From: Hippasteria phrygiana | Taxonomy: Eukaryota > Echinodermata > Asteroidea > Valvatida > Goniasteridae | Assembly: GCA_037893225.1 (NCBI GenBank) | Contig: JAZGUH010000199.1 | Coordinates: 682,001 to 746,000 of the forward strand | Direction of reading: 5' to 3' | Length of the DNA: 64,000 nt | Shown here: positions 1 to 64,000 of the stretch, piece by piece | Layout of the letters: each line of letters starts with the position of its first letter | How positions within the stretch are numbered: the first letter of the stretch is position 1 | Program-made: the position numbers and the translations under genes | Notes under the pieces: generated by a model | The model's input: the letters and a program-made list of their open reading frames with translations, nothing else | Databases searched by the model: none | What the model was told of the DNA's origin: nothing

Positions 1-1
1 T

Positions 2-1957
2 TTAGGTGATTCCCAACGTTTGGGGATCATAACACTTTTGGAGAAGGTTGGGGATCCGCTTGATCCCAAAAACAAGCGCCCCATCTCTCTCCTTAATGTT
101 GATTATAAGATCCTGTCGAAGGCCTTGTGCCTCCGTTTGGGTAATGTTTTACCTGACATAGTCGGTCAATTTCAGACTTGTGGCGTCAAGGGGAGGTCCA
201 TCCATGATAATACCAGACTCCTTCGGGATCTGGTAGCATACGTGGATGGAAGGAACCTTGACTGCCTCGTTATTTCCCTCGACCAGCAGAAGGCCTTCGA
301 CAGGGTCAATTGGGATTTCCTTTTTAAGGTCCTAGACCACTTTGGTTTTGGGCCGAATTTCCGGCACTGGATTAAGCTGTTATACACAGATATATCCAGT
401 GCAGTCTTGGTGAATGGGGTTGTTTCCGACCCCTTTTTTGTCACGAGGGGTGTAAGGCAAGGTTGCCCTCTCTCCCCTCTTCTATATGTCCTTTTTATTG
501 AGCCTTTTGCTCAGATAGTCATCAATGACCGCCGCGTGACTGGTTTGGCAATGCCCGGGGCCAATGGCTTGCAATGCAAAGTGTTGCAGTACGCTGACGA
601 CACGACCTGCATTGTAAGGGATTGCCAATCTCTCAGGCGGCTTTTTGGGATCATTGATTTGTTTTCGCGCGCGAGCGGGTCTCGCTTAAATCTTGCCAAG
701 TCGAAAGGCTTGGTCTTTGGCTCCTGGCCCGAATGCCTTCCCGATCTGGTCCCTATTCAGTGGACCACCGACCCGATCAAGATCAACGGTGTCTGGGTTG
801 GCAAGGGGGACATGGGCCCTTTTAATTGGAAAGCGCGGCTTCCCAAACTGCAGTCCTCTTTGGACAGCTGGAAAAGGGGGACGTTTTCCCTCTTAGGTAA
901 GGTATTGCTGGTCAATACCTTAATTCTATCACCTTTGTTTTTTCTGGCTCCGGTTTATCCACTTCCACTTGCAGTAGAGCGGACTATAAACCGAGCTATT
1001 TTTTCCTTCATTTGGTCGGGCAAGACTGAACTCGTCCGGAGGACAGTTCTTGTCCAGTCCCTAGCCAAGGGCGGGTTGGGTGTTACCAACCTCCGCGACA
1101 AATGTGACGCCTTTTTCGTTCTTGGGGTAAAGGCCTTGTTGGGCGATGGGGGCCCACCCTTGAGATTTTTTTCTCTATACTGGGTGGCCTTGTCGCTCCG
1201 CCGGGTCTTTCCCCCGAATTGGTGGCGGAACGATGTTCCTCACGCTTTTTCGCCCACGGGCTATTATAAGCAGTTTTGCAAGCTGGTCTTGCTGGCTGTC
1301 GAGATTTCCCCGGACATTGATTGGGGGCCGGCGTCGGTTCGCAGTCTTTGCGAGCTTTTTGCAGGCCAACGTCCTAATCAGCGTCCGGCTTGCAACATTT
1401 CTGACATCGGTCAGCTTTTTAAAGTTTGTCATGCCTCCAATTTGAGCAACCGACTTCGGGACTTAAATTGGAGGATCGTTTGGGGGGCACTTAAGACTTC
1501 TCAACGTCTTTTTAGTTGGGGTATAGGGGACGGCAAGTGCCCTCGGGTCGGCTGTGCCGCTCCCGAGACACTTTGTCATATTTTTTGGGATTGTTCCTTT
1601 GTTTACAATTTGTGGGCTTGGGTTGAGCATCTTGGATGTAAAGCACAAGCCCGACGTTTTTCTCTTACACGTTCCTATGTCCTCTACGGGTCTGGTGTGG
1701 ACACTAGCCCGGAGTCCCTTTTGATTTGGTTTTTAATTTGCACGGTGAGGCGGCTGGTTTGGCTTTCGCGTTGCGAGACATTGTATGATGGATCCCGACA
1801 GGATGCCGACCAGGTACTTCTCCGTGTCAAGGGTTCAATTAGGGCACGGCTCCAAGCAGACTTTGCCCGGCTGGACCGGACAAAGTTTCGCACCACTTGG
1901 TGCGTGCGGGGAGCCGTCTGTACTGTCAGAGACGACCGATTGGTATTTCACCTTTAA
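2..1957 (+). mobile_element. Tx1/L1-like non-LTR retrotransposon ORF2, C-terminal part (reverse transcriptase plus zinc-binding tail)
   Basis: The frame is open from the left window edge to the stop at 1955-1957, so the protein is cut by the window and not by a mutation. Visible reverse transcriptase blocks, in order, are RPISLLNVDYKILSKAL, VISLDQQKAFDRVNWDFL, a GVRQGCPLSPLLYVLFIEP block and the catalytic box YADDTT. A C-terminal zf-RVT-like segment follows (CAAPETLCHIFWDC). This order and the SLDQ.KAFDRV and RGVRQGCPLSPLLYVL signatures are typical of the Tx1 branch of L1-type LINEs, which copy their RNA into a nicked target. The apurinic endonuclease domain would lie to the left of the window. 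There is no internal stop over about 650 codons, so the copy may be young. Confidence 0.9.
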
Positions 1958-2290
1958 AGTCCCCTGAAGTCATTTTATGGAGCTTCTGTCTCCCGTCTTT
2001 TTTCTGAACTAATTTGTTCACATGTTTTGCTTGTTCTTATACGTCTTGTTTACTGCTTGTTCCTTGTGATATTTTAGTTCACCGTTTTGGTTGAAGACAG
2101 GGGGGGTCGTACCCCCTCATGGTAATGCATGGGTAGCGAGGCTACATTGTCTTCGTGTAATGTGCTTGTTTAGTGTTTGTTTTTTGATGTTCAAATGTAG
2201 TCAGGGGTAGGGGGGCTCGAAGCCTCACGTATCTAGGTATAGCGTGGCTATCCTACCCCGGGGACTTTAGAAGTCCCCGAAACTTAAAAA
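1958..2290 (+). ncRNA. Structured 3' UTR of the Tx1-like LINE (two tandem three-way-junction-like folds plus a hairpin)
   Basis: Domain 1: outer stem GAAGACA (2093-2099) with TGTCTTC (2149-2155), enclosing a 6-bp hairpin with loop CGT (2102-2116) and a 5-bp hairpin GTAGC-gag-GCTAC (2133-2145). Domain 2: outer stem GGGGTAGG (2204-2211) with CCTACCCC (2252-2259), enclosing a 6-bp hairpin with loop CGA (2212-2226) and a 5-bp hairpin ATAGC-gtg-GCTAT (2239-2251). A third hairpin, GGGGACTT-tag-AAGTCCCC, abuts at 2260-2278. The two domains share their design but differ in paired bases in a compensatory way. A role as the reverse-transcriptase recognition structure is inferred from other LINEs. Confidence 0.6.
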
Positions 2291-3287
2291 TAGGTATCCG
2301 AAACCGTGCGTAACGTTTCGCTAACTTCCTAATCATGCAGAATCAAGCCTAACAAAGTACGTACATACGCTGCAGATGCCAAATTTCCACACACGTATAG
2401 TCTGCAACAACAACAAAATCTATCCGTACATGCGAGATTCGCCGTTTAGAGCTGGAAGGACTTACATTGGGTTCACAGCGGTTTTTGTTTGGAGCGCCGA
2501 CATCTTCCGTTTCCCTGAATATATCAACCAAACACTCACCCAAAATGCAGAGTAGTCATTCATGCAGCGACTGATCCCCTCAAAATGAGAATACGATCAA
2601 GTTAAACCCGAAAAAACATTTTTCGTGCAACCCGGAGCATGCACAAACGAGCTGTGCATATATTATAGTAGCGGATTCTTAAACATGACATTGATACATG
2701 TTTGCGTATATCGGCCAGCGGCACTGTGCGCGCCTCGGGGCTCAACGGGTGCCTCTTGGAGTTGGACGTGAAATTCGACTTTTCGTCTGGCTCGTATTTG
2801 AACCTTAGTGTCTGCACCTTAATCCTCGAACTCTACTTGTATCTCAAGTGACGTATCTATCATTTTGGATGCTGTTGTAAGGGTGAAACCGGATGCTTTT
2901 GTTGAGACTTCAGATACATATTCAGAAAAACCACACGATCACTGCAGACGACCTTAGACGCTACTATGGGCAGATCATGTCCAAACGTTTAAAAAGGCGA
3001 TAGAGGGTCCAATCATGGAGGAAGTTCAGTAGGACAGCAACATGTTTCAATTTGGTGGTCCAGATATTCAGGTAAGCATGTCGAAAATTGCGAGATTTTA
3101 CTTTAATATTCCGCACCAGCATGGTTCAGAAGCAGCGAAATCTTGGAAAATAAACCAACCCTGCTTGTCTAAATATGTGGCACTACGTGTTATTTTTAAA
3201 GATTTATCTCCTAAATATTTGTGAAATATGAGATAGAAATTTACATAGTACAAAATATATATATGAACACTCTACATGTACATTACT
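2291..3287. other. Intergenic stretch without a recognised gene
   Basis: I see no convincing exon. The last 200 bases (about 3090-3240) are a diverged copy of the dispersed repeat that recurs at about 3605-3900, 4897-5200, 39990-40460, 53755-54150 and 62318-63010 (recognisable by AGATTTTACTTTAATA and a later AACCAACCCTG). Confidence 0.5.
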
Positions 3288-4577
3288 AAAAGAAATTTGT
3301 GACCATACACTGCCAATAATACATGTAGGCCTAAAGTCAAAACAAATTAACATGTTTTTCCTCTATTTAGCAGTGCAAATTCTCCAACAAAAGCCTCAAA
3401 TTTATGTGATTACACAATTCTGAACATGAATGATTGCAGATAAATGCTTTGACATGTTGGACAGACATTTTCAACACAACTTGAAAAAGTTGTTGTTGGG
3501 GAGTGAGTTATGCCCCTATACTAGTCTTGTCTCAGAAAAGTTACAACCCAGTCTGCAAGTATAGGGCCTACATGTAGTACATCTGTACAAATTATAAACC
3601 CAACCAGCTAGTCAGAAACAGCGAAATCTTGGAAATTAACCAACCCTGCTTGTCTAAATATGTGCCACAACCTGTTACTTCAAGATTTATCTCCAAAATA
3701 TCTGTGGAAAATGAGACACACATTTACTGTACATGTATGTGAACACTGTAGTGAAAATTCCCAAACAAAATTACAAAATTCTGTGGAGAGATTTTACTTT
3801 AATACCCCTACCAGCATGGGTCAGAAACACAGAAATCGTGGGAAATAACCAACCCTGTTTGTCTAAGTATGTGGCACAACTTATTTCAAGATTTATTTCC
3901 TAAAGATTTGTGGAAAATGAGACAGAAATTTGCATAATATGTACATGTACATGTATGTAAACACTGTAGTACATGTACATTAATTTCTGACCAGACACTG
4001 CCAAGAATAATTAGGCTATGTATAGTGAACACAAACTGTTTTCCTCTATTTAGCAGTGAAAATTCCCCAACAAAAGCCTCCAACTAAAGGTTGTGCCATA
4101 TGATGACACGATTATGAAGAGAGATTTTACTTTCAAACCCCCACCAAATGAATAAACTGAAGAGTTTGATGTCTAAAATACAAACATTGTCACGTATAAT
4201 ACTGCAATATTTGGGCAATGCTTTGCCATGTTGCATATATGCATTTTCAACGCAACTTTAAACAGTTGTTTTCGGGGAGTGAGATATGCCCCTACTTGTC
4301 TCAGAGAAGTTAATTATTATTATTATACACAGCCTAGTCTGCAAGTTGGGCCTGGGGGCATGCATGTATCTGTACAAATTATAAACCCAACCAGCTCACC
4401 CTGAACCCCAAATAAAAAACCCAAAACACAACACATGAATAAAATATAGAAATACACAGGGGACAATCTTTATGTTCCAATAAATTTTAAAAGAGAACAA
4501 AGCAGACAGTACATACCTACATGTTGATATTTAATGGTAGCCGCATTAAATAGTTTTATTCCACCATGATTGTGTGC
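3288..4577 (+). repeat. Tandem duplication, copy 1 (1.29 kb unit)
   Basis: Starts AAAGAAATTTGTGACC and is repeated almost base for base from 4578. Differences are mostly small indels in ACATGTAC-rich stretches. The unit contains the dispersed AACCAACCCTG repeat. Short ORFs in both copies are by-products of the repeat and are not gene-like. Confidence 0.85.
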
Positions 4578-6952
4578 AAAGAAATTTGTGACCATACACT
4601 GCCAATAATAATACATGTAGGCCTAAAGTCAAAACAAATTAACATGTTTTTCCTCTATTTAGCAGTGCAAATTCTCCAACAAAAGCCTCAAATTTATGTG
4701 ATTACACAATTCTGAACATGAATGATTGCAGATAAATGCTTTGACATGTTGGACAGACATTTTCAACACAACTTGAAAAAGTTGTTGTTGGGGAGTGAGT
4801 TATGCCCCTATACTAGTCTTGTCTCAGAAAAGTTACAACCCAGTCTGCAAGTATAGGGCCTACATGTAGTACATCTGTACAAATTATAAACCCAACCAGC
4901 TAGTCAGAAACAGCGAAATCTTGGAAATTAACCAACCCTGCTTGTCTAAATATGTGCCACAACCTGTTACTTCAAGATTTATCTCCAAAATATCTGTGGA
5001 AAATGAGACACACATTTACTGTACATGTATGTGAACACTGTAGTGAAAATTCCCAAACAAAATTACAAAATTCTGTGGAGAGATTTTACTTTAATACCCC
5101 TACCAGCATGGGTCAGAAACACAGAAATCGTGGGAAATAACCAACCCTGTTTGTCTAAGTATGTGGCACAACTTATTTCAAGATTTATTTCCTAAAGATT
5201 TGTGGAAAATGAGACAGAAATTTACATATGTACATGTACATGTATGTAAACACTTGTAGTACATGTACATTAATTTCTGACCAGACACTGCCAAGAATAA
5301 TTAGGCTATGTAGGCCTATAGTGAACACAAACTGTTTTCCTCTATTTAGCAGTGAAAATTCCCCAACAAAAGCCTCCAACTAAAGGTTGTGCCATATGAT
5401 GACACGATTATGAAGAGAGATTTTACTTTCAAACCCCCACCAAATGAATAAACTGAAGAGTTTGATGTCTAAAATACAAACATTGTCACGTATAATACTG
5501 CAATATTTTAGCAATGCTTTGCCATGTTGCATATATGCATTTTCAACGCAACTTTAAAAAGTTGTTTTCGGGGAGTGAGATATGCCCCTACTTGTCTCAG
5601 AGAAGTTAATTATTATTATTATACACAGCCTAGTCTGCAAGTTGGGCCTGGGGGCATGCACGTATCTGTACAAATTATAAACCCAACCAGCTCACCCTGA
5701 ACCCCAAATAAAAAACCCAAAACACAACACATGAATAAAATATTGAAATACACAGGGGACAATCTTTATTGTTCCTTATTTCAGATTTGATGACAGCATG
5801 TACATTAGTGAAGATGGCAGTGGATCAAACAGAATTGAGCTGCAGTACCTAACTTTTGCCATATCTTAAGAACTTTATTCAACACTTTCTTTAATAAACC
5901 ACCTTTTGTGTACTTACAGACAGCAATATTGAACAAATGGAAGTCAGACTTTTGCAATTGAAATTTACAGTGATATGGTACAAATAAGCGATGGGTTTCA
6001 CATGTAACATTGACACCAGTGTCCATGTTACATGGAAAATCCACAAAAAATCATATTTTATGCCTCATATTTACTGAAGAGGTCTGATTTTCATATCTTT
6101 TCATTAGAGATGTATATCCTTAACTAGTTCATAAAATGCAGACATGTTCAAGGCAAATCAATGGAAATATGTCAGAAAATGTTTTTTTGTTTCACATGTA
6201 ACACGAACACCATATATTTTTCATTTACGGAATGACCCATAAGCCTATATCTACCAGCTTTCTTAGAAGAGTCGCAAGTTTCATACCCTAATAAGACCTA
6301 CTTATAAGTTTATAAAATTAGTAACAATTAGACAAATTAATAAAAGCAGAGAGAATATAATGACATTTTAAGGTACTGGTTTCACGTGTAACAGGACACC
6401 AAATTTGGAGGAATGTCACACATTTTGACATATTTTCATCGAGTGTGAAAAAACAATCCAAAGAATCCTTTATTGGACTTGTGAAACTACTAATTGCAAG
6501 TGTGCATGAACAACGTATCCAGATCAGGGAAAACTGATAAAGGTAGAAAATGTATATTTTAGGGTTTAAACATTGCCCTTTTTTGCAAAATGTCACACTT
6601 TATGTACCCAACTTCATGGAATGAACCACATCCATGTAGGTTTAACTCAATACACGTAAGCTCAATGTAATGTGGGCACATAAACATGATATAATTGAAA
6701 ACAAGATTAGAGATGGTAGCTGAATATTAAACCTAATCATGTAAATGATATCTTAACCATAAAAGTCCTCAATTCTCAGTAGATGATTTTTCACACACCC
6801 TAGGAGATTATTAGGGTAATGGTTTGTATGCAATCTGTTTAGACTATAAGAAAATAAATTTTAAAAGAAAACAAAGCAGACAGTACATACCTACATGTTG
6901 ATATTTAATGGTAGCCGCATTAAATAGTTTTATTCCACCATGATTGTGTGCA
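4578..6952 (+). repeat. Tandem duplication, copy 2, interrupted by about 1.08 kb
   Basis: Matches copy 1 from 4578 to 5775. The homology then stops and resumes at about 6853 (AATAAATTTTAAAAG) and continues to 6952. The material at 5776-6852 is absent from copy 1 at the corresponding joint near 4488, so it was inserted into copy 2 or lost from copy 1. Confidence 0.8.
5776..6852. mobile_element. About 1.08 kb segment present only in duplication copy 2
   Basis: Its boundaries come from comparison with copy 1. I see no clear terminal inverted repeats and no coding region. Inside, the motif TTTCACATGTAACA followed by ACACCA recurs at 5995, 6189 and 6379 (third copy has CACGTGTAACA), spaced about 190-194 bases apart in diverged sequence. 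Confidence 0.5.
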
Positions 6953-6971
6953 GGGGGGGGGGGGGGGGGGG
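6953..6971 (+). repeat. Poly-G tract (19 G)
   Basis: Uninterrupted guanines at the end of the interrupted duplication copy; the corresponding position of copy 1 has no G tract. Confidence 0.9.
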
Positions 6972-7859
6972 TCCTGTTATCAACTTGGATGAGAAATGTG
7001 CAGTATGGTGATGATGCTGTAACTTATAATACCACAGAGATTTTAAGACAAACAATTCTTTTAAATATTATATTACTGAAAAGAGTAAATAGAATTAGAA
7101 ATAGAATGAGGGCCAATAGTAGTCATGTTAGGTTAACCCTATTGTGGATTTTTGTTGATTTAATTTTTTGGTCATTTTGGAGGACAATTTCAGTTAAAAG
7201 TTGTGACCATTATTGCTAAATTGCTAATTTTATAATTGAAAATTTGAGCCTAATATATTTCAGATCAATTTGTTATAAATATAAAAATAATGTTATGAGT
7301 CATTTAAAATAGTAACAATAAACAAACACCAATTATTATAGAAAATTAAATGATCAAAACTAAATAAAAACAAATTAAAGCCAGTGGCAGCACTGACAGA
7401 AAATTGGGCATTGCAAATAGCGTCGCCAATGCCGGTTCGCGTGAATCTCTCTACTAACGTGCTAGCTCCATGTGTCTGCTGTATGTGATTTAGCCATTTA
7501 CTATCTTTCTTCTTTCTATCCTTTTCTGTCTTCTTTGCTGATGGTAGCTGTTAGTGCCACAGCCATTATGTACATCTTATAATATATCATCTTATCTTCT
7601 TTTTTTTTTATTAAAGTGGGTGGATCGGATGGCTGTAATGGGAGGAGGGCATTATTAATTAACACTTATTTTCAAAAGCTAACAAATGGTTAGCCCCATA
7701 TCAGGGGTTTATCAGTACCATAATACCAAACAACTTTTCTCTGCAAAATAATATTAAATGTCATGGAAATTTAGTCTTAGAAAGTCATGGAAAGGTCATG
7801 GAATTTGGTTTTCAGATTTCTGTGGGAACCCTGACTTGACTTTTAATGATGGTCATCAC
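6972..7859. other. AT-rich intergenic sequence, no recognised feature
   Basis: No exon, RNA gene or clear inverted repeat was seen. AGTCATGGAAAGGTCATGGAATTT near 7780 resembles a motif that recurs near 63670-63760, so part of it is dispersed repeat. Confidence 0.4.
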
Positions 7860-9760
7860 ATGTCACGTGACGTCATCTTAAAGGGGCATTTTTCGAAGCC
7901 ATATATCTATGGAAGTACAAGTCCGATTAAGTTGATACGTGGTATCTAGATAGGCCAGCATGTGTTGCAGATGGAAATTGATGTGACGTCAAGATGACGT
8001 CATCATACGATTTTATAGTAATTGTTAAGTTTTTGAACTTCAAAGTTTCTTCAAGCCATATCTCACCAACAGAACATGCTAAATTCAAAATTCTTTTTGT
8101 AATAGCTTTGTTAGCTCCTATATTCTTTCACATAAATGTGAAAAAGTGTGACGTCATCATGACGTCATCAAAAATAGGCTTTTTTGAAACAAATATAAGG
8201 GTAGGTCTGATCGTCATAAAAGTTAGTGGGTAGGTAGATGGTGCCACTAGCATGTAGAATCCGAGGTGACGTCATGATGACGTCGTCTGTTGATTTTCTA
8301 TGAATTTTTAAATGTTTCAAATTTCATTGTACTCTTTGGAACCTAAGTAAAGTTTCTTAGTCATATATCTCATTAACAGAATATTCGAAATTCGTTTTGT
8401 AATAGGTTTGTTAGCCCATACATTCTTTCATATTAATGTCAAAAAGTGTGACGTCATCATGACGTCATCATGACGTCATCAAAATGTGCTTTTAAAAAAC
8501 ATAAGGGTACATATATCCAATAATCATAACAATTGGTGGGTTGGTAGATGTTGTCGCTAGCATGTGAAATCCGAAGTAATCTTATGATGACGTCATCGGC
8601 TGTTTTTCTATGATTTTTTTTAATGTTTCTAATTTCATTGTACATACTCTCAAAATTGTACATTGTCATTGATCAGATTGACTCCAATCTATACACAGGC
8701 CAAGAGCACACATTGAGGTGATGTGTTATTGAGGTGATGTCATGATGACCATCATATGATTTATATTCTATGATTATTTTAGTTCTATCCCAAATCCCAT
8801 AGACTTTGTACACGAATTTTGTACGGGACACTTTGGTCACTAAACAACATCAGATCTTAATCAGGCTTAACACAAACAGAGACCCTAAGCTGAAAATGTA
8901 TGCCGAAACGTGACGTCATGATGACGTCATCACGTGTCATGTGACGTCATCTTAAAGGTGCATTTTTCAAGGGCCCATATCTAGAGAACGGTACGTCCGA
9001 TTGCCTTCAAACCAGGTATGTTGGTATGGTAGCTCGTGTTATAGATGAAAATTGAGGTGACGTCATGATGACGTCATCATACTATTTTACTGTAATATTA
9101 AAGTTGTTGAACACTAAAGTTTCCTAAAGCCATATCTCATCAACAGAACACGCTAAATTCAAAATTCTTTTTGTAATAGCTTTGTTAGCTTATATATTCT
9201 TTCACATAAATGTGAAAAATGTGTGACGTCATCATGACGCCATCAAAAATATGTTTTTTTTAAACACATATAAGGGTAGGTCCGATCGTCATAAAAATTA
9301 CTGTGCAGGTAGATAGTGCTACTAGCATGTAAAATCCGAGGTGACGTCATGATGACGTCATCGGCTGATTTTCTATGAATTTTTAGTTCTATCCCAAATC
9401 CCATAGACTTTGTACACGAATTTTGTCGGCGGCACTTTAGGTCTTAAAAAACCTCAGATCTTAACCAAACTTACCTCAATCATAGACCCTAAGCTGAAAT
9501 TGTATGTCGAAGAGTGACGTCATGATGACATCATCACGTGTCACGTGACGTCATCTTAAAGGTGCGTTTTTCAAGGGCCCATATCTAGAGAACGGTAGGT
9601 CCGATTGCCTTCAAACCTGGTATGTTGCTAGTGTATCTCGTGTTATAGATGAAAATTTAGGTGCCATCATGATAACGTCATCAACTGATTTTCTATGAAT
9701 TTTTTAATATTTAACATATTATTATATATTACTGTCATTGATCAGATTGACTCCAATCTC
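7860..9760. repeat. Repeat block dense in TGACGTCA palindromes (CRE-like sites)
   Basis: By eye about 20 perfect TGACGTCA octamers occur between 7866 and 9560, usually in pairs or triplets joined by TGA or TCA (for example 8449-8480). They sit in diverged repeats of a few hundred bases that share GGGCCCATATCTAGAGAACG and AAAGCCATATCTCA segments. TGACGTCA is the full CREB/ATF site. Whether it binds factors here is unknown; the sites may simply be carried by the repeat. Confidence 0.75.
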
Positions 9761-10080
9761 GACACAGGCCAACACCATGTATAAGTACTATCTTTATAAT
9801 GTCATCATAGGTCAAGTAATATAAACTTAAAGGTCAACTTTCAAGTAAGAAATCTAGATCATGAAATAATCTCAGATCTTAGAAAACTCAGCGAAAACAA
9901 AACCCTTAACAACTTTAATGCTGATTAAAAAAAAACCAGGAAAAGCCATGCGTCTGTTGACCTCAACAGACGCTTAACCTCTAGTTTATTTATTTTTTTT
10001 ATTTATAAATTCTTGAAATTTTTGAAAATTTTCCCCAAAATCCTTCTTTTAACCCTAACCTCACCGAATACTACAAAATG
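9761..10080. other. AT-rich spacer
   Basis: No gene-like signal. Contains GCGTCTGTTGACCTCAACAGACGC at 9950-9973, a hairpin with 10-bp arms. Confidence 0.4.
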
Positions 10081-10341
10081 CTACTTGAGTAAACTGTAGT
10101 ATGCAGTATTATACAACGCCTGAATAAATCTCCGCCATTCAATTGGTGGATCGTCGATCACGTGCATTGAATTATTCGTTCCATCGCACGGCGCGAAGTT
10201 ACATCGCACGGTAGGGGCGTGCGATGTAACTTCCCTAATTTCACAGTCACTGTTGGTACCGCTACAACAGACTGGTTTCCGATCCCTCCATTGTCCTTCG
10301 GACATCAAATGTATATTATATACAAATGTCATTCACACAAA

Positions 10342-10640
10342 ATGGCGGACGTTGTTTCCGAACCGCGGTTTGTTCTCCTAACAGACGACGAAATATTGGA
10401 ACTCGTAGGCGATGCTGACGCTGCTAACACGAAGAGACAAATGAAATATGCAGTCAAACGATTAGATGAATTTGCAAGACACGCAGGAACAACAATTAAA
10501 GCTTTAACTGATTCGGAACTGGACCACTTTTTGTCGTTGTTTTTGCAGGACTGAGAAGGTACACGGCACGTTGTACACAAAGAAATCCATGCATGCAATC
10601 TGTCGAGGATTTATTCAGGCGTTGTATAAAACAAATAATT
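10342..10640 (+). pseudogene. Crypton-type tyrosine recombinase N-terminal fragment, frameshifted
   Basis: From ATG at 10342 the frame reads a leader, then NTKRQMKYAVKRLDEFARH and a DSELDHFLSLF segment before a stop at 10552. One base further on, a second frame continues with GTLYTKKSMHAICRGFIQAL. The arrangement NTKR...YAV...F, then L..FL..F, then G.LYTKKS.HAI resembles the N-terminal domain of Crypton tyrosine recombinases and genes derived from them. The core recombinase domain is absent. The end of the fragment (10609-10632) is repeated inverted at about 10101-10124, so the fragment lies inside an inverted-repeat unit. Family assignment is from motif memory. Confidence 0.4.
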
Positions 10641-10762
10641 GAATGTTTTCACATTCGTGCAATGGTAAGTATAATTTTATTCGGTCACAGATGGAATAGA
10701 ACATTCAATCTGTCACCTCATAAAATTATTCTTACCATCGCACTCATAAACATTCATTATTT
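10630..10762. mobile_element. Short hairpin element
   Basis: ACAAATAATTGAATGTTT near 10630 pairs with AAACATTCATTATTTGT near 10747-10763, and GCAATGGTAAGTATAATTTT pairs with AAAATTATTCTTACCATCGC inside it. No target duplication was identified. Confidence 0.5.
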
Positions 10763-10804
10763 GTTTACTATTACTACACTGGCCTATGAGAATTGAGTAG
10801 TATT

Positions 10805-11396
10805 TTGTATTACTACACCTCATAAATATTCATGAGCAAATTGGAGCACGTCATTGGCAGATTCCGCCGCGCGTCCGGGAAGTAAAAATGATACGCTGCC
10901 GGGTGACGTCATCCCGGTGAGTATCCAGCTCGCTGCCGTGCGGTATTTTTTTCTGGTAGCACCAAAAATTCCCTCTGGAACCCGCCTCGTAAACATGTAG
11001 TCTATGGCATGTAATCTTTACGGAACCAGTCTGTTGTTTGTAGTCCTTGTAAATACTGCAGTAAAGGCACATTAAAGAGTGTTGGCACCAGACTATTTCA
11101 ACCCTGTTGCCGTGACACACGGAACTACTCTAAAGCTAGCTAGCTGAGCTGAGCTATGAGCTCAGAAACAACAAATGGCGTCTACGAGTAACGTGAGATT
11201 TCCGTCATATTTATGAGGTGTAGTAAAACAAATACAGCATGGTTTATTTCTGGAAAATAGTGGGAATTACTGGTCCCTCGGTGTAGGTCAGCTTGACTAC
11301 CTCCCTCCGCTTCGCGTCGGGAGGTAGTCGAGCTGACCTACACCTCGGGACCAGTAATTCCCACTACTTCCCCTCAAACCATGCTGTATTTGTATA
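10805..11396 (+). mobile_element. Two-module hairpin element (modules A and B)
   Basis: Module A (10805-11231) has TIRs around TACTACACCTCATAAATA (10812-) and TTTATGAGGTGTAGTA (-11226). Module B (11228-11396) has outer TIRs ACAAATACAGCATGGTTT and AAACCATGCTGTATTTGT around a nearly perfect long hairpin (11258-11367) with a small loop near TCCGCTTCGCGTC. The same two modules in the same relative order occur on the other strand at 27271-26512, which argues that they form one element. No coding capacity is seen. Confidence 0.65.
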
Positions 11397-12217
11397 GTAC
11401 AGTTTTAAAATGCACCTAGCACCAGGCCAGCCCAAAATTAACTCTAAAGAAGTTGATTTAGGTACATTTAATAAAAGCATTTCTCTCTGCTTCCCTTTTA
11501 GCGGTCATCCTTGTTGGAGATCTTTTCTCCAAAAATCCATTAAAAATGAAAAAAAGAAGAGAGGAAATTTATCTGGTCCATTTATTTGGTCTTTTGAATC
11601 GATTTAGTGGGCAATTCCGCGGTAACGGTAACAGAATTGTGGAAGAATTTGGGCTGTATTTTTACATGCTGCGGATTAGTCTTATGGCCTACAAATGTAC
11701 CTGATTACAAACACTTTTATATGGTCTGGTTATACCACCTGCTATATCAAAATAGAAAAGTTGAAACTTTCTACATGTGGAAAGATCCAAGGCCAAAAAT
11801 CAGGAATGTGTCGGTAACAGAATTACTTCAGAAAATTATGGATTTTTTATTTTTTACCTTAAATTACCAAATAAAATTCTATGAAATCTATATAACCAAT
11901 GAAGATATTCCAAAAGCGTATTTGTTCCTTTGCTAAATTTGTAAGCATGCATTAAGCCACTCTGGACATGTAATTTAATGGTGATTTGTTCAACTTTATA
12001 ATTAGTCATTGAACTCATTTCCCATATGGAATTGCCCTGGTGGTTCCATTTTCAGTGAAACCCAACTTTAAAAATAAGGGCCAGCCATTTAAAAAAAAAT
12101 AGTACCTCTGGCTGGATCTCAAAATAGACAAACAAAATAACTGTACATCCTCCGTCTTTGTATGCCAAATGCATGATGCTAAAAATGTTGCCTTATCTTT
12201 CTTTGTCATTTTGCCAG
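11397..12217. other. Sequence upstream of the first recognised FPGS exon
   Basis: No exon matching the FPGS N-terminus (mitochondrial leader or the residues before the EAVKTLN block) was recognised here or further left. Small AT-rich ORFs here do not look coding. Confidence 0.4.
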
Positions 12218-12352
12218 GAGGCAGTCAAGACTCTCAACACCCTTCAGAGTAATGCGGCAACCTTAGCCAAGGCCAGGAATAACAGGCTTAACGATGCCAG
12301 CCGGGGTAACATTAAAAAAGTACAGGAATTCATGCAGAGAGTTGGACTGAAG
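12218..12352 (+). CDS. FPGS: FPGS exon A (first recognised)
   Basis: Acceptor TTGCCAG ends at 12217 and the donor GTAGGA follows 12352. Exactly 45 codons in phase 0, [16 protein letters not shown]...[11 protein letters not shown], matching the start of the conserved FPGS domain. Confidence 0.92.
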
Positions 12353-15300
12353 GTAGGATAGGTGTGGCCTCAAAGTAGGGAAAAAAAAAAAAAAACGAAG
12401 AGAAAAAGTGGACTTTGTTGGTGACAGAAAATTAGTGGCTTTGTAGATGATTGTTGGATTCAGCAGGGTAGCTGCAAAATGCCAAGGCTGGTGTTTAGGT
12501 GGTACACTGCAGAATCCAACCAAATTTGCTGTTGGGTTTTGTTGTATTTAGCAGGCTTCCCATTTTCGTTTTGTTGGAAATTGTAATCCAACTCTGGACG
12601 AGAACCTCACTTATATGCCTGAATATAGCATTTGCCTTATTTTGTGCACAGGTTGAGCAACTGGATGATTTGTCTATTATTCATGTGAGTGGAACTAAGG
12701 GCAAGGGGTCCGTCTGTGCTCTCTGTGAGAGTATGCTGAGAGCTAGTGGATTCAAGACCGGATTCTTCAGGTAATTTGTGGATATTGTCTGTGCTCTCTG
12801 TGATAGCAATTTTAGAGCCAGTTGAATCAAGACAAGATTTTTCAGGTTTTTTTTGTGAATGTCTGTGCTCTCTGTGAGAGTATGCTGAGAGCTAGTGGAT
12901 TCAAGACTGGATTTTTCAGGTAATTTGTGGATATTGTCTGTGCTCTCTGTGAGAGCAATTTCAGAGCCAGTTGAATCAAAACAAGATTTTTCAGGTGTAT
13001 TTTTTGTGGATGTCTGTGCTCTCTGTGAGAGTATGCTGAGAGCTAGTGGATTCAAGACTGGATTCCTCAGGTAATTTGTGGATATTGTGTGAGCGAGTTG
13101 ATTCAAGACCAGATTCTTGCAAAATGTCACAGATATTGTCTGTGCAGTGTGCACTTTGTGAGAACATTAGTGCTTAGAGCTAGTGGGACTGGGTTGTATT
13201 CGTAGGCTAATTTGTGGATATTGTGTGTGCTCTGAGTGAGTATGCTGCCTCCTTTAGATAATTTGTGGATATTGTGTGTGCTCTGAGTGAGTGTGCTGCC
13301 TCCTTTAGATAATTTGTGGATGTTGTTTGTGCTCTGAGTGAGTATGCTGCCTCCTTTAGATAATTTGTGGATATTGTGTGTGCTCTGAGTGAGTATGCTG
13401 CCTCCTTTAGATAATTTGTGGATATTGTGTGTGCTCTGAGTGAGTGTGCTGCCTCCTTTAGATAATTTGTGGATGTTGTTTGTGTTATAATCTGCGAGAG
13501 CAAGCTGAGAGCTAGTGGATGCAACTCCAGATTCTTCGCTTGATGTATTTTTCAGCTGACTGGCATTTTTGTTGATACTGCTTAGTTTTCAAAAATGATT
13601 TTCATTAAAAAAACGTATTTTTCTGAACTTCTTTTAATAGCTCTCCCCACCTAGTCGAAGTCCGGGAACGAATCCGCATCAACGGCCGACCTCTCCCGAA
13701 GGACCTCTTCATCGATTACTTCAACACCATCTTTGACTGCTTGGAAAGCAGCAAGGCAGCCCATGGGGGCGAGATGCCGGCATACTTCCGGTTTCTTATG
13801 GTCATGGCTTTCCATGTTTTCCTTCGGGAAAAGGTAACGGATTTGACAAACTGTCTTTTTCCGTTATGAAAGGAGATTCCTATTGTTTTTTTATCTCGAG
13901 GGAATTTTTTGCCCGGTGCATGTCTCCCTTCATCTTACAATCTTTCCTGCTTCAAGAGGAATATTAATTCCTACCTCGTGTATCTTTAATGTGAAGATGG
14001 AATTTGCATCGGGGATGATGATGTAAATTAGAACAGAGATGTTTTCTCTTTTGCCCTTTCCCGACGTGATATATGAAGCACTGTATGCTCAGTGCTTTCC
14101 GAGAGCCTGTGTGAAAAAAATTCACAGGCTTACTCGGGCAGGACTCGAACCCACGACTTACTGCTTACTAGTGCAGACGTCTCAACGCTGGTGTGTCTTT
14201 GATTCTTTTTCTTTCTGTAGCTCTATACCTCGAGTGGCTTTTAGCCTTGTTTGGGGTAAACTTGTACAAAAAATTGTAAGAACTCGAGTTGAAATCTATG
14301 TTTTGAATTGTTTGGACCTTGTAAGAAACAATAAATATGTAGAGATTTTGTAGTGGAAATAGGGGAAATTTTGTAACAATGGGTGAAGAAAATCATTGTT
14401 TTGAGGGACGAACTTATTCCAATACTTTTCCAGAATTTGAAAAAGCTGTCCCTATGCACTGCTGGGATCTACTTCATTTCCAAGCCACTGTCCCATTTCA
14501 GAGGATCTTAAAACCCAAAGCATGCATGCAGCTGCATATAGCAACAAACCAATGGAGTTATTAAGTTTTAAAGCATAAATTTGTTGCCGTTTCAGGTTGA
14601 TGTTGCGGTTATTGAAGTTGGTGTTGGTGGGTCATACGACTGCACCAACGTCGTTAGGTATGTACTAATTTAATGTCAGGAATACTCAAGATTTTGAACA
14701 TTGCCAGAGTTTTAAATACTGTGTGACACGCGGACATACTGCGTGCATTCCAACAGTTGGCCAGCAATTTTTGGGAATGATCAAAGATATTTGGCAAAAG
14801 TCGGGCTTGAACCTGCAACCCCCTGATTATTGTACCGGCGCTCTACCATTAACCCCTTTGGGCACGGTATTTTACGGGAGACGTCGGGGTGTTGCAGCGG
14901 TTCAGGCAGCCAAATCAAACCGCTGCAATGTGTTTGTGCAGTCAAGCATGACAAACAATAATCCAACAGTGGATTGAAACTGCACAAACGGTGGCCAATG
15001 GCGTCATCCGGCCTGGTGGCACCTTTTTTTTGGATGCCATATGGCGTCATCTGTACGCAAGAGATTAAGCTACCTTACCCTAATAGGCCTTTTCACACTA
15101 GACAAATTACGGGGTTGAAAACCAGCAATGTTTCACACTTTGACAAGTTTCAACCCTGTACCAACCCCACGTCCGCTCAGAGATTGGTTCCAACCTGGGT
15201 TGAACTTAACCCTGCTCTTAACTCTTTCACTACGGTATTATAATGGGTGCTGTGACGTAATTGTTTTACAGAATGTTTACAACGAGCCGCTCTGAGCGGC

Positions 15301-15364
15301 TTGCCGGCAGTAATAGGCTTTTTCCGAGCCGTAGCGGAAGAGTTAAACCTCTTAGGGTTGAGAT

Positions 15365-15396
<32 letters not shown>

Positions 15397-18300
15397 AGAC
15401 CAAAAAATAAACCTTCCTGGGCTTGAAAACAGTGAAATGAACAGGGTGGGTTTGCCCCGGGTTGAAGTTGATACAATTGTGGAACGACGCGGGCTTGAAA
15501 AATCGAGATTTACCCAGGGCAGCCCCGGGTTTTACCCTGGGTTGGCCGTGGCCTGGGTTAACAACCCGAGTTGAAGGGCACCGGTGTGAAAAGACCTCCG
15601 GTGTGAAAAGACCTCATTATGTGGTCTCCTACAGTTCATGTAGTTGGTCAACAAAACACAAATTTGTGAATGAGCCTTCATGAGCGTAATGAAACATCTC
15701 CCATTGCAGACCCATGATATCTCATGTATACATTCTGAATGCAGGAATCCAGTTGCTGTTGGTATAACGTCACTGGGACTGGATCATGTCAGCGTGCTAG
15801 GAGATACAATAGAGAAGATTGCATGGCATAAGGCAGCAATCTCCAAGGTAAGACCACAAGTAGGGGCCGTCCATAAAGTACGTACGCACGAAATGCCAAC
15901 TTTATTTACCCCCCCCCCCTCCCCCCCTGTAAGCATTGCATACGCAGTGGCTCCAACCCCCCTCCCCCCTGTACACATACGCATTCAACATCTCTTTTTC
16001 ACTCTTAGACTACCCTATTCTAGCATCATTAAACATCACAGTACACCTGCTGTAGTACATGTAGTATGATTCGCATATCGCATCCCAAGACTGAAATAAA
16101 TCACAAAATGTTGACCAAAAAAAATGCAAACATTCTTATTAGCGGACCTGGAAATGATATATTTTGAACCAAAACAGCAGTCAATGATGACATGAACCAA
16201 AAAAGAAAAAAAAAGAAAAACCTGATACACTATCTTTTGCATAGTTTGCTCTTGACGTTTCATGAGTGGTTTATTGAGATAGTGAATAACACTTTTCACC
16301 AAAATATGTGTTTGAACAAGAGGCTGTTGATATACAAGACGTATATCTTTTTTGTTCATTTGTTTACCTCCAGTACATGAGCGATTTTGGACAGAACGCG
16401 GGTGAAATTGATACAAGTACACCTGTAGGTTTCCGGTGTACACTGCCGGTTTATAGAGCAGTCTTTATGTGCGGTCTAAAAATAGGCCGGAGTTGGCTGG
16501 TGGTGGCGCTGGAAAGATAAATTTACTTTTGGTTGGGGTGAAGGGTACTGTGCTGTTTTTCGATGCACAAAAGCTGGTCCTGGTAGTTATAGAGTACCGA
16601 AGTCTGACGTCAGTTGCCGCGGCAACTGGTTCCAAACACATGCAGTTTAGAATGTATTCTGGTTCCAAACATTGCATTGATTGACGTTATCACTTTGGTG
16701 CTCTATTTATATGAGATAGTACATTTATTTCATGACAATTCATTAAAAGCAAATTGTCGGTTGCATACGGTACGCATTGGCTTGGACCCCCCTCCCCCCG
16801 TACGCATGGTGTACGCAATGTCAATAACCCCCCCTCCCCCCTTCATGCGTATGTACTTTATGGACGGCCCCTAGCTACAAATTGAGCTGGCACTGGTTTC
16901 AATGAAGGTGGAGGTGACCAGCCCGGTCCAGCCCAGCTCAGCCTAGGCTTGCTTGGTTTACCCAAATCCAGCTCAGTCTAGATCAGAACACACCCAGTTT
17001 AGCCCAGCTTCGTCTAGCTTAGCCTAGTCCCGTCTGGCTTAGCCTGGCCTAGCTTAGCCAAGTCCAGCTCAATCTAGACCTGAACAAGCCGTTTAGCCCA
17101 GCCCAGTACCACTGTTTTTCTTTCCCACGCCGCAATCCTCATCTCGAACCAAGCTCATGAATGGGAATCCAGTTGGCTTGAATAATTGAATAATAATGAG
17201 GTGGATACATAAATTAAAATGGCTGACCAATTTTGTTTTTGTTAAATTCACGCAGTCCGGCCGACCGGCCTTCACTGTGCCCCAACCAGAGGGAGCTTTG
17301 AAGGTTGTCTTGGACACAGCAATTGAATGTGGGGTAAGTTTAGTCTGTCGTGTGTGTGATCTGACTTTAGTAGATAGTAACGACGTCCAAATAAAATTTG
17401 ATTAAAAAAATGCTAAGGAAACTGATTTGTGACGCGCTCTGAAAAAAATGAGTCAGATGTTGCGCATTACACATTCACTTACAGGGTGGTTTAATGTCGC
17501 AGACTTTAATATAACTATAAGAAATCGCACAATGAAAAAAATTGTAAAAAACATTGCATCACACTACAGAGTTGTGTCGTATATCAAATAAAAGCTTATT
17601 TCATGCTCTTTCAGACCAACTGTAAAGCTTAACCACTTGTGTACTGATGATGCCATATGGCGTAAAAAAAAATTGCCACCAGGCCGGATGACGGCATTTG
17701 CTGCCGTTTGTGCAGTTTCAATCCATTGTTGGATTATTGTTTATGATACGCTTGACTGCACAAACAAATTGTAGCGGTTCACTTGGCTGCCAGAAACGCC
17801 GCGACACCCCGACGTCTCCCGTAAAATACCGTGCCTAAGGGGTTAAAAATGAATTTTCAACACATCCGACTCATTTTTGTAGAGCGGGTCACATTTGGTA
17901 GTCAATATTGGTTACGGAAACAAATTTTTACAACTACAAACCAACCCTCTTAGTTATTATTTTCCTGTCCTCTAAGAACTATTAGCCCTTCAGTATGACA
18001 TGAATTTACAAGTTCGGGAAATTATTTTGAAAAAGTCAGGTCCCGATTTTGCTGGGTACATGTAGGTTTCATAGAAACATTTAGAAGATTACTTAACTTT
18101 TGGTTTTTCTTTCAAACCGTTTAAATGTTTAGAAATCACAGGCCTATTTTTTATAATCAATTGAACAGTTAATAAAGAAAACGTGTGGCTTGAAGTAGCC
18201 GTGACCTGGGTTACCATACCAGAACTTTAAAAACAGAGTTACATTTAATAACAAACAAGTTTTCTAGAAGGCTTGTATAATTGTTCGCTGTTTAATTGAT

Positions 18301-21300
18301 TTCTATTTTTTTTATTTATTTATATTTTAAGATTAATTAAATATTTGGTATTCATTTTTAGAATTAATTTATGTTTTTGATCATGAAAATAAAGGATTCC
18401 TAAAATGTGGCTAAAGTTTTGCAGAATGTAAGCCTGAAGAAAGGCAGGAAAGGTAAACATTCACATCATACAGTTGCGGTTACAAGTTGCTTCTTCAATT
18501 GTAGCGTAAAATATGGTCGTGATCTCTGGCTATACGGCATAATGGGTTTATGACTTTTGACTAGCGCCCACCCGAACAAAGATACTGACAATTTGGGAGA
18601 CTGCCAACATAGGGCAACATAAGCAGCGTTCGCATTGGACTTAATATTTTAAAAAGTTACCATGCGTAATTGTTAACATTCCACTGTGGTTATTCTTCCG
18701 TTCGTCTGCACTTGGATTACACTGCTTGCGGAAAGTCCATGGCCACGTAAACTTTGCAGTGGTCAAAATGCATGTTTTATATTACAGTGGCTGGTCCGCA
18801 CTGGCCACGTAACTCTTCCGCTGCACGATTGGCCCTGTAAACGTTCACGCTGCGGAGGAATACACGGACAACCGACGATCGACACTTGACAATTTGGACA
18901 GTTTACCGGCTGTCCGCACTGGACTTAATTTGGCAAAGTTGACAGCAGTCTCCGTACATTTTACAAAAAAATGTCCAATGCGGACACAGCTATAGGGATT
19001 CCGAAGGTCGCAGGTTCAAATATCGCTCCTAACAGTTTTTCTTGTTTTAAAAGTTATTTTTGATTGAATCGGCAGGCATCGTCGATTGAGTGTACCCCAG
19101 ATATCAGCAGTTATGACTTCAATGGCAGGGCACTCCGGCTTGGCTTGGCAGGGAAACATCAGCACACGAACGCATCGCTCGCAATGCAACTGTGTAAAAC
19201 ATGGATTGAGAATTATCTAGCCAACGGGAAAAAGGCCGAATGTAAAAGTAGGTGTCATGTTTTGAATCTGTCGAGGTTGGTTGTCAGTGGTTTTTGTATG
19301 TTTCTTGTGTGTGTGTGTGTGTGTGTGTGTTGTGATTTTGTTTCATTGTGTGTATTACAGTTTTGTTCAAAAGATCTATTAGGATTGATTGCTTAGCTTT
19401 ACTGGACTAGGTTGGGCTAGGCTAAACTGGGCTTGTTCTGGCCTAGACTAGACTGAGCTGGGCTAAAATGGGATTGTTCTTGTCTAGTTCTGGTCTGGAG
19501 ATAGGTTGGAATAGGCTAATCTGTGCTGGGCTAAACAGGGCTTGTTCACGTCTCGACTGAGCTGGAACTGGCTAAGCTGGGCTGGGCTGGGCTGGGCTTA
19601 GCTAGACTGGGCTGGGCTAAACTGGGCTTGTTCGGGTGTAGACTGGGCTAAGTTGGGCTAGGCTAAGCTAGACTGGGCTAAAATGGGATTGTTCTAGTCT
19701 AGTTCTGTAGGTCTAGAGGTAGGCTGGACTAGGCTAATCTGGGCTGGGATAAACTTGGCTTGTTCGCGTCTAGACTGAGCTGGACTGGACTTAGTTGGGC
19801 TAAGTTGGGCTAGGCTAAGCTAGACTGAGCTGGGCCAAACTCAGCTTTCTAGAATGGGCTGGATTTTGGTAAACTGAGCTAGCCAAGGGCGAGGCTGAGC
19901 TAGGCTGGACCAGGCTGCTCTCAAGTTTCCCTGCAATAAAGTAATCATGGTACAAATAGTTATAAGTTGTCCAATTATTCCTTTCTACAATTTTCTTTCC
20001 TCCACTTCATTTCACCGGAAGAGTCTGAACTCCTGTTTGGCGATGCATTTCAACTCACAGAAGCTTCTGATGCAACGGTATCCGTAGCAGCAGATGTTGG
20101 CATGGCAACTGCCAGCCCTTTTGTTGTACCGCCATACTTCATGAAAGGTAATCCAAAAATGTTTAGCCTGCAGAGTTTACCCCAAAGTATTTAATCAAAA
20201 CACGGCTGAAAATTCAAAATTGGAGGAAACACTTTTTAGAAATACCATCATCCTTCAAGGCCAAGACCATCAGGCTTAAACTAAGACAGTCGATTGGCAC
20301 AACATGTAAAATCGATGTGCCAGGGGAGGTGATTTAAGAGGAGGAAGTTACCCCGCCTGGGTCTGTAGGTCTGAAAATAGGAATAATTTCTTTGGACTGA
20401 AGATAGATCCCTCTATTTAGAACTGAACCCAGGAAAACCATCAGGGTGAGTGGGCTTAAGCAAATCTCAAGGAGCTGCTAAGCGTGCCAAGCGCACCAAG
20501 TGCCAAGCGTGCCAAGCGCACCAAGTGCATTAAGTGCCAAGCGCGCCAAGTGCACCAAGTGCCAAGCGCACCAAGTGCCAAGCGCACCAAGTGCCAAGCG
20601 CACCAAGTGCATTAAGTGCCAAGCGTGCCAAGCGCACCAAGTGCCAAGCGCACCAAGTGCCAAGCGCACCAAGTGCCAAGCGCACCAAGTGCCAAGCGCA
20701 CCAAGTGCCAAGCGCACCAAGTGCCAAGCGCACCAAGTGCCAAGCGCACCAAGTGCCAAGCGCACCAAGTGCCAAGCGCACCAAGTGCCAAGCGCACCAA
20801 GTGCCAAGCGCACCAAGTGCCAAGCGCACAAAAGACCTTGTGCACAAAAGACCTTAGCAACAACAGGTTACCTTAGCAACAACAGGTTACCAGCCAAAAT
20901 GCAGTGCGATGCAAATTGTCAATGGTAATCAGCTGATTATTGCTAAAGATGTAAAATTGCTGAGCAATATTTTCTGCTGTCAGCAGCTTCCTGAATTGGC
21001 AGTGTTATCTAACTTACTACAAATTGATCGTTTTTTAGGTCTGGAAGAGTGTTACTGGCCGGGACGTAATCAGACGGTTAAGCAAGGCGACGTGACATTC
21101 TACCTGGATGGCGCCCACACGCCGCGCAGCATCATGGCGTGTCAGAGTTGGTTCATGTCGGCCGCGGAAGAAGAATGCTGGATACTCGACCGGCCAATCA
21201 AGCGTATCCTTCTTTTCAACTCGACAGGGGATCGAGATGAGTACAGCTTGCTCAGGCCACTCATAGTATGTCTTTACTTTTCTTGTTTGTTTTGGTTTGT

Positions 21301-24300
21301 AGAAAACTTGTTTCCAAACATTTGGTGTTAGTTTTTAGGTGGGTCTTGCAGTAGTCTTGGTTTAAAGACGTCCTTAGCGCGGTGCGACGTACAGCGCGCA
21401 CAGCAGCGCCCTCTAGCTACACACAAACACACGCCAAGGCCAAATCGCTAAGAACGTCTTGGGCATTTCGCAAGGGAGCGCGCGCGACCTGCTTATGCAT
21501 AATTTAACAGGCGGGTCAAATGAATAATCGCGCTTGCGCACTGGAGGAAACTCATGTTTAAGTAATAACTTACTAGTCAGTTAACGTTCTGAGCAGAGTG
21601 ATTCTGGACTAGTAAACAGAATTGAGAAATCTTCGGATTGTTCCAAAAATGTGATCTGGAATATCAGACGTTATCTCTGCCAATTTCAGTCCCAGATGTT
21701 CAGCACGATGTAACTGATCAACGTCCAGAGCTTTCAATGGCACGACGACAATAATCAGCGCTTTCTCCTGTTTGCATTCGGTTACTTCGTTCATGGAGGT
21801 AGGAAACACCTCCATGCTTCGTTCAAGAAATCTAAGACTAATGGAGCAGCTTGAAAAATTACACTCTTGCCAAATCCCGTTGGTAAATTAACAAACAAAT
21901 CATGGCCACGTACAAATTGATGAATGGCACTGATCTGATGACTTTTTAGCTTTCCAAAGCCAAGTTTTTTTGCTGTAAAATCGATCGCTTGGTCCATCCA
22001 CGCGGTCAGACATTTTTTCCAACAAACAACAAATGGCTTGGTACTGCGCTGCACGTTCACACGTACGTACACGTAAACCCGACGTGAGTACAGAAACTAG
22101 ACTAGTGAGTGTGGGCTATTTACATGCGATAATGCAGCTACGTCACACGCGCATGCAAATGCCACACAGTTCTGCTCGCGATTTCGCGAGCAGAACTTGC
22201 GAAATTCCCAAGACGGTCTTAGCGATTTGGCCTTGGCGTGTGTGTGTGTAGCGAGAGGGCGCTGTCGGCCGGCCGTGCGCGCTATACGTCGCACCGCTGA
22301 GGACGTCTTGGAACCAAGACTAGTCTTGCAGCGGATATCGCCACAGTTGGCCTCTGTCTAGGGTACTCTGTCTACCCTATCTCATGACCAAGCCAGTGGC
22401 CTGTCTTAATGAGGACCTTGAGAGCATCGGCAAACGGGGAAAGTGACTGGCTTGTTTCATTCAACCAAAAGATCCAAACCCTTCTGCTTTCCTTATTTGC
22501 TCATGAATTCCTCACCATTTGCAGGAACATAACACTGAGAGAAAGACTGAGGTTGCGGGTAACACCATGTGAAATAAATCTCTTCTAGGAAGATGTGTGG
22601 TTCTGAAAAGAACCGGGATGAGTGTGTAACTCGACGTTTCGGACAGTGTGCTCTGTCCATCCTCAGGAGTGTGAGTGTGAGTGATTTGATGCACGAACAG
22701 AACTGGTTCCCTACTTTGATTGCGTAAAGTGAATACGGGATGCATGGGAATCAAGGAAATCGGCAATCTCTGTGGAACTAATCTTGACCAAGTCATCGAT
22801 TGATTGCATTTTGTTCTGCACGCACATTGTGTGTACGCACCAGTGGTACGCAACGTACACATAAATTGTGACCGTTCCTCACAGATTGGAATTTACCAGT
22901 TGCGTGTACATAGTATGTAAGTCTAGTGTCCGCTGCATACATATGCAGGACACGGCTTATGCCCCGCGCTATGTGTAAATCGAATCGTTGTACACGTGTA
23001 TTGCGGCATACCGCATGAAGGTAGGAAAGTGCTGTATGTCCTACGGCAAAGCAAAGCTTCAAATCGTATTTGAACATAACACTACGCATCTGCTACGACT
23101 GGACATCACATCAAATCTTAGCTGGGACATATATTTCCAACAAGAGCCTCTCAGCGCCTTGCCTGCTTGTATCGTGCACAACGGTACCTTACTCCATCTG
23201 CCAATCTTCTCCACCTATATCAGGCAGCCATAGGACCTGTCATTTAATACTGCGGCCGGTGCTCCAGCTTGCTATTTGTCCCTCTTTGATAAGATTCAGC
23301 AGGGTGTTTCAAATCTGGTTGGTCAGGGCCTGGCATCTTCCCTGCAACCCCTTCATGTCCGACGCTCTGTTGCTTCATTGAGCCTCTTTTATCGATACTA
23401 TCATGGAAGGTGTTCCAGTGTCCTTTCATCATTCAGGGATGCCAGACTTCCGGCAATTGCCGGAATTCCGGCTTTTTCATATTTTTGGAAAAAACCTCCG
23501 GCCTTCGGCATTTGTGGGCCGGAACGAGAATATTTATACAAATTACCGTAGCGCTTTCCTACCTTTAAGCCGCAATACCCATGTACAACAATTCGATTTA
23601 CGCAGGGCACTGTATCTCGTTGGAAATATAAATCGAGCACTCCGTAAAAATCAAGCAGAAGGCGGCGTCCGGAAATTGGGCAAAGTTTATTGTACATACG
23701 TATATATGCACATGGAATTGAAGCGTGGCCCAGATTCCGGACACACAATTTTTTTCCGGCCCTGCAGCCAAGACCAACTGGTATCCCTGATAGATACCTT
23801 CTTTCCCTGTGATTTATGTCTTCTCTTGTCTTTTGTAAGCCCACGCCTTGGGTGGCCTTGTGTTGAGCGATACCCTTAAATTTTGTTTTGTTTTAAATGT
23901 ACCATTGAGCCTTTTCGGTAGCCTAAATTTTCTCTGAGAATAGAACGTGTCAAAGTGAACTTCTCGTGTCTGTGTTTTCTTGAAGGGCTGCCAGTTCGAC
24001 GGTGCTGTATTTTGCCCAAACGTCACTGGAATCACTGCCTCAGGAAATTCAGCAGGTTAGCAAGTGTGAATTTTTGTTGGGCTCTGCATTCAATTTCTTT
24101 CTTTTTGCCTTTTTGAAATACAGTGGAACGTCGCTATAACGAACATCGCGGGATCCACTGATTTTGTTCGGTATATCGATCGTTCGGTATAGCGATTTTC
24201 AGCCGCCGGTTACTTAAGGACGACTTTAAACCTGTGCCGGCCATTGAATTATGTAATTACATGTTCATACTTTCTAAGCTTAACGAATTCTAAAGCAACC

Positions 24301-27300
24301 GAATTCTAAAGCAACAGTTCGCATTTCCCTTCTATTTCTTAGGGAAATAATAGCCAATCTTCAACATAAAACTGCGGCCGTTTGGGAATTACAAACAGCC
24401 CAAATGCCCACTACATTTTTTTCAATCTGTTGTCTTTTTTTTTTTTTTTTTACAACAATGATCGGTAAGTTTTGCACACAAAATTTGGGAGCCAAGGATG
24501 GTGTTCGGTATAGCGGTGTTCGGTAAGGCGGCGTTCCACTGTACTGCATTATGTAGTTTTTTCTATTTTCATGTAGAGTTTTTTGTTTTCTACTGTTTCA
24601 AGATTTGAAATCAAACCCATTTTTGCATTCATTTGTTTATTTTGCTGATATTAACCCGGCTTTTTCGCTACTAATTCTTGAAAGTCTTTGTGGTCAAGAC
24701 AACTTAACACGTTGACTGCCGACTACGAGTATATTCGTAGTGAACCAAACGCTATTGTTAGGGTAATTGAATACTCTGGCATCTCCGAAGATACGCTGCT
24801 GGCAATATGAGTACATCAATGTATGGAATGGTTGTGATCGATAGAGACAGCTTGAAAGCACCTCATCAGTATGGACGCATGGCGCTGTATGTCCAGATTG
24901 CACAATGGCAATGTGGTGGCGCCCTATAAATTATGGCTGGCAGTCAACGTGTTAATATATAAATGCATTTGAACAAAATATTTTGAATTGAAAGAATTTG
25001 ATGTACTGCATGAGTTTAAGATTGTTCTCGTGCATCGTGCTATAACAGGTGAAGCGAGCAAGGACCCTGGGGTTGCTATGGGAATGGTTGTCGAGAAAGA
25101 AGGTGATTATTTTTTGTGTGGTTTTTTTTTTTTCATGGGAGGCAAATCCTTAATGTGCGTGGAGACTACATACAACTGTGAATATTTAGGTCTGATCAAT
25201 GAGCCAAGTGTATTTTTGTCAGATTGTGCATGTCCGTTTCAGAATTTTTATTTTTGTCCAATTGTAAATAAAACATTTTGCATTTATGTGGCAGTGCTAT
25301 CAAAATCCGGAATTGGTTGGAAAATCATTTTGAGTCGCCTCACAAATCACTAGAAACAGTATTCATTCGGCTTTCCATTGCTTCCTAGGCAAGCATGTTG
25401 CTATTTTTCACGATAAGCCAGTTCGGTATTTCAACTGCGCATGTGCACAATGACATTTTATCCCGAGTGACCCGTGTGGCTTAACGCACACGTCTGAACG
25501 CAAAAAGGTGGTCGCACAGCGCGCACGTGTTAAATTCAATCAGAATGGGCGTTTGCGTAACATGGCGTGACATAACGTCAGCAATTTTATCCCGCATAAC
25601 CCTTGACCTTTGAGATACCGAACTGACTTATTATCATGCCGTACAACAATTAGACGAATTTCACATTGATGAAAATAGCACCGATCTGTGCACTTCGTGT
25701 TTGAAAGTAAAGCAGGTCATTAAGTTGATTTGAAAATCATTCTGTGAAATAATGGAACATCATGCCGATTAAAAATGAAGTTGGACGATTTTTGTCGTGA
25801 TGAACTGGTACATTGACCATGCCGACTGTGCGCTATGCAGTCATTTGCCTTGATTTATGCATGCATGAATGGATTTGTTTAGCACTGTGTTTGTTGAGCA
25901 CTGAGAGCCTTGCTTTTAACCCGAAAGTGCATAGAAAGTGCATGTGAAATTCGCCTATACCAGCATAACAACCCTTTTTCGTTTAAAGACCTAGTAGAAC
26001 GCTTTTTAAAAATGTGAAATTATTGTCTCAGTCTAACATATGTTAATATAGAGAGCAATACACACAAAAATATGTATTTTCCTTTTTAATTTAGGAAAAC
26101 TTGACTCTCGTCCGTTAATTAATAATGATGGATAGAAAATGACAATATTTAGCAGGAATTTGGTTTCTTGTAATTCATAATTCAGATACTAATCTCTTTT
26201 AGAGAATTAAACTTTGGTTATAGTAGGTCTTTAAGAATTTTTGGTTAGAAGTGGGTTCCAAGCGAGATATTTGGAACCCTCTCCAGTGTATAAAATTTGA
26301 GATTGTTTTTGTTTCACACTGTTAATTCCTACAGTATAAAATGTCTGTCAATCTTCGCGCAAGAATGCGGTGGAGCAACAGATAGTCCAGTGTTGTAGTA
26401 AGAACTGTTACGTTCAAAAACAGTTTCTTCGTAATTTATTATTGGGAGAAATCCATTAAAGTGAAGTTTTGAGTCGGAGCACTGACAAAGCAGCTTTAAA
26501 TACAAAGTTTACAAATATAACATGGTTTGAGGGCGGATAGCAGGGTTGTATTGGAGTCCATCAAAAGTCCCTGCAAGTCCATCACAAACCCTCCAGTCCT
26601 AATCCCAATCACAAGCTATTGAAATGAGCTTTGACAAAGGCATTCCTTTGTCACTGTTCATCCAGTTACTTGTGACCAGCTTTATGAAAGGACTTCTGAC
26701 TGGGCTTGCAAAATGACTTGTGAAAGGACTTGCAGGGACTCCAATACAACTCTGGCGGATAGTCAATACTACCTCCCCGAGGTATTGCAAGTTGACGGAC
26801 TGGTTCCCGAGGCGAAGCCGAGGGAACTAGTTTGTCAACTTCCAATACCGAGGCGAGGAAATATTGACTATCCATCCGAAATAGACCATGTTATATTTGT
26901 TTTACAATACCTCATACATATTCAGTTGCCATTACAATTTCAGGAGCAAGGGGAGAGGCAATACTATAACCCTGATGACATGGATTAACATTCAAATGCG
27001 CCGGGCCATCTTTTCATGTGTATGAAGGGCGATGTTCACGCGTGCGTACTACACCCATGTGACAGTTCCACGATTACTTCATAAAAAGTGCATGTACGTA
27101 GACTGTCGCACGGGTAACCCATGTGTTAGTCTACTATGCATGCATATTTGCCCTGTGTGTGAATACTTGTGTGCGTGCTTGGTAAACAGCAAAAATAGCG
27201 GCAGGCACGTGATGGTGAATGGACCAGTGAGGATTCGGCTCTCGATCATGAATATGTATGAGGTATAGTAATAGATATTCTCTCGTTTGAGAGAATCGTC

Positions 27301-27859
27301 TTTCGTCCTTTTTCTGTTCGCCCATTGAATTCATGAAAATATTGTTTCGTATCATTTCATTTCAGATCTGACGGCCTGCACCGTCACGACCGAGAAGCAG
27401 TTGGCGCGCTGCCAACGCAACCTCCTCGCTTTTGAGAACCTGATCGAGGAAGAGGCCCAAGCGGACTTGACGCTGACCATTCAAGACGTGGCCAGATATC
27501 CCTCAGTCGACTGGCACAGCCATCTATACCGAAACCGCGAGACTGCCACCCACGAGATGAACGTGGGCGTGTCATACGTCGGCGATGCCAAACCGGTGCC
27601 CTTTGCCCAGCGGCACACGCAGTATCACACAGACTCTGTAGACGTCACGGAGACGGTGACGACGGTTTTGCCTAGCATCTCGGACGCTCTGCGGTGGGCC
27701 GCCTCGTGGGCGGACCGCGAACAGAGCTCTTTGGAACCAGCGAAAGATGCCACACCACAAAAACCACACATCCAGATGCTGATCACCGGAAGCCTCCATT
27801 TGGTGGGAGCGGTCATCAAAGTGCTGGATCCGGAACTTGTGAACAGGCCTGGAAGCTAG
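12218..27859 (+). CDS. FPGS: Folylpolyglutamate synthase, 11 exons, 5' end missing
   Basis: FPGS adds glutamates to folates with ATP, which retains them in cytosol and mitochondria. Joined exons (1,779 bases including the stop) keep one frame through ten introns and give about 592 residues, close to the whole vertebrate protein. Family landmarks in order: P-loop GTKGKGS (about residues 59-65 of this fragment), [110 protein letters not shown], and C-terminal [15 protein letters not shown]. These follow the order of vertebrate FPGS and include catalytic and folate-binding regions. The leader and first conserved residues are not in the recognised exons, so the start is unknown. Introns hold many nested transposable elements. 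Confidence 0.96.
12652..12770 (+). CDS. FPGS: FPGS exon B (P-loop)
   Basis: Acceptor TGTGCACAG, donor GTAATT. Encodes [20 protein letters not shown] and continues to GFKTGFF, ending with two bases (AG) of a split serine codon. The last ~60 bases plus the donor are amplified downstream (12780-13530). Confidence 0.95.
12780..13530 (+). repeat. Exon-derived tandem repeats in FPGS intron
   Basis: Between 12788 and about 13110 diverged units repeat the 3' end of exon B (GTCTGTGCTCTCTGTGAGAG... TTCAGGTAATTTGTGGATAT), including the splice donor. From about 13205 to 13480 a shorter derivative of about 57-60 bases, with TAATTTGTGGATATTGTGTG and CTCTGAGTGAGT, repeats about five times. Several units keep codons and a GTAATT donor but have no acceptor of their own. 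Confidence 0.85.
13641..13833 (+). CDS. FPGS: FPGS exon C
   Basis: Acceptor TTTTAATAG, donor GTAACG. The first base completes the split serine, giving [19 protein letters not shown]... through [20 protein letters not shown]. Ends in phase 0. Confidence 0.95.
14105..14200 (-). mobile_element. tRNA-derived SINE fragment
   Basis: On the minus strand GTGGGTTCGAGTCC is a good polymerase III B box within a tRNA-like 3' half, but there is no clear A box or cloverleaf. CTCACAGG-type flanks (GTGTGAAAAAAATTCACAG, 14110-14128) form a small hairpin. Confidence 0.45.
14596..14657 (+). CDS. FPGS: FPGS exon D
   Basis: Acceptor CCGTTTCAG, donor GTATGT. Encodes [20 protein letters not shown], the conserved EVG.GG..DCTN block, ending with two bases of a split arginine codon. 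Confidence 0.95.
14782..15090 (-). mobile_element. tRNA-like SINE interrupted by a TTAA element
   Basis: On the minus strand TGGTAGAGCGCCGG plus GCAGGTTCAAGCCC make the A- and B-box halves of a degenerate tRNA. The A box (TAGCTTAATGGTAGAGC) is broken at its TTAA by the element at 14849-15068. Acceptor-stem bases pair only with wobble, so this is not called a functional tRNA gene. Confidence 0.6.
14849..15068 (+). mobile_element. piggyBac-like MITE, TTAA-flanked
   Basis: Bounded by TTAA at 14849-14852 and 15065-15068. Outer sequence CCCCTTTGGGCACGGTATTT at the left. A second copy in inverted orientation lies at 17629-17846, about 80% similar by eye. No coding region; TTAA duplication is the piggyBac hallmark. 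Confidence 0.7.
15218..15346. mobile_element. piggyBac-like mini element, TTAA-flanked
   Basis: TTAA at 15218-15221 and 15343-15346. TIRs CTCTTTCACTACGG and CCGTAGCGGAAGAG. 121 bases between the TTAAs, no coding region. It lies inside another TIR element. Confidence 0.7.
15366..15395 (+). repeat. Poly-C tract (30 C)
   Basis: Uninterrupted cytosines in an FPGS intron. Confidence 0.9.
15745..15847 (+). CDS. FPGS: FPGS exon E
   Basis: Acceptor TGAATGCAG, donor GTAAGA. Completes the split arginine, then [20 protein letters not shown] through [10 protein letters not shown]. Ends in phase 0. Confidence 0.95.
15861..16873. mobile_element. About 1 kb TIR element with GGGGCCGTCCATAAAGTACG ends
   Basis: Left TAGGGGCCGTCCATAAAGTA at 15861, right TACTTTATGGACGGCCCCTA ending at 16873. 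Flanked by TA on both sides, so the duplication may be TA. Subterminal C-rich blocks (CCCCCCCTCCCCCC, TACGCAT-like words) occur at both ends. It begins 14 bases after the exon E donor. No transposase seen. Confidence 0.75.
16917..17110. repeat. Low-complexity AGCCTAGCCCAGCTC repeat (C-rich strand up)
   Basis: Degenerate pentamer-like repeats (AGCCC, AGCTC, GCCTA). It is complementary in style to the G-rich block at 19396-19925 in a later intron. Confidence 0.75.
17256..17333 (+). CDS. FPGS: FPGS exon F
   Basis: Acceptor TTCACGCAG, donor GTAAGT. 26 codons, [20 protein letters not shown] through IECG, phase 0 on both sides. Confidence 0.93.
17430..17891. mobile_element. TIR element hosting a nested TTAA element
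   Basis: GTGACGCGCTCTGAAAAAAA at the left and a matching TTTTTGTAGAGCGGGTCAC at the right. ATTT(G) flanks both sides as a possible short duplication. The piggyBac-like copy at 17629-17846 sits inside. Confidence 0.6.
17629..17846 (-). mobile_element. piggyBac-like MITE, inverted copy of 14849-15068
   Basis: TTAA at 17629-17632 and 17843-17846. On the minus strand it reads GGCACGGTATTTTACGGGAG and stays alignable to the 14849 copy through its length. Confidence 0.7.
18496..19047 (+). mobile_element. tRNA-derived SINE, split by a TIR element
   Basis: 18496-18617 matches the body of the SINE at 39251-39438 (GACTAGCGCCCACCCGAACA...TTTGGGAGACTGCCAACATA). The tRNA 3' part (GAAGGTCGCAGGTTCAAAT) resumes near 19002. 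The intervening 18618-18993 is a separate TIR element. Confidence 0.7.
18618..18993. mobile_element. TIR element inserted in a SINE
   Basis: Left end AGCAGCGTTCGCATTGGACT and right end GTCCAATGCGGACACAGCT are inverted copies. CATTGGAC-like words recur inside. No coding region. Confidence 0.6.
19076..19247 (+). CDS. FPGS: FPGS exon G
   Basis: Acceptor AATCGGCAG, donor GTAGGT. Encodes [20 protein letters not shown] then [19 protein letters not shown] to about KAECK, phase 1 end. LGL.G.HQ..NA is the conserved block. Confidence 0.88.
19396..19925. repeat. G-rich GGGCTAGGCTAAGCTG low-complexity repeat, switch-region-like
   Basis: About 530 bases of degenerate GGGCT/GAGCT/GGCTA words; G-rich strand is the FPGS sense strand. 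A GT microsatellite precedes it at 19307-19330. Confidence 0.8.
20022..20147 (+). CDS. FPGS: FPGS exon H
   Basis: The phase fits the flanking exons (starts with AG completing a lysine, ends in phase 1) with acceptor CCGGAAG and donor GTAATC. Encodes [20 protein letters not shown] through VVPPYFMKG. This segment is variable in the family, so support comes mainly from phase and position. Confidence 0.7.
20480..20829. repeat. 16-bp minisatellite TGCCAAGCGCACCAAG, about 22 copies
   Basis: Tandem 16-base units, with a few shortened or varied (CATTAAG) units in the first third. The period is not a multiple of 3 and both strands are open, so the long ORFs over it are artefacts. Confidence 0.92.
21039..21265 (+). 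CDS. FPGS: FPGS exon I
   Basis: Acceptor TTTTTTAG, donor GTATGT. Encodes [20 protein letters not shown], the conserved [10 protein letters not shown] box and [19 protein letters not shown]. Ends in phase 0. Confidence 0.95.
21609..22072 (-). pseudogene. RecQ-like DNA helicase fragment (motifs 0, I and Ia), broken by a micro-insertion
   Basis: On the minus strand the first ORF (22072 to 21791) has [19 protein letters not shown] followed by the Walker A box [12 protein letters not shown], as in RecQ helicases. A second ORF in another frame (to 21609) has [15 protein letters not shown], matching motif Ia. The two frames differ by 2, and the 25-bp palindrome plus 7-bp duplication at 21792-21823 totals 32 bases, so omitting it makes the frame continuous from LDFLNE to VTECKQ. 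The DEAH box and later motifs are absent; a stop follows LNSVY. This is a 5' gene fragment, likely captured by the surrounding element. Confidence 0.75.
21792..21816. mobile_element. Ultra-short palindromic insertion, copy 1 (25 bp)
   Basis: Arms CATGGAGGT and ACCTCCATG around AGGAAAC. Perfect 7-bp direct repeats CTTCGTT at 21785-21791 and 21817-21823. It breaks the helicase frame. Confidence 0.8.
22332..23985. other. FPGS intron sequence with inverted segments, no exon seen
   Basis: 22955-23035 and 23549-23612 are inverted copies (AAATCGAATCGTTGTACACG against its complement). Small GC palindromes such as CCGGCAATTGCCGG lie near 23451. Nothing here matches FPGS. Confidence 0.5.
23986..24055 (+). 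CDS. FPGS: FPGS exon J
   Basis: Acceptor TTTCTTGAAG, donor GTTAGC (weak). Encodes [20 protein letters not shown] then NSA, phase 1 end; CQFD.AVFCPN is conserved. Confidence 0.93.
24121..24541. mobile_element. pogo/Tigger-like MITE
   Basis: TA at 24119-24120 and 24542-24543 flanks TIRs CAGTGGAACGTCGCTATAAC and a matching GGCGTTCCACTG. Inner GTTCGGTATAGCG repeats near both ends. CAGTGGAAC ends with TA duplication are typical of pogo/Tigger elements. No transposase. Confidence 0.8.
24704..24955. mobile_element. piggyBac-like MITE with CACGTTGACTGCC TIRs
   Basis: TTAA at 24704-24707 and 24952-24955; perfect 13-bp TIRs CACGTTGACTGCC and GGCAGTCAACGTG. 244 bases between the TTAAs, no coding region. 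Confidence 0.85.
25414..25633. mobile_element. TIR element, ATAAGCCAGTTCGGTAT family
   Basis: Left AAGCCAGTTCGGTATTTCAA and right GAGATACCGAACTGACTTAT, with a second inner pair around TTTATCCCG. A relative lies at 54686-55117. Confidence 0.65.
26095..26240 (+). repeat. Dispersed repeat, copy without micro-insertion
   Basis: ACTCTCGTCCGTTAATTAAT to TATAGTAGGTCTTTAAG. It aligns with 58100-58265, which has 34 extra bases at the point corresponding to 26222-26223 (see 58222-58248). Confidence 0.85.
26510..27271 (-). mobile_element. Two-module hairpin element, inverted copy of 10805-11396
   Basis: Module B (26512-26905) has outer TIRs ACAAATATAACATGGTTT and ACCATGTTATATTTGT around nested hairpins (GAGGTATTGCAAGTTGAC with its complement; loop CCCGAGGCGAAGCCGAGGG). 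Module A (about 26908-27271) has ATACCTCATACATATTCA and TGAATATGTATGAGGTAT. The joint between modules matches the joint at 11226 on the other strand. Confidence 0.65.
26541..26754. mobile_element. hAT-like MITE
   Basis: 8-bp duplications GCGGATAG at 26533-26540 and 26755-26762. TIRs CAGGGTTGTATTGGAGTCC and GGACTCCAATACAACTCTG. Nested inside module B of the two-module element. No coding region. Confidence 0.85.
27366..27859 (+). CDS. FPGS: FPGS last exon
   Basis: Acceptor TCATTTCAG. AT completes an aspartate codon, then [20 protein letters not shown]... to the C-terminal [19 protein letters not shown] and the stop at 27857-27859. The middle is acidic and variable, as in vertebrates. Confidence 0.95.
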
Positions 27860-28081
27860 AGAAGCTGGGATTGGTCTCGTATAAATTTCATCTGTCTTTC
27901 TTGTCGGTTGCTCGAAACTTTGTAAGTGACAAGCTTTTGTGAAAATAAGTCAAATGTCGCAAACCAAACTTTTTGAGTTGATTTATACGTGTTTACAAAG
28001 AGCATGAAGTGTACATTGAATGTACTTGACCTCAATTGGATATCGTGTTTTTTTCCCCGATAATCAAAAAGTCTTTACAAA

Positions 28082-28087
28082 AATAAA
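28082..28087 (+). promoter_or_regulatory. Candidate polyadenylation signal of FPGS
   Basis: AATAAA about 220 bases after the stop. It is the first good hexamer noticed; other A-rich sites nearby could also serve. Confidence 0.4.
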
Positions 28088-28751
28088 GCTTCGAAAAATT
28101 TATTTGAAAACCAAAGTCTCCAGTTACAATCAAACTTTTAAGTTTTTTTTTTTTATTTTGTTTTTTTGGATAATATTGAAATGCACAACAAAGAAGCAGA
28201 TGAACATAAAAATACCAAAAGTGACTTTTCAGATTTGTTTCATGTGTTCGATTTTTCACGGCCAATTGACCTATCGCCATTCATAGCCAATCATTAGCCT
28301 ATCATAGCACCTGCTGAATGTCACATGACATTCTAAATCTTGGGCAAACAACAATTTCCAAGCATGTGCAAGCCCCACATGTGCTTCTTGTTCTTAAAAA
28401 CTCAATGTGATTCAGCTGCAGGCGTATATACGTGTAAACACTATGGGAAAGGTTATCCGAGACAAATCCTAGATATGCCGCAGAGGTGCAGAGTTGTCCA
28501 AGAACTTGTAAACGCGATAATTCCATGACATGGAAACGCGACTTGTGACTTGTTTTCACAGAGCAGGACCCAATTTCCCAGGGTTGCTAATAACCACACA
28601 AGTTTCTGTCCATTTGTAAGTTTTAAGCACAGGAAAGAGCTTGTTACATGTAACTTCAGAGGCAGAAATTGTTCAAAATAGTGACGCAACAATATAGAAA
28701 TCTCCATGCATGAGCGAGCATGCGTTAGGATGACTCGGCCGTAAAATAGTG

Positions 28752-29070
28752 CTTAAAGGTAGTATACATCATTTGCAAACATCCAAAAACAAAAACCACT
28801 GAATTATTACAAAATACCATGCTAGACTGCAAGTAAATAGCAGTCTCAAGCATCCGGTGAAATCATGGCACCTGGTGTGCTGTCGTTTACAAGAAAAGTG
28901 TAAATTTATATCGTTTTCCCAACGATAGTCGGCCGACAATCCTTGGAAATAGTCTGTTTTCCGAACATAATTTTTTCTCTCCACGCAGACTACGGTTTTC
29001 CCAGCATCTATGCACACAAAACCTTAAATAGGTCAGTGTTGCAGTGTTTGCTGGTAACCTGGTATTTGCT
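28752..29070 (-). mobile_element. Dispersed TIR repeat (AAAGGTAGTATACATC ends), truncated
   Basis: Left end AAAGGTAGTATACATCATTT. The body matches 35911-36315, 49440-49770, 52070-52400 and 63285-63640 (GACAGCACACCAGGTGCCAT on one strand). The far end is lost here. Confidence 0.65.
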
Positions 29071-29822
29071 GGTATGCCAAGACTGGGGCCGTGCAGCCAA
29101 GCGTAAATGCAAACAGTAGGCACCACACTGAATAGAGTGATCATATTCATCGCACTTGAATAAGAGCTTCGTTTGAAAAAGCTCCATCAATTCATTACAC
29201 TCCCATTCAAGAACAATATAGTTGAAACATGAATGGATTGAGTACGTGCAGGAATGCGCCTATAGGTCTTTTTTCAAACCGCGGCTATGGCCGTTGTCCA
29301 TATTCGAGAGGTTAAGCAACCCTATGCAATTGGGCCCAGATCACAAATTGCAATTTCCTAATCATTTTTGAGGTACATGCATTCCGTGGAAGTACATGTA
29401 TTTGGTGATGGTGCATATTACTTGTAATCCCGTGATAAAATATTTCAATAGATCTGAGGCTAATTTTATAGCGCTACTAAGCACACACACAAAATTGCTC
29501 GGCATTACAAGGTTAATATGATTACCAACCAACTTTTCATGTGTATTGCGTATTGCTTGTGACTGGTATTCGGCTGTTGTTTGCTTAGCATGAAAATCAC
29601 ACTGAGTTTTTGCTGGTAACCTAAAATGTTTGGGTGTAGAAGCTCCATGAAATTGGCTATAGCACTAAAGCAAAAACAGGTTACCAGCCAAAATTGGTTG
29701 TTGATTGATTCTTGTTTAACAGGGAAAACTTTCCAACGGGGGTGAGATTTGTCAGGATTTTTCCTGATTTCAGGATTTTTTTAAGAATCTCTTTTGCAAT
29801 CTGGAATTCCTGAGGTGTTGTC

Positions 29823-30870
29823 TTAAAGGAGAATTCCAGGCTCTATAATATTTTATCTAGTTTAAAAGAACATACACTAACATACAGACTGCACCGAGAG
29901 TTGGATTTTCTTTGTTATGGAGAACGACACACGCTCCCTTTATATTTACGATTTCTTGCCATTCAGCATTACAAAGGGCGCGTCCATACTGTTTGAATTT
30001 CCCGCAACATCCGGGAGATTATGACGTAGTGTCCGCACCTCAATGGAAACCCATGGTTGGCTACGTGCGGTATGCACTGGTATCACACCTAGACGCAGCT
30101 TACTGCATATGAATACGTATGTTTTATAAGGCGCCCGACTATTGCGTGTATGCGTAAGGCTAAAGTTTATTTCGGCTTGACGTGCTGCAATTTATCGTGG
30201 TTTTTCATGTTTTTTTTAGAAGAGCACAAAGTCTGTTCTGGTCGGAAAGAAAATATGTTAGGCACTGTATCATCTCAAAGATTCTTAGCCTACCCCAGGA
30301 GAAATGCCTGCCGATTTTCCTCAAAGCAATCTGGTTCGAAGTCGAGCTTCGCGTTTTTATATCGTTCAGCCATTTCTTACAAATATCCGGTCATTTGGGG
30401 GATTGGGAATTTGGAAGAAGCTGAGACCTTTTCGAGAATTCGGTTTATTTGAGCAGCCAAAAGCTTGCCAAATCGTCAAACGACAGAGTTTTGCTTTAGT
30501 AGTCAGGCAAAAATTTGCCAGGAATATGGAAAACAGACGTGCGTCAAGGAACAACACTGCCACGTTCTCGTGTGTGTTGCATGTCAGACAATGGTTCACT
30601 GCACTCGCACAGCTCAGGCCACGGAGCCGGCCGGGTACCCGGCCGGCCGGCCGGCTTAATCGTAGTGCAGCCACTACGTCACAGTATCCCGGATGTACCG
30701 ATATTCCAGAGCAAAAGGGCGGCTCGCATGACAGCAGGCGCGTTATGAAAAAATCTCTGGTTTATACGATTACCGAAACCAATCAAAATGGAATAGAAAG
30801 TAAGTCACAATTGCAATTAACGTTCTTTAACATTATGTTTTTATAAACTCAGGGTGGACTTTCCCTTTAA
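29823..30870. mobile_element. piggyBac-like element, about 1.04 kb, TTAA-flanked
   Basis: TTAA at 29823-29826 and 30867-30870; ends AAGGAGAATTCCAGGC and GGTGGACTTTCCC. The flanks (GAGGTGTTGTC and CGGTGTTTTTACCTGT) are joined directly at 33809-33837 in a paralogous repeat (GTTGTCCTAAAGGTGTTTTT), which is the empty site. The ORF of about 180 codons inside (30304-30846) has no recognisable domain. Confidence 0.75.
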
Positions 30871-31690
30871 CGGTGTTTTTACCTGTAAAGGTGGATACAG
30901 ACCAATAAAAACGGATATTTTAAGGGGGTGCCTTTAGGCAAATACGAACTATATGTTGATCTGGGGTCCTCGTGGATTTTTCGTGGATTTCGTGGATTTT
31001 AAATTTTTGTCCAATCTCACCCCTATTCTAAATTTCTAAGCATATTTTGTTTTAAACAGCTCCAATTGGGTCTTATATACAGTACATTAAATGAACTGTC
31101 GAATAACTTCAGTCAATGTATTGCATCTCCTTGTTTTGGTTAGTGATACAGGTAGTTCAAGGGCAATATTTGTTTTGTTGACTTGATAACAATACAAATT
31201 TGACTAAATAAAATAATGTAAATAATGTAAATAGAATATCTTTTGTTAGAATTGCATTATGATTGATTTCTTGCTGGGTTTAGACACAGGACACCCATGT
31301 GAAAATGAATACGGTCTTTACAAAATTTAATTGAAAATTGTAAAATGGATTATTTTAAGTAAATCTTGAATGAGCCTTGATATCAAAGTTTGAAAAGCTT
31401 TGCAGAAAAGCTTGGGTGAACTTTTAGTTTGACTAAAACCTGATGCGCTAGTGTAAAAAAGTACATTGCAAGAAACATAATATTTTTGTTTCCTTTTCAT
31501 AATTGCTGCAGTGGCCAAATATGAGACTAACTATTGCCAATTTGTAGTTTTATGTACAGATGTAAATATAACGATTTATAATTATTTTAGTTGAATTTGG
31601 TGTGATATTCGTCAACACCATTTTCAGTATCTGTGTTGGGGCCGTGGTGCGTATTAAATCACTTCTGAAGATTTTTACAAAACAACAACC
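30871..31690. other. AT-rich intergenic sequence
   Basis: Nothing recognised except the start of the host repeat around the TTAA element (to about 30950). Confidence 0.4.
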
Positions 31691-31699
31691 CTCCTACTA

Positions 31700-32295
31700 T
31701 TTCACCATACAAAACCTTACAAAATGTCCATATCCAAATGTTACCATAGCATTAACACACACATGGCAAAACCATACAGTTTAATGCTATAGCAAGCTTA
31801 TTGACATGGCAAAACCATACACATGGTTTTGTATGGTAAACATGCTTCACTGTGGCACACAGTGTATGCCAAATGGTTTTGTATGGTAAACATGCTTCAC
31901 TGTGGTGTACAATGTATGCCAAATGGTTTTGTGTGGTGAATATACTTCATTGTGGCTTATCAACAGACTACTTGGGGCTATGGTGAGTTATATATAATGT
32001 ATAAAGAGAAACCACCCTAATTCTAAAATGGTATAGCCCTATTCATCAATGTTCCCCAGTACACAATGGAGTTGGTTCACCATACAAAACCTTGCACCTG
32101 CCAGCAGACACAGCCTGTACAACCATACAAAACCTTACAGTGCCACACAGAGGTCAAGGTGATTTACCATTCATCACCTTACATAGTTCAGTACAGGCAA
32201 GTCTTTTGACCATACAAAACCAGACAGCTGTCAGGTTTTGTATGGTATACCTGCTGTACACTCAGTGACTCACTGTATGGTTTTGTATGGTGAAT
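31700..32295. repeat. Cluster of CCATACAAAACC words in both orientations
   Basis: About ten exact or near copies of CCATACAAAACC or GGTTTTGTATGG in 600 bases (for example 31704, 31818, 31875, 32084, 32122, 32210, 32232, 32278). Some face each other as hairpins: 32210-32242 has arms ACCATACAAAACC(A)GACAG with the complement. Confidence 0.75.
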
Positions 32296-32408
32296 AAACT
32301 TTCTTATAAATTGCCTCAAGAGTAGGAGGGTTTTAATTGCAGGGATTTTTTTTATCAAAGATATTTTATCAAACAAACTGAAACTGATTTGATAATTTTG
32401 ATGAATTT

Positions 32409-32597
32409 TCAATAGTAAACAAAGAAAACTGACAGGAGTGGGTTTTGGACCTGCGGCCTCTGCCGGATAACCATACCGGCACTATACAAACCCAGCTTAT
32501 CTTGCCCTATGTTCGGGGTAAATCTTTGTTCGGGGGCGCTGGTCGGCTGTCTTAAACTCATAATACCGTATAGCCAGGCGTCGGGGACAGTTTTGCA
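32409..32597 (-). mobile_element. tRNA-derived SINE copy
   Basis: On the minus strand the body CTGGCTATACGG... GCGCCC... AACAAAGAT leads to a tRNA-like segment with GCCGCAGGTCCAAAACCC. It is more diverged than the 39251 copy and shares the AACTGAC flank. Confidence 0.55.
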
Positions 32598-33278
32598 CTA
32601 GAGGGTCTCTAATTTATTAGGTAGAGATAAAATGGCTTCTGTTTTTCCAAACTTTGGTGCTTAGGAGAAACAGCTCGTTGTTTTAAGCCCTTCAAATACT
32701 CGGTAGTCAAATGATTTTGCCAAATGAAGCCAATTTTTTTGCTCAAAAAACTTACTTTTCGGATGAAAAAAACAAATTTTATTAATTTTTTTACTGAAGC
32801 ATTTACCTTCAGCTTTAATTTTACCAATTTCTTTTCCCCTTATTTGTTATTTAAAGCTTTCTGTAATAATTTTCAGGCATGCAACTTTTCCTCGGATCAG
32901 CTGATTTCCTCGTTTTTCACTTCACACTTGTGCCATTGAAAATTGAAAAACACTGTACAAAGTCTTGTAAAGATTGGAATTTCCTCGTTTTTTTGTTAAT
33001 TCCAAGTTGCATGCCTGAATTTTCTGTGCCAAATTTGTAATTAGGCCTGTCTGGCACAAAGACATGATGTTTGTGGAATATAGAAAAAAAGAAAAAAAAA
33101 TGAGAAATAAATCAGTATTCCTGATTTGTTAGGATTGATCATAAAACTAATATATATGTACCAGAAAGGTTAAAATGTCAGCTTTCATATGACACCTTAC
33201 ATGTATGTGGTGTAATCCAATCAGGCATTATGACATAATGAGCACTTTCACTAAGACAGGTGCAAATGCTGTTTTGGA

Positions 33279-33380
33279 TGTAAGCACTTATCCAGAACCA
33301 CCACTAGGCCTTATTGAATAGGCACAAGGCGCGATGCGCGCGACGATGTCATTTTGGTGGTTCTGGATAAGTGCTTACCG
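33279..33380. mobile_element. Hairpin MITE, GTAAGCACTTATCC family
   Basis: TIRs GTAAGCACTTATCCAGAACC and GGTTCTGGATAAGTGCTTAC. GTTTTGGA lies just outside both ends (8-bp, hAT-like duplication, offset by one base). A second member is at 40070-40224. Confidence 0.75.
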
Positions 33381-33745
33381 TTTTGGACACACTGTTTTGT
33401 GCCATTGAGCTAGGGCATCACTGTGAAGTAAGGGAAATGGACAACATTTGTTGGGCTGGAATTGACCATGTGATGTCACTGTACCTGATATATTATGTAA
33501 TCTCTTTTTCAATTTCTTCCACAAATTCCTGTGTCGGGTGGGAAGGCACTTCAGATCTGAAGATGGCTCAACAGCAAGGGGTGTTCCAAAAAGGCAGTAA
33601 CAAATTTGATCAACCCAAAAAAAAATCAGCAAAAAACTTTGGTGTCCAAGTTTCTGTGGGATAGAGTGATGACTGCTCTGTGTGCACCCGAGTTGATCAC
33701 CAGTCCAACATCACTCAATCACTCGCCACAAACTTGGACACGGGG

Positions 33746-33945
33746 GAGAGATTTGTCAGGATTTTTCAGAATTTTGAAAGAATCTTTTTTGCAATCTGGA
33801 ATTCCTGAGGTGTTGTCCTAAAGGTGTTTTTACCTGTAAAAGTGGATATAGACGAATAAAAACAGATATTTTTAAGGAGTGTCCCCATGGAATTTTCATT
33901 TTTTGGCCAATCTCCCCCCCCCCCCCCCCCCCCCGACAGATTTTG
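33746..33945 (+). repeat. Dispersed repeat with empty TTAA site and poly-C (21 C)
   Basis: GAGATTTGTCAGGATTTTTC through ACCTGTAAAAGTGGATATAG aligns with the halves of the repeat that flank the element at 29823-30870. Poly-C at 33914-33934. Confidence 0.75.
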
Positions 33946-34567
33946 TTTAACTGGTTTTGCACACACATCTTGCTCAGTAATCCGTGGTCTCTCCTGGGCG
34001 AGTGGCCTATCCTTAAAAAAATTTAAAAAAGAGAAGACCATTGGCTATATTATACGATACAATATTGGTGACGTCCGTTTCATTAAACCCTTTGGCACTT
34101 TTACTAGGAAGTGTCCAACACTGTGCAGTAAACCTATGGCACTTTGTACTTGGACAAATTGGGGCATCATAGCTCCATATAAAGTAATGGTGCCAAGGCT
34201 CTACATTCCTGAACCCATCAAAATCCAACACATGGTGTTGGATTTGAGACGGTCAGGGTCAATATATCTGGTCAGGGATATATCTGGTGTTTAAATTCGG
34301 TATACTTTTTGTGACTCGGGTCTTCTTGTATTCAATTGTGACATGGCGCATTATTTTCAAGCAAACTTGAATCCTCGATCCTGATTGGTCGATTCATGGC
34401 AACTGACAGTGTGATATTATCCCATATTGCACTCTGCGTATTGCGCTATACGCAAAACACAGAAACTGTTATTGATACGCGCGCATGTGTGTTGTACATT
34501 CTGGTTTTGTGTACAGCTTGCGTTGTTCCATCAATATTGCGCGTCAAGTTTGCTTGAAGATAAGTTT

Positions 34568-34670
34568 GTTATCCCACTCGCGGAACACGGAAAATGTAGT
34601 GCGTCCGTGTCCCACATGTCACACGGACGCACTACATTATTCTGTGTTCCACTCATGCTCGTGGGATAAC
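34568..34670. mobile_element. Foldback element, about 103 bp
   Basis: GTTATCCCAC at the left and GTGGGATAAC at the right; inner arms TGTAGTGCGTCCGTGT and ACACGGACGCACTACA around CCCACATGTC. GGAACAC and GTGTTCC also pair between them. Confidence 0.75.
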
Positions 34671-35283
34671 TAATAACTTATTAATTCTTGTGGATTGTTT
34701 GACGAACTTATTAACCAGTTCGCGTCGGATGACGTGTATACAAAGGTTTTGTGGTATTCAGAACGGATGACTGATAAACACGCACTCGATCAAGGCCGAA
34801 AATATGTCGGCGAGCGAGGCCAGAAATATCAGGTTGTGCTACCTGCAGATTCTGCCTGAACCTGGCTGGCATCGAGGTTCGTGAAAAAAAATCCCGCCGT
34901 GAATTGGTTAAGAATCTTATACAATGTAGTACGAAATAATTTCAGACACAAAATGTACAGGTATTCTCTTTTTACTTTCAAACAATCTGCAAGTACATTG
35001 TATATCTGTAAGTACATGTATAGATCTGTGAATATTGGTAGAGCTCAAATTTTAAAACTTTCTTTTAAAAAAGGTTCAAATGGATTTACAACTACCTTGT
35101 GTACCGTAAAATAATTCACTTTGTTTTTTGTATACTTCATCAAATAAACTGAATTATATTCTTGATCATTCAACTTCAGTATTGAAGAATTAATTTCAAA
35201 ACAGTTGCTTTTACATTTTCTCTTTGACCCCGCAACACCAAGTACCTCAGTACATGTACATGTTTCTTGTCTAAGCCCAATTT

Positions 35284-35583
35284 AGGGAGCACTGCCTAAC
35301 CCATGGTCGGGCCAAGCCGTTGAAAAGCCTGGCCAAGCCCGGGCCTTCTAGCTTTTAGTCTTGCTATTGTGAGCCACAAATCACCTAACAATAGAGCATC
35401 TACTAGTGATTGCTTTTGTTGTCATTCCATTCACGGGCCAGAGATCAAGTCTGGGTGAACAATGGGAGCTGGCTGGACTCTAGCATTAGTGGGCAGTTTA
35501 CTGTGTACAACCAGCGGATTATAGAAGCCCACTGGCCAGGCTTTTCAACGGCCTGGCCCGACCTTAGGCAGTGCTCCCTTAAT
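35284..35583. mobile_element. TIR element, GTCGGGCCAAGCCGTTGAAA family
   Basis: Ends AGGGAGCACTGCCTAA and TTAGGCAGTGCTCCCT, with inner AGCCGTTGAAAAGCCTGGCC and its complement. A second copy lies in TMEM141 intron 3 (37303-37669). Both share TTGCTATTGTGAGCCACAAA. Confidence 0.75.
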
Positions 35584-35910
35584 GGGGTTGATAAGCACAC
35601 AGTTGTTTTCTGGGTCCATTTCATAGAGACCATAAGCTTTAAGCACAGTAAAGAGCAAGTTAAATTTACTTGGAATAGAAAGCTCCATGCACGTGCAGGC
35701 ATTAGCACAACTTGGATGTGAAACGTTGAAAAACAAAACTACTGAATTATTACAAAATATATTACTTGACTTTAAGAAAGTAAGTCTGAAGTGTGCCGTC
35801 ATTTTCAAGAAAAGTGGAACTTTTGTTTTAATTTCCAGCGATGGTCGGCCGAACCAGACTACAAGAAGAGCATTTCTTTCTCCGTTTCCTAGCATTCATG
35901 CACACCAAAC

Positions 35911-36315
35911 TTTAAAGGTAGTATACATCCTTTGCTTTTGCTGACATTTTCAGAAATAAATGGATTTGGGGGATTAGTATTTTATAGCGTGCTGGCAAAT
36001 ACTGTAACACTGACCTGTTTCGTGTGCATAGATGCTGGGAAAACGGAGAGAAAAAAATGTTGTTCTAGTAGTCTGGTTCCCCGACCATAGTTTGGACAAA
36101 ACATACAAATTTATAGAGTCCAGGAATTATCAGGTCGGGGGAACTCGAAAAACGATATAAATTTCCACTTTTCTTGAAAACGACAGCACACCAGGTGCCA
36201 TGATTTCACAGGATGCTTGAGACTGCTATTTACTTGCAGTCTAGCACGGTACTTCATAATAATTCATTAATTTCATTTTTTCAAATGTTTGCAAATGATG
36301 TATACTACCTTTTAA
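35911..36315 (+). mobile_element. Dispersed TIR element, near-complete copy
   Basis: TIRs TTAAAGGTAGTATACATC and GATGTATACTACCTTTTAA enclose the body shared with four other loci. TTAA at both outer ends could be the duplication. An inverted partial copy abuts at about 35620-35905. Confidence 0.7.
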
Positions 36316-37058
36316 ACAGGTCAGTGTTGCAGTATTATTCGCTATAAAATACCGACCCAAAAATCCATTTATTTCTGAAAATTTCAGCAAAGGCAAATGT
36401 TTTATACTACCTTTTATAAAGCTAGCGACATTTTTGTGCTATAGCACGACTTTCCTACCAACCGTTAAGCAGCCCCACATGCCCCACAGAAGCCAGACCG
36501 CCTCTTTCTTTTTTGCGCTACATGTGAACACAATCAGTGTGGCCACTCATCAAATTTGAAAATCCCAGGATTTCCGAAGGCAATGGAAAATACTGTATAA
36601 GTGTATTCACAAAGCACTTTAATAAAGAGCATTTTGCGCATGCACAATCAATATTTTTTTCCTACCAAAATTCCCAAGATCTTGGGAAAAATCCCAAGGA
36701 GTGGCCATGCTGAACACAATGTATACGGGCATGTGCAGTTATTCATGTGTATATGAATGCACCAAACACGTTTGACTACACGGACTCAATGAAAGCAACG
36801 TATTGTATTGCTAACTTGCGAAAAAGGCCAACACTCTGTGCACAAGTCTTGAATTTGGCATGTGCGAACCGGTCTGCAATTTGAAAGCCCACACTTATTC
36901 ACTGTCTGATCATTTTGTTAATGTTTAGTTTCCATATCAAGTCCTCTTTTTGTCTTCATACCTCAATCCTTTCAAATAATCTAATAAATATTCCTTGAAT
37001 GGACTCTGGATATTTAAGATCTCGGCCAGCTACAGTAAAGTCTGTCCCATTTACAGTT
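36316..37058. other. Spacer downstream of TMEM141
   Basis: No gene-like feature recognised. The first 100 bases are another fragment of the AAAGGTAGTATACATC repeat. No clear AATAAA for TMEM141 was found on the minus strand close to its stop. Confidence 0.4.
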
Positions 37059-37267
37059 TCATGATCCCATTCGGTCGCCATATTTTGTTGTCTGAAGGCC
37101 ATCTTTCACAGTGACGGAAGTGACTGAGGCCGTATCTGCAGTTCCTTGATAGTTGGACTGTAAATCCTTGCCCGCTTGGCCGGCCTGCTGCGCGGTATGC
37201 ACCCATAACTTCTGGCACTGCTTGCTGGCAATTGATGAGACAACGTACGACGTCAAGATGGCGCCTC
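37059..37267 (-). CDS. TMEM141: TMEM141 exon 4
   Basis: Acceptor CTATTTACAG on the minus strand. GGAILTSYVVSSIASKQCQK then a polar tail; stop at 37061-37059. Confidence 0.9.
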
Positions 37268-40200
37268 CTGTAAATAGGTAGAAACAAAAATACCATTATA
37301 GGGAGGAGTGGTTAATCTGTGGTCGGGCCACGCCTTTGAAAAGCCCAGCCATGCCCGGGCCTTCGGGCTTTTACTCTTGCTATTGTGAGCCACAAATCAC
37401 CTAACAATAGAGCATCAACTAATCAATAAGGCCAGGCCTGGTTATAGCCCCTCCCACACTAATCTGTACCCATTCACGGCGGGATCAAAAGATACCTCAG
37501 CTGTCAGTCACGTCTGGGTGAACAATAGGGGCCGGCTGGACTCCAGAATTAATGTACAGTTTATTGTGTACAATCAGGGGATTATAGAAGCCCGAAGGCC
37601 CGGGCTTTCCAGGGGCTTGGCCAGGCTTTTCAACGGCCTGGCCGGAACACAGATTAACCACTCCACCCATACAATCTGATCTTTTTAGTAGGGTACCCAT
37701 GGTCAACTGAACCTGTTCGAGACTTGTGAACGTCAGAATCTTCCAAAATGTGAGTTCAAACCCAGCTAAGGGATCATGATGCTTGTGCCCCTCAGCAAGA
37801 CACTTTGCTTCAGTTTCTTCTCTCCGCCAAAGAACATTAATCAGTATATTTAGATACCCAAGCAGGGGTTTCTGATGCTTGTGTCCTTGAGCAAGACACT
37901 TTGCTGCAATTGTTTCTCTCCACCAAGCAGCCAATGTTTACCCGGCCAGGAGATCATGGTGCTTGTGTCCTTTAGAAAAACACTTTGCTGCATTGCTCCT
38001 CTCCAATTTGTTTAATATAATTTTGTTTCTTTCTTAATTTATACATTTATTTTATTTATTGTATTTATTATTTATTTATTTAATTTTTGGGAGAGGGGAC
38101 AAGAGTAAATACACTTACCTGCTATGAAAACAATGTTATATGTTGGCGGGAATTTGGGGTATCTGTGCCTGATTGCATAACTGGCAGTGAGACCAGCAGC
38201 ACCACCTGTCCATGGTAATAAACCAAGAAATTCATGTTCATTATTTGTTATAAATCAAAACTACCTGCCTTGTATACTACAGTATCGTGGCACCATCTAT
38301 ATTCACGCACCACCTTTCTCCATTTGTCAAGTTATAAGTTAGTTAACTAAATATGGTTCCACGGGGCCCTCTGACGCAATGACCTTTGTACTATGCGCAA
38401 ATATGGGCTACATCGATTTCGGCACCACGGAGGCAGTGCCTGATGACACTTGGCTGCCTTGGAAGTGTATTTTCTGGCAGGTAGCAATACTGGGAGAATA
38501 CATGTATAGTCAAAGGCTCTATTTATTTTGTTCAAGTGAGTGAAATTCCTTGTGGAGCCTTTAAATAGGTGCGCAAAAATCACCAACACGTGGATACAGT
38601 TGCACACTGATAATAAGAGCACCGTTAATACAACATCCTGCTTATAACGAGGAAAAAAAATAGGTCCCGAGTCTTTGTTTTTCTTTGTTTTCCATTACTG
38701 ATAATACAAGGTACCTGTTTATAACAAGGTAAATTGTAAAGTCCCAAGGACCTTGTTATAAAGGTGTTCGACTGTTTTGTAATTCAATTCCGATGCACAG
38801 GCTCTATGGTTGGATGTGTGGCTAAGGATATTGCGCAGCGCCTAACCATGCCACACTCGTAGGACTAGACATGTACCTGCAAAGAAGGCAAACATTCCCT
38901 TGATGAACGCCCTCGCCTGACACTGTCCATACTCATGAATTCCCTGAAATGTGAAAATAAACCAACAATTTCATTTTTACTTAAACGCCTTCCCCTAGTT
39001 TATTTCTAAAAGAAGTTTTATTTATTAGTGTTTTTTTTTATTTGCACTCAAAAAAGAGATCAAAGTCCCCACCCTTGGGCCCAAAAATAATTACCAAGCC
39101 CGGTGTTACCCTGAGTAAGTCATCCTCAAATACCAGCCATACACTAGCTTGAGAAATGGGTCATATTAATCACCGTCAACACACTGTCAAGACACCGTCA
39201 ACACCTCCAAAACACCGTACATTCTAAATTAACAAAAGAGGGTAATGTCACTTCCCAGGTTGTATCGTAAAATTGGGTGTGATCCCTGGCTACACGGCAT
39301 TCTGGGTTTATGACTTCTGACTAGCGCCCACCCGAACAAAGATACTGACAATTTGGGAGACCGCCAACATAGCGCCAGTACGGTAACCCGGAGGTCGCAG
39401 GTTCGAATCCCGCTCGTGCCAGTTTCTTTGTTCACTTTGAAAGAGGCATAGAAATGTAATGCATAGGCTAAATTAGAATTTCAGTTGGTTAAAAGTCATT
39501 CATGAAAATGAAAAAAATTTCAAGCGAAAAATGATCTCTAACAGTCTTAAGCAGCACGGCCGTTGGCTGCCATCTTGCATTCCCACGCGCTGACCCATAC
39601 TTTACGGTTTTGTGCCACATTTGTCAGTTTAAGAATGTGTTTTGCAGCTGTTGACGGTGTGTTGACGGTGAACGTTCATAGGTATGGTTGTGGGGTAGGT
39701 ATAACAAAGGGAAACAATGGGGACAATGCTACCCCACGAGGCTGTCTTTAGAAATCGACCTACCCCAGAGAGTTAACACTATGGGCTTTTGAGATTTCAA
39801 TGGGGACAAAGGGAGAATAAAAGGAGGGAAGTCCACAATAGAGGTACCCCGTATCTGTACATATGTGAGGATGGGTGTGTTGACTGTGATTAGTATGACC
39901 GTGGGAAATCCAGCTCTAGAGCTGGATTTCTCAAGCTACTACCAGACAGCTCTGTCGATGACCAATGATAAAGAAGCTGGTACATTTATTTGGGAAAGAT
40001 TTTACCCCCCCCACCAAAATCGGTCAGGAACAGCAAAATCTTGAAAACTAACTTGGCACAGCCTTGATTTGGTAAGCACTTATCCAGAACCACCAAAATG
40101 ACATTGTCGCGCGCATCGCGCCTTGTGCCTATTCAATAAGGCCTTGTGCCTATTCAATAAGGCATAGTGCATTTTCAGTAATACATGGCGATGTCATTTT

Positions 40201-40706
40201 GGTGGTTCTGGACAAGTGCTTACCATTTGATTTTGTAACAAGTTTAGTTTAGAAATGTTTGTGTTTTCTGTGTTGGATGTTCTTGGCAGGGTGTACGTGT
40301 ATGGTCACTCATGTACATGTTCATTTCTACTTCATGTTAACTTTTATGGTTTTTGCTGTTAAAAAAATCTTGAACTAACAGGTTGTGCCACATGTTTTGT
40401 TATTAAGATCAAGGATGGTTGTTTTTTTCCCCAAGATTTTGCCAGTGGTGTTTCCTACCTCCATGGTAGCTCGAAAATTCTAGCTCTTGGCTCATGACAT
40501 GTGAGATCTCACATGTCATGAGCCAAGAGCTAGAATTTTCGAGCTACCTCCATGGTGTTCCTGACCGTGACCGATATTGGTGGGGGGGGGGGGGTTATTA
40601 AAGTTAAATCTTTCCCATTTACTACCGCTACCACGTGCCACACATATTTTACCGGATATTTCTCGGCAGTTTCTTCATCCAGATCAGATATTCCAATCAA
40701 AACCAT
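37059..40706 (-). CDS. TMEM141: Transmembrane protein 141, four exons, complete
   Basis: On the minus strand: exon 1 40706-40653, exon 2 38943-38877, exon 3 38205-38119, exon 4 37267-37059. 417 bases, 138 residues, all phases consistent (0, 1, 1). Reads MVLIGISDLDEETAEKYP, GIHEYGQCQARAFIKGMFAF, GGAAGLTASYAIRHRYPKFP, then NIVFIAGGAILTSYVVSSIA and SKQCQKLW. This follows vertebrate TMEM141 (MV.LGLS..D...A.KHPGLGEYA.CQ..AF.KG, then a Y-rich P loop and a second hydrophobic segment ending in C..LW). Two membrane segments are expected. The protein is about 30 residues longer at the C-terminus than the human one. Its function is poorly known. The frame is open upstream of the ATG to 40763, so a longer N-terminus is possible. 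Confidence 0.92.
37303..37669. mobile_element. TIR element in TMEM141 intron 3
   Basis: Ends GGAGTGGTTAATCTGTGGTC and ACACAGATTAACCACTCC; family of 35284-35583. It starts about 35 bases from exon 4. Confidence 0.75.
38119..38205 (-). CDS. TMEM141: TMEM141 exon 3
   Basis: Minus-strand acceptor ACCATGGACAG, donor GTAAGT. Encodes GGAAGLTASYAIRHRYPKFP and PTYNIVFIA, phase 1 to phase 1. Confidence 0.92.
38620..38775. mobile_element. Diverged pogo/Tigger-like remnant
   Basis: Right end GGTGTTCGACTGT and repeated TTATAACAAGG/CTTATAACGAGG words resemble Tigger termini; the left end is poorly preserved. In TMEM141 intron 2. Confidence 0.45.
38877..38943 (-). CDS. TMEM141: TMEM141 exon 2
   Basis: Minus-strand acceptor CACATTTCAG, donor GTACAT. 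GIHEYGQCQARAFIKGMFAF then FA, phase 0 to phase 1. Confidence 0.92.
39251..39438 (+). mobile_element. tRNA-derived SINE, best-preserved copy
   Basis: The body includes CTGACTAGCGCCCACCCGAA and GACAATTTGGGAGACCGCCA, then a tRNA-like 3' part with B box GGTTCGAATCC (39400-39410). Other copies: 18496-19047, 32409-32597, 50340-50800. Combined with the 50 kb copy, the tRNA part reads AGCTCATATCAGTTGGTAGA then GCGCCGG. The tRNA-like domain follows the unique body, the reverse of the usual SINE order. Confidence 0.7.
39905..39930. repeat. 26-bp perfect palindrome
   Basis: GAAATCCAGCTCT followed by its exact complement; no flanking duplication seen. Confidence 0.8.
40070..40224. mobile_element. Hairpin MITE, GTAAGCACTTATCC family
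   Basis: TIRs GTAAGCACTTATCCAGAACC and GGTTCTGGACAAGTGCTTAC. GCCTTGTGCCTATTCAATAA is tandemly doubled inside. In TMEM141 intron 1. Confidence 0.75.
40465..40548. mobile_element. 84-bp perfect, spacerless palindrome
   Basis: Left arm from GGTAGCTCGAAAATTC to CATGTGAGA at 40506; right arm is its exact complement. ACCTCCATGGT is repeated directly at 40457-40467 and 40546-40556, consistent with a 78-bp insert (40468-40545) and an 11-bp duplication. About 105 bases inside TMEM141 intron 1. Confidence 0.85.
40653..40706 (-). CDS. TMEM141: TMEM141 exon 1
   Basis: Minus-strand ATG at 40706, 18 codons MVLIGISDLDEETAEKYP, donor GTAAAA. It aligns with the human N-terminus and joins exon 2 in phase 0. 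A GCCATGG context surrounds the ATG. Confidence 0.85.
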
Positions 40707-40920
40707 GGCGACAAGGAGACAATCTCCAGACTTCCACTGATCTCCCACCGGCCATCTGATCAAGAGATAGATGTTGACGGTACAGCGCCACCAATCGTCT
40801 ACATATTAAAGGGGCTGTGTCGTCACGATCATAGCAGGCTTGTGGCTGGCTGTACACTGAATCCCGAACTGATGAACGCAGATGAACCCAGTAACTGCAA
40901 ATAATACCCCACGACCGCGC

Positions 40921-41058
40921 GCTGACCTACAGGGTGCGCGCGCGCTGACCTACAGGGCTCGCGCGCGCTGACCTACAGGGCTCGCGCGCGCTGACCTACA
41001 GGGCTCGCGCGCGCTGACCTACAGGGCTCGCGCGCGCTGACCTACAGGGCGCGCGCGC
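40921..41058. repeat. 23-bp GC-rich minisatellite, six copies, upstream of TMEM141
   Basis: Unit GCTGACCTACAGGGCTCGCG plus CGC. Each unit holds TGACCT, i.e. TGTAGGTCA on the TMEM141 sense strand, a nuclear-receptor-type half-site. Located about 215 bases upstream of the start codon. Confidence 0.85.
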
Positions 41059-41564
41059 CAGATCAGATTACAATTGCAATGACTGCTGCATGCATGATCC
41101 TGTAGTTATGATACATACTGCATGTACAAGTATTTTGTATGTGTTTGTGCCACCAAAAATATACGATAGGCCTACAGTCGAACATAGTCCGTGACACACC
41201 ACCCGCCGGCCAAACGCCAAAATGTACCATGACAGAACCAAACAAAAATAAGTAAATAAGTAAATCTGTATTTATAATTGTAAAATAAATAATGCACCAG
41301 CCCCTTCCTATACAAAAATAATGTTGTAGGCCTATGTATCGAAATAGATTTCGACTAAAATCGGCTGTGCCTGCAATGATGAGCAAATCAAAGTAAAGCA
41401 GCTATACTGATGGCGATATTGAGTCCACGACCTTGTGTTACATTTGACGGCAGGACTTTATGGAAAGTTACATCATAAGAGTTATTTCAACACTATCAAA
41501 TAATAAACAAAATAATAGCAGTTATTACCAATAAATAATATACGCCAATGAAATGAGATTTAAC

Positions 41565-41787
41565 CAGTGGCGAGTAAATCCGTGTCGAAAAGTGGGGATG
41601 ATTATTGAATTTGTCAACGAAGTACTGCATCTTGAACTTTTTCTCAACGGGGGATACCCCCGCCCCAAACACCGCTTGAAATTTGAAACATCACTTTGTG
41701 TACAATTTCCCCTTTTTAAATTTACGAAACAAAAACGAAATACAAATCGGCGGGCCCCTGAACTCCTTCCACGTGTTTACGCCACTG
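41565..41787. mobile_element. hAT-like MITE (CCAGTGGCG ends)
   Basis: CCAGTGGCGAGTAAA at the left and TTTACGCCACTGG at the right. CAGTGGCG tips resemble hAT termini; no clean 8-bp duplication seen. Confidence 0.5.
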
Positions 41788-43834
41788 GCGCACAGATCCC
41801 CACATCACTATGATAAAGATGACTACCGAAGAAACAAAGAAATAAACACCCCGACAAATATTCAAACAACCCTAATTTTCACCTGTTTTGCACGAATTAT
41901 TCGCTTATTACTTTTTATGACATGAACAATTCACATACCGAGTACATGGATCGGATGTACTGTACATGTAATGTATGTACTGTACATGTTGACTATACAT
42001 TACATGTAGACTTGATGTGCGGAAATATTGTTTCACACAGCGAGTTGTTGACAAGTGCCATTGGAATAGCGACCAAGTGAAGTTGTTTCAACTCCATCTA
42101 TCAACTGTAAAAAATAATGTACTTCTAAGTTCTAGATTTTAATTTCTTTTTTCGCTGCTAAAGAACTGTCTGCAGCCACTACCCCTCTTTTAGTAGCATG
42201 ATAATTGTGTTATTGAAGTGACGGGTCAAAATAAGCCTGAAGCTTTTTATCGACCTAAGTTTACAAGCAAGATACGAACAAGATACATCCAAATGAATGT
42301 ACACATAATACATAGACCCTTTTACGGATACCCCGCCTGTGGGATTTTGTGTAGAAAATTTAGCGCGAACTGTCCCGATCCCACAGCGACAAGACACGTT
42401 GCAGTTTTGCTGTGCACATTTATATGGACAAGCACCCCGTGTGCCGAGTCGTCCTCTCTGATCTGGCAAGAGTTTCGGCATGTACATGTCATAGGTTCTC
42501 CAGCGTAAGGTTCTACTTCTATATCGCCAACCTCCAATTCTATGCAACTTTCAGACAAATATTCCATGGCACTTGTGTACATGTGAATGAAATTTTATGA
42601 AATAAACAGATGAAATGTGAACGTTTTTTCTAATAATCTTACTCTTAGAGAACTGAGTGCCACGCGTACAATGTGTGCTACTTGTTTATAAGTATGTGTG
42701 TGTACACGTATGTGTAGTACGCAGACGCTGGACATGCGTGCGTGTTCCAGGGGGTGTATTTTCCAAAAGCCAATTCTCAGAATAGCCATAACAAACGGAT
42801 GGAGTTTAAAAATAGCACATAACCGAAATGAATCGCAAGGGGGCGCACTCCAATATTTGATTCGTTAACGCGAGATGGCGCGACGACACAGCCCCTTTAA
42901 AAACCTTTCACCCATAACATTAAAACGATCCAAGTAAGTACCCCACAAAACCAAAACCACTACACTAAGAAAATACTCAAGGAAGAGGCGAAAACGGCGA
43001 TTTTGTGTTCACTTTTATGTACCTGCATACCATACCTCGAGTAGTGGCGTAGCTTGGGAAGAGGGGGTGTGAGGGGGGAAGGGGGGGGGGGGGGCACACG
43101 CCGGCCCCCCCCCGGCCCCCAGTCGCCCCCCCCCCCCACACACACACACTGAAAATTTCGCAACAAATATTAGTATTATAAAGAAGAAACACCGTGAGCG
43201 CCCCCCTGTACATCGTATATCTTGCCCTGTATACATGTGTTATATATGTCCCCCTCGTGTTTCTTTCTAATTGTACTACTGTCAATGTTTGGCCAGCTAA
43301 TTTTGTTGATTTGTCATAATAATCTGAGATAATTATACCATGGAGGAAGCTTGCACACAACTTTATTTCTTCAAAAGAGACCGGGTATTTTAAGCACTGT
43401 GTATGTACAGACCTCTACTTACCCGGTCTTGCAAACAAGGTTTAAGGAAATCCGGCGGGGGAAAAATAAGGAAATTTGGCTCTCAGGATAAGGATTTTTG
43501 TTTTGTTTTTTTATTGTGGAAGCACTGCCCTGAATTATATGTATTTGACAAATTTGGTGCCCGTTGGATGGACCTATAGGCCTACGGCGTAATGCAATCA
43601 CAAGGAATGTAAATTATTACAAATTGTGGTATGTTTTTTACACTCAGACCTTGGAAATAGGTTCAGGCTCAGAAATTACAAAAAAGATAAAATCGGTATC
43701 GGGCTATTCTACTACAAATTTTGCCTTAAAAGAACATGTATCACTGAATGTTCCACTTCAATACGGTAAATGCAACTTGTACGACGCTTATAATTACGGC
43801 ACTTCGTGGTACATGTATACGTATTTTTAATCGT
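41788..43834. other. Intergenic sequence, no supported gene
   Basis: Contains ACATGTA-rich words (41930-42010), a minus-strand ORF at 42582-42322 with a Cys-rich run (MTCTCRNSCQ) that I cannot assign, and a G/C-tract region at 43044-43145 starting with TAGTGGCGTAGCTTGGG (hAT-like tip). Confidence 0.4.
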
Positions 43835-43884
43835 TCACAATGTTGCGCATATAAATGCCAAAAGTTCCACTTTGGGGTTTGACG

Positions 43885-43934
<50 letters not shown>

Positions 43935-44300
43935 TCTCGATGCATGCATCGGGCCTGAGGTTAGGTAAATAACCAAAGAGATTAAATTTGGGGGGATTTA
44001 AAGGCTTTAAAGAACCTTCAGCCTTAAAAAAAATACTGGGGTTTTCCGGCTTGAACTGAATGTTTCTGAAATCAAGTCCAATTCCAAACGCGTTGGCTCG
44101 ACAAACAGCTAGGGAAAACCCAGCCGCTTTTGCGCAACTAGACCTGACAATTGATAGCAAAACTTGTTTGGATTATGCGGTTGAATGACCCTTATTATGC
44201 CTGTATGTTTGCTATGTAGTACTTGGCATCACAATCTCATGACCAATATTTGTAGTGCGCAGTCCCACGACATCGGACGTGAGGGGGACATCTGATGTTT
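43835..44300 (+). repeat. Segmental duplicate (copy 1) with 49-C tract
   Basis: CACAATGTTGCGCATATAAA, then poly-C 43885-43933, then a body with ATGTTTC and CAAGTCCAATTCCAAACGCG. Aligns with 47660-48300, where the C tract is 24 long. Confidence 0.8.
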
Positions 44301-44445
44301 TTGTTGGGTCTCAAGACATATGGACAGTCAATAGCGGACATTTGCCCTGGACCATACTTATCACATTTTTAACATGTTAAACAGGTGATTAAGTATAGGC
44401 CAACTTACTCAGACTACGTTTTCGTATATTATCTGTATCTGTCAG

Positions 44446-45405
44446 TGTCATGTGTTTGTCAAGTTTAGTCCATTGCCCCTTCGCCCCATTGCCCCTTCGC
44501 CCCATTGCCCCAAATGCTTCTTTCGGCGCTCTGTTAACTTAATTTGTACAGTGTTTTCAATTGCCTTGGGAATTCTTAGGAATTTTACTGGATGAATCTT
44601 GGGAACATTCTTTTCCCGCGGTTCGCAGTATAGCGTGAAATAATTGTCTTTGGAATTCGGGCAACGCATGTAATGCGTATAGCAGGTGTTTAGCAAAGAA
44701 AGGTGTTACGTAATGAGTTCAGTGAGTAGTATAAATAAGGAGGAGGGATAAAAGAAAGCCAGTTCTAGCAAGCACTTCACAAGAGCTACCTCGTTAGTTT
44801 GTGAAATTTGATTTCAATTGATCACTTAGATATTTCAGGTGAAGCCCACACCCCCCTGTTTTGGGGCACAGGTTTTCAGAGCATTTTTTAAACAATTTAT
44901 CTCTTTTTTTCCTGGACGTCGTGTTTCTCCGATGAAGTGAATTCATATATTTTATGCTCACAAATTGTATGATACAAAAGGAATCCTTGTTTGTGCAGAC
45001 GATAACATACATTATCTGTATCGAAAACTGAATATTGGCTGTTAAATGGATGTACCGATTGCTTAGCTACAACCTTTGAGAATCGAAGTAATAGTTTCGT
45101 TCTGATTTTATAGAAGCCACAACGGGCATTTAGTGTATAAAAAGTGATTTTCACGATTTCAGAATGGCTCGTTTTACAATACGTTTACAAGCAATAATTA
45201 TACCGTGAGGCTTGTTCCCCCAGCCCATGAGTATGTTTTCTGCGTTTATTGTTAATATTTTTTCGATTATTATATTTCTACTGGGTTGTATATATGTTAT
45301 TTTAAGGCGAATAAATGGCGGCTTATTAGGCGGCTCTTGACGTGCTTTGCTACCGCCTAATATATAACTTTGTTGTATCGTTTATACGATTGAGTAAAAC
45401 TAAGA
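44446..45405 (+). mobile_element. Possible solo LTR (weak)
   Basis: A TATAAATA box (44728), an AATAAA (45310) and a following hairpin AGGCGGCTC...GCCGCCT-like segment suggest promoter and polyadenylation spacing of an LTR. No TG...CA ends, target duplication or internal region was established. Confidence 0.2.
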
Positions 45406-45589
45406 CCTATTATTATCCCACCCTGACAAAGAGTACATTGTGACTTGTGGGTTTAATTAAACCGCATTGTGATTCTGGACTCTGGATGTGATGTTGGAGT
45501 CGTTGCACCCTGATTGTTAAAACCACATTCCTTAATCCTCCTGTCCATTCCAAATAGGAAATCGCATCCAAGGGGTTCATAGTGTTGTC

Positions 45590-46408
45590 ACGTAGCCCTG
45601 CGTGCAGGCTGGCTGCACTGTTTGCGGTGCCACTCTGAATGTTCGGATCGATGATGTCACTGCTTCGGGTTTTCCCCTTATGATTCCGTAAGTATTGATT
45701 TTTACCATGCATGTTTACTCCCAGACATTGGAAATAGGTTATGTGATTACATTTGGGGGTATTTCTGGGCCTTTCAGTTCCCCTTTCGTTTAAAGTTCAT
45801 GGTTTGGCTAGTGTTTTTTTATCTTGGATCGAACAATACTCCAACAACTGTTTGCACTGCCAAAGACAACACGTTTTAAAGATCTAGGCCGTATATAACT
45901 GCTTCGCCAGACATAAATCAGCTTCCCAAATAAGTACGGCCAATACAAAACATCCGCGACATAGTACCGTTACATTGTAAGATGCCTTGTATCATTCTAT
46001 AATAGTTTTAAAATAGGAAAAACACGTTCATATTTAACTGTTGATTTTCATATTTGCCTTTTTAAAGATATAAGATCAAAATGTGGCTACTTTTCCGTAA
46101 AAATTAAAAGTCTTGGCTAAAAATCGATATCAGGCATTGTAGCCTCAAATTTGGCCCCAAAATAAGACATGCATGCAAAACCACGAGAAACCTAACAATA
46201 GAAGAGTATTTATGAAAAACGACAGTTAAATATAAACGTGTTGAAAGTGGACTCGTGTTTATAGTGTGGTCCATACGAACATTCCAAAATCATGTAGTTG
46301 CTGGGAGGAAAGTCATAGAAAAGAAATCACAGGCCCCGTTTATGTTTTGGCGGGAAAACAATGAATCTCATTCTCATCTCAATTTTCCATGGAGATTCCC
46401 ATAGACCA
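45590..46408 (+). repeat. Segmental duplicate of 53440-54325
   Basis: GGTGCCACTCTGAATGTTCG, GTCACTGCTTCGGGTTTTCC and CATGTAGTTGCTGGGAGGAA are shared in order. The 54 kb copy has an extra dispersed repeat at about 53755-54150. Confidence 0.85.
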
Positions 46409-46651
46409 CAGGGGCGGATCTAGCCTTCAATTAGAGAGGGGTTGTACCATTCACCTACCAAACGTGGGTCACTAGGGGTCCGGGGGCATGCCCCCCGGAA
46501 AAAATTTAATCCAGGGGCTTTCTCCTACAATCTAAGGCATCTCGGGCACCGTTTGAAGCTGCATAATTATATGGTTTTTAAGGAAGAATTTGCTCATATT
46601 GGGCTAAAAAACAACTTTGGTGGTACAACCCCCCCTCTAGATCCGCCCCTG
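46409..46651. mobile_element. hAT-like MITE (CAGGGGCGGATCTAG ends)
   Basis: CAGGGGCGGATCTAG and CTAGATCCGCCCCTG terminal inverted repeats. No exact 8-bp duplication seen. Absent from the paralogous sequence at 54325. Confidence 0.7.
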
Positions 46652-47167
46652 GATCTCGGACTCGAAATCAAGTCCGTGACTGCATGGTGCACATTAGGGG
46701 TGCACTACACTAAATAAGCTCCCATTGACTTTAGTGTTAAATCCACTAACTTCACAGTGAAAAATCCTTATACAGGAGTCTCTCAGTTATTAGGGCACTA
46801 CTGAAAATTATAGTTTAAATCCTAATCTGTCAAATTCTTTCCAATTTTTGGTAGGGTAGCCGTTTGGAATTGTTGCTAATTGTCCCCAAAGAGTACCACC
46901 CCTAAAAATGTGGTTTTTCCCAAACCGGCTAGCTGCAATTTTTCATACAGCATCCCTCCACTTGTCAAGCCAAATAGGACCAATTTTAAAGCCAAAATTT
47001 ATCAAGTCTGCACAAAAGTTGAAGCACAAAACCCCCAGGTTATGATAGCTGATCAAAATTACACAATCTATCAATTGCATGCATGCTAATCAGCTTGGCG
47101 CAGCCATTTTTGGCCTATTTAGATGCACCAAACCTACACCAGGTGAGTAGGCCTACTTCGTCTATAT
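46652..47167. other. Spacer without recognised feature
   Basis: No exon or repeat boundary was recognised. Confidence 0.35.
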
Positions 47168-47168
47168 A

Positions 47169-47388
47169 GCACAAGACCAGCACAAGACCAGCACAAGACC
47201 AGCACAAGACCAGCACAAGACCAGCACAAGACCAGCACAAGACCAGCACAAGACCAGCACAAGACCAGCACAAGACCAGCACAAGACCAGCACAAGACCA
47301 GCACAAGACCAGCACAAGACCAGCACAAGACCAGCACAAGACCAGCACAAGACCAGCACAAGACCAGCACAAGACCAGCACAAGACCT
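47169..47388. repeat. 11-bp minisatellite ACAAGACCAGC, 20 copies
   Basis: Essentially perfect tandem copies; open in all frames because 11 is not a multiple of 3. Not coding. Confidence 0.95.
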
Positions 47389-47911
47389 ATACACTGTAGG
47401 CTACAGCCGCAATTTTATTTAAAAAAATACGGTGCCCGGCCGGCCGCACCAAACACATTTGTTTGCGTACACTTTTCACAGCGCATGTGACAAAGTTTGA
47501 CCGAGCTTGACCGAGCTAATGGCGGACCACGCCTGTAGCAACTGTTGCTTACCAAAAGTCGTAATCCTATTGGTCAATGCGCGCTGTTTGATTGACAGGC
47601 CGGATCGGCCATTACCGATTTCAATCACTTCGCGGTATTGACATATTTTATACATGGTTCACAATGTTGCGCATATACGGCATATAAATGCAAAAAGTTC
47701 AACTTTGGGGTTTGACACCCCCCCCCCCCCCCCCCCCCCCCATCCCCCTAGTCTCGGGGCAGGCATCTTGTTTGAGGTTGGCTAACTAGGCCCTAACCAA
47801 AGAGATTAAATTTAGGCGATGTTGGGGCATGTATTGCTTTAAAGAACCTTCAGCCTTTAAACAAAATCCTGGGGTCTTCCGGCCTGAACTGAATGTTTCA
47901 TGAACTGAAGC

Positions 47912-47948
47912 CATGGAGGAAGGAACATTCTGTGTTCCTTCCTCCATG
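47912..47948. mobile_element. Ultra-short palindromic insertion, copy 2 (37 bp)
   Basis: Arms CATGGAGGAAGGAACA with complement around TTCTG. It is absent from the duplicate near 44065. No 7-bp duplication; the MITE at 47958 begins 9 bases away and may have disturbed it. Confidence 0.7.
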
Positions 47949-47957
47949 GACCTTATC

Positions 47958-48095
47958 GCAAATACCGCCTGGTTGAGACGTCACAATGGTCACAAGGGAT
48001 TGTGGGAAGGAAATGGGAGCGATTTTGGTGCGCGTTTCTTTCTCACGTCCTAGTAAGTAGTAACCATTGTGAGGTCTCATCCAGGCGGTATTTGC
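47958..48095. mobile_element. MITE with 35-bp TIRs
   Basis: GCAAATACCGCCTGGTTGAG at the left and CTCATCCAGGCGGTATTTGC at the right; arms extend over ACAATGGT with about four mismatches. Absent from the 44 kb duplicate. Confidence 0.75.
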
Positions 48096-49439
48096 CAAGT
48101 CCAATTCCAAACGCGTAGGCGGACAGGGGGAAACCCGGCCGCTGTTGCGGAACTGGAAGTAATGATAGCAAAACTTGTTTGGATTTTGTGGTTGAATGAC
48201 TTAGGATACCGTTTGCTATGTATGCACTCGGCTTCACGATCTCTGACTATTATTAAGTGCGCAGTCTAGTCCCACAACACATCGACATCAGACGTGAGTT
48301 TACTAGTTTGGATCATAGGGTAAGTACTTTTTGCAATGCAAACTGTTTTTAGGCCTACATGCAGTTGTCATACAGCACGACGGCGTAGCCATGATCTCTC
48401 GATCCATAGGGGCGAGTGGGGGCTGAATGTTACAGGGGGAGCTATTTTTATTAAACCAGTTAACCATGGGACGTGTTTCATAATAGTAATGCAGTAGTTA
48501 AAAGTTTTCAGTGTCAGTGTACGGTATTTTTCTTTAATACGATTATTTTCTTCGTTCGCGAAATTTACAGTGAGGGGCGACTGGGCGGGGGCTTGGGGGG
48601 GGGGGGGGGGCACAATTTTATGGGAGAAGTGCCCCCCGCCCCCAGTTTGCTACGCCACTGGCAGTTGCTTATTGTTGGGGGTTGTTTTCAATGTCTTAAA
48701 GTGGTCATGTTTTTCATTAATTGAGTGACATTCAACGTAAAAGCACTATAGTTTCCAAAATATTCCTTGTGATGTACTATGAAGTATAACCGTTGAAAAG
48801 CCTTGGTGTCGCCTGACAGTTAGGGTGAGAATAATTCACCTATCACTCATCCCCCACCCACCCCCGTACTGACTACCCCAACCCCGATATGTGAGAATTC
48901 AGAGTGGTACGTGTCCTTGGCGCTTTGGTTGCGTGACAGCTATAGGCCTAGGCCTAACACAGGGTGAACCTAAAAAAAAGCCGAGGTTACTACTGTTCCA
49001 ATTGTACATGTCATGGATATATCAATCATTGGCTACAGTCACGGATATGGCCGAGTATCATTCATGCCATTGTCCTCAAAACCATAGACAGTATTCAGAA
49101 ATGGACAGGTCAGTAATTTTGATAGAAAATGAACAGAACCACTATGCTCCATGTCATGCTTCCAATGCTTACACTCTAAAATCTGTGTTTAGCAATTAAA
49201 CACAATCTTGCTATCAGTTTGTTAACATGTTTAGAAGCTAAACATAACGTGTCCAATTCCTAAACATCAATGTCCAATGACTAAACACTATCCAGTCAAT
49301 ACGCTAAACATGTTTAGCATGTTTAGTATGGAAACACGTTTACAAACTGATAGCAAGAAAGTGTTTAGAAAAGTGTTTAACTGCTAAACACTGCTTTTAC
49401 TGTGTATCTAACCATGTCTTGACTTAAAAAGGCAGTGTA

Positions 49440-49770
49440 CATGATTGGTCATTGTTGCAGTTTTCAGAAATGGGCGGATTTGGGTTTTTTTATTTTATAG
49501 GAAATATCCTTCCACTGACTGACCTGTTCAAAGTTTTGCGTGTCATGTCCGGGCGCACCACTCATCCAGGTATAGCCACGCGCGCCTTGACTAACGGCTA
49601 CAGGGGAGTTTTCCCAACGATTTCCAGCTGGAAATCGTTGGAAAACGATATACATTTTCACTTTTCTTGACAACGACAGCACACCTGGTGCCATCATTTC
49701 ACAGGATGATTGAGACTACTATTAACTGACAGTCTAGTAAGGTATTTCGTAATAATTCAGTAAAAAAATA
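49440..49770 (+). mobile_element. Copy of the AAAGGTAGTATACATC repeat
   Basis: TTTTCAGAAATGGGCGGATT through GACAGCACACCTGGTGCCAT. A 28-bp perfect palindrome CCAACGATTTCCAG plus complement lies at 49614-49641, at the place where other copies carry a weaker inverted repeat. Confidence 0.65.
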
Positions 49771-50301
49771 TTGGAGGATTACCAATCGTGTACATTACCT
49801 TGAATGTTTGGCCATTCGTGCATGGAAGACATTTGTCTTTTTATAGCTCTCTTGTGGTTACCATTTAGTGGGTATGTGCATGATCATTCACAACAGGTTT
49901 AATCTGGGGAGATGGTTCAGCTAACAGTTTAACAGAGGGTTTTCGTCTTCAAAACGTTCCACCGAACAGTAAGTTTGCAGTCCATTTACGGTTATTCACC
50001 GTGACATTTACAATGCTTTTCACCGTAAAAATACGGGTAAAACATACATGTAAAACCAAAGTGTTGACATTTCTCCCTGTTACTGTTTACAAAGAGATCA
50101 AAAGTCATTACAACACAGCACAAAGCTGACCTGCATGATTGTATTCAAGTCGTCCCATCACACTTTTCCTGTATAAACCGGATTGGGAAACAGAAAGTTA
50201 AACATTCAAATGAATGCAGCTTCTAGATTTAGTTGGAGTCGTGTGACCGAGCCGAGCATACACGACACTGGCAATCATTTTAGTTCACCTGTTTACATTT
50301 T
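49771..50301. other. Spacer, no recognised gene
   Basis: Nothing recognised beyond fragments. Confidence 0.35.
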
Positions 50302-50884
50302 TCGTCAAACAATCTACAAGAAAACTGACAAGGTAAATTTGAATTCAAAGTGAACCAAGAAACTGGCCGCAAAGGCGGATCCAGAACACAATTTTTTGGG
50401 GGGGGCCAAATGTTTTTGCATTTTTTTAGGGAGGGGCCAAAACAAATTTTGGCTGAGTTTTGTAGGTGGGTGTACGCAGTGCATGGCTGCCTTTTTGCGA
50501 CGTCAGTTAAAAAAAAAAAAAATATCTTTTTTTTGGGGGGGGGGGGGGGGGGGGGGGGGCATGGCCCCCTTTGTACCCCTCCCCCTGGATCCGCCCTTGA
50601 AACTGGCAGGAACTGCGTCCTCCGGAACCGGCGCTCTACCAACTGATATGAGCTATCTTGCCCTATGTTGGCGGTCTCCCAAATTGTCAGCATCTTTGTT
50701 CGGGTGGGCGCTATAGTCAGAAGTCATAAACCCAGAATACCGTATATATATATAGCCAGGGATCACACCCAATTTTACGATACAACCTGGGAAGCAACAT
50801 TGTGGGGATCACTCAATGAGGATACGATTGTTTTACTTATAATTCGTCAAACAATCCACAAAGGAAACTGACTAGGTAAATTTG
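50302..50884 (-). mobile_element. tRNA-derived SINE split by a hAT-like MITE, between direct repeats
   Basis: On the minus strand the body and tRNA part (TTGGTAGAGCGCCGGTTCCG) match the SINE family. About 46-bp direct repeats starting TTCGTCAAACAATC flank it at 50304 and 50843. Confidence 0.65.
50368..50599. mobile_element. hAT-like MITE with poly-G (25 G)
   Basis: AAACTGGC at 50360-50367 and 50600-50607 is the 8-bp duplication. Ends CGCAAAGGCGGATCCAG and CTGGATCCGCCCTTG. Poly-G 50535-50559 inside. Confidence 0.75.
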
Positions 50885-52069
50885 AATACATTTGTGAACA
50901 TTGTAAGGATTCCTGCTTGTAATCATTAAAAAAAAAAAAATCCACCAGTCGTGGGGGCTTGCTATCCCGAGAAATAAATGTTCAAATTGAATTTGCTAGT
51001 TTGTTAGCATTAGATAAGTTATGACCTTTTCAATGATCGAAGCATTCCACAAAAAAGTCGACCGATGGTGAGTAACAGAGTGATACCCGGTATATAGCTT
51101 CATTTGTTTTTATTATTATTTAAGCCCCTACAAAAGTATATATTAGGAGCGGATATAATGCACTGGGGAAATCTTCGTGCGTACCACAAAATAAAGTAAG
51201 ACATTATGGATTGCGTAATATAGTAAGCGATTTTATTTTCGTTAAAAGATTCTTCCACATTTCCTTTATAGAAGGAAATACGTTAAATTGAAGTGCTAGA
51301 GCGCAGACATATATATCAACTTTCCGCCTTGGAGGCGAAAAACTGGCGTTTTTCCTGAAATTAGATACGTTGGGAAGATCGTCAAGATATACCAGTGCTG
51401 TATACGAGCATCCCTTGAAATTGCGCCGTTTGACTGAAAATAATTGACGAAAAACATTAAGGGCTACAGGGTTCCAACGGTCTGAGATTTTTGCGAACCA
51501 AACTAAACAGCATTATGCCAATGATTTTCAGACAAACGGCGCATTTTCAAGGGATGGCCGCGCACATTAATATTCTTTAACGATCTTTCAAACCATGGAA
51601 ATTTTCGGACGAACGCTATGTTGGGCGTCTTTAAGGCAGTGCTTCTCTATTAATGTTACCGCATGCCATGAAGAAGAAATATAGGTGCTGCAAGAATTGT
51701 GTAAAAAGTCGGTCTCTCGAAAAGTTTAGTAGTTTTGTAAGCAGTGATACCCCCTGCAGAACAATACCAAATGGAGATGTGTAATACTCCTGCATTTAAA
51801 ATTACTGGGGGGGGGGGGGAAATAAACACGTTGAATGGCAACATGTGCGGAATTGCATTGAAGACTCGGTACTCGGTGCCCTATTTCAACATATCAATGT
51901 TGCAACAATAAGACCGAGAACTTAACGATGCGTTCAGGAAACTATTTCGTTTTGATACCGATACGTAATGCACACGAATCGGGGCGTGCATTAATGTAAA
52001 CAATTAATGAACACGAGTGCTCTACAGCGATTTCAACGTCTTTGTTTGATTATATAGGCCTGAAGGTAT
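50885..52069. other. Spacer with one TIR element
   Basis: 51410-51447 and 51519-51556 are inverted repeats (CATCCCTTGAAATTGCGCCG with its near-complement), a MITE of about 147 bases. No gene recognised. Confidence 0.5.
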
Positions 52070-52400
52070 TAAAGTACAGCATTTGCAAACATCAATAAAC
52101 AAAACTACTACTGAGTTATTACGAAATACCGTACTAGACTATCTCAAACATCGATCCTGTGAAATCATGGCACCTGCATAGTGTGCTGTCGTTTTCAAAA
52201 AACGTGGAAATTTATATCGTTTTAGTCTATAGTTCCCCGACCTGATAATTCTCTGACGTCTATAAATTGCTCCATTTTGTCTATTAAAGGTATGGTCAGG
52301 GAACCAGACTACTACAACATTTTTTTCTCTCTATTTTCCCAGCATCTAGCTAGGCCTATTCACACAAAACTTTGTTACAGTATTTGCAAGCACGCTGTAA
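52070..52400 (-). mobile_element. Copy of the AAAGGTAGTATACATC repeat
   Basis: Minus-strand orientation; contains GGTGCCATGATTTCACAGGA on that strand. TIR ends are decayed. Confidence 0.6.
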
Positions 52401-52839
52401 AATAAACCTGTTATAATAGTTGGAAAGATCAAGCAAGTAGAATAATTATAATAAGGCGAAGTAAAAAAAGATATGTTTAGCGTCCCCGATCGCATCCTTT
52501 TTGGGGGCCGCCTGGATTTAAAAAAAAAAATTACCAGTGGAAAATAAGATGAAAAACTCCGAAAATGTCAACCGATCCACCGGGACATAAAATACAAGCT
52601 TACTAAAATTATTAAAAGCAACATGTTCAATTCTCTTGCCCAACACGTCTCTTTCATGTTTGTGTCTTTGAATGGTTGAAAAGCCTAGGGTGTTTATATT
52701 GGGCGAGTGGTCCAATATGAACACCACATGGTGTTCATTTAACACCACAGTTTTTGCAGTGTACGGTTGTCGTGAATTTATAAAAACAAATGGCGGCCAT
52801 CTTGAACATTAAAAATAAGGGAATAAATATGTGCTGGGC

Positions 52840-52865
52840 CGGTTTTAAACGTACGTTTAAAACCG
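52840..52865. repeat. 26-bp perfect palindrome
   Basis: CGGTTTTAAACGT and its complement. A second hairpin GATAATGACCC...GGGTCATTATC follows at 52882-52920 with loop GAGCCGAAGGCGAG. Confidence 0.75.
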
Positions 52866-53113
52866 CCTTGGGGCCTGGGCGCTTGATAATGACCCGAGCC
52901 GAAGGCGAGGGTCATTATCATTATACCTTTTTGTATAATTAAGCAAAAACCACCGAAAATTATAAATTTCCAATGATTTTGTTTAATTTGCTTTACCTTG
53001 GTTTGTAAAACACCCCTTCAGCTATTTAATGGTTCGTGCCACGCGCGAGTAGTGGTAAACATGTCCTTATATGGAAATTGACGCGCGCGCGACGCGCTCG
53101 CCAAGTGCAGAAC

Positions 53114-53146
53114 CACTGATCTCTGTTGTGTAGATAGAGATCAGTG
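53114..53146. mobile_element. 33-bp hairpin insertion with 8-bp duplication
   Basis: Arms CACTGATCTCT and AGAGATCAGTG around an 11-base loop; TGCAGAAC repeated exactly at 53106-53113 and 53147-53154. Confidence 0.75.
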
Positions 53147-53439
53147 TGCAGAACGCAGCAGTGCAGGTGTAGCGTGAAATTATGGACTCTAAAATACGGA
53201 CGCACCGGTAGTATTGCGCTTGCGTTATTAGGAGAGTGACTGGTCGCTCGAGTGTTCAACCAATAAAATGGACCAGATTTTGTAGGACTCTACATTTCGT
53301 GTGACACCGGAAAAAATGTTTCCCAGCTGTGTTAATAAAAAGCCCCTCTTTCTCTAAAAAAAACAAAACACTGGAAATCACTGACGCATCGCAATGGAAT
53401 TCAGAGTGTGGTGCCCTTGGCGGCGCCGGCGATTGGTTG

Positions 53440-54325
53440 CGTGCAGGCTGCCTGCACTGTACTGTTTGCGGTGCCACTCTGAATGTTCGGATGATGTCAC
53501 TGCTTCGGGTTTTCCCCTCACGTTTCCGCAACTACACATTATGGTAGAATTTGTACTCCCACACCTAAATGATTACATTTGTGGTATTTCTGGGCCCTTC
53601 AGTTCCTATTTCGTTTGAAGTTCGTGGTTTGGCTGCTTTTTGGGGTCGAACATACTCCAATTTGCACTGCGCATGGAGGACTGCCAAGACAACATTTTCT
53701 GCTTCGCCAGACATAAATCAGCTTACAAAAACATCCGCGACAGACATTGTAAGAATAAGATTACTTTAATACCCCCTACCAAAATCACTCAGGAACAGCA
53801 AATCTTGGAAAATAACTATCCATCTGTGTTCAAAATTGTATAAACACTTGGCACAACGTTTAAATTTGAGAATTTTGTTGGAAAATTTTCGTGAAATATT
53901 AGGGGAAGAAAGTTCGTGTTTTCTGTGTTAGATCATGGAGGAAGGAATATAATTCCTTCCTCCATGGTTAGATATTCTTGGCATAGTGCACAGTGTAACT
54001 CAAAGTGTTCACATACATGTTGATTAATGCTTTATTTTTTACAGATTTTGCTGACATAAATCTTGAAATAACTGGTTGTGCCACATGTTTAGACAGTTGT
54101 TATCAAGGAGGGTTGGTTATTTTGTAAGATTTTGCTGTTCCTGATCCAGTCTTAAAATAGGAAAGTGGTCGTGTTTATCGTGTGGTCCACACGAAAATTC
54201 CAAAATCATGTAGTTGCTGGGAGGAAAGTCATAGAAAAGAAATCACAGGCCCCGTTTATGTTTTGGCGGGAAAACAATGAATCTCATTCTCATCTCAATT
54301 TTCCATGGAGATTCCCATAGACCAA
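53440..54325 (+). repeat. Segmental duplicate of 45590-46408
   Basis: Same anchors as at 45.6-46.4 kb. Between them 53755-54150 is a dispersed repeat with AACCAACC-type ends, also seen at 39990-40460. Confidence 0.8.
53934..53966. mobile_element. Ultra-short palindromic insertion, copy 3 (33 bp)
   Basis: Arms CATGGAGGAAGGAAT with complement around ATA. GTTAGAT is repeated exactly at 53927-53933 and 53967-53973. The paralog at 40261-40290 (TTTTCTGTGTTGGATGTTCT) lacks it. Confidence 0.85.
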
Positions 54326-54466
54326 TGGCTAGCTGTATATACAATGGCCTGTATATACAATGGCCTCAGTTAATTACCTCCCTCATCAAACCTTCTGGGC
54401 CGCGGTATGTCTTTTGGGGGCATACATTTTTGATGACAGGTTGATTTTATTTTATAGGAATAGAAG

Positions 54467-54634
54467 ATGGCATGCCGCAGCACAGTCCCGACCATGATGA
54501 TGATGGTAATGGCGGTGATCGTCATCGTGACGTCATCGGTTGGCTACAGCCAGCCAATGAATGATGAGGAGCCCCCTGCTTATAACCGGACGTGTTTCGT
54601 GCCTCCGTCTGAAAGACCTTTCGACATAGATCAG
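54467..54634 (+). CDS. Unknown secreted protein, first coding exon
   Basis: 56 codons, cleavable signal peptide likely near VGYS. The acceptor just upstream suggests a separate 5' UTR exon. Confidence 0.6.
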
Positions 54635-55923
54635 GTTCAATTTTGTTGTTGTATTATGAATTCTGTAGTACAAAGTATACTGTATTATAAGCCAGTTCAT
54701 CTGTATTTCAACTGCGCATGGGTCACGGGTCATTCGGGATAACTACCGGTACCCTCACACTATACAGGAGTGTAGTTTTGGTGCATTTGTGGTACAGCTT
54801 TGGTGTAGACGTCTGGTGTACACCAGAAGTACATAAACCGTTACCGGTACCCTGCCTGGAAAAAAGCACACTCTGGTGTACAATGTACTTATAGGCCTAT
54901 ATGGTGCTTTCCAAAAAAATTAATTAGCACTAGAGCTACACCGGCCACTGGTGCTATTCTGGTGTACAGTGTTGTGGTGTACCTCTGGTGTAGAAAAGGA
55001 GTACACAGAACAGCACCACCGGCACTGCTGCTCTGGTGGTGTATAGTCAGTAATTTTATCCCGAATAACCTTTGAACTGGAGTAGGCCTACTTCGTCGAG
55101 ATACCGAACTGGCTTATTCTTTCAGCATCAGAGTTTGGTTTTTGGATTGGCCTTCCATGTGTTTTCATTCACTGATTACCGTACATGATTTAGTATTAAT
55201 AAACACGTATCGTCTTGACTTTCGGAATCGAGTAAGCCTGCTGGGCTCGCATTAGCCTTTCGCCAAGGTCATCGTGGCTTAACCGGCATTATGAGCTGCG
55301 AAACCGCGAAGCGACTGGAGCGGAGACCAGATCAGCGCCACTCGGCACTGTGGTCTTCGCTGCTGATAATGCCGGTGTCAAACCACGATGGCCTATTGGC
55401 GAAAGGCTAGGCTCGCCTTACCCCTAGAACTATGGGGTTCCGACAGGAACCCCATAGGAAGACGCCGATTTTTCCCATAGGCTAGTACAGCAAGAATAAG
55501 AACGTCATTCCCATGCAACACGTTTCTACATTTTTCGCCTTGAATTACTTCATGGCTGCCCCCAAAAATAATAATATGCCGCATTTACATCCTCACCTTG
55601 CTTGCGCCAAGTCAATTTTCGCCTGAAACGGGTCCAATTTGCGGGAAAAAATGACAAAAATCTGCAGTCGTTTCGAAGCGATCACACACGCACACCATCG
55701 AGGAAGCTGCACACACGAAGCTCCTGTTTTGCGGGGGGGCCGTAGGTCGGTCAAGTCATGATTATTCATCGAAAATTCGAAGCGCAGTACGGCAGGCAAC
55801 TGCCGCGTGTCCGACGACAGGCAATGCATGCAGACGGTATATAACGGACACGCGGCAGTTGCCTGCCGTATCGCGTACCGCGCTTCGAATTTTCGATGAA
55901 TAATCATGACTTGACCGACCTAC

Positions 55924-55958
<35 letters not shown>

Positions 55959-58900
55959 CAAAACAGGATCGAGCTTCGTGTGTGCGGCTTCCTCGATGGT
56001 GTGCGTGTGTGATCGCTTCGGAACGACTGCAGATTTTTGTCATTTTTTTCCCGCAAATTGGACCCGTTTCAGGCGAAAATTGACTTGGCGCAAGCAAGGT
56101 GAGGATGTAAATGCGGCATATTATTATTTTTGGGGGCAGCCATGAAGTAATTCACGGCGAAAAATGTAGAAACGTGTTGCATGGGAATGACGTTCTTATT
56201 CTTGCTGTACTAGCCTATGGGAAAAATCGGCGTCTTCCTATGGGGTTCCTGTCGGAACCCCATAGTTCTAGGGGTAGGCTCGCCTATGAAAAAAACTCCA
56301 CTAGCTCAAAGTTTTGTATACATCCAGCTCCTTGTCATTATTAAACCGTCATAAACCAGGCGTACAAAAAGACCATTAATTACATTTCTCAACATGTGTA
56401 TACAGGGTGAACCAAACAAAAAAACGAAACCGAGAAAAAAGGGTTACTTTTCCAAAAATATACATGTCATGTATATATCAAGCATTGCGTCATAAAGTTG
56501 GAGCTACGACCTTTCTTTTAGTACCAATATCGCAAGTCTATAAACAGTCACGGATGGCTGAGTATCATTGTCCTCAACACCATAAACAAAGTTCGGAAAT
56601 GGACAAGTATCAGGTGTTATGGTTGAACTTGCAATATGTAGGCAATGGATGTCTGCTGGAAAACAGGAAAATGACACACACACACAAGTGTGTAAATACC
56701 GGCAATCGCGGACCTCCCATTGTTCATCTTTTGTTTTAATCTAACTTTGTTCGGAAGGCCTCCCATATGTTTCGTACACGATTTTCAATCGCGGACGTTC
56801 GTTCAAACGTGGACCCTTTGTCTACGCCCGAATTCTTTTGTCCTAGGTCCACAATTGCCGGTATATACATACTCACACACACCCAGCTCTGTTTCACATA
56901 CGCAGTGTGGACATTCCTTTGTATTCGTGTAGTTAAGAATTCTCTGCCAAAATCCTCATTTTTCTCACATCCAGAAAAAAATTTCAACCCAATTTTTGAT
57001 AGTGGCTCCCTGAAGTAATTATCTTTCTTCATTATGATCTGTTTGTCATTTCAATTTTACTGGTGGATCTCGATCAGGAAAGTTCGCTCTGAATGCATCT
57101 TGGGTTGCCTGCAAACTTTCTGTTTGGTGGAACGTTTTGACGACGAAAACCCTCTGTTCAACTGGCATCCAACCAATGAAGCAACCAGTTTACCAAACAA
57201 GCAAAGAAACACCCAACAAATTACCCCAAAAACAGTCTGCCGACCGACCAACTAACAAACAAACAATTAGCCAACCAAAACCCCATGCGACTAATCAACA
57301 AAAAAACACAAAAAACCAAACAAACCAAGAAACACCTACAAACAAACAGACACCACAATAACCAGTCCACAAACCAACAAACCAAGCAACAAACAATCAT
57401 ACTTTAACTTGCACCCTAACCCAAACAACCAAACGACTGTCCAACCAAAAACAAACCAACCAACCAACCAACCAACCAACCAACCATCCGACAGACCAAC
57501 CAACTGACCGACAGACCCTACCGACTGACCGACAGACCTACCGACAGACCTACAGAATGACCGATGGACAGACCATGCAACCAAACAACCGACCGACCAA
57601 CCAACAAACTTTCCAACACATCAACCAACGCATCAACCAACCGACCAACTATAGTTTTTCCATTTTACCATCAGCTTTTCGTACTAAATGTGTCACTTCC
57701 ACCACGTGCACCTACAGCTTTTAATCCGCAACTTGACTACCGAAGCTTCCCCAACGGAACCTGTAAGCCTGGTCTTTATCATTCAAAGTTATTTCCGAAC
57801 GTAATTATAACTTTTATAACATTTTGTGGATGCGTTATGCATTTATTGCGCGTGACGTCACGGTGTGTAGTCCGATCGTTGCACTTGGTACATGTTTATA
57901 CATGAGTACGTGGTATTTACACAATACATGTTGAATTAACTTTGTCTCTGTATCCCATCATGTAAGCCTCATTTCAATTCCAAATCTGGGTTTAGTATGG
58001 ATGACTACACGCGATGACGTCAAGGCTAACAGCGCGCCGCCGACGGCAGCAGGGGGAGAACTTGTAGTAAGCGCGAAATTTGAATATTTAATTAGCATCT
58101 TTCTCTCGTCCGTTAATTAATAATGATGGATAGAAAATTACAACATTTAGCACGAATTTGGTTTCTTGTAATTTATAATCAAGATACTAATCTTTTCTAG
58201 AGAATTAAACTTTGGTTATAGCATGGAGGAAGGAGTCCTTCCTCCATGGTTATAGTAGGTCTTTAAGTTGTAGGGTTTTAATCAAATTGTTATTTTTATT
58301 TAAGTAGATTTAATTTACTTCCCTTTGATTTCAGTGGTTTTGGAGATTTTCTTTTAAAGGAAAATAAAGTCCAAGAACCATTTGGTTGATAGTCTGGTTC
58401 CAGCAGCAAATATCGTGACGTTGAATACCATTACGCCGGGGAACTAGGCAGTTCCATAACGAGGGCTGCCGTAACAATAGCCACTGCGTAAAAACAAACT
58501 GTACATATGGCACAGAACTAAATTATTTCTCAGAGAAATTTCAAAATAAACAAAATAATTTTTTTTTTTTATTTAGGCCTACTATAATATTTATTTGTTG
58601 CAATTTTATTCATACAGATATAATAAAAAACAGATTTTTTTTTCAAAATCATATTACATTACATTACCTTTACATTTACATTTCAATACATTTATTTTCT
58701 CTTAATGGCAAGAAAGAATACAAGTTAGAATTTAGATATGAAGGCCGGTAGAGGTGGCAACTCCTGAAAAGCATAGCTTGTAGTTGGCATGCCAAACAGA
58801 CAAACAAACAGACAAACAAACAGACGAACTATTTGATACACAACTAAGTACGTTTCTAAGCATTAAAGTTATGAGTAATGGGCTACGAATAAGATCACCA

Positions 58901-61900
58901 TAAAAATTTCGAGGGGCAAAGACACATAGATTATAAGATACAATTTAAGTTTGCATTTAAAAATATTATATGACCTTGAACATCTAAGAGAGAATGGTAA
59001 ATTATTCCATAGTTTAGGTCCGGAGTATTTAATATTGTATTGGAAGGCGGATGTTCTATGTTGTGGTAAGTGGAGATGCAAGTTAGTAGACACACGAGTA
59101 TTATAGTTTAGTTGCAGTTAAGTACAAACATACTTGAATAGGAACTGGGGCAGTACATTATTTATATACTTATACACAAATAATGCTTGTTGGTATTTGT
59201 TTAGGTTTGTGATGTTTAAATATTTTAACTCACGTAAAAGCGGTTGGCTGTGAGCCCTGATTGGTGAATTGGTAATAATTCGAACAACTTTCTTCGGCAA
59301 CATTGTTAGTTTATTTAAATTTGTACGGAATGTATTCCCCCAAACAATGTTACAGTAAAAATAGGGAAGTATTAATGAACTGTAGAGAGATTTTAGTACC
59401 TCAAAAGGAATTGTGCTTTAGTCTGTTGATTACACCAATACTCTTGGAAACTTTGCATACAATCTCATCAATGTGATATTTCCAAGTCAGTTTGTCGTCA
59501 ATGATAACACCTAAAAATCTAAACTTGTTGACTTTCTTTTACCGATGTAGTATCTAATAAAATATTTAGGTTTGTTGATTTATTGTGCCTTTTCCTATTT
59601 ATACTGAAGATCATATAATTACATTTAGCTAAGTTAATGAACAAACAGTTAGCTTTTAACCAATTACAGATGCTGACGAGTTCATTGTTGATGATATTAT
59701 AGAGGGAAATCAAATCTTTGTTACAGTAGAATAAACTAGTATCATCTGCATATAATATGAATTTTAACAATTTAGACGTATTGGAAATATCATTATAGAT
59801 TAAAAAGAGCAAAGGTCCCAGCAAAGAGCCCTGTGGTACTCCGCATGAGATGCGTTTTAAATCAGACAGGCCATTATTAAAAGTTGTACACTGATAACGA
59901 TTATGCAAATAACTCGCAAACCAGTCATGGGCAATCCCGCGGATACCATAGACTTGCATGTATTGGCCGGTCTCATCACAATAACTAAATGACATTGTAC
60001 AAATGTATTCCCTGATTTATAAAAATCACAAAATCATCACTAAAACATGTAAGGCCCGTCATAATTACTATTTATCCATTTACTTATTCCTTTTATTGTC
60101 TCTTCATTTTGTCATCTTTGTGAAGTTTTTTCTTCATCAGTGAAAATCCCGCTCGCATTTTACACCCCGGTGCTGCACTTCTCGTATGGATTCACTGTAG
60201 CCGCAAGCATGCGTTTACCTATCAAATGCTAGGGGCGCCCTTCCCCATAGTCGAAAATAATGACGTCATAGCGTTTCATCGGGCGCTGTACAAAAAGATA
60301 CCCGGTACCAGTGTCAGATCTTCCCCTTCTACAATCTTTATACCCAGCACGATATGAGGAAGAGGGGTACCCCCCTTTTTGTCCCTATACCCTATACACT
60401 CTCCAGACTATTGTTACCTAACACATCCCCCCTAGACTTCTGAAAAGAATTCCTGAGATTCCGGGAACACAATGACCAACACAAAAGGGGGGGGGGGTTC
60501 GCTCTGCCCCATATCGTGCATCATATGACAATCTTTGCACGCTTGAAAGCAGCCACATCGACAGCTGGGGATCAAGTTCGATCAAGGACTATAGTTAACC
60601 ATAGTTCGACTAACCCTGATCGAACGCACGCTAGTCGACGATGGTTGGACTAGTCTAGTCGACGATTCGTGACCAGCCTACCGAGGTTGGTCGCATCGCT
60701 GGTTACCAATAGCCGTTTTAATAGCACAGTGCAGAGAGGACCAGTTATCGGAAAAATGGCGGAAAAAACGTAAATATTCAGCAGCAGTGAACGATCATTT
60801 TTTGTTACTTTGTCTTTCTTTGAACATGTTGAAATAATGCACACAACTTGTGACATTGTTGATATACTGAGCAAATATCGTCCGTCTCGCTTTCATCTAT
60901 GAACTCGTCCAAAAACGTAAACAAACTAGCCACCGCCATTTTCTCATGGTCGCGTTGACATGACAATACTAGCATGAATAGTTCGACTAGAGGCATTCCA
61001 TAGAGTTTCTATATAACTCTATGAGGCATTCGCACTTCAACTTCAGTGCTCATACGTCACGAACCAACCACTGGTTAACCATTGGTCCTTGATCGAACTT
61101 GCTCTACTAGCTGGTAGCGAGTTCCAAATTGGGATTGTCTGAAACATATGGAGGTAGGATTCCTACCTCCATGATGTATATTTGTAGGGAGTCTATATAG
61201 TTCTAGGGGTAGTACTAGTAGGAAGTCCACCGTTTTGGACCGTACATATATCTGAACCCATGCAAAATTAGGGGTCTTCAAACAATGAGTTATTCAAACA
61301 ATTAGTATTTTGAGCCGTCCAAAACACAACAAAAGTGGGCGATTGTGTAGTGTAGAGCCCATCTTTAGTTTTGATCAAATTAGAATCAAGGGTATTTTTT
61401 TCTTGTTTCAAAATTACTTTTTAAATTTTTTGTTCAATTACCTAAAGCAGACTTCTCTTAATTCTATCGACATATATTTTTGTAATTTTGAACAGTTTAT
61501 CACGGTAGAAAATGTGCGAATCGAAGCGGTTTTGCATGTTTACTGTGCATCGCGGTGATCACCATCTTTATTTTTGCGTTGCGTTTTGTCATCTTTATCG
61601 TCGCTTTACCCCAGAATTTCCCTCAAAAACTAAAACCCTGCCTTTTATCTACGACAAACCTGTTGGTTTGTAATGTCGCTAACTAGTTTGGCAATTCCAA
61701 TAACTTAAAGTGGATTTTTGTTCCCATACTTATAGGGAACAGGGCCCCACACTACACAATCGCCAAAAAGTAAAGTATTATAAAGACAAAAGGTTTATCG
61801 AAACATTTTTCACAATATAATCTGAACCAAAGAAAACGCCTCAAAACGCATTCATGTGTAGACAGATTAGACAATCGATAACACGATGCTATCGATAATA

Positions 61901-62284
61901 ATGTTAGCACATTAGTCACACATGGTCGCCACTTTTACAGACACCGGCACCCAGAAATTACACCACGGTGCCACAACTCTGAAATGCAAGTACCTATCGA
62001 GCTAATTTCCATACCATTCAATTTTTCTTGCAGTTCCCTTTTCATTAATTTGTGACAAATAGCTACAAAACAGCCTAAAATTGTAATCTTATTGTTTATA
62101 ATTCCATTTCTTTCTTTTTTCTTCCCAGGTGGAATTGACCTATACGTGCTTGCCTACGATACCTATGCTGAGCGCCAGTACTTACCTATAATAGAGAGAT
62201 ATGCACCAACCATTATCAGCAAGAGTTGCACATACAGTGACCCCAACAAGACGTCGCCATGGCAACTGACTCCAGTGTCATTAG
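54467..62284 (+). CDS. Secreted glycoprotein of unknown family, 3 exons seen, 3' end outside
   Basis: Exon 1 (54467-54634, after acceptor TTTTATAG at 54457) encodes an N-terminal signal-peptide-like run (MMMMVMAVIVIVTSSVGYS) and NRTCFVPPSERPFDIDQ. Exon 2 (57675-57762) is phase 0 to 1: LFVLNVSLPPRAPTAFNPQL then DYRSFPNGT. Exon 3 (62129-62284) starts GIDLYVLAYDTYAERQYLPI and ends TPVSLG, phase 1. Phases fit, and sequons NRT, NVS, NGT and NKT lie in the ectodomain-like sequence. I do not recognise the family. Exon 1's donor (GTTCAA) is weak and exon 2 rests on phase, splice sites and composition. Confidence 0.6.
54686..55117. mobile_element. TIR element, ATAAGCCAGTTC family
   Basis: Left AAGCCAGTTCATCTGTATTT, right GATACCGAACTGGCTTAT. 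The interior is rich in CTGGTGTACA words (54770-55030). A shorter relative is at 25414-25633. Confidence 0.65.
55251..55409. mobile_element. MITE, 7-bp duplication GGCTCGC
   Basis: TAGCCTTTCGCCAAGGTCAT with ATGGCCTATTGGCGAAAGGC as TIRs (about 40 bases each, imperfect). GGCTCGC at 55244-55250 and 55410-55416. Confidence 0.75.
55419..56276. mobile_element. Foldback element, about 860 bp, 9-bp duplication
   Basis: Arms of about 395 and 432 bases are near-perfect inverted copies (TACCCCTAGAACTATGGGG with complement at the ends) around a 31-base loop (55814-55844). GGCTCGCCT repeats at 55410-55418 and 56277-56285. The arms differ mainly in a G/C tract: 7 G near 55733 against 32 C at 55926-55957. 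ORFs in the arms mirror each other and are not genes. Confidence 0.85.
57160..57650. repeat. Low-complexity ACCAACAAACCAACC repeat
   Basis: Degenerate tetra- and pentamer repeats (ACCA, AACC, GACC). ORFs over it are compositional. Confidence 0.9.
57675..57762 (+). CDS. Unknown secreted protein, candidate exon 2
   Basis: Acceptor TTTTACCATCAG, donor GTAAGC, 88 bases, phase 0 to 1. A second AG at 57717 could serve as an alternative acceptor. Confidence 0.5.
58100..58275 (+). repeat. Dispersed repeat copy with micro-insertion
   Basis: Paralog of 26095-26240, see 58222-58248. Confidence 0.85.
58222..58248. mobile_element. Ultra-short palindromic insertion, copy 4 (27 bp)
   Basis: Arms CATGGAGGAAGGA with complement around a single G. 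GTTATAG repeats exactly at 58215-58221 and 58249-58255. The paralog (TTTGGTTATAGTAGGTCT at 26213) has one GTTATAG and no palindrome. Confidence 0.9.
58600..59995 (-). mobile_element. Jockey/CR1-group LINE, 5'-truncated
   Basis: On the minus strand 59995-59519 encodes reverse transcriptase blocks (GIAHDWFASYL, SCGVPQGSLLGPLLFLIYND, LYADDTSLF). After a frameshift, KKVVRIITNSPIRAHSQPLL and KYQQALFVYKYINNVLP (59303-59118), then YSGPKLWNNLP (59093-58869) form the typical C-terminus. The tail near 58650-58690 has TTACATT repeats. Lies antisense in intron 2 of the secreted-protein gene. Frameshifts make it inactive. Confidence 0.85.
60000..60569. other. Intronic spacer
   Basis: No recognised exon; short poly-G at 60487-60497. 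Confidence 0.35.
60570..61105. mobile_element. TIR element with TTCGATCAAGGAC ends
   Basis: AAGTTCGATCAAGGACTATA and a matching TTGGTCCTTGATCGAACTTG. ORFs inside (minus strand 60996-60650) are unrecognised. Confidence 0.65.
61147..61173. mobile_element. Ultra-short palindromic insertion, copy 5 (25-27 bp)
   Basis: Arms ATGGAGGTAGGA with complement around T (61148-61172). No duplication visible. Confidence 0.6.
62129..62284 (+). CDS. Unknown secreted protein, exon 3
   Basis: Acceptor TTCTTCCCAG, donor GTATTA. GT completes a cysteine with the last base of exon 2. GIDLYVLAYDTYAERQYLPI then IERYAPTIISKSCTYSDPNK. Confidence 0.65.
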
Positions 62285-62425
62285 GTATTAAAAAAAAATC
62301 ATACCTGATAAAAGGATGGGAAAGATTTGACTTTAAAAACCCCTCCCCCACCACCCACAACCAGAATGGGTCGGGAAAAGCAAAAACAAAAAGCAAAATC
62401 TTGGCAAAATAACCAACCCTTCTTG

Positions 62426-62778
62426 ATAAGGCCAAATAAAATAAAATCCATGTTTAGCGTCCCCGCCCGCTTCCTTTTTTAAAGCCGCCGGTTTTTTTGG
62501 TTTTGTTTTTTAATGAAAAAACACGAAAAAAAATGAAGAATATTTGATCTTTTTCGTAAAAAAAAAAAAAAATCCCAAAACAAAAAGTCTTATTTTTAGA
62601 CTCTAGCATCACCTTGTGTATGCTGGCGGCCATCTTGAAAAATAGCCCAGCCGGACGTCTTGGAAAATGTGTCAAGCGGCAATTTTGAAAAAGAAAAAAA
62701 AAAAAAAAAAGGGCCTCCATCTACCTATTTTTCAAAAAGGCAGGACGCTAAACATGTTTTTTTTTTTATTTGGCCTAA
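62426..62778. mobile_element. Hairpin MITE, ATGTTTAGCGTCC family
   Basis: GGCCAAATAAAA...CCATGTTTAGCGTCC at the left and GGACGCTAAACATG...ATTTGGCC at the right. Inserted in a dispersed repeat. A fragment is at 52470. Confidence 0.65.
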
Positions 62779-63284
62779 CTGTCTGTGGAGCAACCTGGTT
62801 TTTTACCCTCCTACTCCCACCGGCATAATCCGTGAAAAATGATGCAGAAATTAACATGCCGGCCTGTGTGAACACTGTATGAGTGACCATACACTGGCAG
62901 GAATATACACGGTAAACTCAAACTTTCTTCCCATGCATAGCACAAAAATTACCTGACAAAAGTCCCAAACTTAACAGTTGTGCCGTACGTGCTTTTTTAT
63001 ACAAAATGCAGTCACAAGCAAAATACCTCAAATGAAAATTTCAGGTTGCTATATCCTGGCGGCAATTTCATAGAGCTGCTTAAAGCACAAATATAAACCT
63101 TGCTTAGTAAAATCGGGTTACCGGCCAAAACTCCATGTGATTTTTATGCTAAGTAAACAACAGCTAAAAACCTATCACAAGCAATATACATCACATGGAG
63201 TTTTAGCTGGTAACCTGATTTTATTAAGCAAGATTTGTTGTGCTTAAGCCAATTTTGTGCTTAAGCAGCTCTATGAAATTGGCC

Positions 63285-63640
63285 CCTGATTTTAAATGTA
63301 GTGTACACCATTTGCTTTTGCTGTAATTTTCAGAAATAAATGGATTTGGGGGTTCGTATTTTATAGCGTGCTAGCAAATACTGTAACACTGACCTGTTTA
63401 AAGTTTTGTGTGCATAGATGCTCGGAAAATGGAGCAAAAAAATCTGTTCTATTAGTCTGGTTCCCTGATCATACCTTAGACAAAATGGAACAATTTATAG
63501 ACGTCGGGGAATTATCAGGTCGAGGAGCCAGACTATGTCCAACGATTGTCGGTTGACAATCATTGGAAGATGATAGAAGTTTCCACTTTTCTGGAAAACG
63601 ACAGCACACCAGGTGCCATATGATTTCACAGGATGTTTGA
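63285..63640 (+). mobile_element. Copy of the AAAGGTAGTATACATC repeat
   Basis: ATTTTCAGAAATAAATGGAT through GACAGCACACCAGGTGCCAT; ends decayed. Followed by ATGGAAAAGTCATGGAATTT repeats (63670-63770). Confidence 0.65.
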
Positions 63641-64000
63641 GACGACAGGGTTCCCATGGCCTGGAAAAATCCTGGAAAGTCATGGAATTATATTTTAAAT
63701 TTCCAGGCCTGGAAAAGTCATGGAATTTTGTAAAAATGACAAAAGTCATGGAAAAGTCATGGAATTTTGTGAAGACCATCAGAAATCTGATTTTTATACT
63801 AATGCATCTTAACTTGTACGCCTACTCTTTCTGTTAGGGACTTTTTACAGAACAAGTTAAATAGTTTTGATCAGCATTTTGATGAAATAGGTCAATAATG
63901 TTAAAGCCAATAAAGGAAATCAGTTCTAAGTTGCCCGCGTTTTCCCGTCTTTAAAACGTTATGATTTTCATGAGACAAGCAATATTTGTAGAAATAAAAG

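Follow-up and report, generated by a model that had tools for sequence, protein, structure and literature searches.

Here we report that a starfish genome carries a large family of short, near-palindromic insertions, which are probably the excision footprints (scars) of one or more DNA transposons similar to those of the P superfamily. The family was followed up from a window of 64 kb, by which we mean the whole stretch of DNA that was analysed; the assembly from which the window was taken comprises 944 Mb in 1285 contigs. The window contains six open reading frames of at least 150 amino acids, two of which carry reverse-transcriptase domains, and scans of the window with Rfam and for tRNAs (the latter on bacterial settings) gave no matches. 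For the motif CATGGAGG, 14 occurrences were counted in the window, compared with 1.76 expected, and none of 100 shuffles reached 14. A whole-genome search of the kind proposed in an earlier note on this DNA found the pattern CATGGAGG-N(4-30)-CCTCCATG (20-46 bp) 4702 times per strand versus 4 times in a reversed control. The palindrome family is real, present genome-wide and well above chance.

All five palindromes that the earlier note had described in the window (at 21792, 47912, 53934, 58222 and 61148) were recovered at their positions, as were the exact 7-bp flanking duplications at three of them; features are given here without strand. At 58222-58248, the scar CATGGAGGAAGGAGTCCTTCCTCCATG is built of 13 nt of terminus, 1 nt and another 13 nt of terminus, and lies between two 7-bp copies of GTTATAG (58215-58221 and 58249-58255). 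A 33-bp scar with the variant terminus CATGGAGGAAGGAATAT... (53934-53966) is flanked by two 7-bp copies of GTTAGAT (53927-53933 and 53967-53973). The third scar with a duplication, CATGGAGGTAGGAAACACCTCCATG at 21792-21816, has the variant terminus TAGGAAACAC, is flanked by 7-bp copies of CTTCGTT (21785-21791 and 21817-21823) and lies within a larger repeat. Because it recurs with identical flanks at four other loci (L009, L010, L015 and L017), these copies represent a single insertion that was carried along by the larger repeat. The remaining palindromes are one of 37 bp without a duplication (47912-47948), which has arms of 16 and 17 nt and 4 nt of filler, and a degraded copy (61148-61173), in which the outer C is missing and the duplication is not clear.

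Empty paralogous sites had been claimed for the 58.2-kb and 53.9-kb copies, and both proved genuine, each holding one copy of the target: a single GTTATAG at 26217-26223 for the former, and for the latter a single GTTGGAT at 40272-40278 in a paralogue without the scar (40261-40290). The 47.9-kb copy is indeed missing from its duplicate, the same point being uninterrupted in the 43.8-kb paralogue (judged by eye). On its right side, this palindrome adjoins a 147-bp fold-back repeat (47949-48095), and both sit at one point of the paralogous sequence (by eye); related copies of the fold-back repeat were observed at L022, L031, L056, L058, L073 and L081. One repeat position was found in three states, namely empty (40.2 kb), with the 33-bp scar (53.9 kb) and with a different 27-bp scar (L043, approximately 94-134), and the two different scars indicate that the same target was struck at least twice.

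Two other insertions were observed in the window. The first is an 80-bp palindrome, TAGCTCG...CGAGCTA (40467-40546), which has inserted into CCTCCATGG and carries a 9-bp duplicate of it on each side; it is a different fold-back element, and its host looks like a one-ended CATGGAGG scar. The second is a 33-bp inverted-repeat insertion, CACTGATCTCTGTTGTGTAGATAGAGATCAGTG (53114-53146), with the 8-bp duplication TGCAGAAC, and perhaps represents a third such family.

Target duplications were tabulated for 55 palindromes, a non-random sample made up of the first sites among the matches listed. Five with repeated flanks were dropped to leave 50 unique sites; they include the window scar at 53934, whose paralogue L043 has another insert at this target. 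One outcome that the earlier note had named as fatal to its reading, a majority of copies without 7-bp duplications, was not seen in this sample: an exact 7-bp duplication flanks 37 of the 50 unique sites and one with a single mismatch flanks seven more (44 of 50 together). The longest exact flanking repeat was 7 bp at the 37 sites, 6 bp at one and none (<3 bp) at 12. A larger set of 59 unique sites (from 73 rows), which includes 30 loci picked by their left-side motif GTNNNAN, had exact duplications of 7 bp in 46 cases and of 6 bp in one, and none of 5, 8 or 9 bp; 2000 shuffles of the right flanks of these 59 sites yielded a maximum of 5, versus the 46 observed. In six of the 59 the duplication is missing even with one mismatch allowed.

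The 37 exact duplications have G (24) and T (30) at positions 1-2 and A (30) and C (21) at positions 6-7, with a consensus of about GTTNAAC, so that a palindromic GT...AC motif is present as in the P superfamily. The symmetrised empty target is approximately TTAGTTNAACTAA and is weakest at the A and T beside the duplication (30/74). The insertions are products of transposition, as the 7-bp duplications at most sampled sites, the empty paralogues and the palindromic motif of the target show.

Each insert joins a prefix of a terminus to a second prefix in reverse complement. The best-sampled terminus reads CATGGAGGAAGGAACAC(T/A)AAC; other versions (TAGGAAACAC, AAGAAAACAC, AATAAAACAC, AAGGATATA and TATTAAAA) behave likewise and suggest that there were several related parents. 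For the best-sampled terminus, which is one among the CATGGAGG termini, arms were found to extend to 21 nt at most; the limit of 17 nt that was expected from Drosophila was dropped accordingly. Scars with a left arm of at least 17 nt numbered 69 (from 100 listed of 167 matches, repeats removed by hand). In 15 of them the left arm reaches 21 nt, and the right arms range from 3 to 21 nt, with the full length in only four. At the joint, the arms overlap by 1-2 nt in 32 of these scars, meet bluntly in 15 and are separated by filler or unmatched bases in 22. Microhomology was seen in 13 of 33 joints versus 28% under a blunt-join null, a slight excess. The 22nd base after a full 21-nt arm, scored at 42 distinct places (drawn from the 100 rows listed among 465 matches), was T at 19, C at 10, A at 8 and G at 5, and at 25 of the 42 places a stretch of 6 nt or more of the other end follows within 22 nt. 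The longest joints among the matches listed are 21 + 21 nt (contigs C206 and C56) and 20 + 2 + 21 nt (L079).

Scar length is limited as well. The pattern CATGGAGG-N(31-60)-CCTCCATG (47-76 bp) gave 256 matches genome-wide against 4 in the control, compared with the 4702 at 20-46 bp. Among the 50 places listed of these 256, about 24 consist of two scars or of one scar next to a further end, in many cases with a single 7-bp target copy between them; 19 belong to a single 72-bp repeat, and seven fall into neither group. Scar lengths therefore stop near 45 bp. It is therefore most improbable that the palindromes are extreme internal-deletion derivatives, or solo end pairs, which would stem from interrupted gap repair instead of end joining after excision. 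Interrupted gap repair of P elements does give internally deleted copies with both ends, and at low resolution the anatomy would be identical, but such deletions would end anywhere, with arms past 21 nt and a continuum of sizes, whereas the observed arms stop at 21 nt and the scars near 45 bp.

Scars that lie in pairs, some 7 bp from each other and with a common target copy, were observed at G000 C10:1090113, C44:834756, C45:1775868 and other places, and two scars with overlapping duplications lie at L017 1001-1057. Adjacent scars that have a target copy in common indicate repeated visits to one target.

Eight scars are asymmetric, keeping both exact target copies while one end has been chewed to 2-6 nt (L016, L021, L033, L052, L064, L071, L072 and L073). 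They were kept from 10 rows among 60, and five of the eight come from loci picked for a long left end, while L016, L021 and L033 were met incidentally. The two rows set aside were a 27-bp reading of a symmetric scar at L021 and a 48-bp row at L047 without a right arm, possibly due to chance. The joint ...GGAACACATG is common to L016 and L071 at different targets, as is expected if microhomology repeats. A TSD-CATG-TSD class, which would be expected from P-type repair, was only weakly seen, with five CATG matches, two of them in satellite and one tandem-like; TCAT also gave four.

The earlier note had taken the palindromes to be among the smallest mobile units. Their origin by transposition stands, whereas a self-moving unit is contradicted by the diversity of the inserts, 56 of which are distinct among the 59 unique sites, by the eight asymmetric scars and by the nested 21-nt prefixes. 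Together, the nested prefixes of the 21-nt terminus, the end-joining joints and the one-sided loss point to a larger element whose excision left these footprints. A minimal 42-bp unit, made up of two termini of 21 nt each and mobilised in trans, with central deletions as its shorter forms, is accordingly quite improbable. Perfect 21 + 21 palindromes do occur at two or more places, long palindromes tend to lose their centres, and the 44 single ends in 283 kb revealed no larger parent; yet such a unit is at odds with the different inserts at 56 of 59 sites, with the rarity of full-length right arms (four of 69), with the retention of both target copies in asymmetric scars and with a spectrum of joints like that measured for P-element repair. 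Palindromes of 18-20 bp would also leave hardly any space to bind and pair two ends.

Similar observations set the scars apart from two classes of known sequences. Miniature inverted-repeat elements (MITEs) resemble them in their inverted ends, target duplications and lack of coding capacity, but MITE copies have internal sequence in common, whereas the sampled scars have none and are shorter than 46 bp. A MITE or an autonomous micro-transposon would present one sequence across unrelated sites and both ends intact in each copy; the inserts are instead nearly all distinct, and eight are asymmetric. Internal eliminated sequences of the Paramecium type are bounded by TA and removed in the soma, whereas the scars are flanked by 7-bp duplications of the GTTNAAC type.

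In the excision-footprint reading, a transposase would have inserted the full element at a 7-bp target, which became duplicated. In a later excision, the 3' ends would be cut flush with the target, while the cuts at the 5' ends would fall some 21 nt into the element, as the arm limit suggests, so that 21-nt 3' tails of the terminal repeat would remain on both donor flanks. The cell would then trim these tails and join them with microhomology of 0-2 nt or a short filler. Two arms of at most 21 nt each, with a target copy on either side, are the predicted product, a near palindrome of 18-45 bp. Since scars are inherited and some are copied inside larger repeats, they would accumulate while the element itself is rare or extinct. 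The 5' cut inside the terminus with its long 3' tail, the repair pathway and the existence of a full parent are predicted here from the sequences of the scars.

These steps closely parallel what is described for Drosophila P elements. P transposase cuts the 5' ends 17 nt inside the element and thereby produces 17-nt 3' tails (PMC7776569), and the tabulated P{wa} joints contain acccagac and up to 17 nt of CATGATGAAATAACATA per side (PMC2895639 Table 1), with the microhomologies (AT), (TA) and (CAT) and templated filler (PMC2895639). The starfish scars have the same arrangement of target copies around two terminal prefixes and the same microhomology, blunt, templated-filler and one-sided chewed joints; the scar CATGGAGGAAGGAACATG at L073 is the counterpart of the Drosophila class CATGATGAAATAA(CAT)G (PMC2895639). 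They differ in tail length and target duplication, which are 17 nt and 8 bp in Drosophila but about 21 nt and 7 bp in the starfish (PMC2895639), and in that the Drosophila joints come from one engineered site, whereas the starfish scars are spread over thousands of sites within a single genome. Galileo, also of the P superfamily, has 7-bp duplications and a palindromic target motif of the GTANTAC type (PMC4168063), but its terminal repeats are long and its full copies numerous, and the available excerpts of that source mention no comparable scar field. The Stowaway footprints of Triticeae (PMC1925063) are likewise inherited marks of element loss at natural sites, but they comprise a few bp beside TA, as against the 18-45-bp palindromes described here.

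The earlier note had also suggested that an autonomous transposon with the same start of its terminal inverted repeats might be found, but none turned up among the 44 single ends or at three P-type transposase loci. The 44 ends in 283 kb have no common in-register sequence beyond about 21 nt, a few pairs of them align to 24-32 nt at 87-96%, and no parent element was present among the single ends listed. Nor was there an intact parent with these ends in the parts of the genome examined. An apparently full MITE of 481 bp at L080 was rejected as the parent, its inside being a separate repeat of about 437 bp that is nested in a scar. For this inner repeat (approximately 126-563), 44 matches were obtained among the best 40 of 1099 candidates scored, most of them spanning positions 19-456 of the query; the repeat has at least 40 matches, mostly 97-100% identical.

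The transposase that marks the P superfamily has RNase H, a GTP-binding insertion and HTH, and the P-type transposase domain PF21787 had 86 matches in the host genome and was found in none of 14 control genomes. Three P-type open reading frames were read: those of 760 and 668 amino acids carry all four P-transposase domains, and the third (645 amino acids) carries two, one of them below the cut-off. At their loci, which are three of the 86 places, no CATGGAGG pair was present within the 8 kb each of L081 and L082 or the 5 kb of L087. The one copy in L081, CATGGAGGAATAAAACAC at L081:7849, about 3 kb from the P-type reading frame, was rejected as an element end because its copies match on both sides, which places it within a larger shared segment. 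L081 (G000 C412:679001-687000) belongs to a near-identical family of P-type transposases with the 668-amino-acid reading frame, which occupies about 11 places with long common flanks and is arranged in contig C412 in repeated units of about 3 kb.

The parent may have diverged too far, be absent from the assembly, be rare or have died out. Rarity would be compatible with a cut-and-paste element at low copy number, since each excision would leave one neutral scar and the scars would add up. That the scars are footprints of a superfamily other than P, with CA-TG ends and 7-8-bp duplications, is improbable. None of the P-type transposases examined was tied to a parent with these ends, and hAT elements also give 8-bp duplications, but hAT excision leaves altered flank ends and not about 20 nt per terminus. 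Furthermore, the target motif and the CAT start match P, Galileo and Pdre2, and the 17-nt tails of P are called atypically long in the excerpts available (PMC7776569).

A second family looks like the CATGGAGG scar family. It is represented in the window by the scar CATAGAGTTTCTATATAACTCTATG (60999-61023), which lies between the 8-bp duplications AGGCATTC (60991-60998 and 61024-61031), and the pattern CATAGAGTT-N(3-30)-AACTCTATG gave 64 matches genome-wide versus 4 in the reversed control. At the window site and six others, the 8-bp duplication was exact in four of seven cases; L093 has one mismatch at 8 bp, L090 (by eye) has one at 7 bp, and at L092 there is a plain palindrome of greater length. 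The terminus of this family was set by eye, and only 5 of 25 distinct inserts extend to the proposed arm end (CATAGAGTTATATAGAAAGAC or a similar sequence), at 21 nt or, with an extra TA, at 23 nt; these lengths are the suggested arm limit. Zebrafish Pdre2 and THAP9 have CATA... ends and 8-bp duplications (PMC10983969), like this family with its CATAGAGTT start, but they differ in having another terminus and full copies, according to the excerpts available.

Inherited excision footprints of P-like transposons are a kind of structure that is already known. The literature searched, as judged from titles and the openings of abstracts, offers no precedent for the scale of the present scar field, for the 21-nt limit or for the absence of visible parents; it gave no account of such a scar field, and the full-text matches to the terminus string look like primers (among the matches listed). 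A bolder and rather unlikely extension of the footprint reading is a hit-and-run lineage, in which related P-like families (CATGGAGG plus a variable 13 nt; CATAGAGTT...) would leave their sites almost without exception, cutting about 21 nt inside and depositing thousands of scars while virtually no element persists. Near-obligatory re-excision, episomal life or host-driven removal could each lead to such a lineage, and its cut of about 21 nt would exceed the 17-nt stagger of Drosophila P.

Repeat annotation may take excision scars for miniature transposons. If the excision-footprint reading is true, each scar naturally documents a single excision together with the joint made in its repair. The scars would then reveal the position of the transposase cut (21 nt) and the history of visits to individual sites, and thousands of germline joints would reveal the end-joining habits of the host without a surviving element.
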